This document shows positions 1-64,000 of a stretch of 64,000 bases of DNA, piece by piece. The stretch lies in NCBI GenBank assembly GCA_024641335.1, contig JAHEDG010000003.1:1-64000 (forward strand), in the 5' to 3' direction. The DNA comes from Candidatus Zixiibacteriota bacterium. Its GTDB lineage: Bacteria; Zixibacteria; MSB-5A5; UBA10806. The translations under genes were made by a program, and so were the position numbers. Below the pieces are notes generated by a model that did no database searches, had not been told where the DNA came from, and saw only the letters and a list, made by a program, of their open reading frames with translations. Numbering within the stretch: the first letter of the stretch is position 1; the number at the start of each line of letters is the position of its first letter.

Positions 1-72
1 TTCCCTCCGGAAAAAATGATAATGTGGGGATTTTGTCCTTGTATTTGAAGTTCCGATAAAGGAGTTTGACTA

Positions 73-645
73 ATGAAGGCCGGCGAAAACAGAGAGTATT
101 CGTCATACGATATAGACCAGATCGCCAGACGGGGACATCTCCGGGAAGCACTCGAGATTTCTCTGAATGCCATCAAAACCGGCGTCTATCAGGATGATCT
201 GTTTTTCATCGCAGCCGATATCGCCTATCAGCTGGGGGACCTCGATAAAGCCGCCCAGCTTATCAACAGACTCCTCGGCGCTGATCCCGAGCATATCAAT
301 GGCTGGGTACTATTCGGAGATATTTTCAGCCGGAAAGAGGATGCCTCCCGGGCCGCTTACGGCTACCAGAGGGCAGAAAATCTGTTTCCTGCCATGGCCG
401 AATTAAACAGGGAAATCGTGGCTGCGGTTAAGAAGAAAATAACCATAAAAACTCCCAAAAAAAAGGAACCGGCCTTCTCCGATCACGGTTTTGATACCGC
501 GACATTCGCCGGAATCTGCGTACAACAGGGGTATTTTAATAAAGCCCTGAAGATTTATTACCAACTTCTTAAAAACGATCCTGAAAACGTCCAACTAAAA
601 GAGAAAATCAGGGATCTCGAAAAAAGGCTCGGTAAGAATGACTAA
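73..645 (+). CDS. TPR-repeat protein
   Basis: This 190-aa soluble protein has tetratricopeptide-like helices at about residues 15-110 and one more at about 145-185, joined by a Lys-rich linker (TIKTPKKKEP). TPRs usually act as protein-protein scaffolds, and no catalytic motif is visible. The ATG is preceded by AAGGAG nine bases upstream. Its 3' end overlaps the peptidase gene by 8 nt, which implies translational coupling. The partner and specific role are unknown. There is no signal peptide, so it is probably cytoplasmic. Confidence 0.8.
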   Translation: MKAGENREYSSYDIDQIARRGHLREALEISLNAIKTGVYQDDLFFIAADIAYQLGDLDKAAQLINRLLGADPEHINGWVLFGDIFSRKEDASRAAYGYQRAENLFPAMAELNREIVAAVKKKITIKTPKKKEPAFSDHGFDTATFAGICVQQGYFNKALKIYYQLLKNDPENVQLKEKIRDLEKRLGKND

Positions 646-1708
646 CGATAGAATTAAAAAAGCTTTTGATCTTCTCAGGAAAAACAAGATCGATTGCTTT
701 ATTGTCACGGAAAATACCCATGTTCGTTATCTGACCGGATACTCGGGTTCTAACGGCATCGTGCTTTTGCTGCCTCCCAAATCGTACTTTCTTACAGATT
801 TTCGCTACTCGGTCCAGGCTCAGAAGGAAATCAAAAACAGCGCCATAATTATCGCCGAACAAACTCTTATTTCAGAACTGCCCAAGATTCCCGGCCTCTC
901 GAAAAAAATGAGGATTGGCCTGGAATCCGAATTCGTTTCCATGAAACTTCATGAAAAACTCAAAGATCTCTTACCCAAAGCGGTTTTCAGACCTATCGAA
1001 GGACTGGTCGAATCCCTGGCGGTCGTCAAGGATATCGACGAATTGAAGAAAATAAAAAAGGCCGTTAGAATAAGCGATAAGGCCTTTGAGGATACACTCG
1101 ATAAAATCAAACCCGGAGCCAGGGAAAAGGATATCGCCTTGGAACTGGAATACAGAATGCGCTCCCTGGGAGCCGACGGAGCCTCATTCGATATTATTGT
1201 CGCTTCCGGCCAAAGGTCTTCCATGCCTCACGGCAGGGCATCGGATAAGAAACTCCGCAAAGGAGACCTCGTTACTCTCGATTTCGGATGCTTCTACCAG
1301 GGCTATACATCCGATATCACTCGAACAGTGGTTCTCGGAAAAGCCTCCCAGAAGCAGAAAAGTATTTATAATATAGTACTGACTGCCCAGAAAGCGGCTT
1401 GTAAGGCTGTCAAGTCCGGCCTGGCCTGCGGCCGTCTCGACGGCGTAGCTAGAGATATCATTATGAAAGCCGGATACGGTGATAACTTCGGACACGGTTT
1501 GGGACATGGTATCGGCATGAACGTACATGAAGGACCCCGGCTGAACTCCAGTTCTACCGAAACGCTCGAAACAAATATGGTGGTCACTATCGAACCGGGT
1601 ATCTATATTCCCAACTGGGGCGGCGTGAGAATTGAGGACGATGTTGTCGTTACGGCCGGCGGCGGTCAGATCCTGAGCAAAACCTCCAAAGAACTGATCG
1701 AACTTTAA
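638..1708 (+). CDS. pepP/pepQ-like: Xaa-Pro aminopeptidase/dipeptidase (M24 family)
   Basis: The 356-aa protein has the two-domain layout of M24 prolidases: a creatinase-like N-terminal domain (about 1-125) and a pita-bread catalytic domain. The five metal ligands can be read: two Asp in LDFGCFYQGYTSDITRT, His in GHGLGHGIGMNVHEGP, Glu in VTIEPGIY and Glu in GGVRIEDDVVV. It should cleave the bond before proline in small peptides in the cytoplasm using two divalent metals. The length is typical for the short aminopeptidase/dipeptidase type, and I cannot separate PepP from PepQ specificity. It precedes accB, as in many bacteria, but the efp gene often found between them is absent. Confidence 0.92.
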   Translation: MTNDRIKKAFDLLRKNKIDCFIVTENTHVRYLTGYSGSNGIVLLLPPKSYFLTDFRYSVQAQKEIKNSAIIIAEQTLISELPKIPGLSKKMRIGLESEFVSMKLHEKLKDLLPKAVFRPIEGLVESLAVVKDIDELKKIKKAVRISDKAFEDTLDKIKPGAREKDIALELEYRMRSLGADGASFDIIVASGQRSSMPHGRASDKKLRKGDLVTLDFGCFYQGYTSDITRTVVLGKASQKQKSIYNIVLTAQKAACKAVKSGLACGRLDGVARDIIMKAGYGDNFGHGLGHGIGMNVHEGPRLNSSSTETLETNMVVTIEPGIYIPNWGGVRIEDDVVVTAGGGQILSKTSKELIEL

Positions 1709-1740
1709 ATTCTATCCCGATTAAACAGGGGAAATAAAAA

Positions 1741-2211
1741 ATGAGAGCTTCGAAAATTAGAGCCCTAATCAAAATAGTGGAAGAATCGGATATCAACGAG
1801 CTCGAGGTCTCCAGTTGGGGACGAAAAGTCAGCATCCGCAAGAAAATCGGCGCCGGTAACGGACATAAAAACAATCCCGGAATTATCGAAATGCCAGCCG
1901 AATCCAGACCAGCTCCCGTGGCTATGGAAGTCGCCACTGCCGAGCCTAAGGCTGCCCCGGCTAAAATGAATCTGGTCGAAATTAAATCTCCTATGGTCGG
2001 CACGTATTATAAGGCTCCCGCGCCTGACGCCAGGCCCTATGTTGAAGTGGGGCAAACTGTTAAGGCTGGCCAGGTGGTTTGCATTGTCGAAGCGATGAAG
2101 CTTATGAATGAGATCGAAGCCGAAATTGCCGGGCGAATAGTCGAAGTTCTTATCGAAAACGCCAAACCGGTTCAATTCGGACAGGCGCTTTTCCTGGTAG
2201 AGCCAGTCTGA
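1741..2211 (+). CDS. accB: Biotin carboxyl carrier protein of acetyl-CoA carboxylase
   Basis: At 156 aa this is the usual BCCP size. A conserved N-terminal helix region (ALIKIVEESDINELEV) is followed by an Ala/Pro-rich flexible linker (about 50-80) and a C-terminal biotinyl domain (about 80-156). The biotinylation site EAMKLMNE places the modified Lys near residue 120. It carries carboxybiotin between biotin carboxylase and carboxyltransferase in the first step of fatty-acid synthesis. AccC is encoded downstream, but pilT is inserted between the two, whereas accB and accC are usually adjacent. Confidence 0.96.
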   Translation: MRASKIRALIKIVEESDINELEVSSWGRKVSIRKKIGAGNGHKNNPGIIEMPAESRPAPVAMEVATAEPKAAPAKMNLVEIKSPMVGTYYKAPAPDARPYVEVGQTVKAGQVVCIVEAMKLMNEIEAEIAGRIVEVLIENAKPVQFGQALFLVEPV

Positions 2212-2245
2212 TCTTTTAGATTAATCATCACCCTATAAATGTCGA

Positions 2246-2272
2246 TATAATTAATGTTATCCGCGTGCGCGG
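2246..2272 (+). promoter_or_regulatory. Possible promoter -10 and small hairpin upstream of pilT
   Basis: The accB-pilT gap holds a perfect TATAAT followed by the short palindrome TCCGCG-TG-CGCGGA. No convincing -35 element sits 16-18 bp upstream, so this is a weak promoter call. The palindrome could be an operator or an RNA hairpin, but it lacks a following T-run and so is not a terminator. Confidence 0.3.
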
Positions 2273-2316
2273 AATATTGGATCTTTATGTAAATCCCGGA
2301 TTGCGAGAGGTGAAGA

Positions 2317-3447
2317 ATGACTTTTAAACAGATGATACAGGCAATGCTCGATCAGAGCGCCTCCGATTTACATCTTCGGGTAGGGCTCAGACCCACTTTG
2401 AGAGTCGACGGCAGGCTGGTCTATATCGACGAGCAGATCCTGTTGCACGAAGATATGGATAAGATCCTCGCTCAAATCCTCAACGAAGAACAGACAAAAA
2501 GATTCCATACAAAAAGAGAAATGGATCTGGCTCTTTCGGTTTCCAAAATGGGACGATTCAGGATCAATCTCTATAAGCAGAGAGGAACTATCGGCATCGC
2601 CATCAGACGAGTCAACACCAAAGTCCCCAATTTCGATGAACTTATGTTGCCTGAGGTGATTAAAAAAATTGCCGCCAACAAACGAGGCATGGTGATTGTC
2701 ACCGGAACAACCGGTTCGGGTAAATCCACTACTCTGGCCTCCATGGTCGAACATATCAACGCCAACAGGGCCGAAAATATCCTGACTATCGAGGATCCCA
2801 TAGAGTATATATACCGTGATAAAAAATCCATTATCTCGCAAAGAGAGGTGGGCGGCGATACCGAAGGATTCGCCTCCGCCCTGCGCTATGCCTTCAGGCA
2901 GGACCCGGATATTATCCTGGTCGGTGAAATCAGGGATGCCGATACCATGAATATCGCCCTTACGGCGGCCGACACCGGCCATCTCCTGCTGACCACTCTC
3001 CATACTCTTAACGTCGTGGAGACCGTTTCCAGAATAATCTCCTTCTTCCCGCCGCACCAGCACCAGCAGATCAGACTGCTGCTCGGAGGTACCCTGAGAG
3101 CCATTATCTGTCAAAGATTGCTGCCCAGAGCCGACGGCCCCGGCCGGGTCCCGGCCGTTGAAGTTTTAATCACGACTTCCTCGGTCAGAGAAGCTATTAT
3201 CGATCCGTCCAAAACAGCCAATATCATGGATCTGGTCGAGCAGGGGGCTATCCAGTACGGCATGCAGAGTTTCGACCAGTCCATCATGAAATTATACCGC
3301 TCCGGACTGATTTCCTATGAGGAAGCCATGACCCAATGTTCCAACCCCGATGATTTCGACTTGAGAGTCAAGGGAATCACATCGGCCTCCGATCGTGGAT
3401 GGAGCGAGTTCGAGCAGGCTAAACCTAAAGACGATTTCGGCTTCTAA
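2317..3447 (+). CDS. pilT: Type IV pilus retraction ATPase PilT-like
   Basis: The 376-aa protein is a GspE/PilT secretion ATPase of the retraction type. It has an N-terminal PAS-like domain (about 1-110, starting with the typical SDLHL), Walker A GTTGSGKST (about 130-138), the Asp box and Walker B IILVGEIRD (about 197-205), and the His box TTLHTLNVVETVSRII. PilT hydrolyses ATP at the base of a type IV pilus to depolymerise the fibre. The start has a GAGAGGTGA Shine-Dalgarno. No other pilus gene is in the window, and its place between accB and accC is odd. A terminator follows it. Confidence 0.93.
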   Translation: MTFKQMIQAMLDQSASDLHLRVGLRPTLRVDGRLVYIDEQILLHEDMDKILAQILNEEQTKRFHTKREMDLALSVSKMGRFRINLYKQRGTIGIAIRRVNTKVPNFDELMLPEVIKKIAANKRGMVIVTGTTGSGKSTTLASMVEHINANRAENILTIEDPIEYIYRDKKSIISQREVGGDTEGFASALRYAFRQDPDIILVGEIRDADTMNIALTAADTGHLLLTTLHTLNVVETVSRIISFFPPHQHQQIRLLLGGTLRAIICQRLLPRADGPGRVPAVEVLITTSSVREAIIDPSKTANIMDLVEQGAIQYGMQSFDQSIMKLYRSGLISYEEAMTQCSNPDDFDLRVKGITSASDRGWSEFEQAKPKDDFGF

Positions 3448-3473
3448 CTGATTCTTAAAAATACCGGATTTAT

Positions 3474-3506
3474 AAAGCGTTGGAGAGTAATCTCCGGCGC
3501 TTTTTA
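3474..3506 (+). terminator. Rho-independent terminator after pilT
   Basis: AAGCGTTGGAGA, a GTAA loop and TCTCCGGCGCTT form a continuous 12-bp stem that includes two U-G wobbles, followed by TTTTAG. It separates pilT from the accC operon, although the ORF track runs frames straight across it. Confidence 0.75.
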
Positions 3507-3603
3507 GTATTAATTACTTTAATGATTGTCAAACTTCAGGATACCATCCGTCCTTCTTCAGTTGCCTATTGGGCCTGTCCCCGGAAATCTTCAGAAAATC
3601 TGG

Positions 3604-3631
3604 TTGATTGTCCGCCGGGAAGTGCTATATT
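3604..3631 (+). promoter_or_regulatory. Probable sigma-70 promoter of the accC-gcv operon
   Basis: TTGATT, a 16-bp spacer and TATATT lie about 40 bp upstream of the proposed TTG start of accC and after the pilT terminator. The match is good but not perfect, and the call rests on sequence only. Confidence 0.45.
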
Positions 3632-3669
3632 TACCGCTTGTAATTTTATTCAAGCGAGGCGGGAGGATT

Positions 3670-5064
3670 TTGTTCAAAAAAATACTGATTGCCAACAGGG
3701 GCGAGATCGCCCTCAGAATTATCAGAGCCTGCAAGGAACTGGGAATCGCCAGCGTTGCCGTTTATTCAGAGGCCGACGCCGATTCGCTCCATGTCCGTTT
3801 TGCCGATGAGTCGGTATGCATAGGACCTCCGCCGCCGGGAGAAAGTTATCTCGATCCCCGACGGATTATTTCCGCGGCCGAAATTACCAATTCCGAGGCT
3901 ATTCATCCGGGCTACGGTTTTCTGGCGGAAAATCCCGATTTCGCCGAGATTTGTAATTCATGCGAAATTGTGTTCATCGGGCCGCATCCCGATTCGATAA
4001 GAGATCTCGGAAATAAATCCCTGGCAAAAAAAACTATGGCCAAAGCCGGAGTGCCGGTTATCCCCGGTTCGGCCGGTCTCATCCCTGATATAAAAGCCGC
4101 TAAAATCGCGGCTGGCGAGATAGGATACCCCTTGATTATCAAAGCCACGGCCGGAGGCGGCGGACGGGGAATGAGAATCGTCGGTTCGCTCGACGAGCTT
4201 CAACCCGCCTTCGATAACGCCAGGTCCGAGGCCAGCGTGGCCTTCGGCAATCCCGATGTCTATTTCGAAAAATTCATTACCAACCCGCGGCATGTCGAAA
4301 TCCAGATACTTGCCGATAGCCATGGCAACACCGTTCATCTCGGAGAACGGGACTGTACCGTCCAAAGAAGGCATCAGAAATTGATTGAGGAATCGCCGTC
4401 GCCGGTTCTGACCGCCCCGCTGCGCGAACAAATGGGTAAAGCCGCGGTGGAAGGAGCCGCTGCCGCCGGTTATATCGGAGCGGGAACCTTCGAATTTCTG
4501 GTAGACTCCGACGGCAGCTTCTATTTTATGGAAGTCAATACCAGAATCCAGGTAGAGCACCCGGTTACCGAGGAGATTACCGGCATAGATCTGATCAAAG
4601 AACAGATCAGAATCGCCGAGGGGGAAAAGCTGGGCTTTAATCAGGATCAGATTACATTCTCCGGGCATACCATCGAGTGCCGCATCAATGCTGAAGACCC
4701 TGATAAAGGCTTTAGGCCTTGTCCCGGACAAATAACCGCTTTCCATATTCCGGGCGGTCATAACGTGCGGGTCGATACTCATGCCTACGCCAACTACGTG
4801 ATTCCCTCCAATTATGATTCGCTCGTGGCCAAACTTATAGTCTCCGGTAAAAACCGGCAGGAAGCTGTCAGCAGGATGAAGAGAAGCCTGGAGGAATTTA
4901 TTATCGAAGGAATTCCCACTACCAGGGGATTTTTACAGAGAGTCTTTAAAAACGATGATTTTATACAGGGACGATATGACAATACTTTTGTGGAAAAGTT
5001 CCTGGCCGCTGAAAAAAGCGGTTTGGAGAAAGAAAGTGGCCCGGTGGCCAGGGAGGATGAGTGA
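3670..5064 (+). CDS. accC: Biotin carboxylase subunit of acetyl-CoA carboxylase
   Basis: The ORF is open from 3526, but homology begins at [22 protein letters not shown] therefore choose the in-frame TTG at 3670, which has GAGG and GGGAGG upstream and gives 464 aa, close to the usual 445-460. The ATP-grasp fold shows the Gly-rich loop [11 protein letters not shown], the EKFI/HVEIQ segment, the [15 protein letters not shown] motif and [15 protein letters not shown]. It carboxylates biotin on AccB using ATP and bicarbonate. Its stop overlaps the gcvH start by 4 nt (GTGA), so lipid and glycine metabolism genes are co-transcribed. Confidence 0.95.
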
Positions 5065-5441
5065 TACCCGATAATTTGAAATATACCAAAGAACATGAGT
5101 GGATCAAAATCGAAGGTGATATCGCCGTAGTGGGAATCACCGATTATGCCCAGGGCGAGCTGGGAGATATCGTTTTTGTCGAACTCCCCGGAATCGGCGC
5201 GCCGGTTCTCAATATGAAACCGTTCGGCACCATCGAGGCTGTCAAAGCTATTTCGGATCTGTTCTCCCCACTGACCGGCGAAGTGGTTGAAATTAACAGT
5301 GACTTGGAATCCGACGCCTCGGTTATCAATACAGATCCCTACGGCAACGGTTGGATTATCAAAATAAAATTCTCCGATCGTGGTGAGCTCGATGGTCTCC
5401 TTTCGGCCGCCGATTACCAGGCGGTGATTAATAAAGTATGA
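5061..5441 (+). CDS. gcvH: Glycine cleavage system H protein
   Basis: At 126 aa it has standard length. The lipoyl domain is visible from [25 protein letters not shown], with the lipoylated Lys in [10 protein letters not shown] near residue 61 and the GEVVEIN turn. H protein shuttles the aminomethyl group between the P, T and L proteins. The GTG start overlaps the accC stop and has GGAGGATGA just upstream. Its own stop overlaps the gcvPA ATG. GcvT and lipoamide dehydrogenase are not in this window. Confidence 0.95.
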
Positions 5442-6775
5442 ACTACATTCCCAACTCACCGCGGATCCGCCGCCGTATGCTCGAAGAAATAGGGGCGGCC
5501 GATTTCAACGATTTGATAAAATCTGTTCCTGCCAGTCTTCGCCTGCAGCGTCCGTTGAATTTGCCCGGGGCTCTCTCCGAACAGGAGCTTCAGGACGAGG
5601 TCAGGGAAATTGCCGCTAAAAACACACCTGTCCGGGTTAATTTCGCGGGCGGAGGGGCTTACGACCATTTCTCTCCGTCGGCCGTTAATCATATCCTGCT
5701 GAGATCCGAATTCTATACCGCCTACACTCCCTATCAGGCCGAGATCGCCCAGGGGACGCTCCAGGCGATCTATGAATTCCAGACCTTTATTTCCCGGCTC
5801 ACTGCCCTACCTGTCACCAACGCTTCCATGTACGATGGCGCCAGCGCTCTGGCCGAAGCCGTCCTGCTGGCTATGGCTCATACCGGTAGAAACGAGATAT
5901 TGATTTCGCGGGCCGTGAATCCCGCTTACCTGGAAACGGTCAAGACATATCTCTCGGGAAAAAACGTAAAAATAAAATCCCTGAACGCCTATGACGGACA
6001 AATCGATTTTCAGGACCTGAAACTTAAACTTTCCGAAAAAACAGCCGCCGTAGTGGTTCAAAATCCCAATTATTTCGGTCTGATCGAAAAAGTCCCGGAG
6101 CTCTCCGGCGATGTAAAACAATCGGGAGCTTTGATGATCATGGTTTACGATCCGCTTTCGCTCGGTATCCTGGCTCCCCCCGGAGAATGCGGCGCTGATA
6201 TTGCCGTGGCCGAGGGACAGAGTTTGGGACTTCCGCTAAATTTCGGAGGGCCTTATCTCGGGCTTTTTTCCGCCCGAGCGGAATTTTTAAGAAAGATGCC
6301 CGGACGGCTGGTCGGACGAACCAAAGACAGTCAGGGCAGGGTCGGATATGTCCTTACACTTCAGACCAGGGAACAACATATAAAAAGAGACCGGGCTACC
6401 TCGAATATCTGCACCAATCAAGCCTTGTGCGCTCTCGCCGCCACAGTCTATCTCTCGCTTCTAGGAACCTCCGGACTTCGGAAAATCGGTGAGCTCTGCG
6501 GATCCAAGGCCCATTACGCCGCCGAAAAAATATGCGCTATTCCCGGATTCTCATTGAAATACAAAAGCTCTTTCTTTAAGGAATTCCTGGTTGAAACACC
6601 GGCTTCCCCGCAGAAAATCATTGGAAAACTGTCGGCAAAGGGCATAGTCCCCGGTATCGATATGGGTCCGCTGAAAATGGGTCTGAAAGGCTGCCTGATG
6701 ATAGCGGTAACGGAAAAAAGATCCAAAAAACAGATCGACGATCTGGTTTATGAGCTTTCAAGGTTCTCATCGTAG
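5438..6775 (+). CDS. gcvPA: Glycine dehydrogenase (decarboxylating) subunit 1
   Basis: The 445-aa protein matches the N-terminal half-type P protein of two-subunit glycine decarboxylases: FAGGGAYDHFSPSAVNHI, TAYTPYQAEIAQGTLQAIYEFQT and EGQSLGLPLNFGGPYLGLF. With GcvPB it binds glycine through PLP and passes the methylamine to lipoyl-GcvH. The PLP lysine sits in the partner subunit. It starts by ATGA overlap with gcvH. Two unrelated small genes separate it from gcvPB, whereas the pair is normally adjacent. Confidence 0.95.
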   Translation: MNYIPNSPRIRRRMLEEIGAADFNDLIKSVPASLRLQRPLNLPGALSEQELQDEVREIAAKNTPVRVNFAGGGAYDHFSPSAVNHILLRSEFYTAYTPYQAEIAQGTLQAIYEFQTFISRLTALPVTNASMYDGASALAEAVLLAMAHTGRNEILISRAVNPAYLETVKTYLSGKNVKIKSLNAYDGQIDFQDLKLKLSEKTAAVVVQNPNYFGLIEKVPELSGDVKQSGALMIMVYDPLSLGILAPPGECGADIAVAEGQSLGLPLNFGGPYLGLFSARAEFLRKMPGRLVGRTKDSQGRVGYVLTLQTREQHIKRDRATSNICTNQALCALAATVYLSLLGTSGLRKIGELCGSKAHYAAEKICAIPGFSLKYKSSFFKEFLVETPASPQKIIGKLSAKGIVPGIDMGPLKMGLKGCLMIAVTEKRSKKQIDDLVYELSRFSS

Positions 6776-6796
6776 AGCCGGAGGAAATAACACCGA

Positions 6797-7054
6797 ATGA
6801 AACCCGACGCGTCGCGCGATGAGCTTATCCTGGTTTTGACTACCGGCAACAGTATCTACGCCAATATGGTCAAAGCCGCCCTGGACGAAGAGAATATAGT
6901 GGCGATTCTGAAATCGGCCGCCGGATATCATTTGAGAGGAATGCTCCCGTTCGAGCAGCGTTTTTTCGATACCAGTCTTTATGTTCAAAAACAATTCAAA
7001 AGCAGGGCGGACGACATAATCAGGACCATCGTCCCGCCGGGGGAAATTCAATGA
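6797..7054 (+). CDS. DUF2007-like small protein
   Basis: An 85-aa protein of the type ELILVLTTGNSIYANMVKAALDEENIVAILKS followed by a second beta-rich half (SLYVQKQFKSRADDIIRTI). The alternating beta-alpha-beta pattern, with a substrate-like phrase about reading a value across sites, fits DUF2007 (putative signal-transducing protein). The family assignment is by eye. It sits between gcvPA and a thioredoxin-like lipoprotein gene and overlaps the latter by 4 nt. Function unknown. Confidence 0.7.
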   Translation: MKPDASRDELILVLTTGNSIYANMVKAALDEENIVAILKSAAGYHLRGMLPFEQRFFDTSLYVQKQFKSRADDIIRTIVPPGEIQ

Positions 7055-7902
7055 TATATTTACGGCTGTCAACCGCGCTATTGTTAGCCGCGGCTCTGAC
7101 TTCATGTTCGACCGGAAGCAAACCGCTTCCGACATCGATAAATTTCACAACCGACTTCGAGACCGCTTTAAAAGACGCTTCCCAATCAGGCCATCCGATG
7201 ATCATAGATTTTTACACCGATTGGTGCGCCTGGTGCGATTCGCTTGACGCCAATACCTATACCGACTCCCTGGTTATCGGCATGTCTGTTGATAATATCT
7301 TTGTCAAAATTAACGCCGAAACCGATACAGCGTTGGCCGAAAAATTCAACATCTCCAGTTTCCCCACCATTGTGATCACCAAATCCGATGGCCGTGAAAT
7401 CGATAGAATATGGGGTTATCTGCCTCCCACCGATTTCTATAATCAGATCCAGCTCTATTTTCAAGGGAAAGAGACTCTCGATGATTACCTGACCCGGCTT
7501 GTTGACGAGCCCGAAAATACCGATTACCTGTCGATGGTCGCTGATAAATACACCAGCCGTTCCGATTTTAATGCGGCTATCGAGTGTTACAAAAAGATAG
7601 TTGGCCTGGATCCGAAAAATGAATTCGGTCATGCCTCTTCCGCGATGGCTTCCATTTACGAGTCGTGGGGCCTGGCTAAAGACTATCAAGCGGCTGTAAA
7701 GACCTGCCAGGAGCTGATCGCTAAATATCCGCAATGCCTTCAGGCCGATAATGCCGCCGCCATGATTGGCTATTATACCGCCAAATCAGGAGATTCCGCG
7801 GCGGCCCTGAAAATTTACAAGGATTACCTGAAAAAGCGCCCCGACGGCTCCGCCGCCGAATGGGTTAAAAGACGTATCGAGGATATAGAGGGGAAACGGT
7901 AA
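7051..7902 (+). CDS. Thioredoxin-fold TPR lipoprotein
   Basis: The 283-aa protein starts with a lipoprotein signal peptide (LLLAAALTSC, Cys about 19), so it is exported and acylated. A thioredoxin-like domain (about 30-145) holds the redox motif DWCAWCDSL and the cis-Pro segment SSFPTIVIT. A TPR region follows (about 150-283, DFNAAIECYKKIVGLDP). It probably reduces or isomerises disulfides in the envelope, or senses them. The WCAWC active site resembles DUF255/DsbD-C-type thioredoxins (WCxxC). It is wedged between gcvPA and gcvPB with tight spacing. Its substrate is unknown. Confidence 0.85.
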   Translation: MIYLRLSTALLLAAALTSCSTGSKPLPTSINFTTDFETALKDASQSGHPMIIDFYTDWCAWCDSLDANTYTDSLVIGMSVDNIFVKINAETDTALAEKFNISSFPTIVITKSDGREIDRIWGYLPPTDFYNQIQLYFQGKETLDDYLTRLVDEPENTDYLSMVADKYTSRSDFNAAIECYKKIVGLDPKNEFGHASSAMASIYESWGLAKDYQAAVKTCQELIAKYPQCLQADNAAAMIGYYTAKSGDSAAALKIYKDYLKKRPDGSAAEWVKRRIEDIEGKR

Positions 7903-9372
7903 ATGACCTCTATGTATGATAAACTGATTTTCAACCTTTCCACTGAGGGATCGGAGGGTATATCCCTTCCCGAAAACGATGTTCCCGATTTTGATTTCCG
8001 CCATGGGTTAGCGGAAGAGCTCCTGCGCAAAACCGATCCGGGACTGCCCTCCGTGGCCGAGCCGGAAGTGGTACGCCATTTCATCTCCCTCTCTTTGAAA
8101 AATCACCATATCGACCGGGGCTTTTATCCGCTCGGTTCCTGTACCATGAAATATAATCCCAAGATCAACGAGGATCTGGCCCGTCTGGACGGTTTCGTGG
8201 CGGCTCATCCTCATTTCCCCGATAGTCTCGTCCAGGGAACCCTGTCCCTGCTCTTCGAGCTGCAGGATATGTTGCGGGAAATCGCCGGTATGGATGCCGT
8301 GACTTTGCAGCCCGCCGCCGGAGCGCATGGCGAGTTCACTGCCCTGCTGATGATAAGGGCTTATCATAATCATCAAAAAAGATCTCCCATGAAGATAATC
8401 CTTCCCGATTCCGCCCACGGCACTAACCCCGCGTCGGTCGCTATGGCCGGCTATGAGGTTGTCCAGATCAAATCCAATCCCGAAGGACGCGTCGATATCG
8501 ACCAATTAGCCCGGCATTGTAACGATAATCTGGCCGCCTTTATGTTAACCAATCCGAATACGCTGGGATTGTTTGAGTCGGAAATCCAGAAAATAGCTCA
8601 CCTTGTGCACGGTGCCGGAGGGCTTCTCTATATGGACGGCGCCAACCTGAACGCCCTCTTAGGCATCACCAGACCCGGAGATATGGGGTTCGATGTCGTC
8701 CATTTCAATATGCATAAAACATTCTCCACACCGCATGGTGGAGGCGGACCCGGCGCTGGCGCCCTGGGAGTAAAATCGAATCTCGAACCGTTCCTGCCGA
8801 TACCGATAGTCGCCAGAAAACAGGATCGCAAAGGTACGGACTATTTTTTCCAGGATTATAAACGGCCGCTGTCGATTGGCAAGGTCCATAGTTTCTTCGG
8901 CAATATCGGCAACCTGGTCAGGGCTTATTGTTACATCCGCAATCTCGGAGCGGCCGGGCTGTCCGAAGTTTCCGAGACAGCCATCATTAACGCGACTTAC
9001 CTGCGCGAAAAACTCAAAAGCCGATTCGAACTCTTCTTCAAAGGAGAGACCATGCACGAATTTGTGCTTTCCGGCAACAAGCAAAAAGCCAGGGGAATCA
9101 AAACACTCGATATCGCCAAAAGAATACTCGATTTCGGCATCCACGCCCCCACTGTCTATTTCCCCTTGATCGTGCCAGAAGCCCTCATGATCGAGCCGAC
9201 CGAAACCGAAAGCAAGGCATCTCTGGATAACTTTATCAAAATAATGTTCCAGATCGATGATGAGATAGATACCGATCCCGAAAATATCTTATCCGCGCCG
9301 CACGATACTCCGGTATCTCGGCTGAATGAGGCTTTGGCCGCCAGAGAACCGGATATCTCATACCAGGAATAA
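7903..9372 (+). CDS. gcvPB: Glycine dehydrogenase (decarboxylating) subunit 2
   Basis: The 489-aa protein is the PLP-carrying half of split glycine decarboxylase. Recognisable blocks are FYPLGSCTMKYNPKINE, LQPAAGAHGEFTALLMIRAYH, LPDSAHGTNPASVAMAG and HFNMHKTFSTPHGGGGPG, with the PLP lysine in MHKTF near residue 272. It begins one base after the stop of the thioredoxin-like gene. Together with GcvPA and GcvH it decarboxylates glycine to feed one-carbon units. Confidence 0.95.
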   Translation: MTSMYDKLIFNLSTEGSEGISLPENDVPDFDFRHGLAEELLRKTDPGLPSVAEPEVVRHFISLSLKNHHIDRGFYPLGSCTMKYNPKINEDLARLDGFVAAHPHFPDSLVQGTLSLLFELQDMLREIAGMDAVTLQPAAGAHGEFTALLMIRAYHNHQKRSPMKIILPDSAHGTNPASVAMAGYEVVQIKSNPEGRVDIDQLARHCNDNLAAFMLTNPNTLGLFESEIQKIAHLVHGAGGLLYMDGANLNALLGITRPGDMGFDVVHFNMHKTFSTPHGGGGPGAGALGVKSNLEPFLPIPIVARKQDRKGTDYFFQDYKRPLSIGKVHSFFGNIGNLVRAYCYIRNLGAAGLSEVSETAIINATYLREKLKSRFELFFKGETMHEFVLSGNKQKARGIKTLDIAKRILDFGIHAPTVYFPLIVPEALMIEPTETESKASLDNFIKIMFQIDDEIDTDPENILSAPHDTPVSRLNEALAAREPDISYQE

Positions 9373-9401
9373 ATCCGGCGTCTTGCTGAAACGTCCCGGG
9401 A

Positions 9402-11069
9402 ATGATCGAAATTAAAAACATATCGGTGGTTTTCAACGGCAGAGAAGGCAAAATCCCGGCCTTATCGTCCTTAAACCTCTCTATCGATCAGGGAGAGTAT
9501 CTCTCTATACTCGGCCCCAACGGTTCCGGCAAATCGACTCTCCTGAAAGCCGTATGCGGCCTGATTCCCGCGTCGGATGGAGAAATTCTTATCGATGGCG
9601 CGCCTGTCGTTCCGGGGAAGTTCGGCCGATTGCTTTTCGGAAAAGTCTCCGTCGTCCTCCAGGAACCGTCCGGTCAGTTCCTGATGCCTTCGGTCAAAAC
9701 CGAAATCATATCCGTATTACAGAATCTCGGACTGCCTGAGAATACGCAGCTGCAACGGCTCGATGCCATCGTAAAGCAGTTCTCGCTGGAGCCCCTGCTC
9801 GATCTGTTAGCTGATAATCTCTCCGGCGGACAAATGCAGATAATCAATCTGGCTTCTGCCGCCGCGGTTTCTCCCGGAATTCTGCTGTTGGACGAGCCGA
9901 CCACCTTTCTCGATAGACGATATCGTCGCGTTCTGCTCGATTATCTCGATGATCTTCACGGCCGCGGGCTGACTGTTATTCATATCACCCAGTACCCGGA
10001 GGAATCCCTTCGCTCCTCCAGAGTTTGCGTTCTCGACCACGGAGCTATTATTTATGACGGCGATCCGCGGAGCTGCTTTTCCGATCCGAATCTCATTGGG
10101 GGATCAAGGCTGGTTGTTCCACGCGATTTGAAATTCGAAAAAGCCTTCTGTTTCGATATGAATAATTCGGATGCGATGAAATCATTTATCTCTCGCTTGA
10201 ATCATCTGCCCGGCATTTCAGAAGCTAATGAGGATTCCGCTCCGGGGGAATACCCCCCTCTGATATCGTTGAAAAATGTCTCGTATTCCTATGAAAATAA
10301 TCCCTTCCAGCTGAATATCGAAAACCTGCGGTTCTATCCCGGTCAAATTACGGCTCTTGTTGGCCCGGCAGGCTCCGGCAAATCGACGCTTGCCTTGCTT
10401 CTGGCCGGCCTGCTAAAACCATCCAAGGGAGCCATTTTTCTGAATGATCGCCCTCTTGCCGATTACTCGTTCAAAGAGCTTCGCCTGCGAATCGGTATTG
10501 AATGGCAGCTTCCTGATTCAGTAATGATCGGCCCGACTGTTATGGATGACATCTCTTTTATCCTCGATAATCTCGACCTGAAAGTAGATCATCTCGATCA
10601 ACTGCTTTCCAGATCCGGATTGCGAGGATTCGAAAACCGTATCGTCGATTCGCTTTCCGGCGGGGAAAAACGGAAACTCTCTCTCGCCGGTCTGCTGGCC
10701 TCATCGCCGGATTTTCTGGCCCTGGACGAGCCGGCCGCTTTCCTTGATCCTTTTTCCCAAAACCAACTCTCGGCTATGATCGGTGATATCGCCCGGGACG
10801 GCAAAGGGATACTCATGATCGGCCATGATCTCCCGTTTATCGCCGAACTGGCCGAAAGAATCATCGGCATCAGGGACGGTCGAATCATGTTCGATATTTC
10901 CGCCAGGCAATTCTTCTCCTCTGATCAATACCTGCGAAAACTCGGGTTACCTGACGATCCTATGGTAACTTTCAGACAGAAACTGGCTGAAATCGGCCTT
11001 AATATTCCCGGAGCAACCATCGACCCTGAAATTGTCAGGACTTACTTGAAAAACCCCGGCCGGAATTGA
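9402..11069 (+). CDS. ecfA-like: Fused double ATPase of an ECF-type transporter
   Basis: The 555-aa protein has two ABC ATPase domains. The first (about 1-240) has Walker A GPNGSGKSTLL, signature LSGGQMQ and Walker B LLLDEPTTFLD; the second (about 285-510) has GPAGSGKSTLA, LSGGEKRK, ALDEPAAFLDP and switch His in MIGHDLPF. Such ATPases power energy-coupling-factor uptake of vitamins or metals with an EcfT membrane protein and a substrate-binding S protein. The only EcfT-like gene here is at 58 kb, and no S component is visible. In the first domain the switch position reads ITQYPEE, that is Gln instead of His. The C-terminal 40 residues are extra. Confidence 0.85.
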   Translation: MIEIKNISVVFNGREGKIPALSSLNLSIDQGEYLSILGPNGSGKSTLLKAVCGLIPASDGEILIDGAPVVPGKFGRLLFGKVSVVLQEPSGQFLMPSVKTEIISVLQNLGLPENTQLQRLDAIVKQFSLEPLLDLLADNLSGGQMQIINLASAAAVSPGILLLDEPTTFLDRRYRRVLLDYLDDLHGRGLTVIHITQYPEESLRSSRVCVLDHGAIIYDGDPRSCFSDPNLIGGSRLVVPRDLKFEKAFCFDMNNSDAMKSFISRLNHLPGISEANEDSAPGEYPPLISLKNVSYSYENNPFQLNIENLRFYPGQITALVGPAGSGKSTLALLLAGLLKPSKGAIFLNDRPLADYSFKELRLRIGIEWQLPDSVMIGPTVMDDISFILDNLDLKVDHLDQLLSRSGLRGFENRIVDSLSGGEKRKLSLAGLLASSPDFLALDEPAAFLDPFSQNQLSAMIGDIARDGKGILMIGHDLPFIAELAERIIGIRDGRIMFDISARQFFSSDQYLRKLGLPDDPMVTFRQKLAEIGLNIPGATIDPEIVRTYLKNPGRN

Positions 11070-11080
11070 ATAAATTTCCC

Positions 11081-11111
11081 TTGACATCAGGCCCGAAAAA
11101 AATTATTTATA
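11081..11111 (+). promoter_or_regulatory. Promoter of the pyr operon
   Basis: A consensus -35 TTGACA is followed after 17 bp by TATTTA (or TTTATA after 19 bp). It lies directly downstream of the ECF ATPase stop and upstream of the attenuator and pyrR. Confidence 0.6.
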
Positions 11112-11116
11112 CCAAA

Positions 11117-11202
11117 CGCCGGCTCCCGGCGGCCAAAAGGTCTGTGGCAGTGAATTTACCAGAAAAAGAACGCAGAATCCGCCTCACGGGCGGCTTTTTT
11201 TT
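11117..11202 (+). promoter_or_regulatory. Putative transcription attenuator of pyrRBC
   Basis: The leader contains a strong hairpin (CGCCGG-CTC-CCGGCG, 11117-11131) and then a terminator (CCGCC-TCACG-GGCGG followed by C and eight T, 11179-11202), all before pyrR. The GGCGG at 11128-11132 can pair with the CCGCC of the terminator, so two exclusive folds are possible. PyrR family proteins control such leaders by binding RNA with UMP. I do not recognise the classical PyrR anti-antiterminator loop sequence, so the binding site is inferred. Confidence 0.6.
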
Positions 11203-11249
11203 ATCAATGGACGTCTGGTGTCAGGCGACTTGATTATAACGGAGGGTCG

Positions 11250-11807
11250 ATGGCCAAAAAATCCACGGAAAAAATAATGACCGAAGATTCTATTGATCAG
11301 GCTGTGACACGTATAGCTCGCCAGATAGTGGAAAGAAACGATGGCGTCGACAATGTCGTCATTATCGGTATCCGCACCCGCGGCGCCTTCCTGGCCGAAC
11401 GGCTTAGAAAAACACTGGAAGATATCAGCGGCAACGATCTGCCAGTCGGCATCATGGATATAACCTTCTATAGAGATGATATCCAGGATAAACTCGATCA
11501 TCCGGTTGTGCAAAAAACAGAGATACTGTTCGATATCGTCGATAAGATCGTAGTCCTCGTCGATGACGTCCTCTATACAGGCCGAACCGTTCGGGCCGCC
11601 CTCGACGCTATCATCGATTTCGGCAGGCCCGGGGCCATTCAGCTGGCTGTTCTGGTAGATCGAGGACACCGAGAACTGCCCATCAGCGCCGATTACGCCG
11701 GCAAATCCGTATCCACATCCGCTGCCGAAAGGGTGGAGGTTCATCTAAAAGAACACGACGGAGCCGATGAAGTCATCATCGATAGAAGCGGAAGGGGAGG
11801 AGTATGA
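11250..11807 (+). CDS. pyrR: Bifunctional pyr operon RNA-binding regulator / uracil phosphoribosyltransferase PyrR
   Basis: The 185-aa phosphoribosyltransferase has the PRPP-binding motif [20 protein letters not shown] (about residues 98-117) and the PyrR phrases [14 protein letters not shown] and DITFYRDD. PyrR senses UMP and binds pyr leader RNA to promote termination, and it also makes UMP from uracil. Location as first gene behind a leader terminator supports the regulatory role. Its stop overlaps pyrB by 4 nt. A GGAGGG Shine-Dalgarno precedes the ATG. Confidence 0.93.
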
Positions 11808-12742
11808 GCCTCTCGATTCGCCATCTCCTCGGTCTGGAAGGTGTCTCCGCCGATGATATCAGCATGATCCTCGATACGGCGGTTTCATTCAAAGAGGTTC
11901 TTTCCAGAAAGATCCCCAAAGTGCCGACTCTGCGTGGCATCACCATCGTAAACCTCTTTTATGAGCCCTCCACCCGAACCAGAATATCATTCGAACTGGC
12001 CGAAAAAAGACTCTCCGCCGATACCGTTAATTTCTCCGCTTCCGGATCATCGGTCTCCAAAGGGGAGTCCCTCAAGGATACCGTCTGGAATATCGAAGCC
12101 ATGAAAATCGACATGATTGTCATTCGCCACGGAGCGTCGGGAGCGCCCCACTATCTGACCACCTGCTGCCAGTCGACTGTTATCAACGCCGGTGACGGAG
12201 CCCACGAGCACCCGACTCAGGGCCTGCTGGATATGTACACCATCAGAGAAAAATACGGCCGTCTCGAAGGCCTCAAAGTAGTAATCGTCGGCGATATCAA
12301 ACATTCCCGTGTCGCCAGATCGAATATCTGGGGATTGCTGACTATGGGAGCCCAAGTTTCGGTCTGCGGCCCGCCCACCCTTCTCCCGGTTGAAATGGAG
12401 AAATTCGGAGTACGAGTCTTTGACGATCTGGACGAGGCTTTGGCCGGCGCGGACGTGGTCAATATCCTCAGGGTCCAGAAAGAACGGCAAAAAGCCGGAC
12501 TCCTGCCGTCGATGAGGGAATACAGCCGTTATTACGGGATCACCAAAAACAAACTAAAATTGCTCAACGATAATTTTACCATCATGCATCCAGGTCCGAT
12601 GAACCGCGGTGTGGAAATATCATCCGAGGTCGCCGAAGGGCCGTATTCGGTCATTCTTCCCCAGGTTACCAACGGTGTCGCTGTCAGAATGGCTGTCCTC
12701 TATCTTCTCTCCGGCGGAAAGGGTAAAGTTTATGAAGAATAA
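11804..12742 (+). CDS. pyrB: Aspartate carbamoyltransferase catalytic subunit
   Basis: The 312-aa enzyme has the carbamoyl-phosphate motif [16 protein letters not shown] and the aspartate region motif [13 protein letters not shown], and [16 protein letters not shown]. It condenses carbamoyl phosphate with aspartate, the committed step of pyrimidine synthesis. No pyrI regulatory subunit is nearby; the next gene is dihydroorotase, as in the class whose ATCase associates with PyrC. The dihydroorotase start lies 11 nt inside its 3' end. Confidence 0.96.
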
Positions 12743-14018
12743 TCTGATATTGGCTGGCGGAAAAATTGTCGATCCGGCGACCGGTTATTTCGGTCCGGCC
12801 GCCGTCTATCTCGAAAACGGTCAAATCGCCAAAATCGAAAAACGCCCGAAGGAAAAACCCTCGGGGAAAAATGTTCTTAAGCTCGACGGTATGATTATCT
12901 GCCCCGGACTGATCGATATGCATGTGCATCTGAGAGAACCCGGTCGGGAAGACGAGGAAACTGTTCTCTCCGGAGCCGAAGCCGCGGCCGCAGGAGGATT
13001 CACCGCCATTGCCTGTATGCCCAATACCGATCCGGCCATAGATAATGCCGAAACAGTCGAATATATCAATGAAAGAGCCTCGCTGGCTCCGGTTAAAGTT
13101 TATCCCATCGGCGCGGTTACAGTCGGACGAAAAGGCGAAAATCTGACCGAGATGATGGAAATGGCTGCCTGCGGAGCGGTGGCTTTCAGCGATGACGGTT
13201 CCGGGGTGCAGAACAACGATCTCATGCGGCGCGCCCTCGAATATGCCCGGTCATGCGACGTGCCTGTTATCAGCCATTGCGAATATTCCGATCTGGCCGC
13301 TGAAGGTGTTATGAATGAGAGCTTCGTCTCTACCCGGCTCGGCATGAAAGGAATACCATCCGTGGCTGAGGAGCTGATGGCCGCCAGGGATATCATGCTG
13401 GCTCAGTATACAGGAGGAATAATTCATATCGCTCATGTATCTACCGCCGGAACGGTCGATCTTATCAGGAAAGCCAAAAAAGCCGGGATCAGGGTAACCG
13501 CCGAGGCAACGCCCCACCACTTTACTCTCACCGACGACCTCATCGAATCTTTCGATACCAATCTTAAGGTTAATCCTCCGCTTAGAACAAAGAAGGACGT
13601 CGACGCTGTTAAAAAGGGATTGAAAGACGGTACAATCGACGCGATAGCCTCCGATCACGCTCCTCATTCGCCCGAAGAAAAAGAGCTCGAGTTCGATTAC
13701 GCCCCTTTCGGAGCTATCGGCCTGGAAACTGCCCTGGGTCTGGTCATCACAGAACTGATCGACCCGGGTTTATTGTCCTGGATAGAGGCTGTCAAATGTC
13801 TGTCTCTCGCCCCCGCGACTATCCTTAATGTACCGGGAGGGAAGCTGGAAGCAGGCGCACCGGCCGATATCACCGTGATTGATCCCAAACTGGAATGGAT
13901 GGTCAACCCGGACGAATTCAAATCGCTCTCCAGAAATACCCCATTCCGGGGACGAAAGCTCACCGGCAGGGCCGTCATGACCATTGTCAACGGAAACGTA
14001 GTTTACTCCATGATGTAA
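12732..14018 (+). CDS. pyrC: Dihydroorotase
   Basis: The ORF is open from 12609, but homology starts at [18 protein letters not shown], so I use the ATG at 12732 (428 aa). It is a type I cyclic amidohydrolase: metal-binding MHVHLREPGREDEET, MPNTDPAIDN, the His sites in SHCEYSDLA and IHIAHVSTAG, and the late Asp in IASDHAPHSPEEK. It cyclises carbamoyl-aspartate to dihydroorotate in the cytoplasm. The 11-nt overlap with pyrB indicates translational coupling. Confidence 0.96.
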   Translation: MKNNLILAGGKIVDPATGYFGPAAVYLENGQIAKIEKRPKEKPSGKNVLKLDGMIICPGLIDMHVHLREPGREDEETVLSGAEAAAAGGFTAIACMPNTDPAIDNAETVEYINERASLAPVKVYPIGAVTVGRKGENLTEMMEMAACGAVAFSDDGSGVQNNDLMRRALEYARSCDVPVISHCEYSDLAAEGVMNESFVSTRLGMKGIPSVAEELMAARDIMLAQYTGGIIHIAHVSTAGTVDLIRKAKKAGIRVTAEATPHHFTLTDDLIESFDTNLKVNPPLRTKKDVDAVKKGLKDGTIDAIASDHAPHSPEEKELEFDYAPFGAIGLETALGLVITELIDPGLLSWIEAVKCLSLAPATILNVPGGKLEAGAPADITVIDPKLEWMVNPDEFKSLSRNTPFRGRKLTGRAVMTIVNGNVVYSMM

Positions 14019-14021
14019 ATT

Positions 14022-14441
14022 GTGCCGGTCTGTCGAGACATAATAAAAGTCAACACCGTCGGCTTCTGCTCGATCCACGATATCACCCCCGATGTCTCCG
14101 CCATTGTCGATAAATCCGGCATCTTTCAGGGAATTTGTACTGTGGCTGTACGAGGCTCGACTGCCGCTGTCAGCACAATAGAATACGAACCCGGACTCCT
14201 TGAGGATATACCAGGGCTCATGCAGAAACTAATCCCCGGAGGAATTCCTTATGAACATGACAAAACCTGGGGCGATGGTAACGGATTCTCGCATCTGCGG
14301 TCATTCCTTCTGAAAACATCGCTGACCGTCCCTTTCGATCACAGTAAGCTCGATCTCGGAACCTGGCAGCAGATTATCCTGATAGATTTCGATAACCGTC
14401 CCAGGTCTCGCGAACTTGTTGTCCAGCTGGTGGGAGAATAA
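14022..14441 (+). CDS. yjbQ: YjbQ/UPF0047 family protein
   Basis: The 139-aa protein has the UPF0047 signature: IHDITPDV, EYEPGLLEDIP, the HDKTWGDGNGFSHLR block and LGTWQQIILIDFDNRPR. The family is annotated as secondary thiamine-phosphate synthase from a weak activity in E. coli; the physiological reaction is unsettled. A GTG start follows the pyrC stop by 3 nt, and its stop shares one base with mtnA. It is therefore a passenger, or a functional partner, in the pyrimidine operon. Confidence 0.88.
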   Translation: MPVCRDIIKVNTVGFCSIHDITPDVSAIVDKSGIFQGICTVAVRGSTAAVSTIEYEPGLLEDIPGLMQKLIPGGIPYEHDKTWGDGNGFSHLRSFLLKTSLTVPFDHSKLDLGTWQQIILIDFDNRPRSRELVVQLVGE

Positions 14442-15454
14442 TGGATATCTTCGCCAAACTCGGCTTCCGTCCGATCTTTTGGAGTGACGGCCATCTGATA
14501 GTTCTCGATCAACGCAAGCTCCCTACGGAGGAATCTTATATACGCCTGGAAACGGTTGAACAGGCTGTCATGGCTATCTCCGATCTAATTGTCCGCGGAG
14601 CCCCTCTGATCGGGATTACCGCCGCTTATGCCTTAACTCTCCTGCCGAATATTTCCGATAACCTGGCCTTTGAAAATTCCTGCGCCATGCTGAAATCGAC
14701 TCGTCCCACAGCCGTGAATCTCTCCTGGGCGGTCGATAGAATGGCCGCTTTCTATCGACAGGCCGTCAATCGCGAGAATTTAGCTGATGATCTTCTTGCC
14801 GAAGCGGTCAGGATTCATCAGGAAGATGCCGAGTCATGCCGGAAAATCGGTGATCATGGGAATCAGGTCATCTCCGATCCTTGTCGTATCCTCACTCATT
14901 GCAACGCTGGAGCGCTGGCCACCGGAGGAATAGGCACCGCCCTCGGAGTCATCTATACGGCTTTCTTTTCAGGCAGGAAAATCGAAGCCTGGGTGGACGA
15001 GACCCGGCCGGTTCTGCAGGGGGCCAGACTGACCGCCTGGGAACTTTCCAGGGCCAAAGTACCTTTCAAGCTGATTACAGATAATATGGCAGCCGAGCTG
15101 ATGTCCCGGAAGCTGATTGACCTGGTCATCGTCGGCGCCGACAGGATCGCCGGCAATCTCGATATAGCCAATAAAATCGGTACTTATGGTTTGGCCGTCC
15201 TGGCTTCCTATCACGATATCCCGTTTTATTGTGCCGCCCCGACCTCCACTTTCGATACCGCTTGTCCCGACGGCCGTTCGATTCCAATCGAATTCAGGGC
15301 CGAAGCTGAAATAACCGCCATGTTCGGGAAAAATATCGCCCCGGAAAATTGCCCCGTCCGCAATCCGGCTTTCGATATCACTCCGAATGAGCTGATAACC
15401 GGCATAATAACCGAAAACGGTATCTTGAAGCCCGGCCGTCAAGGTCTCCGATAA
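14441..15454 (+). CDS. mtnA: S-methyl-5-thioribose-1-phosphate isomerase
   Basis: The 337-aa protein belongs to the eIF2B-like MtnA family: RGAPLIGITAAYAL, THCNAGALATGGIGTALGVI with the catalytic Cys, DETRPVLQGARLTAWEL and the catalytic Asp in VIVGADRIAGNLDIANKIGTY. It converts methylthioribose-1-P to methylthioribulose-1-P in methionine salvage. Some MtnA-like proteins act on ribose-1-P instead, so nucleoside salvage is an alternative that would suit the pyr context. No other mtn gene is visible here. Confidence 0.92.
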   Translation: MDIFAKLGFRPIFWSDGHLIVLDQRKLPTEESYIRLETVEQAVMAISDLIVRGAPLIGITAAYALTLLPNISDNLAFENSCAMLKSTRPTAVNLSWAVDRMAAFYRQAVNRENLADDLLAEAVRIHQEDAESCRKIGDHGNQVISDPCRILTHCNAGALATGGIGTALGVIYTAFFSGRKIEAWVDETRPVLQGARLTAWELSRAKVPFKLITDNMAAELMSRKLIDLVIVGADRIAGNLDIANKIGTYGLAVLASYHDIPFYCAAPTSTFDTACPDGRSIPIEFRAEAEITAMFGKNIAPENCPVRNPAFDITPNELITGIITENGILKPGRQGLR

Positions 15455-15662
15455 AATAATCAATCGCCCCTGTTTACGATGTAATCCATTGTTAATTAAA
15501 AGATTATGGTTAATACTGCCGCCCCGCCGGCCGAAAGGGATACTATTGCCGGTGACCCGTCCGAGCATGACGGTTATTACCGGTCTGTTTGTCGAAAAAA
15601 GGTCAGGAACGAAGGTAATTCTCGAAAAGGGGATAAAAGGGGGAAAATTCGGATTATTTTGC

Positions 15663-15690
15663 TTGACATAGGCATACTAATCTTTAAATT
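15663..15690 (+). promoter_or_regulatory. Promoter of rplM-rpsI
   Basis: TTGACA, a 16-bp spacer and TAAATT lie about 45 bp upstream of the rplM ATG. The rest of the 282-bp gap from mtnA (15455-15662) shows nothing recognisable: no convincing terminator, ORF or repeat. Confidence 0.6.
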
Positions 15691-15736
15691 ACATGATTTG
15701 TTGAATTTAAAGGGAGTTAGGCTAAACGGAGCCAGG

Positions 15737-16174
15737 ATGGATTCTAAAACTTTAGTACCAAAACAGGACAGAGAAAAGCAAAAGTGGTATCTTATTGATG
15801 CCGAGGGCGAAGTTCTTGGACGGCTGGCTACAAAAGTCGCCACGCTCTTGCGCGGCAAAGATAGCCCGCTATTCACACCTCATCTCGATATGGGCGCCTT
15901 CGTCGTTGTCATCAACGCCGAAAAAATCGCCCTGACCGGCAGAAAGCTCCTGCTGAAGAAGTACTATTCCTATTCAGGATATCCCGGTGGGTTAAAGGAA
16001 ACTTCTGTCCAGAGCATGCTGCAAAAACACCCCGAAAGGGTCGTGGAAAAAGCGGTCAAAGGGATGCTGCCTCATAACAGGCTCGGACGGCGTATTAACA
16101 AAAAGCTGTTCGTTTATACGGGCAAAGATCATCCCCATAAATCGCAAAAACCTGAAACTATTAGTGTTCAATAA
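15737..16174 (+). CDS. rplM: 50S ribosomal protein L13
   Basis: The ORF is open from 15506 but L13 homology begins at [32 protein letters not shown], so the ATG at 15737 (145 aa, the usual size) is used. Signatures are [15 protein letters not shown], the internal [14 protein letters not shown] and the [21 protein letters not shown] block. It is an early assembly protein of the large subunit. rpsI follows, the conserved L13-S9 pair. Confidence 0.98.
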
Positions 16175-16191
16175 ATTTTTTGGGAGGACAA

Positions 16192-16584
16192 TTGGCCGAC
16201 GATCACTTCACAGCGACCGGACGACGCAAAAACGCGGTTGCCAGTGTAATCGTTAAAGGCGGCCGCGGAAAAGTCATGGTAAACGGCAAGGATATTAGTG
16301 CCTACCTCTGCCGTTCAACCCTGGTTATGCACGCCCTGAAGCCCCTCGATGTTACCGAACTCCAGGGGAAACTCGATATCACCTGCGTAGCCAGAGGTGG
16401 AGGACTTACCGGACAGGCCGGAGCGATAAGACTGGCTATCGCCAGAGCGCTTATAAAATATGATTCCGAGTTCCGCCCTTTGTTGAAACGTAACGATTTG
16501 CTTATTCGCGATCCCCGTATGGTGGAACGCAAAAAGTATGGCCAGGTTAAGGCCCGCAAACGTTTCCAATTCTCGAAGAGATAA
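16192..16584 (+). CDS. rpsI: 30S ribosomal protein S9
   Basis: Although the ORF track starts at 16180, the TTG at 16192 has GGGAGG just upstream and gives 130 aa, the canonical S9 length. Features are TGRRKNAVASVIVKGGRGK, the GGGLTGQAGAIRLAIARAL block and the invariant C-terminal tail KARKRFQFSKR that reaches the P-site tRNA. A TTG start for an essential ribosomal protein is unusual, but both candidate starts are TTG. Confidence 0.97.
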   Translation: MADDHFTATGRRKNAVASVIVKGGRGKVMVNGKDISAYLCRSTLVMHALKPLDVTELQGKLDITCVARGGGLTGQAGAIRLAIARALIKYDSEFRPLLKRNDLLIRDPRMVERKKYGQVKARKRFQFSKR

Positions 16585-16613
16585 TTTCTTAACGACGCAC
16601 ATCGGTGGACCTT

Positions 16614-16649
16614 GCGCGGGGGTCTCTCAACATCTAATGAGAGCCGCGC
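16614..16649 (+). promoter_or_regulatory. Structured leader hairpin upstream of rpsB
   Basis: GCGCGG (16614-16619) pairs with CCGCGC (16644-16649), and inside it CTCTCA pairs with TGAGAG around an ACATCTAA loop, leaving a one-sided GGGT bulge. No T-run follows, so it is not a terminator. rpsB leaders commonly carry an S2-binding autoregulatory structure; that role here is inferred from position and shape. Confidence 0.5.
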
Positions 16650-16682
16650 GGGGGAAGAAACCGATGGAGGAGAAACCAAACA

Positions 16683-17441
16683 ATGTCTAATCTAACTGTT
16701 AAAGATCTGCTCGAATCAGGGGTCCACTTCGGTCATCAGACCCGCAGATGGAACCCCAAAATGAAGAAATTCATTTTCACCGCCAAAAATGGCATCTATA
16801 TCATCGATCTCAACAAAACCCTGCTCTCTCTGAACAGGGCCTGCCAGAAAGTTCGCGAGGTCGTCGAAGGCGGCGGACGAATACTCTACGTAGGCACCAA
16901 AAAACAAGCCAAGGACGTCATTAAAACACAAGCCCTGCGCTCCGGACAATTCTATATCACCGAACGCTGGCTGGGCGGGATGCTGACTAATTTCGCCACC
17001 ATCAAACGGAATGTCAAAAGACTAAAAGATATCGAAAAAATGAGAGAGGAAGGCCTTCTTGAAAAAATGACCAAGAAGGAGATCAGCAGAATAGAAAAAG
17101 AAGCCTCCAGACTCGATAAATTCCTCTCCGGAATAAGAGAAATGTACACGCTGCCGTCGCTGCTCTTCGTAGTCGACAGCAAAAAAGAAAAAATCGCGGT
17201 CGCCGAAGCCAATATACTGAATATTCCGGTCATCGGAATTCTCGATACCAATTCCGACCCCGATCCGATCAATTTCCCGCTAGCGGCCAATGACGACGCT
17301 ATCAAATCGATCTCGGTGCTGACCAGGGCCATCGCCGATGCCGCGATCACAGCCCAAACCAAAGTCAGCTCCCAGGAAATGGAACAGGCAGCCGCAGACG
17401 ATAACCAGTCCGATGACACAAGCGCTGAGGAGAATCAATAA
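16683..17441 (+). CDS. rpsB: 30S ribosomal protein S2
   Basis: The 252-aa protein has S2 hallmarks: LLESGVHFGHQTRRWNPKM, YVGTKKQAKD, RWLGGMLTNFATI and LFVVDSKKEKIAVAEANILNIPVIGILDTNSDPD. A Ser/Gln/acidic C-terminal tail follows the conserved region. It heads the classical rpsB-tsf-pyrH-frr-uppS-cdsA cluster. The ATG has GGAGG upstream. Confidence 0.98.
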   Translation: MSNLTVKDLLESGVHFGHQTRRWNPKMKKFIFTAKNGIYIIDLNKTLLSLNRACQKVREVVEGGGRILYVGTKKQAKDVIKTQALRSGQFYITERWLGGMLTNFATIKRNVKRLKDIEKMREEGLLEKMTKKEISRIEKEASRLDKFLSGIREMYTLPSLLFVVDSKKEKIAVAEANILNIPVIGILDTNSDPDPINFPLAANDDAIKSISVLTRAIADAAITAQTKVSSQEMEQAAADDNQSDDTSAEENQ

Positions 17442-17442
17442 A

Positions 17443-18036
17443 ATGGCAATTTCGGCAAAACAGGTAAAAGATCTGCGTGACGCTACAGGCGCCGGAATGA
17501 TGGACTGCAAAAAAGCCCTGACCGAATCCGATGGTGATTTCGAGAAGGCCGTAGCTTTCCTCCGTAAACAAGGACTCTCCAAAGCCGCTAAAAAAGCCGA
17601 TCGTACAGCCGACGAAGGTTTGATATATTCCTATATTCATCCCGGAAGCAAACTCGGAGTACTGCTCGAAATCAATTGCGAAACCGATTTCGTCGCCCGC
17701 ACCGACGATTTCCAGCAGCTGGCCAAGGATATTGCCATGCACGTGGCCGCCGCCAGCCCGCTGGTTGTGGAACGCGGCCAGATCGAACCCGGCCTGATCG
17801 AAAAAGAGGCTGATATCTATCGCACCCAGGCCCTCAACGAAGGCAAACCCGAAAAAGTCGTCGATAAAATCGTCGAAGGGCGTCTCGAAAAATATTACCA
17901 GGAGATAGTTCTTCTGGAACAGCCCTTCGTTAAAAACCAGGATGTCACCCTGAAAGACCTGCTCACCGATGCCATCGGCAAAATGGGTGAGAATATACTC
18001 ATAAAAAGGTTCGTTCGTTTCAGACTGGGGGAATAA
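17443..18036 (+). CDS. tsf: Elongation factor Ts
   Basis: The N-terminal region of the longer ORF (from 17338) overlaps rpsB and is spurious; the ATG at 17443 gives 197 aa. It has the UBA-like N-terminal domain with RDATGAGMMDCKKAL, then GLSKAAKKADRTADEG and one core domain with INCETDFVARTDDF. This is the short one-core-domain form, like that of Thermus, instead of the 280-aa E. coli form. It is the guanine nucleotide exchange factor for EF-Tu. Confidence 0.97.
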   Translation: MAISAKQVKDLRDATGAGMMDCKKALTESDGDFEKAVAFLRKQGLSKAAKKADRTADEGLIYSYIHPGSKLGVLLEINCETDFVARTDDFQQLAKDIAMHVAAASPLVVERGQIEPGLIEKEADIYRTQALNEGKPEKVVDKIVEGRLEKYYQEIVLLEQPFVKNQDVTLKDLLTDAIGKMGENILIKRFVRFRLGE

Positions 18037-18795
18037 TTGAGCCCTTCCCCGAAAGCCATTTCTCCCGATGGGGATAAAAAACCGAATATAAAATTCAAGA
18101 GAATCCTCTTGAAGCTCTCCGGTGAAGTCCTCATGGGGGATAAAACCGGGGGAGCTCTCGACGACGAGACCCTCGAGGCTATAGCCAGCCAGGTGGTCGA
18201 AATTGCCGACCTGGGCGTTGAAGTCGGCATTGTCATCGGCGGAGGCAATATCTTCCGAGGATTGCAGGCCGCCGCGGGCGGTATGGACAGGGTCAGCGCC
18301 GATTACATGGGTATGCTGGCCACAGTCATTAACTCCCTGGCGTTGCAGGAGTATCTCGAAAAACGAGGCAAATACACCAGGGTAATGTCAGCTATCGAAA
18401 TGGCCGAGATCGCCGAAGCTTTTATCAGACGGCGCGCGCTTCGCCATCTGGAAAAAGGCAGAATTGTCATTTTCGCCGGAGGTACCGGTAATCCCTACTT
18501 CACCACCGATACAGCCGCCTCGTTAAGAGCCAGCGAAATCAACGCCGAAATCATACTCAAGGGAACTAAAGTCGATGGTATCTACGACAGCGATCCCGTG
18601 ACCAACAACGCCGCAGTGAAGTATGAAAAAGTCACCTATCTCGACGTGCTCAATAAAGGTCTTAAGGTCATGGACGCTACCGCCATCTCCTTGTGCATGG
18701 ATAACAAAATTCCAATTCTCGTCTTCAATCTGTACGATAAAGGCAATCTGAAGCGTATAATATTGGGAGACAAAATCGGAACACTCGTTTCTTAA
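18037..18795 (+). CDS. pyrH: Uridylate kinase
   Basis: The 252-aa amino-acid-kinase-fold protein begins with a TTG directly after the tsf stop. The first 20 residues ([16 protein letters not shown]) are a nonconserved extension before the core [15 protein letters not shown]. Key blocks are [41 protein letters not shown] and [13 protein letters not shown]. It phosphorylates UMP to UDP and is typically feedback-controlled by UTP. The real start could be slightly different, but no better in-frame codon has a Shine-Dalgarno site. Confidence 0.96.
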
Positions 18796-18806
18796 GCGGG
18801 GATGTT

Positions 18807-19364
18807 ATGCTAAAAGAGATTTATCGCGAAACCGAACAGAAAATGGATAAGGCCATCGAAGCTCTCAGCAGAGAACTCGCTGGTATCCGTACAGGCAAGG
18901 CGACTACGACAATTCTCGACGGCATTAAGGTCGATTATTACGGAACGCCCACGCCTCTGAAACAGGTCGCCTCCGTATCCGCGCCCGATCCCAAATTGCT
19001 GGTCGTTCAGCCCTGGGAGAAAAACGTTATTCCCGAAATAGTTAAAGCCATTCAAAAAGCCGACCTGGGATTGAATCCCGTCACCGAGGGAAATATCGTC
19101 AGGCTGCCTATCCCGGCTTTAAACGAGGAAAGACGCAGAGATCTGGTCAAACTGGTGAAAAAATTCGGCGAGGACGGTAAAATTTCCATCCGAAATATCA
19201 GGCGCGACGGTATCGAATCCCTGAAAAAAGCCGAAAAAGAATCCGCGATTACCGAAGATGAGCTCCACCAGGGACAGAAGCATATCCAGGATATTACCGA
19301 CGGTCATATTGTCAGAATCGATGAAATGATGACGGCCAAAGAAGCCGAGGTTATGGAAGTCTGA
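18807..19364 (+). CDS. frr: Ribosome-recycling factor
   Basis: At 185 aa it has exact family length. The L-shaped tRNA mimic is recognised by MDKAIEALSRELAGIRTGKAT, VDYYGTPTPLKQVASV, VVQPWEKNVI and the long C-terminal helix (GKISIRNIRRDGIESLKKAEKES). With EF-G it splits post-termination ribosomes. It sits after pyrH in the conserved translation/envelope cluster. Confidence 0.98.
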   Translation: MLKEIYRETEQKMDKAIEALSRELAGIRTGKATTTILDGIKVDYYGTPTPLKQVASVSAPDPKLLVVQPWEKNVIPEIVKAIQKADLGLNPVTEGNIVRLPIPALNEERRRDLVKLVKKFGEDGKISIRNIRRDGIESLKKAEKESAITEDELHQGQKHIQDITDGHIVRIDEMMTAKEAEVMEV

Positions 19365-19379
19365 TTTGCGGTTTATGCC

Positions 19380-20132
19380 ATGTCGCCCATGAATTTGAAA
19401 GATGCGGTCCTCTCCGCGGAGGTTATGCCGGAGCATATCGCCATCATCATGGACGGCAATGGCAGATGGGCCAAAAAAAGAGGCTTGCCCAGAACAGCCG
19501 GCCACAGAGCCGGAGTTAAAACCGTAAAGAAAATAGTGCGGCTCGCCGGAGATATCAAACTCAAATACCTTACCCTCTTCACCTTCTCCACCGAAAATTG
19601 GAAACGTCCCAAAAGCGAGGTTTCCGCCATAATGAAGCTCCTGGAGGAAACAACCAAACGGGAGCTCAATGAGCTTTTGGAAAACAATGTCCGCCTGATA
19701 GCTACAGGAGATATCGACAGCCTGCCCCCGTCGCGCAGAGACGTTCTGCTCGACGCTATCAGGCGCACTACCGAAAACACCGGACTGGTTCTCAACCTCG
19801 CTCTCAATTATTCCGGCAGAACCGAGATAATTCAAGCCGTCAGAAACATCGCCCGCGATGCCGTCGATGGCAAACTGGATCCGGCAGTTATTGATGATAC
19901 CGTTTTCGCCGGCTACCTGCAAACCGACAACCTGCCGGATCCCGATCTGCTTATAAGAACGTCGGGGGAGATGAGAATCTCTAATTTTCTGCTCTGGCAG
20001 ACTGCTTATACCGAGCTTTACGTTATCGATGTTCTCTGGCCCGATTTCTCCGAAGATGATTTTCTGCGGGCCATTATAGATTATCAGAGTCGCGAAAGGC
20101 GATTCGGCATGGTTTCGTCGCCCAAAGCATGA
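19380..20132 (+). CDS. uppS: Isoprenyl transferase (undecaprenyl diphosphate synthase)
   Basis: The 250-aa cis-prenyltransferase has the catalytic block HIAIIMDGNGRWAKKRG with the essential Asp, followed by AGHRAGVKTVKKIV, TLFTFSTENWKRP and the late RTSGEMRISNFLLWQTAYTELYV. It elongates farnesyl-PP with IPP to the C55 lipid carrier for peptidoglycan and O-antigen. An internal ATG three codons in is an equally possible start. Its stop overlaps the cdsA ATG. Confidence 0.96.
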   Translation: MSPMNLKDAVLSAEVMPEHIAIIMDGNGRWAKKRGLPRTAGHRAGVKTVKKIVRLAGDIKLKYLTLFTFSTENWKRPKSEVSAIMKLLEETTKRELNELLENNVRLIATGDIDSLPPSRRDVLLDAIRRTTENTGLVLNLALNYSGRTEIIQAVRNIARDAVDGKLDPAVIDDTVFAGYLQTDNLPDPDLLIRTSGEMRISNFLLWQTAYTELYVIDVLWPDFSEDDFLRAIIDYQSRERRFGMVSSPKA

Positions 20133-20938
20133 ACGGCAATCTCGCCAGACGATTAATTGTCGCCGCCGTAGGTATTCCCGCTCTTGTATTGGTAGCTTAT
20201 AAAGGCGGTTTTTTCTTATATGCCTTCTGCCTTTTGGTGGCCCTCCTGGGGACCTGGGAATTGGCCGCCATGCTGCTCTCCAAACAAATAGAGATTAATA
20301 AACGGCTGGCCACCATCCTGACAGTCGGACTGGTTTCCATGTTTCAATTCCTATCTTTCGTCGAGACCGGGTTTTTCATCTTATTTATTATGTTTTTTAT
20401 AACTTCCTTTCTTATGCTTCTGAAAACCGGAATTGAAAATTACACCTCCCGCTTATCTCTGGTTCTTTTCACCGCGATTTATCCCGGTTTTTTCATCTCA
20501 TTCGCTATCCCGCTTCATAGAGATTATTCCCCGGTCGGCTGGATCATTCTGATTTTCATCTTCGTCAATACCTGGATCGCCGATACTTTTGCTTACGCTT
20601 TCGGCTCCTGGTTGGGACGCCGTAAGATGGCCCCGGCTATTTCGCCCGGCAAAACCTGGGTCGGATTTATCGCCGCTTTCCCCGGCGGAATGATCTCGGC
20701 ATACCTCGCTTTTCCGTATTTAAAAGATGAGTGGAGTCTCCTCATTCTTTTTATAGCTTCGCTCGTGGCTACCATGTTCGGACAGATCGGAGATCTGGTC
20801 GAATCCGCGATCAAAAGAGATTGCCGCGTCAAGGATTCCTCCAATCTGATTCCGGGTCATGGTGGTGTTCTCGATCGTTTCGATTCATTGCTGTTTGCCC
20901 TGCCGGCGGTCTATTTCACTCTTAAATTGCTTGGCTGA
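20129..20938 (+). CDS. cdsA: Phosphatidate cytidylyltransferase
   Basis: The 269-aa integral membrane enzyme has about eight hydrophobic segments and the family signature near its end: SAIKRDCRVKDSSNLIPGHGGVLDRFDS. Other typical parts are GRRKMAPAISPGKTWVGF. It makes CDP-diacylglycerol from phosphatidate and CTP, the precursor used by PssA encoded at 62 kb. It overlaps uppS by 4 nt. Confidence 0.95.
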   Translation: MNGNLARRLIVAAVGIPALVLVAYKGGFFLYAFCLLVALLGTWELAAMLLSKQIEINKRLATILTVGLVSMFQFLSFVETGFFILFIMFFITSFLMLLKTGIENYTSRLSLVLFTAIYPGFFISFAIPLHRDYSPVGWIILIFIFVNTWIADTFAYAFGSWLGRRKMAPAISPGKTWVGFIAAFPGGMISAYLAFPYLKDEWSLLILFIASLVATMFGQIGDLVESAIKRDCRVKDSSNLIPGHGGVLDRFDSLLFALPAVYFTLKLLG

Positions 20939-21006
20939 TTACCCTCTTTATTCTATATAACATCTTATTGGATAACTGATCATCCGGTCTGTTGGAGGTG
21001 AGCCCG

Positions 21007-21945
21007 ATGGAAACTCTATTCGATGATATAAGTATACCCGTCGAAAAGAGCTTCATCGATTGGATTTTTTTCTTAAGGCCGGTACTGCATCCGCCGGTCT
21101 GGACCATCGTACTCCTCGGCTATGCCCGATGCCAGGTCAAACCGGAATCTTCCTGGCTTATTGTTTATCTGCTGTTGATATCCTCGGCTCAAGCCTCATG
21201 GGCCTATATTGTAAACCAGATCGCCGATATCGATTCGGATCGCGAAAACAACAAGCTCTTCTTTCTGCCCCGCGGTCTGATTTCCAAACGTATGGCCGTA
21301 CTTTCAGCGGCCTTTATGGCTGTCGCCGCCGTTGCCGGCTCTTTCTGCCTCAAAACCGAGCTGGGTATAATCGGCATTGGCGGTATCATTTTGGGTTATT
21401 TATATTCTGGCAGGCCGTTTTATGGTAAAAACCACCCGATCGCCGGACCGATACTCAACGGCTTAGGTCACGGCTCACTGACCTTCGCCCACGGTTTCGT
21501 GGGAGCGGGAGGGCTTATCGCTGATGCTCTTTTCCAGTCGGTCCCATATGTATTTGCCGTTATCGCCGTTTTCCTGGGAACGACTTTGCCCGATATCAGG
21601 GGGGACACGGTCTCCGGCAAGAAAACTCCGGCGGTTGCGCTCGGCGCCGATATCACCATTATCCTCATGACTCTGTCGCTGATGATCGCTTTGATCTTGT
21701 CATTGCTCCTATGGGATATTCCTTTGCTCATAGTTTGCAATATATGCATGCCATTCTATATCTACTCGATCATAAAACGCGATATCAAATCAGGAGTTAT
21801 CGCAGCCAGGGTATCGGTTTTGCTTCTATCTATGGGTGCTTCTGTCCTGTTCCCGTGGTATTTCGCTTTGCTTCTGTTCCTCTTTGTAACCTCCAGGATA
21901 TATTATCGCCGTCGTTTCGATCTTGCCTATCCCGATTTTTCCTAA
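21007..21945 (+). CDS. UbiA-family prenyltransferase
   Basis: The ATG at 21007 has GGAGGTGA upstream and is preferred over the TTG at 20992 (312 aa). The membrane protein has about eight to nine helices and both aspartate motifs of the family: NQIADIDSD (NxxxDxxxD) and LPDIRGDTVSGKKTPAVALG (DxxxD). Family members prenylate quinone rings, heme, chlorophyll or glycerol phosphate. The acceptor here cannot be told from sequence. Position after uppS and cdsA is compatible with lipid or quinone work but proves nothing. Confidence 0.8.
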   Translation: METLFDDISIPVEKSFIDWIFFLRPVLHPPVWTIVLLGYARCQVKPESSWLIVYLLLISSAQASWAYIVNQIADIDSDRENNKLFFLPRGLISKRMAVLSAAFMAVAAVAGSFCLKTELGIIGIGGIILGYLYSGRPFYGKNHPIAGPILNGLGHGSLTFAHGFVGAGGLIADALFQSVPYVFAVIAVFLGTTLPDIRGDTVSGKKTPAVALGADITIILMTLSLMIALILSLLLWDIPLLIVCNICMPFYIYSIIKRDIKSGVIAARVSVLLLSMGASVLFPWYFALLLFLFVTSRIYYRRRFDLAYPDFS

Positions 21946-21977
21946 AAATAATCCTGTCTTTGGCCGATACAGTTAAT

Positions 21978-22478
21978 ATGAGACTTTCTATCAGTTTCAG
22001 TTCGGTTCTGCTCATTCTGGCCGTCGGCTGCTCCGGTCCGGCCAGGAATGCGGATAATTTTTCCAAACTACAGCCCCTCTCCAAAAAAGAAGCCGGGACG
22101 CTTATTGCCGGGGCCTCCAACCATATCGGAGAGCCATACAGGTACGGAGGGAAAACCAGCCGGGGATGGGATTGTTCCGGTTACGTTACCTCCATGTACA
22201 GGCGATATCTGAATATGAAGCTTCCCAGAAGCACCAAAGGCCTGCTGACTGCCAGCGTCGGGATCGAGCCGAAAAATAGAAAACCGGGCGATCTGATCTT
22301 CTTTGTAATCGATTCCAATAAACCCTCGCACGTCGGTATCTACATTGGCAAAAATAATTTCATCCATGCCTCGTCGTCCAAAGGCGTTATCGTTTCCAGC
22401 ATGAAAGAGGACTACTATCGCAAGCGGTTCGCCGGATTCAGAAGACCCCTCTATATCGACCTGGCCCAATCCGAATAA
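21978..22478 (+). CDS. NlpC/P60 family lipoprotein, putative cell-wall endopeptidase
   Basis: The ATG at 21978 gives 166 aa starting with a lipoprotein signal ([11 protein letters not shown]). The longer frame from 21711 overlaps the UbiA gene and is spurious. The catalytic domain (about 45-160) shows Cys in [15 protein letters not shown], His in [16 protein letters not shown]. NlpC/P60 hydrolases usually cut the D-Glu-diaminopimelate bond in peptidoglycan. There is no clear Shine-Dalgarno site. The lipobox Cys suggests attachment to a membrane. Confidence 0.88.
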
Positions 22479-22561
22479 GCCGGCTGAATTTTCCGGTTGC
22501 CAATCACTGCCATATATCCTATAAAACCACCGCCAAATTATCTTTTCAGGGAGGTTCTTGT

Positions 22562-22876
22562 ATGATCGTAACAACAACACCTGGTATCGAAGGAAAAACC
22601 ATAACCGATTATCTCGGTATTGTCACCGGCGAAGCCATCATGGGAGCTAATATCTTCCGCGATTTCTTTGCCTCTATTACCGATATCGTCGGAGGACGTT
22701 CAGCCGCTTATGAAAAGGAACTGGGCCGGGCCAGAAAACTTGCTATGGAGGAAATGACCCATCAGGCTCACGACATGGGGGGATTAGCCGTGGTCGGAGT
22801 GGATCTCGATTATGAGGTTATTCGCGATGGTATGCTGATGGTCACTGTGTCGGGAACGGCCGTAAAAATACGCTAA
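22562..22876 (+). CDS. YbjQ/UPF0145 family protein
   Basis: The 104-aa protein has the family phrases [41 protein letters not shown] and [22 protein letters not shown]. Members form small multimers of unknown function, sometimes linked to heavy-metal binding without proof. It is cytoplasmic, with GGGAGG before the ATG. Its 3' end overlaps the opposite-strand lipoprotein gene by 4 nt. Confidence 0.9.
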
Positions 22877-23628
22877 TCGTCGAATCGGAAAAGCCAGACA
22901 TCCCCGAAGTAATCGTAATCATTGGAATATTCCTTCTTCGATCTGATGAACAGCATCATCTTATCGTCCGGGGAAAACGAGGTCATGTAATCTATCGGCT
23001 CATCCGATTTCTCTATCTTATATCCGGTCGCCGTATACGTATCGTATATCATGATCCAGGTCGGACCGGTTCCGCAGACAGCGGTTAAATAACGCCCCGT
23101 GTTCGAAAACCTGTCCAGAAAACATGGTTTGTCGCCGAAAGTCAGCTGTATAATGGAATCACCCTTTATCAGGTAAATGGCACGCCAGTCGAACCTGGTA
23201 TCCACCGTCGTCTCAAACGCCGCCACAGATGAATCCGGCGAGGCTATTACCATGGATACATATTCTGTGTACCGCTTCGGTACCCTGTTGTACTGCGCTT
23301 GAGCCTGACGCGGATATCTGTAATCCCCCGAGAGAGTGTATAGCTCCCGGTCAGCGATATCGATCCCGTATGGCTCCACCAGATCCTCTTCGGTAATCCC
23401 CGCGGCCGTCTCTGCGTCGGTCACCAGAAGACGGTTGAAATACACCAGGCTGTCGCCCGGTGCGAAAATCGGGTATAAGCCCCGACCATCGTCCGTTAAC
23501 CGCTCCAGACTCCCTATCTCTGATGACGGCCTCAAGGAATCCAAAAAGTCCATTTTCTTCGGACTATTTTCATCCCCCGTTGAACATCCCAGAATCAGGA
23601 GAGCCGCTAACAAATAAAACGATTTCAT
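22873..23628 (-). CDS. Lipoprotein with possible beta-propeller-like repeats
   Basis: The 251-aa protein starts with a lipoprotein signal ([12 protein letters not shown]). The body contains weak WD40/PD40-like phrases such as [17 protein letters not shown] and [16 protein letters not shown], so a small TolB-like propeller is possible, but repeats are few. I do not recognise a known family. It is one of only two minus-strand genes here, and it converges on the YbjQ gene and diverges from the HlyD gene. Function unknown. Confidence 0.7.
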
Positions 23629-23769
23629 GGGGTATATATACGATTATTACCGGATGTTGTCAAATCCGCAATCCCGGGTATTATTTATAAGCTTGACGAT
23701 ACACCGGCCAAATCGTAATAATCTTATCGCGGATCTTTCGTATCTTGTACCGCTTGCAAAGGACGGTGA

Positions 23770-24645
23770 TTGGTGAGGAAAATTTTCGTTCTGTTAGCCA
23801 TATTCATCATATTGATTGTTATTCTCGTTGTTTTTCTCCTTAACAATAGGGGAGACAACGGCCAATTGCCGGTTCTTTCCGGTACAGTCGAGGCCGTGGC
23901 CATAGATCTGGCCTTCAAATCCGGCGGCAGAGTAGAATCCATTTCGATCGACGAGGGACAATCGGTTTCATTAGGCGATACCGTAGCCGAACTGTCCCAC
24001 GACGAAATCCTTGCTCAGATCCGGCAGGCCGACGATCAGATCGAAGCCGCCAAAGCCCAGCAAAGATCGATGGTGGTCGAAAAGGAAGCCGCCCGCAGGA
24101 ATCTCGGCAAAGTCATCAATCTGATACCGACGGGAGCCGCCACCTCCGGACAAAAAGAAGATCTCGAAGATAAAATCAGAGGTCTGGACGCCGCCATCGA
24201 TGCCGCCTCCAGCTCCGTTAAGGCCGCCCGTTCCCGAGCCGATTATCTTCGCGCGGTTTTCGAAAATGAGTTTATCATCGCTCCCGCCGGAGGAACCGTT
24301 ATCTCCAGGCTGGCCGAACCGGGCGAGGTCTTGAGTCCGGGACAGAAAATAATTACCATAGCCGACCTGGATAATCTCGAAATCAGAGTTTATCTACCGG
24401 AAACATTACTCGGCAAAGTGCGGCTCGGACAGAATGCTCTTATAAATATCGATTCGCATCCCGGCGAAACATTCGATGGCGTCGTCACCAGGATCTCCGA
24501 TAAAGCCGAGTTCACTCCCAAAAACATCCAGACCAAACAGGAAAGAATAAAAACAGTTTACGGCATAACCATCGGTTCTTCCGGCCATAACGGTATCCTC
24601 AAGCCCGGTATGCCTTGCGACGTCACCATTCCGCCGGCGCCATGA
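23770..24645 (+). CDS. HlyD-family membrane fusion protein (YbhG-like)
   Basis: The 291-aa protein has one N-terminal membrane anchor (about 4-26), a barrel/lipoyl part (KSGGRVESISIDEGQSVSLGD), a coiled-coil hairpin (about 80-165) and the second lipoyl half (IIAPAGGTVISRLAEPGEVLSPGQ). It bridges inner-membrane exporters to an outer-membrane channel. The start is TTG 23770 or GTG 23773. The next four genes encode ATPases and permeases in a tight operon, the layout of E. coli ybhGFSR. No TolC is in this operon, but one lies at 39 kb. Confidence 0.88.
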   Translation: MVRKIFVLLAIFIILIVILVVFLLNNRGDNGQLPVLSGTVEAVAIDLAFKSGGRVESISIDEGQSVSLGDTVAELSHDEILAQIRQADDQIEAAKAQQRSMVVEKEAARRNLGKVINLIPTGAATSGQKEDLEDKIRGLDAAIDAASSSVKAARSRADYLRAVFENEFIIAPAGGTVISRLAEPGEVLSPGQKIITIADLDNLEIRVYLPETLLGKVRLGQNALINIDSHPGETFDGVVTRISDKAEFTPKNIQTKQERIKTVYGITIGSSGHNGILKPGMPCDVTIPPAP

Positions 24646-24646
24646 G

Positions 24647-25558
24647 ATGATTGAGGTCCGGAATCTTGTCAAGAGGTTCGGCTCCCGGGATGCCCTCAAG
24701 GGAATAAACCTCCATATAGAAAAAGGGATGATATTCGCCCTCGTTGGCGCTGACGGCGCCGGGAAAACAACTCTTCTTAGAACCCTGGCCGGCATACTCA
24801 CTCCCGATGATGGAGAAATCAGCATACTGGGGCGGGATATTATCAAAGATCCCGAGTGCGCCAAGGAACATATAGGCTATCTCTCACAGCGATTTTCGTT
24901 GAATCCATCGCTCACCGTAGCCGAAAATATCGATTTCTTCGGCGCCCTTTTCCAAGTACCCTACGGTGAAAGGGAGAAGAGGACAAAACGGCTGATGGAA
25001 TTCTCCAGGCTCGGCCCCTTCAGGGATCGGCAGGCCGGAAAACTCTCCGGAGGGATGAAACAGAAACTCGCCCTCTGCTGCGCCTTGATTCATACTCCCG
25101 ATATACTTCTCCTTGACGAGCCTACTACTGGAGTCGATCCTATTTCCCGCCGCGAACTCTGGGAAATCCTCTACGATCTTCTCGGCGAGGGAGTTACTAT
25201 CGTCGTTTCCACCCCATACATGGACGAGGCCGAACGGGCCGGAGAAATTATGCTCATCCATAACGGCCGGGCAGTGATCTCCGGTACCCTCGATCAATTA
25301 AAAGCATCCTATAGATACTTTCTCTTCGAGGCCGTCTGCGATCAAAACAGGCAGGCCTTGCGTCTGGTCTCGGATCATCTGGGCAAAAACCGCGTTATGT
25401 TTTTCGGTGACCGGCTCCACATTGCGCTTAATGATGGCAGCGAATCAGCCGGCATAAAATCTCTCCTCGAAAACTCCGGTATTCAAATTCTAAGTCTGCT
25501 CAAGATCGACCCGGGTCTTGAGGATATCTTTATTCAGGAGACCTCCGGTGACAATTAA
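24647..25558 (+). CDS. ABC exporter ATPase 1 (YbhF N-half-like)
   Basis: The 303-aa ATPase has Walker A GADGAGKTTLL, canonical signature LSGGMKQKLAL and Walker B LLLDEPTTGVDP. The switch position reads VVSTPYMDEAE, so Pro replaces the usual His. It begins one base after the HlyD stop and overlaps the second ATPase by 11 nt. In E. coli YbhF the two ATPase halves are fused in one chain; here they are separate genes. It probably forms a heterodimer with ATPase 2. Confidence 0.92.
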   Translation: MIEVRNLVKRFGSRDALKGINLHIEKGMIFALVGADGAGKTTLLRTLAGILTPDDGEISILGRDIIKDPECAKEHIGYLSQRFSLNPSLTVAENIDFFGALFQVPYGEREKRTKRLMEFSRLGPFRDRQAGKLSGGMKQKLALCCALIHTPDILLLDEPTTGVDPISRRELWEILYDLLGEGVTIVVSTPYMDEAERAGEIMLIHNGRAVISGTLDQLKASYRYFLFEAVCDQNRQALRLVSDHLGKNRVMFFGDRLHIALNDGSESAGIKSLLENSGIQILSLLKIDPGLEDIFIQETSGDN

Positions 25559-26510
25559 TGACGGTAATGATAAACCCGCCGTCTGGGTAAAAAACCTGAC
25601 CCGAAAATTCGGTGATTTTACGGCCGTCGATAATATCAGTTTCAATGTCGGCAAAGGGGAGATCTTCGGGTTCCTGGGCCCCAACGGAGCCGGTAAATCC
25701 ACAACTATCAGAATGCTCTGCGGAATAATTGAACAGACATCCGGCGACGGCTATGTCGGCGGTTACTCCATACGTGGAGAAAACGATAGGATCAAGAAGA
25801 TAACAGGTTATATGTCCCAGAAATTTTCTCTCTATAACGATCTGACCCCGGCCGAAAATCTGGAATTCTACAGCGGGGTTTACGGTATGCCCGCGGCTAA
25901 ACGTCGGGAACGCATGGAATGGGCCCTGGAAATGTCCGGTCTGGAATCCCGCCGTCATGATCTGACCGGAGATCTGCCCCAGGGGTTCAAGCAAAGGCTG
26001 GCTCTGGGCGCCGCCATTCTGCATCAGCCCTCGATACTCTTCCTCGACGAACCGACCGCGGGAGTCGATCCGCTTTCCAGACGGGATTTCTGGGAGCTGA
26101 TCTACTCGCTTTCGGCCTCCGGCGTCACTGTCTTCGTCACCACCCATTACATGGACGAGGCCGAGCATTGCGATAGAATCGCCTTTATTGATAAAGGTAT
26201 TCTCATCAAGCTCGATACCCCGCGGGCGCTGAAAAATCTTCAGCTGAGCGGCCGGATCTTCGAAATTATCGCCGCCGAATGGCTCAAAGCATTCAACCTC
26301 CTCCGAAACGAGCGAAGAGGTTTCGGCGAGGTCTCCTTGTTCGGAACCAAAATCCATCTCAATTTCATCGGCGATGATTTCTCGGCTGTCGAGTCGCTCC
26401 TGCGCGAAAAAAATATCCCCGTCGAATCGGCAAGGCATATCCCGCCGTCGCTGGAGGATGTTTTCGTCGCCTTGCTGCGTCCCGCTCAAATATCGGATTA
26501 CGAGGGATAA
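25548..26510 (+). CDS. ABC exporter ATPase 2 (YbhF C-half-like)
   Basis: The GTG at 25548, with CAGGAG upstream, is chosen over the track start because the extra residues lie in the previous gene (320 aa). It has Walker A GPNGAGKSTTIRML, a degenerate signature LPQGFKQRLAL instead of LSGG, Walker B FLDEPTAGVDP and switch His in VTTHYMDEAEHC. The complementary defects of the two ATPases imply one full and one degenerate ATP site. A C-terminal domain follows the ATPase core. Confidence 0.92.
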   Translation: MTINDGNDKPAVWVKNLTRKFGDFTAVDNISFNVGKGEIFGFLGPNGAGKSTTIRMLCGIIEQTSGDGYVGGYSIRGENDRIKKITGYMSQKFSLYNDLTPAENLEFYSGVYGMPAAKRRERMEWALEMSGLESRRHDLTGDLPQGFKQRLALGAAILHQPSILFLDEPTAGVDPLSRRDFWELIYSLSASGVTVFVTTHYMDEAEHCDRIAFIDKGILIKLDTPRALKNLQLSGRIFEIIAAEWLKAFNLLRNERRGFGEVSLFGTKIHLNFIGDDFSAVESLLREKNIPVESARHIPPSLEDVFVALLRPAQISDYEG

Positions 26511-27620
26511 ATGAGGTATCTGGCTATCGCCAAACGTGAAGCTCTTTCCATTGTCCGGGATCCCCGTTCTCTCTTTCTCGTGGTTTTCCTGCCGGTCATG
26601 CTCCTGATCGTCTACGGATACGGCGTGACTTTCGATATCAGGCATGTGCCTGTAGCCTTCTACGATCAGTCGCGCAGCGCTCAATCGAGAGATTTGATAG
26701 ATCGGTATTTATCGTCGGGATATTTCCTCCTGCGCGAATCGGCGAATTCCCGCGAGAGTCTGGATCGGCTGCTGATCGGCGACAAGATAATCCTCGGTAT
26801 AGTTATTCCTCCCGATTTCGCCGATCATATCATAGCTAAAAACGGCGGGGAGATTCAAGTTCTCGTCAACGGTTCCGACGCCAATACCGCTAACGTGGCT
26901 ATGGGCTATCAGGCCGCCGTCTTCGCGGACTACACCGGCGATATCTTCAAACCGCCTTCAAATCTGAAAATCCCCTCGGTCGATCTTAGAATTCGAACCT
27001 GGTACAATCCCGAACTCAAATCATCCCATTTCATTGTGCCCGGAATCATCGTCATAATAATGATGCTCCTGGGAGCTATCCTGACCTCCTCGGCTATCGT
27101 CAGAGAGAAAGAAACCGGGTCTATAGAGCAGATCGTCGCCTCGCCGATCAAACCATGGGAATATATTCTCGGCAAAATGACACCCTATATCGTTATCTCC
27201 TTATCCGATGTTATGCTGGTCGTGGCCGCAGCTTATTTCGTTTTTAATGTCCCGATCAGAGGAAATCTTCTCTATCTTGGTTTTTTTACCGTTTTATTTC
27301 TGGCCAATGCCCTGGGCATCGGCCTGTTTGTCTCCACAGTCTCCAGGACAGTTTCAAGTTCCCAGATGTTCGCGGTTCTTATTAGTTTGTTGCCCTCGAT
27401 TCTGCTCTCCGGTTTTATCTTTCCCATAGAGAGCATGCCCCGGCCCATACAAGCTATCACCTATTTCGTTCCGGCCAGGTACTTTCTGGTCATACTCCGG
27501 GGGATTTTCCTGAAGGGAGTGGGAGTCGACGTGCTCTGGCCGCAGGCTTTGTTCCTGACCGCCAACGCCGCGTTTTTCCTTACCATGGCCGCTCTCAAAT
27601 TTAAGAAAAAGCTGGACTGA
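26511..27620 (+). CDS. ABC-2 type permease (YbhS-like)
   Basis: The 369-aa permease has one N-terminal helix (about 20-42), a large extracytoplasmic domain (about 43-170) and five more helices at the C-terminus with the family block SSAIVREKETGSIEQIVASPI. It begins immediately after the stop of ATPase 2. Together with the next gene it should form the transmembrane heterodimer of an exporter. The substrate is unknown; relatives have been tied to drug or ion efflux. Confidence 0.9.
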   Translation: MRYLAIAKREALSIVRDPRSLFLVVFLPVMLLIVYGYGVTFDIRHVPVAFYDQSRSAQSRDLIDRYLSSGYFLLRESANSRESLDRLLIGDKIILGIVIPPDFADHIIAKNGGEIQVLVNGSDANTANVAMGYQAAVFADYTGDIFKPPSNLKIPSVDLRIRTWYNPELKSSHFIVPGIIVIIMMLLGAILTSSAIVREKETGSIEQIVASPIKPWEYILGKMTPYIVISLSDVMLVVAAAYFVFNVPIRGNLLYLGFFTVLFLANALGIGLFVSTVSRTVSSSQMFAVLISLLPSILLSGFIFPIESMPRPIQAITYFVPARYFLVILRGIFLKGVGVDVLWPQALFLTANAAFFLTMAALKFKKKLD

Positions 27621-28744
27621 TGTTTACCCGGATCTATTTCATTGCCAAAAAAGAGATGATTCAGCTACTCCGCGACCGCCGAACCTTCGGCATGCTGCTC
27701 ATCGCCCCCGTTATCCAGCTGATCATCTTCGGCTATGTCGCCACTACCGAAGTCAAACAAAGCGGCCTGGCCCTTTGCGACCTGAACAGAACCGCCGAAA
27801 GCCGCGGGTTCGTCGAACGATTCACCGCCGGCGGTTATTTCAACGTCACCGCTTATGTCGACGGGGTCGACGATATCAACCCGATTCTGGATTCCCGTCA
27901 GGCGGTTGTGGCCATGATTATCCCCCGCGATTTCGATAGAAAACTGGCCCGGGGCGATACTGCCGCCGTCGGTATCTATATTGACGGTACTAACTCGAAT
28001 CTGGCCACGATCGTCTCGGCCTACATAAAACAAATAGCCGGAGAATATTCCAAAGAACTTGTGTTCGATTATTTTGATAGAAACGGTATCACCATTCCTG
28101 AAATTATGACCGCCCGCCCGCGGGTTTGGTTCAATCCCGAGCTCAAATCAGTCAACTTCATGGTTCCCGGAGTCATGGCCATACTCACTTTGCTTTTGCT
28201 GATGAATCTGACCGCCCTGGCCATTGTCAGAGAACGGGAGGTCGGAACTGTCGAACAGCTGGCCGTCACCCCGATTAAGGCTCTCGATCTGGTAATCGGT
28301 AAAAGCCTGCCGCCGATGTTTATCGGGTACCTGATTATTACTCTGGTTCTTGTGCTCGGCCTGGCCTGGTTTAAGATTAGTTTCGAAGGATCGGTTTTGC
28401 TTCTATACTTCCTCTCATTCTTCTTCATCCTGGCCTGCCTGGCCGCCGGCCTGCTGATCTCAGCATTGTCACAAACCGCGGATCAGGCTATGTGGGCCAA
28501 TCAGGTCTTTTTTATTCCCAATGTTCTGCTTTCAGGTTTTATTTTCCCCATCAGCAATATGCCCAAACCAATTCAATTGATAACTTATTTATTGCCAATG
28601 AGATACTATCTCGATATCATCCGGGGGATTTTCCTCCGGGGCGCTGGGCTGCGACAGCATTGGAACGAAGCCCTGATTCTGCTGATTTGGGGGCTGGTTG
28701 TTCTGTCGATCGCCTCTCTAAAATTGAAAAAAAAGCTGGTTTAA
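27620..28744 (+). CDS. ABC-2 type permease (YbhR-like)
   Basis: The 374-aa paralogue of the preceding permease has the same layout: an N-terminal helix, a periplasmic domain to about residue 175 and five C-terminal helices, with ALAIVREREVGTVEQLAVTPI and LLSGFIFPISNMPKPIQLITYLLPMRYYL. Its ATG shares a base with the previous stop (TGATG). It closes the exporter operon. Confidence 0.9.
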   Translation: MFTRIYFIAKKEMIQLLRDRRTFGMLLIAPVIQLIIFGYVATTEVKQSGLALCDLNRTAESRGFVERFTAGGYFNVTAYVDGVDDINPILDSRQAVVAMIIPRDFDRKLARGDTAAVGIYIDGTNSNLATIVSAYIKQIAGEYSKELVFDYFDRNGITIPEIMTARPRVWFNPELKSVNFMVPGVMAILTLLLLMNLTALAIVREREVGTVEQLAVTPIKALDLVIGKSLPPMFIGYLIITLVLVLGLAWFKISFEGSVLLLYFLSFFFILACLAAGLLISALSQTADQAMWANQVFFIPNVLLSGFIFPISNMPKPIQLITYLLPMRYYLDIIRGIFLRGAGLRQHWNEALILLIWGLVVLSIASLKLKKKLV

Positions 28745-28827
28745 TCCAAAGATGGGAATAATATTACCTGGCGGACGTATAAAACTAATGAGACTCGCTA
28801 ATGACTTGAGTCCGTTGGAGAAAAATT

Positions 28828-29028
28828 ATGGAAAAATGGTTGTCCCTCATTATCGCTCTAATAATCATCTTTCTGGGAACCGCCTTTCTCACCGGCCTGT
28901 TGTTTCCGGATAAGGTCTATGGACAGGGTAAGTTGCGAACCGTCATGGGGGCGGTAATTCTCGGATACGGACTGTTCAGGGCGAGTATGGTTCTAAGACG
29001 ACTGAAAAGAAGGGCAAACGCGGATTAA
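28828..29028 (+). CDS. Small two-helix membrane protein
   Basis: The 66-aa protein has two hydrophobic stretches (about 5-26 and 38-55) and a basic C-terminal tail (LRRLKRRANAD), consistent with an inner-membrane hairpin with both ends inside. I do not recognise a family. It stands alone between the ABC exporter and the TPR/TolQR locus. Coding potential is supported only by length, hydrophobic pattern and spacing. Confidence 0.55.
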   Translation: MEKWLSLIIALIIIFLGTAFLTGLLFPDKVYGQGKLRTVMGAVILGYGLFRASMVLRRLKRRANAD

Positions 29029-29121
29029 TATGCCCAAAAAAAACTTGACATTGACCGTATTACTCTTATTTTTCAAGTTTAATTTGTTACGGGATCTTTT
29101 GTTAGGAGAGGAAGCCTGGTT

Positions 29122-30819
29122 TTGAAAAGAGAAATACTAATAACGATTTCGTTGCTTATGTTTGCCGGTCTTGTTCTGGCTGGTCCGGCCGATGACGCCG
29201 CTAAAAACGCCGAGTCGATGATCAAGGACGGTAAATATCAGGAAGCTCTTCAAGTCGTTACTTCCGCCTTGTCTGTCGAACCCGATCATTTCAAACTAAA
29301 TTCTCTCGCCGGCGAACTCTATTTCCGGCTCGCGGACTATAAGCAAGCCTATCAATTTTATCAAAAAGCCCTGGATAGAAAAAAGAAAGATCCCGATGCT
29401 CTTTTCGGCGCGGGTATGTCCGCCTTCAAAAACGGCGATTTCCAAAATGCGCTGGAGATTTTCCAGAGAGGAGTAGATACCGGTAAGCTCAAAGGCGAAT
29501 TTTATTATGGCCTCGGTATCACCCAGACCGAAATGGGGAACTATTCCGAAGGCGATCTCAATGTCAGAAAAGCCATAAACAAAGATAAGAAATCCGCCAA
29601 ATATCACCTGGCTCTGGCCGAAGTGAATTATCGGAATAAAGTTTATAGAACCGCCATCAACGAGTTCGATGAAGCCTTAAAGCTCGACTCAACTTTCGAA
29701 AAATCTATTCCCGATATTCATTATAAGAAAGCCCGTGCGTACTTCAACAGCCGCGACCTCGAAAATGCCATGTCTGAATATCGAAAACAACTCGAGAAAT
29801 TCCCCGACGACACGACCTCATGGCTGGAACTTTCCAGAATTTACGAGGTATCCGATAAGCCGTCCGAGGAAGTTTTCTGCTATCAGAATTATCTCAAAAT
29901 CGCTCCCAACGGCGGCGATATCTGGTTCAAGCTGGGCAGGGCTTTTCTAAGGCTGCGCAATAACGAAGAAGCCGCGGCCGCCTTCGAAAAAGCCATCAGC
30001 TTCAATTCCAGCGCGGCCGAATCGTACGGTTTCCTGGCAGCGATTTATTCCGACCTGAAACAATATGAAAAATCATGGGATTCCTATGCCCGCTACGAAG
30101 CCCGGTTCGGCGCCCCCGATAGCGCCCTCTACTGGCTGGAAAAAGGAAAGGTCGGAATTAAATTGGGCACTAAAAATATGGCCTTCTTCGATTCCGCCGT
30201 ATCATCCTTCAAGAAATCGGTGCGATATGATTCGACTCTCTCTTCAGGCTATGAATATGCCGGCCTGGCTTTCTATTACAAATCCAATTATGCAGGGGCC
30301 ATACCCTATTTCATCAAAAAAATAGAACTCGATTCGACCAGCGTGAATTCCATGCGCAACCTGGCCTTTTGTTATTTGAAAACCGAATCCTATCGGGATG
30401 CCGCCGTGATTCTGGAAAAGGCTCTGCTCGTCAAGCCCGACGATATCCAGATGCGCTCCATGCTGGCCAAAATTTATACTTTCTCCAAAGTCTACGCGCA
30501 GGCGATCAAACACTACGAATATATTCTCAATAGCCAGGCAGAAGTTATTGCCGATTCGCTGAAATGCGCCGTTTATCCCGATCTGGGCATCAGCTACCTG
30601 TCCATGGAAAAATGCAATGACGCTACCCGTTACCTGCTGCTGGCCGAGAGATGCGATCCCAAAGATATTAACGTGCTGATGAATATAGGGCTTTCTTATG
30701 AACTCTGCAGCCGGGTCAAGGACGCCAATACCTATTATAAAAAAGTGCTGGCCATAGACCCCGGCAACAAAGAAGCCATGCAAAAAGAGATGCAAACCCA
30801 TTTCCAGGGGCAAGATTGA
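29122..30819 (+). CDS. Exported TPR protein (about 12 repeats)
   Basis: The 565-aa protein begins at a TTG with GGAGAGGAAG upstream and has a signal peptide (LLMFAGLVLA, cleavage after about residue 20). Most of the rest is TPR repeats, for example DYKQAYQFYQKALDRKKKDPDALFGAG, suggesting a long solenoid in the periplasm. It is followed after 11 bp by a membrane protein and then exbB/exbD/tonB genes. A scaffold for a TonB- or Tol-like machine is a reasonable inference, with no direct proof. Confidence 0.85.
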   Translation: MKREILITISLLMFAGLVLAGPADDAAKNAESMIKDGKYQEALQVVTSALSVEPDHFKLNSLAGELYFRLADYKQAYQFYQKALDRKKKDPDALFGAGMSAFKNGDFQNALEIFQRGVDTGKLKGEFYYGLGITQTEMGNYSEGDLNVRKAINKDKKSAKYHLALAEVNYRNKVYRTAINEFDEALKLDSTFEKSIPDIHYKKARAYFNSRDLENAMSEYRKQLEKFPDDTTSWLELSRIYEVSDKPSEEVFCYQNYLKIAPNGGDIWFKLGRAFLRLRNNEEAAAAFEKAISFNSSAAESYGFLAAIYSDLKQYEKSWDSYARYEARFGAPDSALYWLEKGKVGIKLGTKNMAFFDSAVSSFKKSVRYDSTLSSGYEYAGLAFYYKSNYAGAIPYFIKKIELDSTSVNSMRNLAFCYLKTESYRDAAVILEKALLVKPDDIQMRSMLAKIYTFSKVYAQAIKHYEYILNSQAEVIADSLKCAVYPDLGISYLSMEKCNDATRYLLLAERCDPKDINVLMNIGLSYELCSRVKDANTYYKKVLAIDPGNKEAMQKEMQTHFQGQD

Positions 30820-30830
30820 CGGAGGAGATT

Positions 30831-31520
30831 ATGGGTATTAATAAACCCGATCCCGATTCGACCATAAAATACATGGGCTTCGGAATTCATCCCGGTGAAA
30901 TCAAAGAGTTCTGGGCTTCCGAGGATGAGAAAAAGAAATATCTTAATAACGTTAAAGCCGCCGCCGAGCTTTCCCTGCTCGATCGCGACACTTCCTTGCT
31001 TAACGCGGTCCTGATGTCTCCTGTCGATAAGGCCGTTTCCTTGTTGGGAGGCCTTATTCTTATCATCGCCTTCTTTCTCCCGGCCTATTCCATCGATCCC
31101 GATGGAAAAGCCATATCCGGATCGGCCATTTCGTTTTTTCTGAATATTCCAATCATCGGCGGTTACGCGGCCTATGGCGGACCGATTATGATATTGACCG
31201 CGATCGTTTTCGGACTTATCTTGCTGGCCTGCCCCGCCGCCGGAATTCTCAATATCCTGGGGCTCCTTAATAAAGCCGGAGAAGATAATTACTTGGAAAC
31301 TGTAAAGAAATACTCTCGATTCAATTACGTTCCCATCGTGCTCTATATCCTGTTGATTGCTATTTTGGCTGTGGGCGCTGCCCATCCGTTCGGCTCCCTG
31401 GGAATTAAGAACCTCGGTGATACTCTCCATGTAGGAGCGATCTTCAGCCTGACAGGATTCGGTTTCTGGCTGAATATCGTCGGGCTGACAATCGGTTTCG
31501 CCCAATCAAGGGGCATCTAA
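30831..31520 (+). CDS. Four-helix membrane protein in TolQR operon
   Basis: The ATG at 30831 with GGAGGAG upstream is preferred over the TTG at 30816 (229 aa). An acidic soluble N-terminus (about 1-65) is followed by about four hydrophobic helices (from GGLILIIAFFLPAYSI to the end). I do not recognise a family. The position between the TPR gene and exbB suggests an accessory subunit of the proton-driven complex. Confidence 0.65.
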   Translation: MGINKPDPDSTIKYMGFGIHPGEIKEFWASEDEKKKYLNNVKAAAELSLLDRDTSLLNAVLMSPVDKAVSLLGGLILIIAFFLPAYSIDPDGKAISGSAISFFLNIPIIGGYAAYGGPIMILTAIVFGLILLACPAAGILNILGLLNKAGEDNYLETVKKYSRFNYVPIVLYILLIAILAVGAAHPFGSLGIKNLGDTLHVGAIFSLTGFGFWLNIVGLTIGFAQSRGI

Positions 31521-31603
31521 TCTGGCTGATGTGGAGCTATATTAAATTCTGTTGAGATAAAAAGTGTCAGTAAGTGCAAAAATAAAATGAGGAGGCTTGT
31601 CAA

Positions 31604-32362
31604 TTGCGTCAGGTAATTTTTGTAACGATTTTAATGGTCGTCGCTTTCGGTGTCGGATTCGGAATTTGGTTCGGTATCTTCAGAACCCAGCCCGATGGCA
31701 CGCTGATGCACACCATGTATCAGGGCGGACCCCTGGTCGTCGCCCTGATCGCCATGCTTATTATGCTGGTCGGCTTTATTATCGAACGCGCTATTACTCT
31801 TTACCGCGGAGCGGCCGGTAACGCCTCGGTTCAATCCTTCTTCAAAAAAGTCATCACCGCTCTGCACTCCGACGATTTTGACGGAGCCATTGCCGCATGC
31901 GATAAGCAAAAGGGAACCGTCGCCAATATCCTAAGAGCCGGTATCGAAAGATTCAACGTGGTCCGGCAGGACGGTTCCATGAATTTCGAGAAAAAAATCA
32001 CCGAAACGCAGAGAGCCATCGAGGAGGCTAACGCCCTCGAGGTTCCCCTGCTGGAGAGAAACCTGATTGCCCTTTCAACTATCGCTTCCACCGCCACTAT
32101 GGTCGGGCTTCTGGGAACAACTATCGGTATGATCAGAGCCTTCGCCGCTACAGGCGACACCGCCACCGGTGCTATCAACGCCGAGGCGCTGGCTAAAGGT
32201 ATCTCCGAAGCGCTGGTCAATACAGCCGGAGGGCTGGCTAACGCCATCATCGGGATTATTGCTTATAACTTCTTTGTTAATAAGGTGGACGCTTTCAACT
32301 ACACTATCGACGAGGCGTCCTACGAGGTCGTTCAGCTTTTGAAAGATAAAGAAGGAAAATAA
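31604..32362 (+). CDS. exbB-like: MotA/TolQ/ExbB proton channel family protein
   Basis: The 252-aa protein (TTG start, GGAGG upstream) has three membrane helices: about 5-25, 40-60 and a pair near 150-215 with STIASTATMVGLLGTTIGMIRAF and NTAGGLANAIIGIIAYNFF, the family's pore segments. With the two downstream ExbD proteins it forms a proton-driven motor that energises a TonB or Tol protein across the envelope. Only 1 bp separates it from the first exbD. Confidence 0.93.
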   Translation: MRQVIFVTILMVVAFGVGFGIWFGIFRTQPDGTLMHTMYQGGPLVVALIAMLIMLVGFIIERAITLYRGAAGNASVQSFFKKVITALHSDDFDGAIAACDKQKGTVANILRAGIERFNVVRQDGSMNFEKKITETQRAIEEANALEVPLLERNLIALSTIASTATMVGLLGTTIGMIRAFAATGDTATGAINAEALAKGISEALVNTAGGLANAIIGIIAYNFFVNKVDAFNYTIDEASYEVVQLLKDKEGK

Positions 32363-32363
32363 G

Positions 32364-32894
32364 ATGGCCGGCAAGAAAAGGAGAATCAATATAGCTATTG
32401 ATATGACTCCTATGGTCGATATAGCTTTTCTTCTTCTGATCTTCTACATGACCACTACCTCGTTCAAACCACCTGAAAAATTCGAAGTGGTTCTACCGGC
32501 GTCTGCGTCCGAGTACAATGTCCCCGACGCGGATATCATCAATATCACTGTCAATAAAAACGACGAGATCTTCCTCGAGTACATCATTACCAATATCGCC
32601 GAAAATGATACCATCATCAACGGCGAAGCCGTACCGGCCGGAGGATCATCGGTTATTCGTGATTATGTCGATGTCGACGCCAGAACCCTGAATGGCGAAT
32701 TTATTAAGGTACAAGCCAAGTTCCTGCGAAAAGGCGGAAACCCGCCGCTCATTGTAAAAGCGGACAAGGGAAGCCGGTACGGTACTGTCAAGAAGATCAT
32801 GGATACCCTGCAGGATCTTAATATCAACCAGTTTTCTCTCATGACCGAGAGAGAACGGCAAGCCCGTGCGGCCGCCGAAAACCCGGTCGGTTAG
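32364..32894 (+). CDS. exbD-like: ExbD/TolR family protein 1
   Basis: The 176-aa protein has a short basic N-terminus, one membrane helix with the proton-carrying Asp in DMTPMVDIAFLLLIFYMTTT and a periplasmic domain ending in a KADKGSRYGTVKKIMDTLQ segment typical of the fold. It acts with ExbB. A paralogue follows directly, so two ExbD copies share one channel, as seen in several TonB systems. Confidence 0.93.
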   Translation: MAGKKRRINIAIDMTPMVDIAFLLLIFYMTTTSFKPPEKFEVVLPASASEYNVPDADIINITVNKNDEIFLEYIITNIAENDTIINGEAVPAGGSSVIRDYVDVDARTLNGEFIKVQAKFLRKGGNPPLIVKADKGSRYGTVKKIMDTLQDLNINQFSLMTERERQARAAAENPVG

Positions 32895-32911
32895 GATGTG
32901 AGGTGATTTAA

Positions 32912-33514
32912 ATGGCCGGCGTAGATTTAGGCGCGGGAAGACCGCAAAAAGGAGCTAAAAAAGGGCTCAGAAGACCCAAACGAAGGGTTAATATCAGGAT
33001 CGATATGACCCCTATGGTGGATATCGCCTTCCTGCTGCTGATTTTCTATATGGTTACTACAGTTTTCGCCAGACCCTTAAGAATGGAAATCTCGTTGCCC
33101 CCTAAACCGGAACCGGGCACGCCTCCTTCCGATGTGAAAATAGGCGCATCCAAACTGCTGATTATGTTCGTTGATAAAAGCGATTCTTTGTATTACCAAA
33201 TCGGCGAAAATATGAAACAACCCGAACCGGTAAGCTTCACCAAACTCGGTGAAATGATCGAGACAGGCAACCGTACCATATCCGGATATACTATGGTTCT
33301 CAAGATGGATCAGGCCTCTTCATATCACATGATGGTAAATATCATCGACGAAATCCAGAGCGTGGAGCGGCGGATCAACACCGATATTGCCGAAGCCAAA
33401 AAGAGAGATCCGAGCCAGAAGGACTTCTCCATCAGGTTCAGTCTGCAGGATATGACCGCCTGGGACGAGTATGTTCTGGGTATTGTCAAAGAAGGGGGGA
33501 CGGTCGAGCAATGA
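32912..33514 (+). CDS. exbD-like: ExbD/TolR family protein 2
   Basis: The 200-aa paralogue has a longer basic N-terminus (GRPQKGAKKGLRRPKRR) and the same helix, DMTPMVDIAFLLLIFYMVTT with its Asp. The periplasmic domain is longer than in copy 1, with a VLKMDQASSYHMMVNIIDEIQS segment. Its stop overlaps the tonB start by 4 nt. Two nonidentical copies suggest a heteromeric ExbD pair or specialisation. Confidence 0.92.
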   Translation: MAGVDLGAGRPQKGAKKGLRRPKRRVNIRIDMTPMVDIAFLLLIFYMVTTVFARPLRMEISLPPKPEPGTPPSDVKIGASKLLIMFVDKSDSLYYQIGENMKQPEPVSFTKLGEMIETGNRTISGYTMVLKMDQASSYHMMVNIIDEIQSVERRINTDIAEAKKRDPSQKDFSIRFSLQDMTAWDEYVLGIVKEGGTVEQ

Positions 33515-34239
33515 GCGCCAGATCTGTATTGTTAGGCTCACTCGAGCTGAAGAGAATTTACCAGAAGAATATGCTTCTGGGATTCGGCATCGCCGGAGCC
33601 GCCCATCTGCTGATTATCGGGACTATCGCCCTGATCATGACTATTCAGGCCAATAAGCAGATCAGCGCTCCGCAGGTAGTTATTCTCTCCAAGGCCGATC
33701 TGATTATTCCCCCTTCGATTTCCAAACCCAAAGAGGAGATCAGGGTTCATATTGATGAAAAACAAATTCGTCCTACCGTAGGTGTCATCGAAGCGGTTCC
33801 CGACGAAGAAGCCCCCGAAGAAACAGAGATAGCCACTCAGGATGAATTGGCCGAAATGGCCCCATCGACCCCCATAGAAGATCTTGAGGACCTGGGCGCC
33901 GATCTCGATATACAGGGCATTCTCAATGAACTTCTGCCGGCGCCGGATCAATTCGTACCCTACGAGGAAGCCCCCGTGCAGATAGAGACCGTCCAGCCTG
34001 TCTATCCGCCGCTGGCTCAAAGAGCCAGTATCCAGGGAGTGGTCTGGGTCAACGCCCTTGTGGATAAAGAGGGAAAGGTCCGTGACGTCATTATTGTCAA
34101 GGATTCCGGAGCTAACGCCGGATTCGAGGAGGCCGCTGTTGAGGCCGCCAAAAAAACCATATGGAAACCGGCTATCGCCAATGGTCAGCCCATCGCTGTC
34201 TGGGTTACCTATAAAGTGGAATTCAAACTAAGAAATTAG
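33511..34239 (+). CDS. tonB-like: TonB-family energy transducer 1
   Basis: The 242-aa protein has a membrane anchor (about 25-48), an acidic Glu/Pro-rich periplasmic stretch and a C-terminal TonB domain (about 160-242) with PVYPPLAQRASIQGVVWVNALVDKEG and the WKPA motif followed by VWVTYKVEF. It would transmit proton-motive force from ExbBD to outer-membrane transporters. It closes the operon and is followed by a strong terminator. No TonB-dependent receptor is encoded in the window. Confidence 0.93.
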   Translation: MSARSVLLGSLELKRIYQKNMLLGFGIAGAAHLLIIGTIALIMTIQANKQISAPQVVILSKADLIIPPSISKPKEEIRVHIDEKQIRPTVGVIEAVPDEEAPEETEIATQDELAEMAPSTPIEDLEDLGADLDIQGILNELLPAPDQFVPYEEAPVQIETVQPVYPPLAQRASIQGVVWVNALVDKEGKVRDVIIVKDSGANAGFEEAAVEAAKKTIWKPAIANGQPIAVWVTYKVEFKLRN

Positions 34240-34271
34240 CGCCCTCTCAAAATATGCGCCAATCTATCCGG

Positions 34272-34306
34272 GCCCCGTTATGATTTGATAACGGGGCTTA
34301 TTTTTC
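34272..34306 (+). terminator. Rho-independent terminator after tonB 1
   Basis: A perfect 10-bp stem, GCCCCGTTAT-GATTTG-ATAACGGGGC, is followed by TTATTTTTC. It ends the TPR/TolQR/TonB operon. Confidence 0.9.
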
Positions 34307-34367
34307 TTGGAATAAACGCGCCCTTTGAAACGTAACCTATATGAATCCATCGATCAAAGGAGGTAGT

Positions 34368-35078
34368 ATGAGGTCATCCTCTCTCCCGGAGCTTAAGAAG
34401 AAATACCCGAGATATATGATCATCGCGTTTGGTATCTCGGCTGTGCTTCATCTCTCCCTGGCGGGTATTCTGGCCATGATCTTCAGCGTCAGCCCGGCAG
34501 CCGTTATTATCGCCGCCGGTGATAAGCATTATCATGACCGTGTAAAATTTATCCCGCCGCCTCTACCGAAAGAAAAGCCGTCCGGCAAATACTCGAGGGA
34601 GAATAAGACTATACCCGTGAATATCGGTTTGGCGCTGCCGGTTCCCGATACCGAGATCGTCGAGAATTCCGCGTTTCCCGACCAGAAAAATCTTATTGCT
34701 CTGGCGCCGAACCTGCCGGGCCTTCCCGGTGACGGCGGATATCAACTAACAGCCGATCAAATCATAGACAAAATCCTGCCCGGGCCGGAGGATTTCGTGC
34801 CGTACGATATCGCCCCGGTTCAGGTTGTCTCGGCCACGCCGCTCTATCCGCCGCTGGCTCGAAGAGCTGGCATCGAGGGTGATGTCTGGGTCAAGGCTCT
34901 GATCGGTACAGACGGACAGGTTCTTGATGCCGTGATCTTCAAGAATTCCGAAACCAACGCCGGTTTTGAGGAAGCGGCCATCAAAGCCGCCCGATTGAAT
35001 GTTTGGAAACCAGCCGTAGCCAACGGAATCCCGGTGGCTGTCTGGATCGCTTACAAAGTCAGTTTCAGACTTCGCTGA
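34368..35078 (+). CDS. tonB-like: TonB-family energy transducer 2
   Basis: The ATG at 34368 with AAGGAGG upstream gives 236 aa. The architecture matches the neighbour: membrane anchor (about 15-40), a Pro/Gly-rich spacer and a TonB domain with TPLYPPLARRAGIEGDVWVKALIG and WKPAVANGIPVAVWIAYKVSF. The C-terminal halves of the two proteins are clearly related, so this is a tandem duplication. It lies between two terminators as its own unit, without ExbB/ExbD of its own. Confidence 0.92.
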   Translation: MRSSSLPELKKKYPRYMIIAFGISAVLHLSLAGILAMIFSVSPAAVIIAAGDKHYHDRVKFIPPPLPKEKPSGKYSRENKTIPVNIGLALPVPDTEIVENSAFPDQKNLIALAPNLPGLPGDGGYQLTADQIIDKILPGPEDFVPYDIAPVQVVSATPLYPPLARRAGIEGDVWVKALIGTDGQVLDAVIFKNSETNAGFEEAAIKAARLNVWKPAVANGIPVAVWIAYKVSFRLR

Positions 35079-35130
35079 TATCTTTGGCGGACCGTTATCT
35101 TATCTTCTGTTTTTCTTATGAGGTTAAGCA

Positions 35131-35160
35131 GGGCCGGTTTCTATACCGGCCCTTTTTCTT
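35131..35160 (+). terminator. Rho-independent terminator after tonB 2
   Basis: GGGCCGGT and ACCGGCCC form an 8-bp stem around TTCTAT and are followed by TTTTTCTT. Confidence 0.9.
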
Positions 35161-35226
35161 CAGCCATAATTAGGATATAAGTCGTTCCCTGATTACCGTC
35201 ATGCCCTATGCACGGTAAATTTATCC

Positions 35227-35255
35227 TTGACTGGAACCACTGATAATCATATATT
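35227..35255 (+). promoter_or_regulatory. Sigma-70 promoter of hppA
   Basis: TTGACT, a 17-bp spacer and TATATT lie about 65 bp upstream of the hppA ATG and after the tonB 2 terminator. Confidence 0.65.
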
Positions 35256-35319
35256 CACCGCTCAATGAATATTTAGATAAGTGACTTGCTAATCAAAGGT
35301 TAAAAGGAGACGAAGGTAG

Positions 35320-37335
35320 ATGAACTACGGATTATTAGCGGTTGGTTTGGGCGCTGTCGGACTGATTTTTGCGTTGGCGATATATTTCATGATCAAAAAA
35401 CAGCCTTCCGGCAATCAGGTCATGACCGAATTGGCCGAGACTATTCACCGTGGCGCCATGGTGTTTCTAAAAAAGGAATACTCAATACTGCTGCCGTTTA
35501 TTCTGGTAGTATTCCTTCTCCTGGCCTGGAAAATAGGAATTTATTCCGGCGTGGCCTTCTTAGGCGGAGCTTTATGCTCTATGTTGGCCGGGTTCTTCGG
35601 TATGAACGCCGCCACCAAAGCCAATGTTCGCACAACCGAAGCAGCTCGAAACTCCGGACAGGCTAAAGCTTTGCAAAATGCCTTCTCAGGCGGAGCGGTT
35701 ATGGGCATGTCTGTCGCCTCCCTGGGATTGCTGGGGCTCGGGATATTATTCTATTTATTCTATAATCCTGCCGACCTTTCGGGCTTGCAGGCCCTCACCG
35801 GCTTTTCTATGGGAGCTTCCTCGATAGCCTTATTCGCCCGTGTCGGCGGCGGTATATACACCAAATCGGCCGATGTCGGCGCCGATCTGGTCGGTAAAGT
35901 CGAAGCCGGTATCCCCGAAGACGACCCCAGAAATCCAGCGGTTATCGCTGATAACGTCGGCGACAACGTCGGCGATGTGGCCGGAATGGGAGCCGATCTC
36001 TTCGAATCGTACGTCGGATCGATTGTCGCCTCCGTAGTTATCGGCATAACTATCGTCGCTTCCATGGGGCAGGCGTTTATCGGGTATGTCGCTTTGCCCC
36101 TGATGATCGTCTCAGCCGGTATTATCGCTTCCATGCTCGGAATCGCTTCGGTAAAAATATTCTCCTCAATGAACCCCGCGGCCACTTTGAGAATCGTTAC
36201 CTATGTAGGGGCTCTTCTCATGATGGTCGCTACCTATTTTCTGACCGGCTGGCTTAAAGTCGATATCGGAGTTTTCTGGGCCGTGCTTTCCGGTTCTATC
36301 GCCGGAATAGCCCTCGGACTGCTGACAGAATATTACACCTCCGCCAAGCCTATCAGAGATATCGCCAAGGCTTCCGAAACAGGCCCGGCGACCAATGTCA
36401 TTACCGGCCTGGCCGTGGGAATGGAATCTGTGGCTTTGCCGGTAGTGGTTATCTGCATAGCCATCTATGTCGCTTTCCATTTCGGTTACGATCATTCCCA
36501 TGATTTGGGAATGGGCCTTTATGGAATAGGTATCGCAGCTGTAGGAATGCTGGCCACAATAGGCGTTACCATGTCGGTTGACGCTTACGGCCCGATCGCC
36601 GATAACGCCGGCGGTATCTCCGAGATGTCAGGTCTCGGTCCTGAAGTTCGCAAAATTACCGACCGGCTCGATTCCCTCGGCAATACCACTGCCGCTATAG
36701 GTAAAGGATTTGCCATCGGTTCCGCCGCCCTGACAGCGTTGGCCCTGTTCTCCGCTTACACCACAGCTGTCGATCTTTCAAGTATCAATCTGGTCGATTC
36801 CAGAGTCGTTATAGGCCTCTTCCTGGGAGGGCTTCTGCCGTTCCTGGTCGCGGCAATGACTATGACCGCCGTCGGAAAAGCGGCTTTTGCCATGGTTAAT
36901 GAGGTCCGCAGGCAGTTCAAGGAGATCGCCGGGTTGATGGAGGGTACCGCCAAACCTGATTCTGAACGGTGTGTAGCCATCGCTGCCACCTCCGCTATTA
37001 AGGAAATGGTGCTTCCCGGTCTGCTGGCGGTGATAGCTCCTATTCTCGTAGGATATGTGCTGGGTAAGGAAGCGCTTGGCGGGCTTCTCGCCGGAGCTAC
37101 TGTTACCGGTGTTATGCTGGCCCTCATGATGGCCAACGGTGGCGGAGCATGGGATAACGCCAAAAAGTATATCGAAGGCGGAGCTCATGGCGGCAAAGGA
37201 TCCCCGGCTCATAAAGCGGCGGTTGTCGGCGATACCATTGGCGACCCTTTCAAGGATACTTCAGGACCTTCCATGAATATCCTGATAAAACTGATGGCCA
37301 TTGTTTCCCTGGTTTTAGCGCCGTTGTTCAAATAG
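35320..37335 (+). CDS. hppA: Membrane-bound ion-pumping pyrophosphatase
   Basis: The 671-aa enzyme has about 16 helices. The substrate-binding core is clear: [53 protein letters not shown] and [16 protein letters not shown]-like block near the end. It couples pyrophosphate hydrolysis to proton or sodium export. The segment [10 protein letters not shown] has Ala where potassium-independent enzymes have Lys, pointing to the K+-dependent class. I cannot tell H+ from Na+ specificity. It is monocistronic, with its own promoter and terminator. Confidence 0.96.
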
Positions 37336-37354
37336 TATCAAAAGACTCCTTCGA

Positions 37355-37379
37355 GGGCGGGTTTTCCCGCCCTTTTTTT
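37355..37379 (+). terminator. Rho-independent terminator after hppA
   Basis: GGGCGGG-TTTT-CCCGCCC forms a perfect 7-bp stem, followed by seven T. Confidence 0.92.
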
Positions 37380-37424
37380 ATTAAACTCCTTGCTCTTTTT
37401 ACTCCCTTGAGCTAAGATATCCGT

Positions 37425-38051
37425 ATGCGTCGATTAAATACTTTACTGGCGGCGACGGTTTTATTTATGTGCTGTTTTATTCCGGCCGGAGCGGACAACG
37501 GTTTTTCTATTCGCGGTGGAATTCTTCACGATACTCCGAGCGATAAACCATATAAAGATCTGACTTCCGGATTCGGTTATATCGGAAGCTTGGGCTATGA
37601 TTTCATCGATGCCGCCGGATTCGAAGTCGGTGTTATGCACTCGACGCATGATTTTTACCTCGGAGTCATTTCCAACGTGGTTATCGAGGATAAAGCCGAG
37701 AAAACAACTTTTTTTATCAAGGGAAGGGTGGTGCCGTGGAAATATAAAAAGACAGAGTTGGCCCTCGGAGCGGGCCCTGCGTTTTTCGATATTAGCGGCA
37801 AAAGGCTCTATGGCCCTTCCTCCGGCCAGCGTTTTGATGAAGGTTTCTCCGGGTGGGGATATCTGCTCAATCTCGATCTTAGAACCTACCTCGGTGATCA
37901 TCTGGCGGGGACTTTTTACCTTTCGGCCAACTTTATCGGCTATAGCAAATATTCCATTCTAAATCTCGATACTGCTTATAACGGTAAGCTGCCAGGCGGC
38001 GACTCGATCAGCTGGGGCCTGACTCTTTTCTACCGAATCGGAAAACCGTAA
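37425..38051 (+). CDS. Outer-membrane beta-barrel protein
   Basis: The 208-aa protein has a signal peptide (LLAATVLFMCCFIPAGA, cleavage about 23). Alternating amphipathic strands run to the C-terminus, which ends SWGLTLFYRIGKP, consistent with a small 8-strand OmpW/OmpX-like barrel. The Phe three residues before the last Gly region suits insertion by BamA, although the terminal residue is Pro. The ligand or role is unknown. Confidence 0.75.
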   Translation: MRRLNTLLAATVLFMCCFIPAGADNGFSIRGGILHDTPSDKPYKDLTSGFGYIGSLGYDFIDAAGFEVGVMHSTHDFYLGVISNVVIEDKAEKTTFFIKGRVVPWKYKKTELALGAGPAFFDISGKRLYGPSSGQRFDEGFSGWGYLLNLDLRTYLGDHLAGTFYLSANFIGYSKYSILNLDTAYNGKLPGGDSISWGLTLFYRIGKP

Positions 38052-38157
38052 ATATTTTTGAATAATTCATCTCCGACTGTGTATTTGCGCACAGCGATGA
38101 TTTGAAACATTTATTTAAAATTTACGTTAATAAACCTGATGAATGGGAGGAGTGATC

Positions 38158-38898
38158 ATGGAGAATGAAATTCAAAACAGCCTCGCCGCCGAAGACAATA
38201 ACGCGGCAATCGGTTTCTTGGGGAAACTGGGGAATATCTTCGCCAATCCCGGGAAAACATTCCAGTCCCTGGATAGTAAACCGACCTGGCTGGCCCCTCT
38301 GCTCATCATTATCCTGCTATCGATTATCTCTACTCAATTTACTTTTCCGCTGATTATGCAAACCCAGCTTGAGAGTTTCAGGTCGAACCCCGATATCTCT
38401 CCCGAGCAGCTCGAAACCATCGAGCGGCAGTTTACAGATGAGCAAATGCTGCAAAAATCACTAATGATCGGCGGTCAGGCAATCGGGATTCCTGTCGTTT
38501 TTCTCATTCTCTCCGGAATTTTCTACCTCCTCGGAACTGTCCTCCTCGGCGGCGATTCGACTTTCAAAAAAGTATTTTCAGTATTTATCTGGTCATCTCT
38601 GATATCGACCCTCGGGATGATAATCAAATTACCGCTGGTTATAGCCAAAAGCAGCGTCAAAATAAGTTTATCTCCGGCGCTTATTTTATCGCCGGATCAT
38701 ATCGGCGGAAAACTGCACACCCTTCTTTCCAGTTTCGATTTCTTCACCATCTGGTTTTTGGCGGTATTCGCCACCGGATTCGGCATAATCTATAAATTTA
38801 GCAAACAGAAAGCCTTTGTATCGATAGGAGTCCTCTGGGCTGTCTGGATAATTATTTCCGTGGTTTTCAGCGGTTTTTTAAAAAATTTCGGTATGTAG
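38158..38898 (+). CDS. Yip1-domain membrane protein
   Basis: GGGAGGAG lies just before the ATG at 38158, which gives 246 aa. The soluble N-terminus contains GKLGNIFANPGKTFQSLDSKPTWLAPLLI, a phrase typical of bacterial YIP1 family proteins, followed by about five membrane helices. Function in bacteria is unknown. It lies 18 bp before the tolC gene and could be co-transcribed with the exporter. Confidence 0.75.
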   Translation: MENEIQNSLAAEDNNAAIGFLGKLGNIFANPGKTFQSLDSKPTWLAPLLIIILLSIISTQFTFPLIMQTQLESFRSNPDISPEQLETIERQFTDEQMLQKSLMIGGQAIGIPVVFLILSGIFYLLGTVLLGGDSTFKKVFSVFIWSSLISTLGMIIKLPLVIAKSSVKISLSPALILSPDHIGGKLHTLLSSFDFFTIWFLAVFATGFGIIYKFSKQKAFVSIGVLWAVWIIISVVFSGFLKNFGM

Positions 38899-38916
38899 AT
38901 TAAAAGGAGTTGCTTC

Positions 38917-40230
38917 ATGAAACGAGGTTGCGCGCTTCCCGCAGTTTTACTGAACCTGATTGTATTTATCTTCGGCGGATCGGCCCGGGCGCAGACTTAT
39001 ACCCTGGACGATTGCCTGAAAATAGCCCTGGAGAAAAATTATACCGTCCTGGCGGCCCGGAATTCCTATGATGCCTCCAAAGTAAACGTCTATTCCGCCT
39101 GGGGTGATCTCTTGCCCTCGATCTCCCTCTCCACATCCGCCAGCCGCAGCTGGGCCGGATATTCCTTCTCCGACCCTATCGATGGCAGACAGATATCAGG
39201 GGGAGTGATAAACAACACCTATTCGGGCGCTCTCTCTCTTTCGCAAAATTATTCCGGTTTGGGACTCTATAACTACGCCGCTATCAAGCAAAGCGTGCAT
39301 GTGAGAAATTCCTCTTTCAGCTCCCTTGCCATGTCGCGAAACAGCCTCGTTCTGGAGGTCAAAAGCGGCTTTTTCGAACTGCTCAAAACCAAAATGCTCC
39401 TCGATGTTTCCACCGAGGCGGTCAAACGGGGAGAAGAGAGGCTCAGAGTCGTGCAGAGCAAATACGATCTCGGCTCGGCCTCCATGTCCGATGTTCTCAA
39501 GGCCAAAGTGCAGTTCGGCAACGATCGGCTCGACCTGGTCAGCAAATCCAACGCTTACAAACTGGCCAGGGCCAATCTCGCCTATACTATGGGTATCGAT
39601 GTAAATCAGGAATTCGAAGTAGACAGCGGTTTCCACGAGTGGCAGGTCGATATGGAATTCCCCGAAGCGCTGAATAGAGCCCTCGCCAACAATCCTGAAT
39701 ACAGCAAGGCGCGCTTCGATTATTTCGCCGCCGCCGACGAAAAACTTATCGCCTATTCGAGATTTCTGCCGGCCCTTTCATTAAGATTAACCCATTCTAC
39801 CAGTCCCGATCAATTTTCCAGCCTTACCGACCCCAAACGCAGCGACGCCAGTTATTACATGAGCGCCTCGTTATCCTTTAATATCTTCAATGGCGTCTCG
39901 GATTACGCTTATCTTAACTCGGCCAGAAAAAACCTGAATTCCAAAGATGAATATCTTAAAAACGCCAAAAACAGCGTGGCCCTGGAGTTAAAACAGGCCT
40001 TCCTCGATCTCGATCGCTCCAGCGAAGCCCGAAAACTGGCCGATGAATCTGTTGCCGCCGCCAAAGAAGACCTAAATCTGGTCAAAGAAAAATACAATCT
40101 CGGCGCCGCTACCATACTCGAAATACTCGACGCCGAAGTCTCATACAAACAGTCTCAGACAAATCAGGTGCAGGCTCTTTTCGATTATAATCTGGCGGCC
40201 GCGAGACTCGAAAAAACCCTTGGTAGATAA
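38917..40230 (+). CDS. tolC-like: TolC-family outer-membrane efflux protein
   Basis: The 437-aa protein has a signal peptide (ending about residue 25, GSARA) and the duplicated coiled-coil plus beta repeat of TolC: LDDCLKIALEKNYTVLAARN in the first half and ALNRALANNPEYSKARFDYFAA in the second, and the late NLVKEKYNLGAATILEILDAE. As a trimer it forms the outer-membrane duct. The next genes encode its adaptor, ATPase and permeases, so this is the channel of a MacAB-like system. Confidence 0.93.
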   Translation: MKRGCALPAVLLNLIVFIFGGSARAQTYTLDDCLKIALEKNYTVLAARNSYDASKVNVYSAWGDLLPSISLSTSASRSWAGYSFSDPIDGRQISGGVINNTYSGALSLSQNYSGLGLYNYAAIKQSVHVRNSSFSSLAMSRNSLVLEVKSGFFELLKTKMLLDVSTEAVKRGEERLRVVQSKYDLGSASMSDVLKAKVQFGNDRLDLVSKSNAYKLARANLAYTMGIDVNQEFEVDSGFHEWQVDMEFPEALNRALANNPEYSKARFDYFAAADEKLIAYSRFLPALSLRLTHSTSPDQFSSLTDPKRSDASYYMSASLSFNIFNGVSDYAYLNSARKNLNSKDEYLKNAKNSVALELKQAFLDLDRSSEARKLADESVAAAKEDLNLVKEKYNLGAATILEILDAEVSYKQSQTNQVQALFDYNLAAARLEKTLGR

Positions 40231-40244
40231 GCTGGAGGATAGAA

Positions 40245-41489
40245 ATGAAGAAAAAATGGCTCATGATTGGCGGCGGAGCGGTTATACTGGCGATATTTGT
40301 TGTGCTGGCCCTGCGCTCCAGCGGTGAACAGGGGATTAAAGTCACGGTTGAACTCGCTCGTAAAGGAGAAATTACTTCAATAGTCACTGCTACCGGCAAG
40401 GTCCGGGCACAGGCCGATGTGGATATCTCCGCCGACGTCATGGGTAGAATTGAGGAACTGCCGATCAAGGAGGGAGATCGGGCCAAAAACGGCCAGTTGC
40501 TGGTCAAAATCGACGATCGATCCCGCCGCATGGATGTGGCCCAGTCAAGGGGATCGCTCCAATCGGCTATCTCCAGCCGGAATAAAGCACGAATCGATCT
40601 CGATAGAGAAAAACAACTTTTCCAAAAAGGGCTCTCCTCTCAAGCCCAGCTCGATCTGGCCCAAAGCGTCTATGACCAATCGGCTGCGCAGGTCCAGATC
40701 TACCAGGCCAGCCTTGACCGGGCCCTCGATCAGCTGGAAAAATGCACTATCCGATCCCCCATGGACGGTATCGTTACCAAGCTCAACTCCGAAAAAGGGG
40801 AAAATGTTGTGATCGGTACCATGAACAACCCCGGTACTATTATCATGACCATCTCCGACCTCTCGGCTATCGAGATCGAGGCCGAAATCGATGAAACCGA
40901 TATCGCCAGCGTATTCGTCGGTCAGGATGTTGCCATCACATTGGACGCTTTTCCTGATACTTTATTCAAAGGTGATGTGGTCCAGGTCGGAAATTCCGCC
41001 GAGGTTTCCGTTATGGGAGGCTCTGATCAGGTCGCCAATTTCCTGGTGAAAATACTCATCGTCGATAAAATCCCTAATATCAAACCCGGCATGACCGCGT
41101 CAGTTGATATTACTACCGATCATCAAGCCGATATAATTAAGGTGCCCGCCGGAGCTGTAGTCATGAGACCCGAAGGAACCGGAGAAGAACATGCCGACAA
41201 TGATTCCACCGATAATGATAACAAAAACGAAATTATCCCGGATAAAGATAAAAAGGAAATCGACGGTATATTTATTGTCGACCAGGGAAAATCAAAATTC
41301 GTTCCCGTTTCCACCGGTATCAGGGATCAGCAATTCGTCGAAATTTCCACTGGTCTTTCTGAAAGCGATAGCGTGATTACCGGGCCGTACAGACAGCTCA
41401 GAACCATAAAACATGGATCGAAAATCACCCCTGAAAAACCGAAATTCGGTCCCGATGCCGATAATAAATCGACAACTTCGAACGATTAG
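40245..41489 (+). CDS. macA-like: MacA-like periplasmic adaptor protein
   Basis: The 414-aa adaptor has one N-terminal helix (about 6-22), the lipoyl half AQADVDISADVMGRIEELPIKEGDRAKNGQLL, a coiled-coil hairpin (about 90-165), the second lipoyl half STIRSPMDGIVTKLN-type block and a barrel domain. Between the barrel and the membrane-proximal domain is an unusual acidic, Asn/Asp-rich insert (EEHADNDSTDNDNKNEIIPD, about 313-335). It joins the permease complex to TolC. Confidence 0.92.
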   Translation: MKKKWLMIGGGAVILAIFVVLALRSSGEQGIKVTVELARKGEITSIVTATGKVRAQADVDISADVMGRIEELPIKEGDRAKNGQLLVKIDDRSRRMDVAQSRGSLQSAISSRNKARIDLDREKQLFQKGLSSQAQLDLAQSVYDQSAAQVQIYQASLDRALDQLEKCTIRSPMDGIVTKLNSEKGENVVIGTMNNPGTIIMTISDLSAIEIEAEIDETDIASVFVGQDVAITLDAFPDTLFKGDVVQVGNSAEVSVMGGSDQVANFLVKILIVDKIPNIKPGMTASVDITTDHQADIIKVPAGAVVMRPEGTGEEHADNDSTDNDNKNEIIPDKDKKEIDGIFIVDQGKSKFVPVSTGIRDQQFVEISTGLSESDSVITGPYRQLRTIKHGSKITPEKPKFGPDADNKSTTSND

Positions 41490-41516
41490 GCAGGGTCTTG
41501 TGAGAGGGAACATTTA

Positions 41517-42203
41517 ATGCTGATAGAAACCAACGATCTTTGGAAAACGTACCAGATGGGCAGTGAAGAGGTTCATGCCTTGAGAGGCGTGACTCTGCAT
41601 ATCAAAAAAGGAGATTATGTCGCTATCATGGGCCCTTCCGGCTCTGGCAAATCTACCTTAATGAATCTCATCGGATGTCTCGATACTCCCAGCAGGGGTG
41701 ATTACCTCCTTAACGGTCGTAACGTCTCGGGAATGAACGACGATGAACTCGCTCACATACGGAATAAAGAAATCGGCTTCGTTTTTCAGACTTTCAATCT
41801 CCTCCCCAGAGCGTCGGCTCTGCATAATGTGGAATTGCCGCTTATCTACAACGGTACCAGATCCGACGATAGATTGAAAAAGGCCAAAGATGCCCTGAGT
41901 CTCGTTGATCTCACTGACAGAATGACCCATAAACCCAATCAGCTTTCCGGCGGCCAGAGACAAAGAGTGGCTATCGCCAGAGCCCTGGTCAACTCCCCAT
42001 CGCTTCTGCTGGCTGACGAACCGACCGGAAATCTCGATACGGCCACCAGTATCGAAATTATGGATCTTCTCTCAAAGCTCCATAAAGAAGGCAACACCAT
42101 TATCGTGGTGACACACGAAAGAGATATCGCCGACTATGCCGACAGAGTGATCTTCATCCGCGACGGCCAGGTCGAAAAAGACGAACGAAAAACGGTTTCA
42201 TAA
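41517..42203 (+). CDS. MacB/LolD-type ABC transporter ATPase
   Basis: The 228-aa ATPase has [15 protein letters not shown], signature [16 protein letters not shown], Walker [12 protein letters not shown] and switch His VVTHERDIA. It is the free-standing ATPase of the MacB/LolD class and powers FtsX-type permeases through mechanotransmission without moving substrate across the inner membrane. It sits between macA and two permease genes, and probably serves both. Confidence 0.95.
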
Positions 42204-42215
42204 CTCGAGGACCGC

Positions 42216-43436
42216 ATGTGGTTTATTGAAGGTGTAGCCATCGCCTTTCAGGCCATCTGGGCCAACAAACTCAGATCGTTCCTTACACTTATTGGTATGA
42301 TTATTGGAGTCAGCACTGTGATCGCCGTGGTTTCGGTTATTAACGGAATGAACAACTATATGAGCGCCAAAATCAACTCCATGGGCTCCAATACATTCAT
42401 AATAGATAAGGAAGGAGTCATCACCTCCGAAGATGAATGGCTCGAAGCCCGCAAACGAAAAAATATCACTCTCCAGGATATGAAAGCGATCGAAAAATAC
42501 TGCGATCTTTGCGAGAATGTGGGAGGCGTCGTGGAAGCCTCCAGCCGAAGAGTCAAATACGGCTCCGATTATCTCGAGGATATCTGGGTGCAGGGAATTA
42601 CCTACAACTTTATCGATATCTCCGACGTGGAGCTTGATTACGGACGGCTTTTTAACGAATCGGATGACAATCGTCGTTCATCTGTATGCATTGTTGGTCC
42701 CGATATCGCCTCCAACTTGATCAAGAGCGGGATGCCGCTGGGAAAAGATATTAAGCTGGGAAAATATTATTTCCGAATCGTCGGCGTGGGCAAATCGCGA
42801 GGCTCCTTTCTCGGCATGAATCAGGATAACTGGGTGGTCATACCGCTTAAGACTTACTCCAAATACTTCGGAAAGCGCCGGAGCCTGGCTATATACGCCA
42901 AAGCCCGAGATATGAACCTGATGGAAGAAGCTCAGGATCAGGCCCGGATGATCCTCAGGACGCGCCGCGATGTCAAATATGACCAAAAAGACGATTTCAA
43001 TATCACCACCGCTGAATCCGTCATGAAACTCTATCAGGGTTTGACTAACGGCGCCTGGTTCGTGCTGGTCATTATCTCATCTGTTTCTCTCCTCATCGGA
43101 GGCATAGTCATCATGAATATCATGCTTGTCTCGGTGACCGAACGCACCAGGGAAATAGGGATCAGAAAAGCTATTGGGGCCCGACGGCGGGATATCATGT
43201 GGCAATTCCTGGTAGAAGCGGTTACCCTCTCCAGTATAGGAGGAATGATCGGTATTACCATCGGTATCATTTTCGCCCTGACCATCGCCCGCTTTACTCC
43301 ATTGCCGGCTGATGTCGAATTATGGGCTGTTTTTGTCGGTTTCGGCGTGGCCGCCGGCGTGGGTATTTTCTTCGGGCTTTTCCCCGCGGTCAAGGCGGCC
43401 AGACTTAGCCCTATTGACGCTTTGAGGTACGAATGA
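42216..43436 (+). CDS. MacB-type (FtsX-like) permease 1
   Basis: The 406-aa permease has an N-terminal helix (about 15-45), a MacB periplasmic core domain (about 50-275) and three C-terminal helices with the FtsX-family block MNIMLVSVTERTREIGIRKAIGARRRDIMWQFLVEA. It lacks an ATPase domain, unlike E. coli MacB. Its stop overlaps a small membrane-protein gene (ATGA). Confidence 0.94.
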   Translation: MWFIEGVAIAFQAIWANKLRSFLTLIGMIIGVSTVIAVVSVINGMNNYMSAKINSMGSNTFIIDKEGVITSEDEWLEARKRKNITLQDMKAIEKYCDLCENVGGVVEASSRRVKYGSDYLEDIWVQGITYNFIDISDVELDYGRLFNESDDNRRSSVCIVGPDIASNLIKSGMPLGKDIKLGKYYFRIVGVGKSRGSFLGMNQDNWVVIPLKTYSKYFGKRRSLAIYAKARDMNLMEEAQDQARMILRTRRDVKYDQKDDFNITTAESVMKLYQGLTNGAWFVLVIISSVSLLIGGIVIMNIMLVSVTERTREIGIRKAIGARRRDIMWQFLVEAVTLSSIGGMIGITIGIIFALTIARFTPLPADVELWAVFVGFGVAAGVGIFFGLFPAVKAARLSPIDALRYE

Positions 43437-43612
43437 GAAAATTCGGAAAAATCTCTATCATCCTGGCAGGAATTAATTCCGTTTTTACGATTCTGGCGCT
43501 GTTTAAGCTTGTCAACGGACCCGGAACTCTGGTTTCCGGTTTCCTCTGGGGATCTGTGATCGCGGCCCTATGGCTAAATTATTTCATCGTTTACTGTTCT
43601 AAAAAAACATGA
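43433..43612 (+). CDS. Small two-helix membrane protein inside MacB operon
   Basis: This 59-aa ORF is missing from the track because of its size. It starts MRKFGKISIILAG and ends FIVYCSKKT, with two hydrophobic segments (about 7-27 and 33-55) around a NGPGTL turn. Its ATG overlaps the stop of permease 1 by 4 nt, and its stop overlaps the ATG of permease 2 by 4 nt, so it is placed in a coupled chain. This tight double overlap is the main evidence that it is real. A regulatory or assembly subunit of the exporter is inferred. Confidence 0.6.
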   Translation: MRKFGKISIILAGINSVFTILALFKLVNGPGTLVSGFLWGSVIAALWLNYFIVYCSKKT

Positions 43613-44850
43613 CACTCCACGAATTAAAAGAAAGCCTCAAGCTGGCTTTCGGTACCTTCAGAGCTCATAAAATGAGATCTCTCCTTACCGTTCTGGGAGT
43701 GCTGATTGGTGTCTTTACCATTATAACCGTTGTCTCGGTTATTACCGGTTTCGATAACTCCATGGCCAGACAGATCGAATCCCTGGGATCCAATGTCGTC
43801 TACGTGGCCAAGAACAAACCGGGGATTGTCATGGGTAATCGACCGGCGTCGGAACGCAATAGAAAAGGGATTACATTCGAGGATTCCGAGGCCATAATCG
43901 AAGCCTGCCCGGCCATAGTCGCCTCATCGCCGCAGAATTATTATTTCAATCCTGGCGGAAACATCGCTAAATATAAAGACCGGGAAATAAAAAACCCGTC
44001 CTTCTTCGGTACCCTGCCCGATTATGAAATTGTTAATAACGCCTTCGTAGAACAGGGACGGTTCATCAACGATTCCGACGTCAAATTTCGAAATATGGTG
44101 GCCGTCGTTGGTTTTGACGTGGGCGAGAGCCTTTTCCCCAACGAGGATCCGATCGGCAGGGAGATTCTGGTCAATGGCGATAAATTCACCCTGATTGGCG
44201 TTATGGGCAAACGGGAAACCATCGCCGGAGGAGGCGAAAACCGCTTCGTGGCCATCCCCTATGGCACCTTTAAAAAACTCCACCCGGAAGAGAAAGAACT
44301 CTGGCTGGCTCTTAAAGCTATCTCGCCCGATCTGATGCCTGAGGCGATCGATCAGGTGACCGAGGTCATGCGCAGACGACGAGGCCTGCAATACAACGAA
44401 GCCGATGATTTCGCGGTTTTCACCCAGGAAAACTTGCTGGAAATATATGAACAAATCACTCAGGCCGTCTGGCTGGTTATGATGGTGATCTCTTCCATCG
44501 GTCTCATGGTAGGAGGCGTGGGAGTGATGAATATAATGCTTGTCTCTGTTACCGAACGAACCAGGGAAATAGGCATCCGCAAAGCCATCGGCGCGAAAAA
44601 GAAAAACATCCTCTGGCAGTTCCTGATCGAGGCTATGGCACTTTCCGGAATCGGTGGAATCCTGGGTATCCTTTGCGGCATCGGTGCCGGCCAGCTGATC
44701 GGAGCCTTAACACCTCTGCCGGCCGATGTCTCTATTGCCTGGGTTTGTCTGGCCTTTTTCTTCTCTGTAGCCGTAGCCTTGGTTTTCGGTATCTATCCCG
44801 CTGTAAGGGCCGCCGGGCTCGATCCTATCGAATGTCTCCGCTATGAATAG
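43609..44850 (+). CDS. MacB-type (FtsX-like) permease 2
   Basis: The 413-aa paralogue of permease 1 has the same plan: helix (about 20-45), periplasmic core (about 50-285) and three helices including GGVGVMNIMLVSVTERTREIGIRKAIGAKKKNILWQFLIEA. It starts four bases inside the 59-aa gene. Two different permeases with one ATPase suggest a heterodimeric MacB-type complex. Confidence 0.94.
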   Translation: MTLHELKESLKLAFGTFRAHKMRSLLTVLGVLIGVFTIITVVSVITGFDNSMARQIESLGSNVVYVAKNKPGIVMGNRPASERNRKGITFEDSEAIIEACPAIVASSPQNYYFNPGGNIAKYKDREIKNPSFFGTLPDYEIVNNAFVEQGRFINDSDVKFRNMVAVVGFDVGESLFPNEDPIGREILVNGDKFTLIGVMGKRETIAGGGENRFVAIPYGTFKKLHPEEKELWLALKAISPDLMPEAIDQVTEVMRRRRGLQYNEADDFAVFTQENLLEIYEQITQAVWLVMMVISSIGLMVGGVGVMNIMLVSVTERTREIGIRKAIGAKKKNILWQFLIEAMALSGIGGILGILCGIGAGQLIGALTPLPADVSIAWVCLAFFFSVAVALVFGIYPAVRAAGLDPIECLRYE

Positions 44851-44952
44851 CCCAGAAACAAATCTGTTCGAACCGTTGTTAAACCGTATAGCCCGGCGAA
44901 TTTCCCTTGCTATCGAGCTGTAATTCGGCGTAAATTAATCGCGGAGGATATC

Positions 44953-46248
44953 TTGACTAAATTTCTGCTCAAAACCTTAATTCTCCTGGCGTTACCGGCC
45001 CTGGCCTTCTCCCAGAATAAATCCGGCTTTACCGATAACCTCATGCGAAAACCGGTCTATTTCGATTTCACCGCTTTCCGCGATACTTCCGCCGAAAATA
45101 CTGTTATTGAAGTTTATTATAAAATCTATTCCACCGCTCTGACTTATGAAAAACGGGGCGAAAAATTCATGGCCTCCTATGAAGTCAATATAGTTATTAA
45201 TAAAAAAGGCAAACAGATCACCGGCGGATCGAAAAGCGGCGAGCTGTTCGCTGAAACTTATGAGGCTACTCGAAGGGAAGACGATTTCATTATCGATATC
45301 ATCAAATTCTCTCTGCCGCCCGACGATTATGGGCTCGAGGGGAATTTTATCGATCTCTTCTCCGGAGATCAGGAAAAACAGAAATTGAATATGAAATTAA
45401 AAGAGTTCAAAAAAAAGCCTCCATCCCTTTCCGGCATCGAATTCGTCAGAGAGACACTTTCCTATGACGTCGATTCCCCCTTCGGAAAGGACGGCCTGGT
45501 TCTGATTCCGTCCGTCTCTCGAGTTTACGGTTACAGCGAACCGGAATTAAAGGTCTTTTACCAGATATACAACCAGCCCGGATTCAAAGGAGATTACCTG
45601 GTGTTCTACGAAATATCCAAAAGCGGAAAAATCGTGAATACCGATACCGCCATGTTCGTATCTGATGGACCGGTAACCGATCGCCTCGAAAAACTTAATG
45701 TTGAGGAGTTCATGCCCGGAGAATATAAACTGTCGGCGCGGGTTACCTCGCCGGGGCATAAGCTCAATATCTCGACTCTGGATGATTTTATTATCGAATG
45801 GTCGGCTCTATCCATAGTAAAAAACGACTTCAAAACAGCCGTCGAACAACTTAAATATATCGCCTCCAGAGACGAAATGAAAATACTGCTCGATACACCA
45901 GTAAACCAGAGGCTCATCAAGTGGAATGAATTCTGGGATTCACAGGATTACCCCAAAGAAACACCGGAAAACGAACCCCAGAAAGAATACTACCGCCGCC
46001 TGCGTTACGCCGATCTCAATTTCGGACATTTCGGCCGGGACGGCTGGAATACCGATATGGGGATGGTCTATGTAACTTACGGCCCCCCCGACGAAATCGA
46101 GAGGCACCCCTTCGATCTGGAAACCAAACCGTATCAGGTCTGGTATTATTACGAACGGGAATTACGCTTCCTGTTTATCGATAGAAACGGCTACGGCGAT
46201 TTCGAACTGCAATATCCTTATGACGGCGATATAAGAAGGGCGAGGTGA
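44953..46248 (+). CDS. GWxTD-domain exported protein 1
   Basis: The 431-aa protein (TTG start, GGAGG upstream) has a signal peptide (LLALPALAFS, about residues 1-20), a beta-rich middle and a C-terminal GWxTD domain (about 315-431): QKEYYRRLRYADLNFGHFGRDGWNTDMGMVYVTYGPPDEIER. The domain is a conserved block of unknown function, mainly found in FCB bacteria and relatives. A second member follows 1 base later. Location after the MacB-like exporter may point to a shared envelope task. Confidence 0.85.
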   Translation: MTKFLLKTLILLALPALAFSQNKSGFTDNLMRKPVYFDFTAFRDTSAENTVIEVYYKIYSTALTYEKRGEKFMASYEVNIVINKKGKQITGGSKSGELFAETYEATRREDDFIIDIIKFSLPPDDYGLEGNFIDLFSGDQEKQKLNMKLKEFKKKPPSLSGIEFVRETLSYDVDSPFGKDGLVLIPSVSRVYGYSEPELKVFYQIYNQPGFKGDYLVFYEISKSGKIVNTDTAMFVSDGPVTDRLEKLNVEEFMPGEYKLSARVTSPGHKLNISTLDDFIIEWSALSIVKNDFKTAVEQLKYIASRDEMKILLDTPVNQRLIKWNEFWDSQDYPKETPENEPQKEYYRRLRYADLNFGHFGRDGWNTDMGMVYVTYGPPDEIERHPFDLETKPYQVWYYYERELRFLFIDRNGYGDFELQYPYDGDIRRAR

Positions 46249-46249
46249 C

Positions 46250-47656
46250 ATGCGAAGTTCAATCAGAAAACTTTTGGTCTTTATTCTCATGGGTCTTTGC
46301 TCCACAGTGTCATTCGCGGAGGATAGCAGGTTGTCCGATCCGCTCTATTTCAAAGCCGATTATAGTGTCTTCCGTTATCCTCAGGATCTCTCCAGGTCTT
46401 ATGTGGAAATATTTTATAATCTCCAGCGCAGCCAGCTGAAATATTCCCCCGATAGTCTGGGATATGTTGCCCTGGTCGATTTTAAGATTACCCTGAAAGA
46501 TACATCCGGCGCTCAAATCGATACTCTCAGCTGGACTGCCGGCTCTCGAATCTCATTGTTGGCCGAGCTCGAAGATTCCGGATACCTGATTTCCGATATA
46601 TTCGCCGATCTCTTTCCACCGGGCAATTTCATCGTCGAATTGGAGGTCAAAAGCGGATCACGGACAGGATTCGGAAGCTTCCCAGTGGAAATAATATCTT
46701 TTGAATCTACCGATCTTCAGCTGTCCTCGCCAATGCTGGCCTACGAGATTACCAAAGACGACCCAGGCAAGTTCTCCAAAAACGGCTACAAGGTAATGCC
46801 CAATCCATCCGGTCGATTCTCCCAGAATTCCAACGTGATCTACATGTACATCGAAGCTTATAATCTCGATATATCGCCGGATAGCGACTCGCTCTATTCG
46901 GTTTCTCTGGATATCCTCGATATCGAAGGCAAAGAGATTAAATCGATTCCGCCCTCAAAATACCGCAAGCCGGGTGATTCGGCCGTCGTTGTTACTGGTT
47001 TCTCCATCGCCGCCTTAAAAGCAGGAATGTACCGCGTCAGAGCCAATCTGACAGATGGATCTCAAACCTCATCGGCTGAAAAGGTCTTCACCGTGATCGC
47101 CTCCCAGGAAAGAGTGAAGGAAGAAATGATGAGGGCCCTCCTGAAAATATTCCCCCGGGCTAACAGTATTACCAATAAGGAAGAAGCACAACAGTTCCGC
47201 GATGATATCACTTATATAGCTACGATCGATGAATTAAGGCTCTACGATTCCCTGAATCTCGATGGCAAAGCCAATTTTCAAAAACAATTCTGGGCCGGAC
47301 GAGACCCCGATCCCACGACCGCCGTCAACGAGCTCCAGCTCGAACACTATCGCCGGCTGAAATTCGTGGTCGATAATTTTGACCAATATAAAGGCGTCAT
47401 CCAGGGTTGGAAATCGGATCCGGGAAGAGTCTATATCCTCTATGGCGAACCTACCGAAATCGAAAAATACCCTTCCTCCATCGAATCCCGTACCTGGCAA
47501 AGATGGTGGTATCACGGGATAGAAGGGGGCGTCTATTTCATTTTTGTCGATTTCGAGGAAACCGGTAATCTGGTCCTGGTTCATTCCTCAAAACAGGATG
47601 AAGTCAAGGATTACAACTGGGAAGATAAAGTCAAAATGACCGTTTTCCAGAGGTAA
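46250..47656 (+). CDS. GWxTD-domain exported protein 2
   Basis: The 468-aa paralogue has a signal peptide (LVFILMGLCSTVSFAE), two or three beta-sandwich-like stretches and the C-terminal domain with LEHYRRLKFVVDNFDQY, GWKSDPGRVYILYGEPTEIEKYP. The motif here is GWKSD instead of GWxTD. The N-terminal parts of both proteins begin with PVYFDFTAFRDTS- or PLYFKADYSVFRYP-type segments, showing a whole-length duplication. Function unknown. Confidence 0.83.
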   Translation: MRSSIRKLLVFILMGLCSTVSFAEDSRLSDPLYFKADYSVFRYPQDLSRSYVEIFYNLQRSQLKYSPDSLGYVALVDFKITLKDTSGAQIDTLSWTAGSRISLLAELEDSGYLISDIFADLFPPGNFIVELEVKSGSRTGFGSFPVEIISFESTDLQLSSPMLAYEITKDDPGKFSKNGYKVMPNPSGRFSQNSNVIYMYIEAYNLDISPDSDSLYSVSLDILDIEGKEIKSIPPSKYRKPGDSAVVVTGFSIAALKAGMYRVRANLTDGSQTSSAEKVFTVIASQERVKEEMMRALLKIFPRANSITNKEEAQQFRDDITYIATIDELRLYDSLNLDGKANFQKQFWAGRDPDPTTAVNELQLEHYRRLKFVVDNFDQYKGVIQGWKSDPGRVYILYGEPTEIEKYPSSIESRTWQRWWYHGIEGGVYFIFVDFEETGNLVLVHSSKQDEVKDYNWEDKVKMTVFQR

Positions 47657-47765
47657 TTCTTACAAATAATCTCCTTTACTAAAATAGCCGATATCCGATA
47701 CTATATCGAACCTCTCGGCATCTACGGACGTTCAACGGTATGGTCAATCAGACTGAAAAGGAAAA

Positions 47766-49541
47766 ATGGATAATCCTCAATTAAAAAATTACAAAACCAA
47801 AATCGGCTTTACCGATCGCGAAAATCTACTGGTCGATTCCTTCAGAGTCTTGAGCGCGGATCTCGATGTCGATATGGTGGTCAAAAATTCCCTCGGGTTC
47901 ATTATTAAAAGGTTCGATGCCGACGCTGCCTGCCTGTTTCTGGCTGATCTTCATGATTATTCGGTCCGTTCCTGCTGCGCCGGATCCGCCGATCCTGAAA
48001 AAGTCCATATTCTCCCTTTTAAAGATGAACATAATATCAAAGGCTGGGATACCGCTTCCAGAAAACCGGTGATAATCAACGATATCGACCCCGAAGATCC
48101 TTATTCCAAAGCTATCTGCGGCTATGTCGGAATCTGCCCGGATAACGTTATCGGAGTGCCCCTCTTCGCCGGAGGAGAATTTCTCGGAATCGTACAGGCC
48201 ATTAACAGCTCTGAAAAAAATAAATTCTCCAGTGATGATCTGGAACTGCTGGAAATCATCGCCGAGCGCATCGCCCTGACCCTGCGTAACGCTTGGATTC
48301 TCGAAGAAGCGGTCAGGGCTTCAGATGAAGCCAAATCTCTGTATGAAGTCGGTATCGCCCTTTCCAGCTCTCTCGAACTCGAAGATCTTCTCGATAAAAT
48401 TCTGGAAAACCTGGCCCGCGTAATGGAATATGATATCGCTATCATCTACCTGGTCGATCCTCTGGACGGTACCATAAATCAAATCTCAACCCGCGGACTG
48501 GCCGATACCGTCAATGAACGTATCCACCTGAAAATAGGGCAGGGGGTGTGCGGACGGGTGGCCGAAACCGGCCAGGGGATTATCGTATCCGATGTCGATA
48601 CCAATAGCGATTATATCGCCCTAAGACCCCAAACCGCCTCGGAAATGGCCGTGCCTTTGAAAGTCAAAGGATCCGTTATCGGGGTCTTTAACATCGAAAG
48701 CGATAAATCCGAGGCCTATACAAGACACGATCTCGAGCTTATGAACGCCTTCGCCAGCCTGGCCGCTGTTTCCATCGAAAGAGCCAGATTCCACCAGGAG
48801 CGGCTGGTCGCCAGAGAACTCGAAGACGAATTATCTATCGCCCGCAGAATTCAGCAGACCTTTCTGCCCGCTGAGAGCCCGTCCATACCAGGATTCGATC
48901 TGGCCGGCGTCAATATACCATCGGCCGAAGTAGGCGGAGACTACTACGATTTCATTCCCATAGTCGATAACCAGTTCGGTATCGCTATCGGCGATGTCGC
49001 CGGCAAAGGAATTCCCGCTTCGTTGATTATGGCCGCTTTCAGAGCCAGCCTAAAAGCCGAAATCAGAAATAACTTCGCTATCAGAGCTATCCTGCAAAAA
49101 GTCAATAATCTCCTGTTCGAATCAATCGAACGAGACAGATACGTCACCGCCGTCTACGGTGTCCTCGATTCCAAAAACAGGATCTTTACCTTCTCCAACG
49201 CCGGACACAACCCTCCGATTATCATTAGATCAGCCGGCGGCGTCGAATATCTCAAAGAAGGAGGCCTGGCTCTCGGTATTTTCGCCGAATCTGCCTATGA
49301 AGAACGGTCCATATTCCTCGCCCCCGGGGATACCATGATTTTCTATACCGATGGAGTCACCGAAGCCAATAATTCCGATGGCATCGAATTCGGCGAAAAA
49401 AGACTGCTCAAAATACTCCTCGAATCCAGAAAACTTCCGGCCCGAGATATCATTGATAATATAGTAAAAGATGTCGGTTCGTTCGGAGCTGATGGAGATA
49501 ATCACGACGATCTAACCATCATCGTTCTCAAAGCGTTATAA
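47766..49541 (+). CDS. GAF-GAF-PP2C (SpoIIE/RsbU-type) serine phosphatase
   Basis: The 591-aa soluble protein has two GAF-like sensor domains (about 25-180 and 195-345) joined to a PP2C-type phosphatase (about 370-590). Phosphatase motifs: LPAESPSIPGFDLAG, AEVGGDYYDFIPI, IAIGDVAGKGIPASLIMAAF, FSNAGHNPPII and GDNHDDLTIIVLKAL with the metal-binding Asp residues. Such proteins dephosphorylate anti-sigma-factor antagonists in partner-switching pathways. No anti-sigma or STAS gene is adjacent; the next gene is an ECF sigma factor across a 408-bp gap. Confidence 0.92.
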   Translation: MDNPQLKNYKTKIGFTDRENLLVDSFRVLSADLDVDMVVKNSLGFIIKRFDADAACLFLADLHDYSVRSCCAGSADPEKVHILPFKDEHNIKGWDTASRKPVIINDIDPEDPYSKAICGYVGICPDNVIGVPLFAGGEFLGIVQAINSSEKNKFSSDDLELLEIIAERIALTLRNAWILEEAVRASDEAKSLYEVGIALSSSLELEDLLDKILENLARVMEYDIAIIYLVDPLDGTINQISTRGLADTVNERIHLKIGQGVCGRVAETGQGIIVSDVDTNSDYIALRPQTASEMAVPLKVKGSVIGVFNIESDKSEAYTRHDLELMNAFASLAAVSIERARFHQERLVARELEDELSIARRIQQTFLPAESPSIPGFDLAGVNIPSAEVGGDYYDFIPIVDNQFGIAIGDVAGKGIPASLIMAAFRASLKAEIRNNFAIRAILQKVNNLLFESIERDRYVTAVYGVLDSKNRIFTFSNAGHNPPIIIRSAGGVEYLKEGGLALGIFAESAYEERSIFLAPGDTMIFYTDGVTEANNSDGIEFGEKRLLKILLESRKLPARDIIDNIVKDVGSFGADGDNHDDLTIIVLKAL

Positions 49542-49633
49542 TTTTCTACTTTTGTAGAAGTTCATAACACATGCCGGCCATTCTAAGCTCATATTAAATA
49601 ACCTGTTATGTCTACCAATGTATTTTGTTATTG

Positions 49634-49684
49634 TTTGTCACAAATTCGCCGTTCCAACGTGAGACTTTTGTTGCGACTAACAGG
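49634..49684. promoter_or_regulatory. Palindromic elements upstream of the sigma-54 site
   Basis: The stretch holds an 11-bp palindrome TTTGT-C-ACAAA (49634-49644) and one half (TAACAGG, 49678-49684) of an inverted pair whose other half, CCTGTTA, is at 49602-49608. They lie 35-120 bp upstream of the sigma-54 promoter, where an enhancer-binding activator would act. No activator is known, so the function is inferred. Confidence 0.35.
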
Positions 49685-49718
49685 CTGAATAATAATGTCT
49701 TACGGTAATCATGTTTTA

Positions 49719-49734
49719 TGGCACGCTAATTGCT
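49719..49734 (+). promoter_or_regulatory. Consensus sigma-54 (RpoN) promoter
   Basis: TGGCACG-CTAA-TTGCT is an essentially perfect -24/-12 element: the GG and GC dinucleotides are 12 bp apart. It lies in a long AT-rich noncoding gap and points toward the ECF sigma gene about 215 bp downstream. I found no equally good match elsewhere in the window; near matches lie inside genes and lack TTGC. It needs an AAA+ enhancer-binding protein, none of which is encoded here. Confidence 0.75.
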
Positions 49735-49778
49735 TAATTACAAAGTGTAGTTTGCTTCTCTCCCCTCAGTTACTTGGG

Positions 49779-49805
49779 TTGGAGCCGCCATAACGGCGGC
49801 TCCAA
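49779..49805. other. Perfect 11-bp inverted repeat in the ECF sigma leader
   Basis: TTGGAGCCGCC-ATAAC-GGCGGCTCCAA forms a very stable hairpin about 35 bp after the expected sigma-54 start site. It is followed by TCAGAAAAAAGG and not a T-run on either strand, so it is not a classic terminator. Candidate roles are an RNA leader structure or a protein operator. The 49542-49949 gap otherwise contains the sigma-54 site, the palindromes and a lone TTGACA at 49822. Confidence 0.6.
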
Positions 49806-49949
49806 TCAGAAAAAAGGGGATTTGACAAAGAAATAAGCAGATATCGCCTGACACTCCGCTGGAAATGTCCCGGGGGAAATCGATTTTTACCCGACATTCC
49901 CTGTTGCTCTAAACAGCGCTTCTTGATTTTTCACCCAGAGGTAGATCAG

Positions 49950-50504
49950 ATGGTCAGATTTTCACGAGAAAGACTAAAATCGGAATTCGAAACCTCCGCA
50001 GTAATTCACCTTGAATATCTTTATAGTATGGCCAGAATGCTTACAGGAAATTCCGCCTATTGCGAGGATCTGGTCCAGGAAACATATCTGCGGGCTTACA
50101 GTAAATTCAATCTCTACACCCGCGGCACCAATTGCCTCGCCTGGTTGATGCGGATTATGACCAATACCTATATCAACCATTACAATAAGGTTAAACGGAT
50201 CCCGGTTCACCAGGAAATCATACACGATATCTACCCCGAAAACCTCGATCCCAATCGCCAGGTCGATGATGTCGAGGCTGTTGACGATGAAAAGCTCCTC
50301 AGCTACTTCGTCAGCGATCACGTCAAAAAAGCAATCAACTCCCTGCCGTCTGAATACAGAGAAATGGTCATCCTGTCGGACCTGAGAGGTCTTTCATACC
50401 AGGATATCGCCGCTAACCTCGGATGCCCACTCGGTACGGTCAGATCGAGACTCTCCCGCGGCCGAACCCTCCTCAAACGTAAGCTCGAATCTATCCTTAA
50501 TTAA
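49950..50504 (+). CDS. ECF-type RNA polymerase sigma factor
   Basis: The ATG at 49950 (AGAGG eight bases upstream) gives 184 aa, and the track start at TTG 49923 would add 9 residues. Region 2 is EDLVQETYLRAYSKFNLYTRGTNCLAWLMRIMTNTYINHY, and region 4 is LPSEYREMVILSDLRGLSYQDIAANLGCPLGTVRSRLSRGR. It should direct RNA polymerase to a small regulon. No anti-sigma factor follows; instead tRNA genes do. The upstream sigma-54 promoter suggests a sigma cascade. Confidence 0.92.
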   Translation: MVRFSRERLKSEFETSAVIHLEYLYSMARMLTGNSAYCEDLVQETYLRAYSKFNLYTRGTNCLAWLMRIMTNTYINHYNKVKRIPVHQEIIHDIYPENLDPNRQVDDVEAVDDEKLLSYFVSDHVKKAINSLPSEYREMVILSDLRGLSYQDIAANLGCPLGTVRSRLSRGRTLLKRKLESILN

Positions 50505-50641
50505 CTCGGTACATTCGCCAAATAGCTTCCCCGATATGGCCTGCGGATCTTTCGGTCAAACCCTAACTTATTGAAAAATACATGGTTCGCTGTTGCCACC
50601 AAATTTCTTCGCGGATTACCACGACTGATAATCAAAAATAC

Positions 50642-50670
50642 TTGACATTTGCTAATCCCCACAATAAGTT
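50642..50670 (+). promoter_or_regulatory. Promoter of the tRNA genes
   Basis: TTGACA with TAAGTT 17 bp downstream lies just ahead of the first tRNA. The -35 is perfect and the -10 weak; a TATAAG box a few bases later is an alternative. Confidence 0.5.
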
Positions 50671-50687
50671 ATAAGGCTAAGATAACT

Positions 50688-50761
50688 GGGCCCATAGCTC
50701 AGCTGGTTAGAGCAACTGACTCATAATCAGTGGGTCCCAGGTTCGAGTCCTGGTGGGCCCA
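50688..50761 (+). tRNA. tRNA with CAT anticodon (probably tRNA-Ile2, possibly tRNA-Met)
   Basis: The 74-nt cloverleaf is complete: acceptor GGGCCCA paired with TGGGCCC, D arm AGCTCAGCTGGTTAGAGC, anticodon loop CTCATAA and T arm GGTTCGAGTCC. The anticodon CAT reads AUG, or AUA once C34 becomes lysidine. The acceptor has C4-G69 and C5-G68, the pairs used by TilS in E. coli tRNA-Ile2, so I favour Ile. CCA is not encoded after the discriminator A. Confidence 0.93.
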
Positions 50762-50779
50762 ATAAGTTTTGACGTTAGT

Positions 50780-50856
50780 GGGCGATTAGCTCAGCTGGTT
50801 AGAGCGTTCGGTTCACATCCGAAAGGTCACTGGTTCGAGTCCAGTATTGCCCACCA
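50780..50856 (+). tRNA. tRNA-Val (CAC anticodon)
   Basis: The 77-nt cloverleaf has acceptor GGGCGAT paired with ATTGCCC, D arm AGCTCAGCTGGTTAGAGC, anticodon stem-loop CGGTTCACATCCG with anticodon CAC for GUG, and T arm CTGGTTCGAGTCCAG. CCA is encoded, unlike in the neighbouring tRNA 18 bp upstream. Both are probably transcribed together. Confidence 0.95.
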
Positions 50857-50987
50857 TTTGAAAAGGAAATATGAGCAGCAAAAAATCAGATAGTCTGATT
50901 ATGATATCCAGGTTTGTTTTTTACCGGAAGCGGCAGACGTTCGTCGCTTCCGATGATAAATTGAAAATTATTGCTCGGGAATGGTTG

Positions 50988-51012
50988 TGCGCCGCGTAAG
51001 GCGCATTTTTTA
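50988..51012 (+). terminator. Terminator after the tRNA genes
   Basis: TGCGCC-GCGTAA-GGCGCA is followed by TTTTTTATTT, so transcription of the tRNA unit probably ends before the zinc-ribbon gene. Confidence 0.75.
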
Positions 51013-51032
51013 TTTCCGGATAGGAGGATAAT

Positions 51033-51749
51033 TTGCAAAATGATTTGGCTTTGCTTATGGACCTGCAGGAACTCGACGACCAGCTCGGAGAACTGGAACG
51101 ATCGAGAATCTATCTGCCCGAAATGATCCAAAAACTGGAAAACGAATTATCCGAACTCGAAAGCAATATCGAAGAAAATGATAAATTGCTCTTAGAAAGC
51201 GCCCGCGAACAAAAATCGATCGAACTCGAAATCGAAACCGATAAAGAGCAGCTGGAAAGCTACCAAAAACAGATGAAAATCATTAAAACCAATAAAGAAT
51301 ATGACGCTCTGACCACCGAAATCGACACCAAAAAACTGGCCATCTCAGATAAAGAAGAAAAAATCCTGGCGCTAATGGCTACCATGGATGAATGCAAAGA
51401 AAAATCCGGACAGCTTAAGGAACAGTTAAAGGAAATCAAGGCCGGCAATACTCAACAGCTGGAAATGCTTAAAGATCAATCCTTGTCTCTCCAGGCCAAA
51501 ATCGACGATAGAATGGCCAAAAGAATTCGGCTGGCCAAAGATATCAACAGGCAGATAATCGGAACTTACGAAAGAGTCCGCAAGGGCAAGGGCGGGCTGG
51601 TCGTTGTGCCGATCCGCAAAAAAGCATGCGGAGGATGTTTCAAACAGATTCCACCGCAGAGAATCCAGGAAATACGACGGGGAGATAAAATATTCTCATG
51701 CGATAATTGCGGCCGAATTCTGATCTGGATAGACGAAAATAATAATTAA
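51033..51749 (+). CDS. Coiled-coil C4 zinc-ribbon protein (CdsZ/DUF164-like)
   Basis: The 238-aa protein (TTG start, AGGAGG upstream) is almost wholly alpha-helical coiled coil (about 5-175) and ends in a zinc ribbon, ACGGCFKQIPPQRIQEIRRGDKIFSCDNCGRILIW, with four cysteines in two CxxC pairs. This matches the widespread DUF164/C4-type zinc-ribbon family, known from the chlamydial CdsZ. A general cytoplasmic role, possibly with nucleic acid, is suspected but unsettled. guaB follows. Confidence 0.88.
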   Translation: MQNDLALLMDLQELDDQLGELERSRIYLPEMIQKLENELSELESNIEENDKLLLESAREQKSIELEIETDKEQLESYQKQMKIIKTNKEYDALTTEIDTKKLAISDKEEKILALMATMDECKEKSGQLKEQLKEIKAGNTQQLEMLKDQSLSLQAKIDDRMAKRIRLAKDINRQIIGTYERVRKGKGGLVVVPIRKKACGGCFKQIPPQRIQEIRRGDKIFSCDNCGRILIWIDENNN

Positions 51750-51824
51750 CCGAAAAATGTCGGCGGTTTGCCCGCAAATAAGATTGCCGGAAACCCTCTT
51801 TGGTTCTTAATTCGAGGTGTTATT

Positions 51825-53279
51825 ATGGAATCAATGAAAGTTGCTCTTACATTCGACGATATCCTGCTCGTCCCATCAAAATCGTCGGTGCTGCCAAGCC
51901 AGGTGGATGTTCGCGCCAGGCTGACCAAAAATATCGATATCAATATACCGTTGATTTCCGCCGCTATGGATACGGTTACCGAATCATCACTGGCTATTGC
52001 CATCGCCCGCCAGGGAGGATTGGGAATTATTCATAAAAATCTGACTATCGATGAACAGGCCGCCGAAGTGGATCTGGTCAAAAGATCCGAATCCGGGATG
52101 ATCGTCGATCCTGTGACTCTGCCTCCCGATGCCTTAATAGAAAGGGCTTGGGAAACTATGAAAAAATTCTCTATTTCAGGAATACCCATAACGAAAAACG
52201 GCAAACTGGTCGGAATCCTGACCAACAGGGATCTGCGATTCCATCGGGACCCGTCCGTGCCAATAGAACAGGTCATGACCAAAGATAATCTTATCACCGT
52301 TCCCGAAGGCACTACTATGGACAGGGCCAAGGAACTTTTGCATATGCATCGTATCGAAAAACTCCTCATTGTCGATTCCAGCGGTAATCTCAAAGGTATG
52401 ATTACGGTCAAAGATATCATGAAACGTATTCAATATCCCCTGTCCTGCCAGGACGATCGCGGCCGATTGAGAGTCGGAGCCGCCGTCGGCGTTTCCAAAG
52501 ATATGATCGAAAGAACCGCCGAACTCATCAAAGCGGGCGTCGATATTATCGCCGTCGATTCGTCTCATGGCCATTCTGAGGGCGTGCTCTCGGCAGTGGC
52601 AGCTTTGAAAAAAGAATTCCCCGATCTCGAACTTATCGGAGGTAACGTGGCTACCTACGAGGGCGCCAGGGACCTTATCTCCGCCGGTGTCGACGCGGTT
52701 AAGGTAGGGGTGGGACCAGGGTCCATCTGCACCACCAGAGTCGTCACAGGCGCCGGTATGCCCCAGATTACCGCCATTGTGGAATGCCGCAAGGCCTGCG
52801 AAGAAAAAAATATCCCGCTCATCGCCGATGGCGGAGTAAAATACTCAGGCGACGTGGCCAAAGCCCTCGCCGTAGGGGCCGATTCCGTCATGATAGGCTC
52901 TCTTTTCGCAGGTACCGAAGAATCTCCAGGCGAGGCCATTCTCTTCGAAGGACGATCATACAAAGTTTATCGCGGCATGGGCTCGATCGAATCCATGAGA
53001 AAAGGTTCCGCCGATAGGTATTTCCAGGATAACGAAGCCGGTAAACTGGTCCCCGAAGGCATCGTCGGAAGGGTTCCGTTTAAAGGCCCTCTGGCGGATT
53101 CGATATACCAGTTGGTCGGAGGCCTGAAAGCCGGAATGGGTATCTGCGGCGCCAAAGACCTGCCCACACTGAAGAAAACCGCGAAATTCATTCAAATTAC
53201 CGGGGCCGGACTCCGGGAAAGCCATCCCCATGATGTTAAAATCATCAAGGAAGCCCCCAACTACAGAACCATGGATTAG
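51825..53279 (+). CDS. guaB: IMP dehydrogenase
   Basis: The ATG at 51825 (GAGGTG upstream) gives 484 aa; the track start at 51768 adds nonconserved residues. The TIM barrel shows the catalytic Cys loop [18 protein letters not shown] and the SSHGHSEGV segment, with a pair of CBS domains inserted at about 95-200 ([25 protein letters not shown]). It oxidises IMP to XMP, the committed step to GMP. Purine genes purB, purS and purQ lie at 60-64 kb, but not in the same operon. Confidence 0.97.
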
Positions 53280-53371
53280 ACCCGTGGACCAATAACAAGC
53301 CGTTATATCGCAAGAAATTATGGGACTTGAGGAAAACCCCGATACTTTGTGAAATTTTGCACGAAAACCCC

Positions 53372-53437
53372 TTGACAATTTTAATAATTGAATTTAGTTT
53401 GATTATGAGATTCAGTTTCAGCGAATAGCGCTGAATC
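53372..53437 (+). promoter_or_regulatory. Promoter and palindromic operator-like region of fur
   Basis: A perfect -35 TTGACA is followed after 17 bp by TAGTTT (53395-53400). Just downstream lies GATTCAG (53409-53415) matched by CTGAATC (53431-53437), and inside it TTCAGCG-AATAG-CGCTGAA also pairs perfectly. The site overlaps the early transcribed region and could bind a repressor, perhaps Fur itself; that is inference. The rest of the 295-bp guaB-fur gap shows nothing else clear. Confidence 0.45.
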
Positions 53438-53574
53438 GAAACCGCTTAATGTCGGATAAGGGAACTTAAGTGATGTAGAATTCCGTTGTAAGTGGGGAAT
53501 AAACGAAATATCCACCCGTTTTGTTCCGATAAGATATGTAAGAGGAATAAAACCTGGAAAGCCGGAAAGACCAT

Positions 53575-54000
53575 ATGCGTAAAGAGCAAGAAATCCTGAC
53601 AGATTACCTGAAACATAAGGGACTCAAGCAAACATCGCAACGAGGAATTATCCTCGATATCTTTCTTTCCGCCGGCAGACATTTGGCCGCTGATGAACTT
53701 CATAATATGCTTCGCGATGAAAATCCCCGTATCGGTTTCTCCACCGTCTACAGAACTTTACGCCTTCTGACAGAGTGCGGCCTGGCCAGAGAGGTCAATT
53801 TCGGCGACGGCCGCGCCCGGTTCGAAAGAGCCCTGGATAAAAGCCAGCACGGGCACCTGATCTGCACCAAATGCGGTAAAGCCGAGGAGTTCACTATCGC
53901 CACCATGGAGAAATCAATCAAGCAGATCGCCGTAAAACTGGGATTCAAACCCGAAGGTCATCGTTTCGAGGTTTACGGCTTCTGTAAAAAGTGCCGGTAA
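53575..54000 (+). CDS. fur: Fur-family metalloregulator
   Basis: The 141-aa protein has a winged helix with KGLKQTSQRGIILDIFL and ISTVYRTLRLL-type segment, and the metal region QHGHLICTKCGKAEEF with a CxxC, and a second CxxC at the very end (GFCKKCR). The HGHLIC block and two cysteine pairs are those of Fur/Zur/PerR proteins with a structural zinc. It lies immediately upstream of feoB, so iron sensing (Fur) is most likely, but PerR or Zur specificity cannot be ruled out by sequence alone. Confidence 0.9.
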   Translation: MRKEQEILTDYLKHKGLKQTSQRGIILDIFLSAGRHLAADELHNMLRDENPRIGFSTVYRTLRLLTECGLAREVNFGDGRARFERALDKSQHGHLICTKCGKAEEFTIATMEKSIKQIAVKLGFKPEGHRFEVYGFCKKCR

Positions 54001-54010
54001 AATTTTTTGA

Positions 54011-54029
54011 GATTATGATGATAATGAAT
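54011..54029. promoter_or_regulatory. Possible Fur box upstream of feoB
   Basis: GATTATGATGATAATGAAT matches the E. coli Fur consensus GATAATGATAATCATTATC at 13 of 19 positions by eye. A second half site, AATCATTAT, lies at 54052-54060 just before an alternative ATG. AT-rich spacing makes chance matches possible. Confidence 0.4.
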
Positions 54030-56034
54030 GTCAATTTCACTCAATGCCGATAGAATCATTATGAGCAAAATTGCGATCAGAGAAAAAGGGAATATCGATA
54101 TTCACCCGCCGGTCATTTTGGTCGGCAATCCCAACGTGGGAAAATCGGCGCTTTTCGGAGCGCTTTCGGGCCGATATGTCGAAGTCTCCAATTATCCCGG
54201 TACAACCGTCGATTTCTCCTCAGGATGGATGAAACTCGCGGATAAAAAAATCCGAATTTTCGATTCGCCCGGAGCCGATTCGCTTTCCCCGGTTTCCGAG
54301 GACGAGATCGTAACCCGCGATCTGCTTTTATCCTACCCCGATTCACCGGTTATCTGCGTCATCGATTCCAAAAATCTGCGTCGCGGACTGGTGTTGCTCT
54401 CACAGCTGGCTGAAATGAAAAGGATAACCGTGGTGGCCCTGAATATGGCCGACGAAGCTCGCGGCGCCGGTACTGTTATTGATATCGAACGCCTGTCAGA
54501 AATGTTGGAAATACCGGTAATTTCGACTATAGCCACCCAAAAAAGGGGCATAGATCAGCTCAAAAGCTTATTGCATTCTGCCGCGGTACCGAAACTCCCC
54601 ATAGAGTTCGGTACCCAAATCACTGAAGCCGCCGCGGGTATCGAAAAAATACTTCATAACTCACCCGGATCCGCGCGGGGAATATCCCTGACCTGTATCA
54701 GCGGCGATAACGGCTTGCCCGAATCGATAACCCGGAAGCTTTCGGATAACGATCTGCGGAGCATCGAAAATATTAAATCACGTCTTCGAAATACTATGGC
54801 CGAACCGCCCGGATTTATTATCGCCAAGGCGAGAAACGAACAGGTAAAAAGCATTGTCGATAAGATAGTGACATTCAAAGGATCTCCCGGCCAGCGGATT
54901 TTGCGGAAAATAGGACAGCTGACTATCCATCATATCTACGGTATCCCGTTTTTGCTTCTGGCTCTTGTCGGTTTTTACTATTTTGTCGGAGTTTTCGGCG
55001 CTCAATTCCTGGTCGGTCTTCTCGAAGAAAACCTTTTCGGAAAAATACTCAACCCGTTTTTCGCCGGGATATTCGATCTTATCCCCGTGGAATTCATCAG
55101 GGATTTATTCGTAGGCCAATATGGTATTATCACTATGGCTATTACCTACGCCCTGGCTTTGATCCTGCCCATTGTGACCACATTCTTCCTGGCCTTCGGG
55201 GCTTTGGAGGATTCGGGATATCTCCCCAGGCTGGCATTCATGGTGGATCGGGTATTCAAAAAAATAGGGCTTAACGGCCGCGCGGTGCTGCCTATGATTC
55301 TCGGACTGGGGTGCGATACTATGGCGGTCCTGACAACCAGAATACTCTCGACCAAAAAAGAAAAACTCCTGGTCACCTTCCTTTTGACTCTGGCTGTTCC
55401 CTGCTCGGCCCAGCTGGGAGTTACCCTGGGAATCCTGGGATCGATTTCTCCCTGGGCCGTAACTATCTGGATCGGCGTGGTTATCGGAGTGCTCTTCCTG
55501 GTCGGCTATATCTCGTCCAAAATTATCCCCGGAAGATCATCCGATTTTATCCTCGAGATCCCGCCTTTGAGATTACCCCGGATCGAAAACGTCGTGGTCA
55601 AAACCCTCATGCGGCTGGAATGGTATCTCCGGGAAGCCGTTCCGCTTTTTGTCCTTGGTACTCTGATTCTTTTCCTGCTCGATAAGCTCGAGCTTCTGGC
55701 TTTGGTCGAGCGGGCATTCGCGCCTGTCGCTTCCGGTATTCTCGGTCTTCCGGAAAAATCGGCGGACGCTTTCATACTCGGATTTCTGCGAAGAGATTAT
55801 GGGGCAGCCGGGTTCAAGATGATGTTCGATGACGGCGTTCTCGATCCTATCGGCGCTATCGTCGCCATGACTACCATAACGCTGTTCGTGCCGTGCATCG
55901 CCAATTTCTTTATCATCATAAAGGAGAGAGGCTTCAAAACTGCGCTCGGGATGGTTCTGTTTATTATCCCGTTCGCTATATTGGTCGGAGGGCTTCTGAA
56001 CCTGACTTTGAGAGGAATCGGAATATGGTGGTAA
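54028..56034 (+). CDS. feoB: Ferrous iron transporter FeoB
   Basis: The 668-aa protein has an N-terminal G domain (about 25-180) with VGNPNVGKSALFGALSGR, switch DSPGADSL and ALNMADEA, then about nine to ten membrane helices with the Gate blocks (LPRLAFMVDRVFKKIGLNGRAVLPMILGLGCDTMAVL). It imports Fe2+ through the inner membrane, driven or gated by GTP. FeoA is not a separate gene; a FeoA domain is found at the C-terminus of the DtxR-like protein downstream. The ATG at 54061 is an alternative start, and neither has a clear Shine-Dalgarno. Confidence 0.95.
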   Translation: MSISLNADRIIMSKIAIREKGNIDIHPPVILVGNPNVGKSALFGALSGRYVEVSNYPGTTVDFSSGWMKLADKKIRIFDSPGADSLSPVSEDEIVTRDLLLSYPDSPVICVIDSKNLRRGLVLLSQLAEMKRITVVALNMADEARGAGTVIDIERLSEMLEIPVISTIATQKRGIDQLKSLLHSAAVPKLPIEFGTQITEAAAGIEKILHNSPGSARGISLTCISGDNGLPESITRKLSDNDLRSIENIKSRLRNTMAEPPGFIIAKARNEQVKSIVDKIVTFKGSPGQRILRKIGQLTIHHIYGIPFLLLALVGFYYFVGVFGAQFLVGLLEENLFGKILNPFFAGIFDLIPVEFIRDLFVGQYGIITMAITYALALILPIVTTFFLAFGALEDSGYLPRLAFMVDRVFKKIGLNGRAVLPMILGLGCDTMAVLTTRILSTKKEKLLVTFLLTLAVPCSAQLGVTLGILGSISPWAVTIWIGVVIGVLFLVGYISSKIIPGRSSDFILEIPPLRLPRIENVVVKTLMRLEWYLREAVPLFVLGTLILFLLDKLELLALVERAFAPVASGILGLPEKSADAFILGFLRRDYGAAGFKMMFDDGVLDPIGAIVAMTTITLFVPCIANFFIIIKERGFKTALGMVLFIIPFAILVGGLLNLTLRGIGIWW

Positions 56035-56219
56035 ATTGCCCTCTATGCGGATACCGCTTCGATTCCGCCCAGGCTGTATCCTGCAAAGGATGTCCTATAA
56101 ACTCGGATTGCTCCAAAATCTGTTGTCCCAATTGCAGCTACGGCTGGGTAAATTCATCGTCGATAGTGGACTCTCTGCTGGGACTGTTCAAACAAGGTAA
56201 AAAAAATGGAAAACCATAA
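56025..56219 (+). CDS. Cys-rich mini-protein of the Feo operon
   Basis: The track frame begins inside feoB, but the first plausible in-frame ATG is 56025, overlapping the feoB stop and giving 64 aa. It has eight cysteines: CxxC (5,8), CxxC (20,23), C29, C33 and C34xxC37 in NCPLCGYRF, SCKGCPINSDCSKICCPNC. It probably binds Zn or Fe-S. Similar small Cys-rich proteins sit next to feoB in several anaerobes, but I do not recognise this one. It overlaps the DtxR-FeoA gene by 14 nt. Confidence 0.7.
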   Translation: MVVNCPLCGYRFDSAQAVSCKGCPINSDCSKICCPNCSYGWVNSSSIVDSLLGLFKQGKKNGKP

Positions 56220-56862
56220 AGAACATACCATAGATGAATTTCTCGAAGCCCTGTATAAAGCGGGTGAGGACGGTCGTTTGCCGGTCGATATGAACAGTTT
56301 GAAACTGATCAATCCCCCTGACGAATCCGAACTGGAATCCTTGGTCAAGCGCGGCATGATTAAATCGGGAAATTCGGTTTTCGATCTGACCTCCAGCGGA
56401 CAGACCGCCGCCGAGCTTTTGGTTCGACGGCATCGCCTGGCCGAAAGGCTGTTCTCCGAGATTCTGGAATTAGATGAATCCGGCCTGCATACCACCAGCT
56501 GTTCATTCGAGCATGTCCTCGATCCGGCCGTCACCGAATCGGTCTGCGCCATACTCGGGCATCCCCCGACCTGCCCTCACGGCAAGAGAATTCCTCCGGG
56601 CGATTGTTGCCGGGGCGTCCGTCGCAAAGTTTCCCCGATTGTCATCCCCCTGGTGGAATTTCCAGCCGGCAAGGAGGCCAAAATCGTTTTCATAACCACT
56701 CCGCATCACCAAAGACTGGCCAGGCTGGTCAATCTGGGAGTTGTTCCCGGCGGCAGATTTATGCTCATGCAGAAAAAACCGTCGTACCTGCTCAGACTCG
56801 GCTCCACCGAAGTGGCTATTGACGACTCCATAGCCTCCGAGATATTCGTCAGACAGATCTGA
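56206..56862 (+). CDS. DtxR-type metalloregulator fused to a FeoA domain
   Basis: The 218-aa protein has a DtxR/MntR-like N-terminal part (about 1-135): a winged-helix-like region with a divergent recognition helix, then the dimer and metal region VRRHRLAERLFSEIL, SCSFEHVLDPAVTESVCAILGHPPTCPHGKRIPPG. The C-terminus (about 145-218) is a FeoA/SH3-like domain: HHQRLARLVNLGVVPGGRFMLMQKKP. DtxR proteins often end in SH3-like domains, so the FeoA part could be regulatory or interact with FeoB. Its 3' end overlaps the opposite-strand MFS gene by 14 nt. Confidence 0.85.
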   Translation: MENHKEHTIDEFLEALYKAGEDGRLPVDMNSLKLINPPDESELESLVKRGMIKSGNSVFDLTSSGQTAAELLVRRHRLAERLFSEILELDESGLHTTSCSFEHVLDPAVTESVCAILGHPPTCPHGKRIPPGDCCRGVRRKVSPIVIPLVEFPAGKEAKIVFITTPHHQRLARLVNLGVVPGGRFMLMQKKPSYLLRLGSTEVAIDDSIASEIFVRQI

Positions 56863-58129
56863 TCCTCGGCTCCCGAAGCTTCAGCGATATCAACAGGGCG
56901 ATAGACACAGTAACGAAGGCGGTCGCGAAAAGCCACTTGAGAGTAAACAGCTGGCTGAGCCATCCTCCCACGCCTGAAAATAATATCGTCGGCGCGATCA
57001 ACGTATGCAGAAGCCCTATATAGAGCGGACGTCTTTGTTCCGGTGATATTTCCAGAAGATAATTCATAAAGCCCATTTCGCTTCCCGATTCTCCCATCCC
57101 CAAAAGAAAAAATACGGCCGAAAACATTTCAGGACCGACTTGAACAAAAAAACCGGCCAAAGCAATAGCCGGCGGCAGTACCTTAAGCAGAGTAGATAGA
57201 ATTATGACCAGCCGGTTGGAGACATGGTTCGAAAGCCATCCCCAAAGCAGGTTGGCCCCAAGGTATCCGACCATCTGCACGGTCAGGTATATTCCGGCCA
57301 TCCAGTCGGGCGCTCCCAATTTATCGATCGCGAAGATCACATAAAACGGTGTCGCCATAAAGGCCGTATTGACCCAGCCGCGCGTATAGATCAGCATCTT
57401 GAAATTTGCGTCATTCTTTATTATCCCCAACGCCGTCTTCAGCTGGATCCCGGCCGATTCTTTGGGCGGAGGGTCCTTATGCTCCGGTTCCTTCAAAAAC
57501 GCGAATATCGATAATCCCAAAAGCATCAAAACCCAGGCGATAATACAGATATAGGCGAAATCGTAGGGGAACGGGTATGACGACATGATCTTTTTGATCG
57601 CCAGACCGCCTATCATCGCTAATATCCCTCCCGAAAACATCCTAAGCCCGAAAAAACTTCCCCGGCTGTTGACCGGAATAGTTTTCCCGACTACCTCCAT
57701 GAACGCCACTCCGGCTATGCCCGATGACAGTGAAAATACCGCGAAAAATGAGGTAAAGGCGATCAGAAGCATAGTATAGTTATTCCGGAAAACGTAAATC
57801 GATGCGATCGCCGACGCGAACAGGGTCAATCGGAGTATGGTCAGACGGTTGTAAAAACCGAGCACCTTTCTCCGGTGGGTCAGAAATACCGCCGCGAATA
57901 CCTGCGGGAAAAGCCAGCCGAACCATTCGGTATGCGATATTACCCCGATAACTATCTTCGATTCCGTCAGCTTCGAGAGAAATACCGGCAAAACTGTCGA
58001 ACCGGCTATAAAAGCCAGGGCCGCCATGAAAAAAGTGCCGTTCAAGACTCCCAGAGTGAAATTCCGCTTGTAGTGAGGGTCGTTTCTCGGCATATGCGGA
58101 AAGATATCGTCTCCATGAGGCCGCCGCAA
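56849..58129 (-). CDS. MFS transporter
   Basis: The 426-aa membrane protein has about 12 helices with a soluble central loop (about residues 205-225, KEPEHKDPPPKES). It is a major facilitator superfamily member; N-terminal part: NFTLGVLNGTFFMAALAFIAGSTVLPVFLSKLTESKIVIG. The substrate is unknown. It is encoded opposite to the Feo module and to ecfT, converging with the first (14-nt overlap) and diverging from the second. An internal ATG 12 codons later is an alternative start. Confidence 0.85.
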   Translation of the reverse strand: MRRPHGDDIFPHMPRNDPHYKRNFTLGVLNGTFFMAALAFIAGSTVLPVFLSKLTESKIVIGVISHTEWFGWLFPQVFAAVFLTHRRKVLGFYNRLTILRLTLFASAIASIYVFRNNYTMLLIAFTSFFAVFSLSSGIAGVAFMEVVGKTIPVNSRGSFFGLRMFSGGILAMIGGLAIKKIMSSYPFPYDFAYICIIAWVLMLLGLSIFAFLKEPEHKDPPPKESAGIQLKTALGIIKNDANFKMLIYTRGWVNTAFMATPFYVIFAIDKLGAPDWMAGIYLTVQMVGYLGANLLWGWLSNHVSNRLVIILSTLLKVLPPAIALAGFFVQVGPEMFSAVFFLLGMGESGSEMGFMNYLLEISPEQRRPLYIGLLHTLIAPTILFSGVGGWLSQLFTLKWLFATAFVTVSIALLISLKLREPRIRSV

Positions 58130-58249
58130 GGCCGATATTCGTCGAACGGAATCGCCCTGAATCGAATGCCCGCTTGAATATTGCCGCGGGATTTATTAAT
58201 ATGCTTACTAATTCGGGTTGTTCGTTCTGGTTATCGCAAGGATGCTGAT

Positions 58250-58984
58250 TTGAAACCGGGTTCTCCAACCAAATTTGTTTTCGCCATATCAGCCGGGATG
58301 GCTTCCTTTATGAGTGCCGGATTTATTCTGCCGTCAACTGTCCTTTTCCTGGTAATAACGGCTTTTCTCCTATGGGGCGGACGGCTTCGCGGCTTAACCA
58401 GGGCTCTGTTTCTCTCCATTTCAATTTTCGCCTTTGTTTTCGTTCTCCACCTCTTTTCCCATTCAGGAGTGCCGATTTTCTCGCTTTGGATATTTAACGC
58501 CACCGCTGAGGGAGCCAGGTTCGGGCTTTTTTATGGGCTGAAGATCCTGGTTTTTGTTCCGGCAGCTCTCATCATCCTCCTATCCGTTAATCCGGCCGAA
58601 CTGGTTCTGCCTATGGAAAAATTCGCCCGCAGTCTGGGGAAATTCGGAAAACCCGTTTCATCATTGGCCCTATCATTGGCCCTGGCCTTCCGTTTTCTGC
58701 CGGATCTGGCCCGACAAGGGAAAACCGCCGCTATGGCCCTCAGATCAAAAGGAATTGATTTTGAGGGAGGCTTGCTCCGACGGGGCAGATTCGCTGCCGC
58801 CCTGTTATCGTCGATATTCGTTAACGCCTTCAAAAAGGCCGAATCGGTCTCTCTGGCAATGGAAATCAAGGGGTATTCCTCCAGACATGAACGGGCCGTA
58901 TTCCCTTCGGCGAAACTTTCGCTTGCCGGACTTGCTTTGCTGGTTATCTCCGCCGGAATGATATTTGCCGGATGGTGGTTTTGA
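58250..58984 (+). CDS. ecfT-like: ECF transporter transmembrane protein EcfT
   Basis: I place the start at TTG 58250, with AAGG eight bases upstream; the track start at 58181 adds 23 doubtful residues (244 aa). It has about five to six helices and a soluble loop with the two coupling motifs in which EcfT contacts the ATPases: ALRSKGIDFEGG and AMEIKGYSS. With the fused ATPase encoded at 9.4 kb and an unseen S protein it would import a vitamin or metal. Its 3' end overlaps truA by 13 nt. Confidence 0.82.
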   Translation: MKPGSPTKFVFAISAGMASFMSAGFILPSTVLFLVITAFLLWGGRLRGLTRALFLSISIFAFVFVLHLFSHSGVPIFSLWIFNATAEGARFGLFYGLKILVFVPAALIILLSVNPAELVLPMEKFARSLGKFGKPVSSLALSLALAFRFLPDLARQGKTAAMALRSKGIDFEGGLLRRGRFAAALLSSIFVNAFKKAESVSLAMEIKGYSSRHERAVFPSAKLSLAGLALLVISAGMIFAGWWF

Positions 58985-59730
58985 ATAAACGGAATATTCT
59001 CCTTCGCCTCGAATATCGAGGCGACGAATTCGATGGTTGGCAGATTCAGGCCAGGGGCAGAACCGTACAGGGGGAATTGAAAAAATGCCTTCAGAAGTTT
59101 CTCCGCGAAGACCCGGTTGTTACCGGGGCGGGCAGAACCGACGCCGGAGTTCACGCCCTGGCCCAATACGCTAATTTCACTACCGCCAATCCGATTAAAA
59201 CAGGCGATATTATGCACAAACTGAACCGGATGCTTCCCGAAGATATTGTCGTTACCGGCTGCTCGACAGTTCCGCCGAAGTTCGATTCTCGACGATCGGC
59301 CATCGCCAGGAGTTACCGCTATCAGATTTCCGAGAGGTTGACAGCTGTAAACCGGGGTTTCTCATGGGTTATCGGACGAAAACTCGAGCTTTCCCGTCTG
59401 AACGATCTGGCGGCTATACTGAACAAATCGAGCCATTTCGGTAATTTTTGCAAAGTAAAATCAAGGAAATTCAGCAACGATTGTGTTATAATAAGATCGT
59501 CATGGTCCAGGTACGGCGGATTTCTCAGATTCGATATTTCCGCCGACAGGTTCTTGCACAATATGGTCAGACTCCTGGTCGGGACCATGGTCGCGGTGAT
59601 CGACGGGAAAATGGAAACCGCGAAATTCGAGGCGCTTTTGAAAAATGAATTCGATGATAAAACAAAATTCATCGCCCCCGCCTGCGGATTGTTTCTGGCG
59701 GGAGTCGAGTACGAAGGGATAAATTTATGA
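58972..59730 (+). CDS. truA: tRNA pseudouridine(38-40) synthase
   Basis: The 252-aa protein has the TruA motif [19 protein letters not shown] with the catalytic Asp, the [16 protein letters not shown] start and the [21 protein letters not shown] block. It isomerises U38-U40 in the anticodon stem. The ATG lies inside ecfT; GTG 58975 and TTG 58981 are alternatives. Its stop overlaps the next gene by 4 nt. Confidence 0.95.
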
Positions 59731-60371
59731 AATTCTTTATCGACACGGGAAATCCGGGGGAAATTCAGGCCGCTAAGGATATGGGTGTCCTCGACGGAGT
59801 CACCACCAATCCGACCCTGCTCGCCAGGGAGAATAAGCCCTATAAGGAACTGCTGGCCGAGATCTGCCGCATAACCGATGGGCCGGTATCCGCCGAGGTA
59901 ACCGCGGTCGATGCCGCCGGAATGTTCAAACAGGGGAAAGACCTGGCCAAAATCGCTGATAACATCGTCATCAAAGTCCCCATCATCAAGGACGGCGTCA
60001 TAGCCATAAAAAAACTCACTTCCGAGGGAATTAAGGTTAATGTTACCCTCTGTTTTTCCTCCACGCAGGCTTTGATCGCGGCCAAAGCGGGTGCGACATT
60101 TATCTCGCCGTTCGTTGGCAGGCTCGATGATATCTCGACTTCCGGCATGCAGCTGATAGAAGAGATTATTACCATCTACGACAATTTCGGCTTCGAAACT
60201 GAGGTCCTGGTGGCCTCCGTGCGTCATTCCATGCATGTGGTCGAGGCCGCTCTCATGGGGGCTGATATCGTCACCATGCCCTTCAACGTCATAGAAAAAC
60301 TCCTGAATCATCCGTTGACCGATATTGGTCTGAAAAAATTTCTGGATGACTGGGCAAAGGTTAAGAAATAA
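59727..60371 (+). CDS. talC/fsa-like: Transaldolase-like fructose-6-phosphate aldolase family protein
   Basis: The 214-aa TIM-barrel protein has [32 protein letters not shown] and the Schiff-base region [12 protein letters not shown] with Lys, then [32 protein letters not shown]. Small transaldolases of this family act as transaldolases or fructose-6-phosphate aldolases; sequence alone does not separate them. It lies in a coupled run between truA and purB (overlaps of 4 and 1 nt). Confidence 0.92.
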
Positions 60372-61663
60372 TGATAGAGAGATACTCGTTACCTCAAATG
60401 ACCGATCTCTGGTCCGACCAAAATAAATACGCCGTCTGGCTCAAAGTTGAAATAGCCGTCTGCCAGGCCAGAGCCGAAAGGGGAGAACTGCCATCCTCCA
60501 TAGTCGATGCCATCAGGAAAAAGGCCGGATTCGATGTGGCCAGGATCGACCAGATCGAAGCTGAAGTCAATCATGATGTTATAGCATTCCTGACCAGCCT
60601 CGCGGAGCATGTCGGCGAGGAATCCAAGTATATCCATGTCGGTCTGACATCCTCCGACATTCTCGATACGTCGCTGGCTTACCTGATGAAACAGGCGGGC
60701 CTCGAAATTAAAACAAAAATGGAATCCGCCGCCGGTCTTTTGCGCGAAATGGCTTTCCGGTACAAGGATACTCCCTGTATCGGGCGGACCCACGGTGTTC
60801 ATGCCGAACCGACTGTTTTCGGTCTGAAACTTGCCCTCTGGTATTCCGAGATGAGCCGCGGATTGAGCAGGCTCGATCGGGCCATAGAAGGGATCGCGGT
60901 AGGCAAACTCTCTGGAGCGGTCGGCAATTTCGCCAATATCGATCCTGAAATTGAAAAGTTGGTCTGCTCCAGGCTTGGGCTTGCTCCCGCGCCGGTTTCG
61001 ACCCAGGTTATCCAGAGAGACAGGCATGCTTACTATCTCTCGGTATTGGCCATTATCGGCGGAACTATTGAGAAAATCGCCACCGAGATTCGCAATCTTC
61101 AAAGAACCGAGATCCTCGAGTTAGAGGAAGGTTTCGCTAAAGGGCAAAAAGGCTCTTCCGCTATGCCTCATAAGAAAAATCCGATCACCTGCGAGCGGCT
61201 GGCCGGCCTGGCTCGTATCCTCAGAGCCAACTCCATGGCCGCTATGGAGAATATGGCTCTCTGGCACGAAAGGGACATTACCCATTCGTCGGTGGAACGG
61301 GTCATTATCCCCGATTCCACTACTCTCTTGCACTACATGCTGGAAAAACTTATCGGCATACTGAAAAATCTCGAGATCAACGAAGACAACATGATGAAAA
61401 ACCTTAAGCTGACCCGCGGATTGGTCTATTCCCAGAGAGTTCTTCTGGCCCTGACCGATAAGATGCCCAGCAGGGAAGAGGCCTATAAAATTGTCCAGAC
61501 TCTGGCCATGCGCAGTTGGGAAAATAAATCCGATTTCAAAGATCTCTTGAAATCATCCTCCGAAGTTATGAAATACCTGAACCCGAAAGAGATTGACACC
61601 CTATTTGATATTTCCTACTATACTGGTCGTGCCGGAGAAATAATTAAGAGGGCTTGCGATTAA
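60371..61663 (+). CDS. purB: Adenylosuccinate lyase
   Basis: The 430-aa fumarase/aspartase superfamily enzyme has HVGLTSSDILDTSLAYLMKQ, GRTHGVHAEPTVFGLKLALW and the signature KGQKGSSAMPHKKNPITCERL. It cleaves SAICAR and adenylosuccinate, serving two steps of purine synthesis. It starts in the last base of the aldolase gene (TAATG) and its stop overlaps psd. Confidence 0.96.
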   Translation: MIERYSLPQMTDLWSDQNKYAVWLKVEIAVCQARAERGELPSSIVDAIRKKAGFDVARIDQIEAEVNHDVIAFLTSLAEHVGEESKYIHVGLTSSDILDTSLAYLMKQAGLEIKTKMESAAGLLREMAFRYKDTPCIGRTHGVHAEPTVFGLKLALWYSEMSRGLSRLDRAIEGIAVGKLSGAVGNFANIDPEIEKLVCSRLGLAPAPVSTQVIQRDRHAYYLSVLAIIGGTIEKIATEIRNLQRTEILELEEGFAKGQKGSSAMPHKKNPITCERLAGLARILRANSMAAMENMALWHERDITHSSVERVIIPDSTTLLHYMLEKLIGILKNLEINEDNMMKNLKLTRGLVYSQRVLLALTDKMPSREEAYKIVQTLAMRSWENKSDFKDLLKSSSEVMKYLNPKEIDTLFDISYYTGRAGEIIKRACD

Positions 61664-62283
61664 TGACTAAAGAGGGTTTCTATTTCCCATTGCCATTCCT
61701 GGCGATCGCGTTGATATGCTTCATTCTCTTTCAAAGAATGATGAGCGTGAAATACGCCTATTTGGCCTCGTTTTTCTTCTTCCTGGCCATGATGGTTATG
61801 CTGTTCTTCAGGGATCCGGAAAGAAAAATCCCCACTGGCGAAAATCTGGTGCTGGCCCCGGCGGACGGCAGAATAATTAAAATAGAAAATTACGATAACG
61901 GCATCGCCCTTTCGATCTTCCTCTCGATCTTTAATGTTCACATCAACAGGGCTCCGGTATCCGGCACCGTAAAATCGGTAACCTTCCATCAAGGGAAATT
62001 CTTTTCGGCTTTCCGGGAGAACGCCTTTACGGAAAATCAGCGCAACGAGATAGAGTTCCAGACCGATTCCGGGATTGTCAGAATGCACCAGGTGACAGGT
62101 TCTATCGCCCGGCGTACCATTTTTAACCCCGTTCCCGGACAGGCTCTCAAGGCCGGCGACAGAGTCGGGCTTATCAGGTTTGGCAGCAGGGTCGATCTCT
62201 TTTTGCCCTCAGGTACCGCTGTCGATGTTGTTTTAAAGCAGAAAGTGGTGGCCGGCGAAACCATCCTCGGAAGGCTCTTATGA
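61663..62283 (+). CDS. psd: Phosphatidylserine decarboxylase, small type
   Basis: The ATG at 61663 overlaps the purB stop; the track TTG at 61654 lies inside purB (206 aa). Two N-terminal helices (about 5-25 and 30-50) precede the PSD domain: VLAPADGRIIKIE, LSIFNVHINRAPVSGTVKS and GLIRFGSRVDLFLP. The proenzyme should self-cleave at Gly-Ser in FGSR to make the pyruvoyl enzyme. It forms phosphatidylethanolamine from the product of the adjacent pssA. Overlap with pssA is 4 nt. Confidence 0.93.
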   Translation: MTKEGFYFPLPFLAIALICFILFQRMMSVKYAYLASFFFFLAMMVMLFFRDPERKIPTGENLVLAPADGRIIKIENYDNGIALSIFLSIFNVHINRAPVSGTVKSVTFHQGKFFSAFRENAFTENQRNEIEFQTDSGIVRMHQVTGSIARRTIFNPVPGQALKAGDRVGLIRFGSRVDLFLPSGTAVDVVLKQKVVAGETILGRLL

Positions 62284-63077
62284 AAGATAGTATCAGGGGG
62301 ATATTGCCGGGTATTTTCACTATGGGCAACCTGGCCTGCGGTTTTGCCGCCATTGTCATCGGGGGCGGAGCCCAGAATATCTTCGGACCCGAAAAGATCA
62401 GGATTATCAATGAGGCCGTCTGGCTCATAATCCTGGCCGCTTTCTTCGATTTTCTCGATGGACTGGTGGCCAGGTTTTCCAAGTCCGCCTCCAGATTCGG
62501 AGTTGAGCTCGATTCTTTGGCTGATATTGTTTCCTTTGGAATAGCCCCGGCCGTCCTTATCATTAATTTCTCCCTGATTACCAAAGGCAACTGGTCATGG
62601 ATTCTGGCTTTCGCCTATATAATGGCCGCCAGTTTCAGGCTGGCCAGATTTAATATGACCGCCTCTATCGAAGGCAAATCCAATTTCCTCGGGCTTCCGG
62701 TGCCGTCCGCCGCCGTAACCATCCTTTCCTTCATCCTGTTCGCCACGGAAGTATGGGGAAATATCAGGTTCGAACGGTATTTCATTATTCTGATATTGAC
62801 CACCTCTGTCCTTATGGTTACGACTATTGAATTCGAGTCCATGCCCAAATTCGATTTCTCCAGGCCAAGAAACCGCTTTAAGGTGTTGTTTTTGCTGATA
62901 GCCGGCGTTGGTTTGATGATAAACGCTTCACTGGTCATGTTCCCGTTGGCGCTTCTTTACATCGGGTATGGATTGATTAAAATGATGGTCATGATGTTCT
63001 TCGTCGTCAGCAAAGGACCCCGCGAAAAATCGGCGATCTCGGAAAGCAGGAAAAAGAAAATAGAAAATAAGGAATAA
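62280..63077 (+). CDS. pssA: CDP-diacylglycerol-serine O-phosphatidyltransferase
   Basis: The 265-aa membrane protein carries the CDP-alcohol phosphotransferase motif DGLVARFSKSASRFGVELDSLAD (DGxxAR...GxxxDxxxD) near residues 60-82 and about seven to eight helices. It makes phosphatidylserine from CDP-diacylglycerol, which CdsA supplies. A highly basic tail (SESRKKKIENKE) ends the protein. It lies between psd and purS, 3 bp from the latter. Confidence 0.94.
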   Translation: MKDSIRGILPGIFTMGNLACGFAAIVIGGGAQNIFGPEKIRIINEAVWLIILAAFFDFLDGLVARFSKSASRFGVELDSLADIVSFGIAPAVLIINFSLITKGNWSWILAFAYIMAASFRLARFNMTASIEGKSNFLGLPVPSAAVTILSFILFATEVWGNIRFERYFIILILTTSVLMVTTIEFESMPKFDFSRPRNRFKVLFLLIAGVGLMINASLVMFPLALLYIGYGLIKMMVMMFFVVSKGPREKSAISESRKKKIENKE

Positions 63078-63080
63078 AAT

Positions 63081-63329
63081 ATGAAATTTCTGGCAAAGAT
63101 AATTGTTTCGCTCAAAGAAGGCGTGCTCGATCCCCAGGGAGTTACTATTGGCCGGGCCCTGACCGATCTCGGTTTCGATTCCGTAGCCAGAGTAGGCACA
63201 GGGAAGATTTTCAGCCTGGAGATCGATGCCGAATCGGATGTCCGGGCCCGCGAAATAGCGTCAGATGCCGCCGCCAAACTGCTGGCCAATCCCGTTATTG
63301 AACGTTTCGATATCGAGGTCGCCAGATGA
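63081..63329 (+). CDS. purS: Phosphoribosylformylglycinamidine synthase subunit PurS
   Basis: The 82-aa protein has the PurS pattern [47 protein letters not shown] and a final VIERFDIEV. It is the small dimeric bridging subunit of the three-part FGAM synthetase found in bacteria with separate PurL, PurQ and PurS. It overlaps purQ by 4 nt. Confidence 0.95.
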
Positions 63330-64000
63330 AAATCGGTATCGTCGTTTTCCCCGGTTCGAACTGCGATTATGACGCCTACCAGGCCTTCAAGCTTATCGAA
63401 GGGGTCGAGGTTAATTACCTCTGGCATGGCTCGGATAATCTCAATTCGAGCGATATCATTGTTCTGCCCGGAGGATTTTCTTACGGCGATTATCTTAGAT
63501 CCGGCTCTATCGCCCGCTTTTCCAGGATCATGAAAAAAGTGGTTGATTTTGCTAACGGCGGAGGGTATGTCATCGGTATCTGCAACGGATTCCAGATTCT
63601 GCTCGAATCAGGACTTCTTCCCGGAGCCATGATGAAAAACTCCAATCTAAGGTTTGTCTGCCGCGAAGTGGTCTTGAGAGTCGAGAACAATAATACCAGG
63701 TTCACATCGGCAGCTTCGGTCGGGCAGTTGCTCAGAATGCCTGTGGCACACGGAGAGGGAAATTATTACGCCGATCCGGGCGTCATCTCCGAACTGGAAC
63801 TAAGCGGCAGGGTAATTTTTCGCTATGTTAATCCCGATGGTGTGGTTACCGCCCAGGCCAACCCGAACGGCTCTATCAACTCGATCGCCGGTATTATCAA
63901 CGAACGAGGCAATGTTATGGGCATGATGCCTCATCCGGAAAGGGCCTGCGAACTGATTCTCGGTTCGGCCGACGGTTTGAACATAGTCAAATCTCTTTGC
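63326..64000 (+). CDS. purQ: Phosphoribosylformylglycinamidine synthase subunit PurQ (cut at window end)
   Basis: The reading frame is open to the end of the window, so it is not in the ORF track; 225 codons are visible. It is a class I glutamine amidotransferase: [34 protein letters not shown], nucleophile Cys in [12 protein letters not shown] and the His/Glu pair in [12 protein letters not shown]. It releases ammonia from glutamine for PurL. PurQ is typically 220-230 aa, so only a few C-terminal residues should be missing. purL is expected next. Confidence 0.95.

Follow-up and report, generated by a model that had tools for sequence, protein, structure and literature searches.

What does a sigma-54 promoter control when it stands in a long noncoding gap ahead of a gene for another sigma factor? 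In the 64-kb stretch of Zixibacteria DNA analyzed here (the window), a 408-nt gap separates a GAF-SpoIIE/PP2C phosphatase gene (47766–49541) from the ATG of an ECF sigma factor gene at 49950, and within it lies TGGCACGCTAATTGC (49719–49733, + strand); TGGCACGN4TTGC matches exactly nowhere else in the window. A preliminary description had read this sequence as a near-perfect RpoN element apparently driving the ECF gene, with a small RNA in the leader at 49745–49949 as the alternative. The element itself was confirmed. To decide between its possible products, we compared the locus across 133 genomes of the phylum, comprising nine of the same order (Candidatus Zixibacteria; G000–G008, of which G000 is the window's own genome, 2.86 Mb in 98 contigs) and 124 others.

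The motif by itself has no genome-wide significance and proves little, because about one exact match to TGGCACGN4TTGC is expected by chance per 3-Mb genome and two are present in the window's own; reversed-pattern controls gave 0–1 matches per genome. Its significance is supplied by conservation. At the orthologous loci, the counterparts of the window's TGGCACG-CTAA-TTGC keep the -24 GG and the -12 G in 9/9 genomes and the -12 C in 7/9, giving GG-N10-GC in seven genomes and GG-N10-G in all nine, and TGGCA and TTG are invariant throughout the order. Mean pairwise identity across the nine genomes was 100% for TGGCA and 90% for TTGC, against 29–44% for the flanks and spacer in one comparison of the boxes and 28–38% in another (upstream flank, 29–38%; 12-nt spacer between box and downstream core, 38%; downstream flank, 28–29%), with flanks that are otherwise unalignable. 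The -12 C is missing from G002 and G004, which counts against a sigma-54-driven small RNA. The window's own genome carries a single rpoN gene, an intact 470-aa ORF (Sigma54_DBD, E 3.5e-60), and ~16 strong Sigma54_activat matches indicative of enhancer-binding-protein genes. With its GG pair conserved and an rpoN gene in the genome, the proposed promoter survives; its conserved and correctly spaced GG/GC elements, the presence of rpoN and activators in the genome, and the putative activator sites upstream support it as a real sigma-54 promoter.

The second exact match in the window's own genome (G000:C48:9125–9139, − strand, locus L084; there is no third) is located shortly downstream of the gene for a GAF-type sigma-54 activator (9347–11122, − strand), and it either precedes a small ORF or overlaps its start. 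Next to an activator gene in G003 (857481) stands an identical TGGCACGTTATTTGC, so a second conserved promoter for sigma-54 is probable here.

The preliminary description had also pointed to palindromes upstream of the promoter that could bind an activator, and these are borne out in the relatives as a conserved TGTTA-N7-TAACA motif. Within the 260 bp upstream, a perfect copy was found in 6/9 genomes and a copy with at most one mismatch in 8/9, where 0.02 and 0.4, respectively, would be expected; the observed level was reached in 0/300 shuffles. In one family the sites were located around -110 and -192; in the other they were around -160, with weaker ones around -90, a spacing that fits paired activator sites. 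These palindromes look like activator sites, and we treat them as putative upstream activating sequences (UAS). The window's own copies are degenerate, which counts against the small-RNA reading: TGTTATTGTTTGTCACA (49626–49642, + strand), 93 bp ahead of the -24 element, has one mismatch, and the weaker UAS-like TGTAGAAGTTCATAACA (49553–49569, + strand), close to where G001 and G003 have their perfect site (about -160), has two. Elsewhere in the genomes, a search for a wider regulon of the motif returned counts approximately equal to those of the reversed-pattern control. Because there is no enrichment over this control, the sites look either dedicated to this locus or too short as a motif to be told from background.

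We then asked what is conserved downstream of the promoter. In all nine genomes of the order, 26–29 nt from the TGG, there is a near-invariant noncoding core with the consensus AGTTTGyTTCTCTCCCCTCAGTTrCTTkGG, represented in the window by GTAGTTTGCTTCTCTCCCCTCAGTTACTTGGG (49747–49778, + strand), which is C/U-rich, resembles an anti-Shine-Dalgarno sequence, and is mostly unpaired in predicted folds. Its first 30 nt have a mean pairwise identity of 95%. Conservation sets in 13–14 nt past the -12 C, and since identity rises from 38% in the spacer to 95% in the core, this onset coincides with the expected start of a sigma-54 transcript; we infer that the RNA starts ~12–14 nt past the -12 C. A hairpin of at least 10 pairs begins 32–34 nt past the first core base in every genome (n = 9), and its stem is retained in 9/9 with compensating changes. 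In the window, this is a GC hairpin with a terminator-type stem, TTGGAGCCGCC-ATAAC-GGCGGCTCCAA, followed by TCAGAAAAAA, which has no T-run (49779–49805, + strand). Core and hairpin together make up a predicted RNA of ~58–63 nt plus tail, at about 49745–49806 (+ strand) in the window. Coding potential was rejected as an explanation for the core, because the invariance spans all codon positions; there is also no consistent start codon.

The features found are those by which trans-acting small RNA genes of bacteria are recognized: short length, noncoding sequence, a promoter of its own, a terminator-type hairpin, and a conserved single-stranded region, with a T-run in some copies only. Conservation alone is no proof of transcription, and the core could instead act as DNA, as an operator or a site of another sort behind the promoter. 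We consider this very improbable, as the core is long and non-palindromic and keeps a constant distance from the predicted start of transcription, and the adjoining hairpin is kept with paired substitutions. Of a small-RNA product, by comparison, we are rather confident: the conserved object is very likely a sigma-54-driven small RNA gene of ~60 nt, because in three of the nine genomes the promoter and RNA occur without an ECF gene behind them. The preliminary description's alternative, a small RNA made from the leader, thus has the better support, though the RNA is shorter than proposed, ending near 49806 and not at 49949.

The distribution of this unit is narrow. BLAST searches with the DNA of the conserved stretch gave one match in each of the nine order genomes and none in the 124 others of the class, and the covariance model, run over the 133 genomes of the phylum, returned E values of 1e-21 to 2.5e-16 for the nine and chance-level scores for the rest. 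Eight of the 124 outside genomes had matches at model E values of 0.01–0.1, which is chance level; these lacked both core and promoter and were rejected as occurrences of the RNA. The core is absent from the syntenic tRNA locus in other families, and an exact-core scan of 84,980 species genomes found matches in Candidatus Zixibacteria records only. Within the window's own genome, no second copy was found with three mismatches allowed, consistent with a single-copy unit. None of 4227 Rfam families exceeded its gathering threshold (the best, BjrC1505, reached 20–30 bits where 50 are required), and a search of a literature library on small RNAs of Zixibacteria, also with sigma-54, found no paper on Zixibacteria small RNAs.

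Next, we examined the genes on either side. The ECF gene of the window (49950–50504, + strand) encodes a 184-aa sigma-70-family factor (Pfam Sigma70_r2 and r4_2; NCBIfam sigma70-ECF). The upstream neighbor, described in advance as a PP2C phosphatase, is indeed one, with a GAF-GAF-SpoIIE architecture by Pfam (+ strand). While promoter and adjacent RNA are present in 9/9 genomes of the order, the ECF gene follows in 6/9 (G000–G004 and G007) and is absent from G005, G006, and G008. In these three, the RNA is followed by noncoding DNA, then by tRNA-Met and tRNA-Val, and then by zinc-ribbon and IMPDH genes, which sit at the same place in the window. The window's tRNA-Met(CAT) and tRNA-Val(CAC) (50688–50853, + strand; identified by Rfam, and by ARAGORN in relatives) served as downstream landmarks. 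The phosphatase is directly upstream in G000–G004 and G007 and one gene further away in G008; it is not upstream in G005, and in G006 the contig ends. Protein searches returned close orthologues of the ECF factor in the same family only (62–75% identity), and in a protein tree the diverged ECF factor of G007 was placed weakly (82/69) beside the family's ECF clade. Because of this weak sister position, the linkage may be ancestral, with loss in some lineages; the gene may equally have been gained. By this comparison, the ECF gene is an optional passenger downstream of the unit.

Two further features of the neighborhood were observed. Upstream of the phosphatase, two tandem genes encode GWxTD-domain proteins (44953–47656), whose order is conserved together with an ABC permease pair in most relatives. 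Downstream, tRNA-Met(CAT), tRNA-Val(CAC), and the zinc-ribbon gene (50688–51749) stay together as a block in almost the entire class; only in this order was the small RNA gene seen ahead of it.

The competing view, that the promoter exists for the ECF gene in a cascade like that of hrpL and that the conserved stretch is a mere 5′ leader, draws on several observations: the gene lies on the same strand in all six genomes that have it, ~110–145 nt past the hairpin; in the window, the stretch from the hairpin to the gene contains no convincing sigma-70 promoter of its own; no T-run follows the hairpin in any of the six; and the position of the G007 factor leaves room for an old linkage. Nevertheless, we regard it as unlikely. 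Promoter and RNA persist in three genomes that lack an ECF gene at this place, so the linkage is not a consistent one, and the leader past the hairpin is unalignable between genera (28%) against a near-invariant RNA, a pattern that an ordinary mRNA leader does not explain. Nor does the core favor the ECF ribosome-binding site for pairing, which ranked 33rd among the 58 gene starts of the window. The claim that the promoter drives the ECF gene thus holds at most by half: the sigma-54 promoter is conserved, but its constant companion is the RNA. The description of a sigma-54 to ECF cascade as uncommon also needs qualifying, as it is not unprecedented: in Pseudomonas syringae, HrpRS acts through sigma-54 on the ECF factor gene hrpL (PMC5263251). 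Our locus resembles hrpL in having an ECF gene downstream of a sigma-54 promoter with putative enhancer-binding-protein sites, and differs from it in the conserved RNA lying between promoter and ECF gene and in the dispensability of that gene to the unit.

The hairpin offers a clue to how the RNA and ECF gene might be combined. A terminator rule recognized the hairpin in two of the three ECF-less copies (G006 and G008, with G005 failing) but in no ECF-bearing one. All six of the latter, including that of the window, lack the T-run; this correlation comes from nine genomes only. As the hairpin there is without a terminator T-run, read-through into the ECF gene is plausible, and the pattern suggests that it is allowed where such a gene exists. 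That part of the transcription continues into the ECF gene we put at just short of an even chance. By the same token, because its own copy has no T-run, the RNA in the window's genome may occur only as a leader or after processing. Taken one step further, the locus could be a dual-output sigma-54 operon: one promoter would yield an invariant regulatory RNA that needs no Hfq and also, when transcription passes the hairpin, an ECF sigma factor. We make this proposal tentatively.

A terminator-shaped hairpin with a variable U-tract could also belong to a cis-acting leader or attenuator, with core and hairpin sensing a ligand or protein and controlling read-through downstream. In line with this, the core can pair with a segment past the hairpin in the window's own long transcript (z = -3.9). 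However, this downstream partner is not conserved, and core-to-downstream pairing was no better than shuffles in 8/9 genomes, the exception, G006 (p 0.03), being ECF-less; we rejected it as a conserved switch. In the ECF-less genomes, moreover, there are only tRNAs to control, and these have promoter-like sites of their own of the TTGACT-N17 type. An attenuator is accordingly quite improbable, and we return to a small RNA acting in trans.

We then considered how such an RNA would act. The core contains CUUCUCUCCCCUC, capable of pairing with purine-rich ribosome-binding sites. Hfq (Pfam PF17209), the partner on which Qrr-type RNAs depend, went unmatched in all nine Zixibacteria genomes (completeness ≥90% and contamination ≤5% in six), while the same model matched 5 of 14 control genomes, Escherichia coli and Bacillus subtilis among them. 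Given that no Hfq was detected in nine genomes alongside a working control, chaperone-free pairing is preferred over the Hfq-assisted kind. Searches for conserved trans targets were negative: 14-nt complements of the core with one mismatch matched nearly only the gene itself; 9-nt complements anchored at Shine-Dalgarno positions before an ATG were few, about twice the reversed-pattern control, and not common to different genera; and duplex ranking of the 58 gene starts of the window gave no recurrent target. Across these searches, only one gene recurred as a candidate, in the two genomes that belong to the same genus. At its ribosome-binding site, a type IV pilin-like gene (G000:C80:13244–13261, − strand, L127) carries GAGGGGAGAGA, an 11-nt perfect complement of the core, a single case at chance frequency. 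This gene and a nitroreductase-like gene in G008 were rejected as targets, being single sites at chance level.

Nearly total invariance over ~30 nt with no conserved complementary target might instead mark a protein-binding or sponge RNA, equally sigma-54-driven, whose core binds an RNA-binding protein and not mRNAs. We judge this unlikely, though less so than the other rival readings, given that a C/U-rich core resembles C-rich pairing regions already known, such as that of 6C/B11 (PMC10470900). Hfq-independent pairing of the core with mRNA ribosome-binding sites is the prediction we favor, with a confidence that is evenly balanced.

Several characterized RNAs place this candidate in context. 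Qrr RNAs have a highly conserved pairing region and a terminator hairpin, are driven by LuxO, and act with Hfq. Transcription of Vibrio Qrr genes requires sigma-54 and an enhancer-binding protein (PMC10162802). The locus described here is predicted to share the sigma-54 promoter with an enhancer-binding activator, as well as the terminator-type hairpin and, in its core, a candidate for the highly conserved pairing region; unlike Qrr, it has no Rfam match, other activator sites, no detected Hfq, a single copy, and an ECF gene downstream in some genomes. CrcZ and CrcY of Pseudomonas are likewise sigma-54-dependent regulatory RNAs, driven by CbrB, which our candidate would resemble in promoter type. 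CrcZ is long and sequesters Hfq through repeated CA motifs, whereas the RNA here is ~60 nt with one C/U-rich core in genomes where no Hfq was found. The actinobacterial 6C/B11 RNA has C-rich single-stranded pairing regions, no known chaperones, and G-rich 5′ UTRs as targets (PMC10470900). Our candidate shares the C-rich single-stranded region and, as proposed, chaperone-free action; it differs in having no Rfam match, a sigma-54 promoter, and one open 5′ stretch in place of two C-rich loops. We regard the RNA as an undescribed new family of an already known kind, whose proposed dual output is possibly unusual.

In the mechanism that we propose from these comparisons, an enhancer-binding activator would occupy the TGTTA-N7-TAACA sites ~90–195 bp upstream and cause sigma-54 polymerase to start ~12–14 nt past the -12 element. 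The product would be an RNA of ~60 nt with the invariant C/U-rich core single-stranded at its 5′ end and the hairpin at its 3′ end, and the core would most likely pair in trans, without Hfq, with purine-rich ribosome-binding sites of mRNAs. In the ECF-bearing genomes, the hairpin without a T-run would probably permit partial read-through, and one promoter would then have two regulatory outputs. The comparison itself supplies the promoter, RNA, hairpin, activator motif, single copy, presence throughout the order, optional ECF gene, and failure to detect Hfq; transcription with its start and end, read-through, pairing with mRNAs, and the participating activator and targets are inferred.

Going by the libraries searched, the uncultivated Zixibacteria would here receive their first described family of small RNAs, and its predicted control region is complete, from activator sites and sigma-54 promoter to RNA and hairpin. 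With a core nearly frozen across the order, flanks that are unalignable, and Hfq undetected, it would offer a clean case for how small RNAs act free of a chaperone. If dual output is true, one signal to the activator would control two regulons at once, one transcriptional and one post-transcriptional; across genera the ECF output would have come or gone, with the RNA staying fixed. The locus also illustrates how the gene for a sigma factor can become attached to the promoter of a small RNA or be lost from it.
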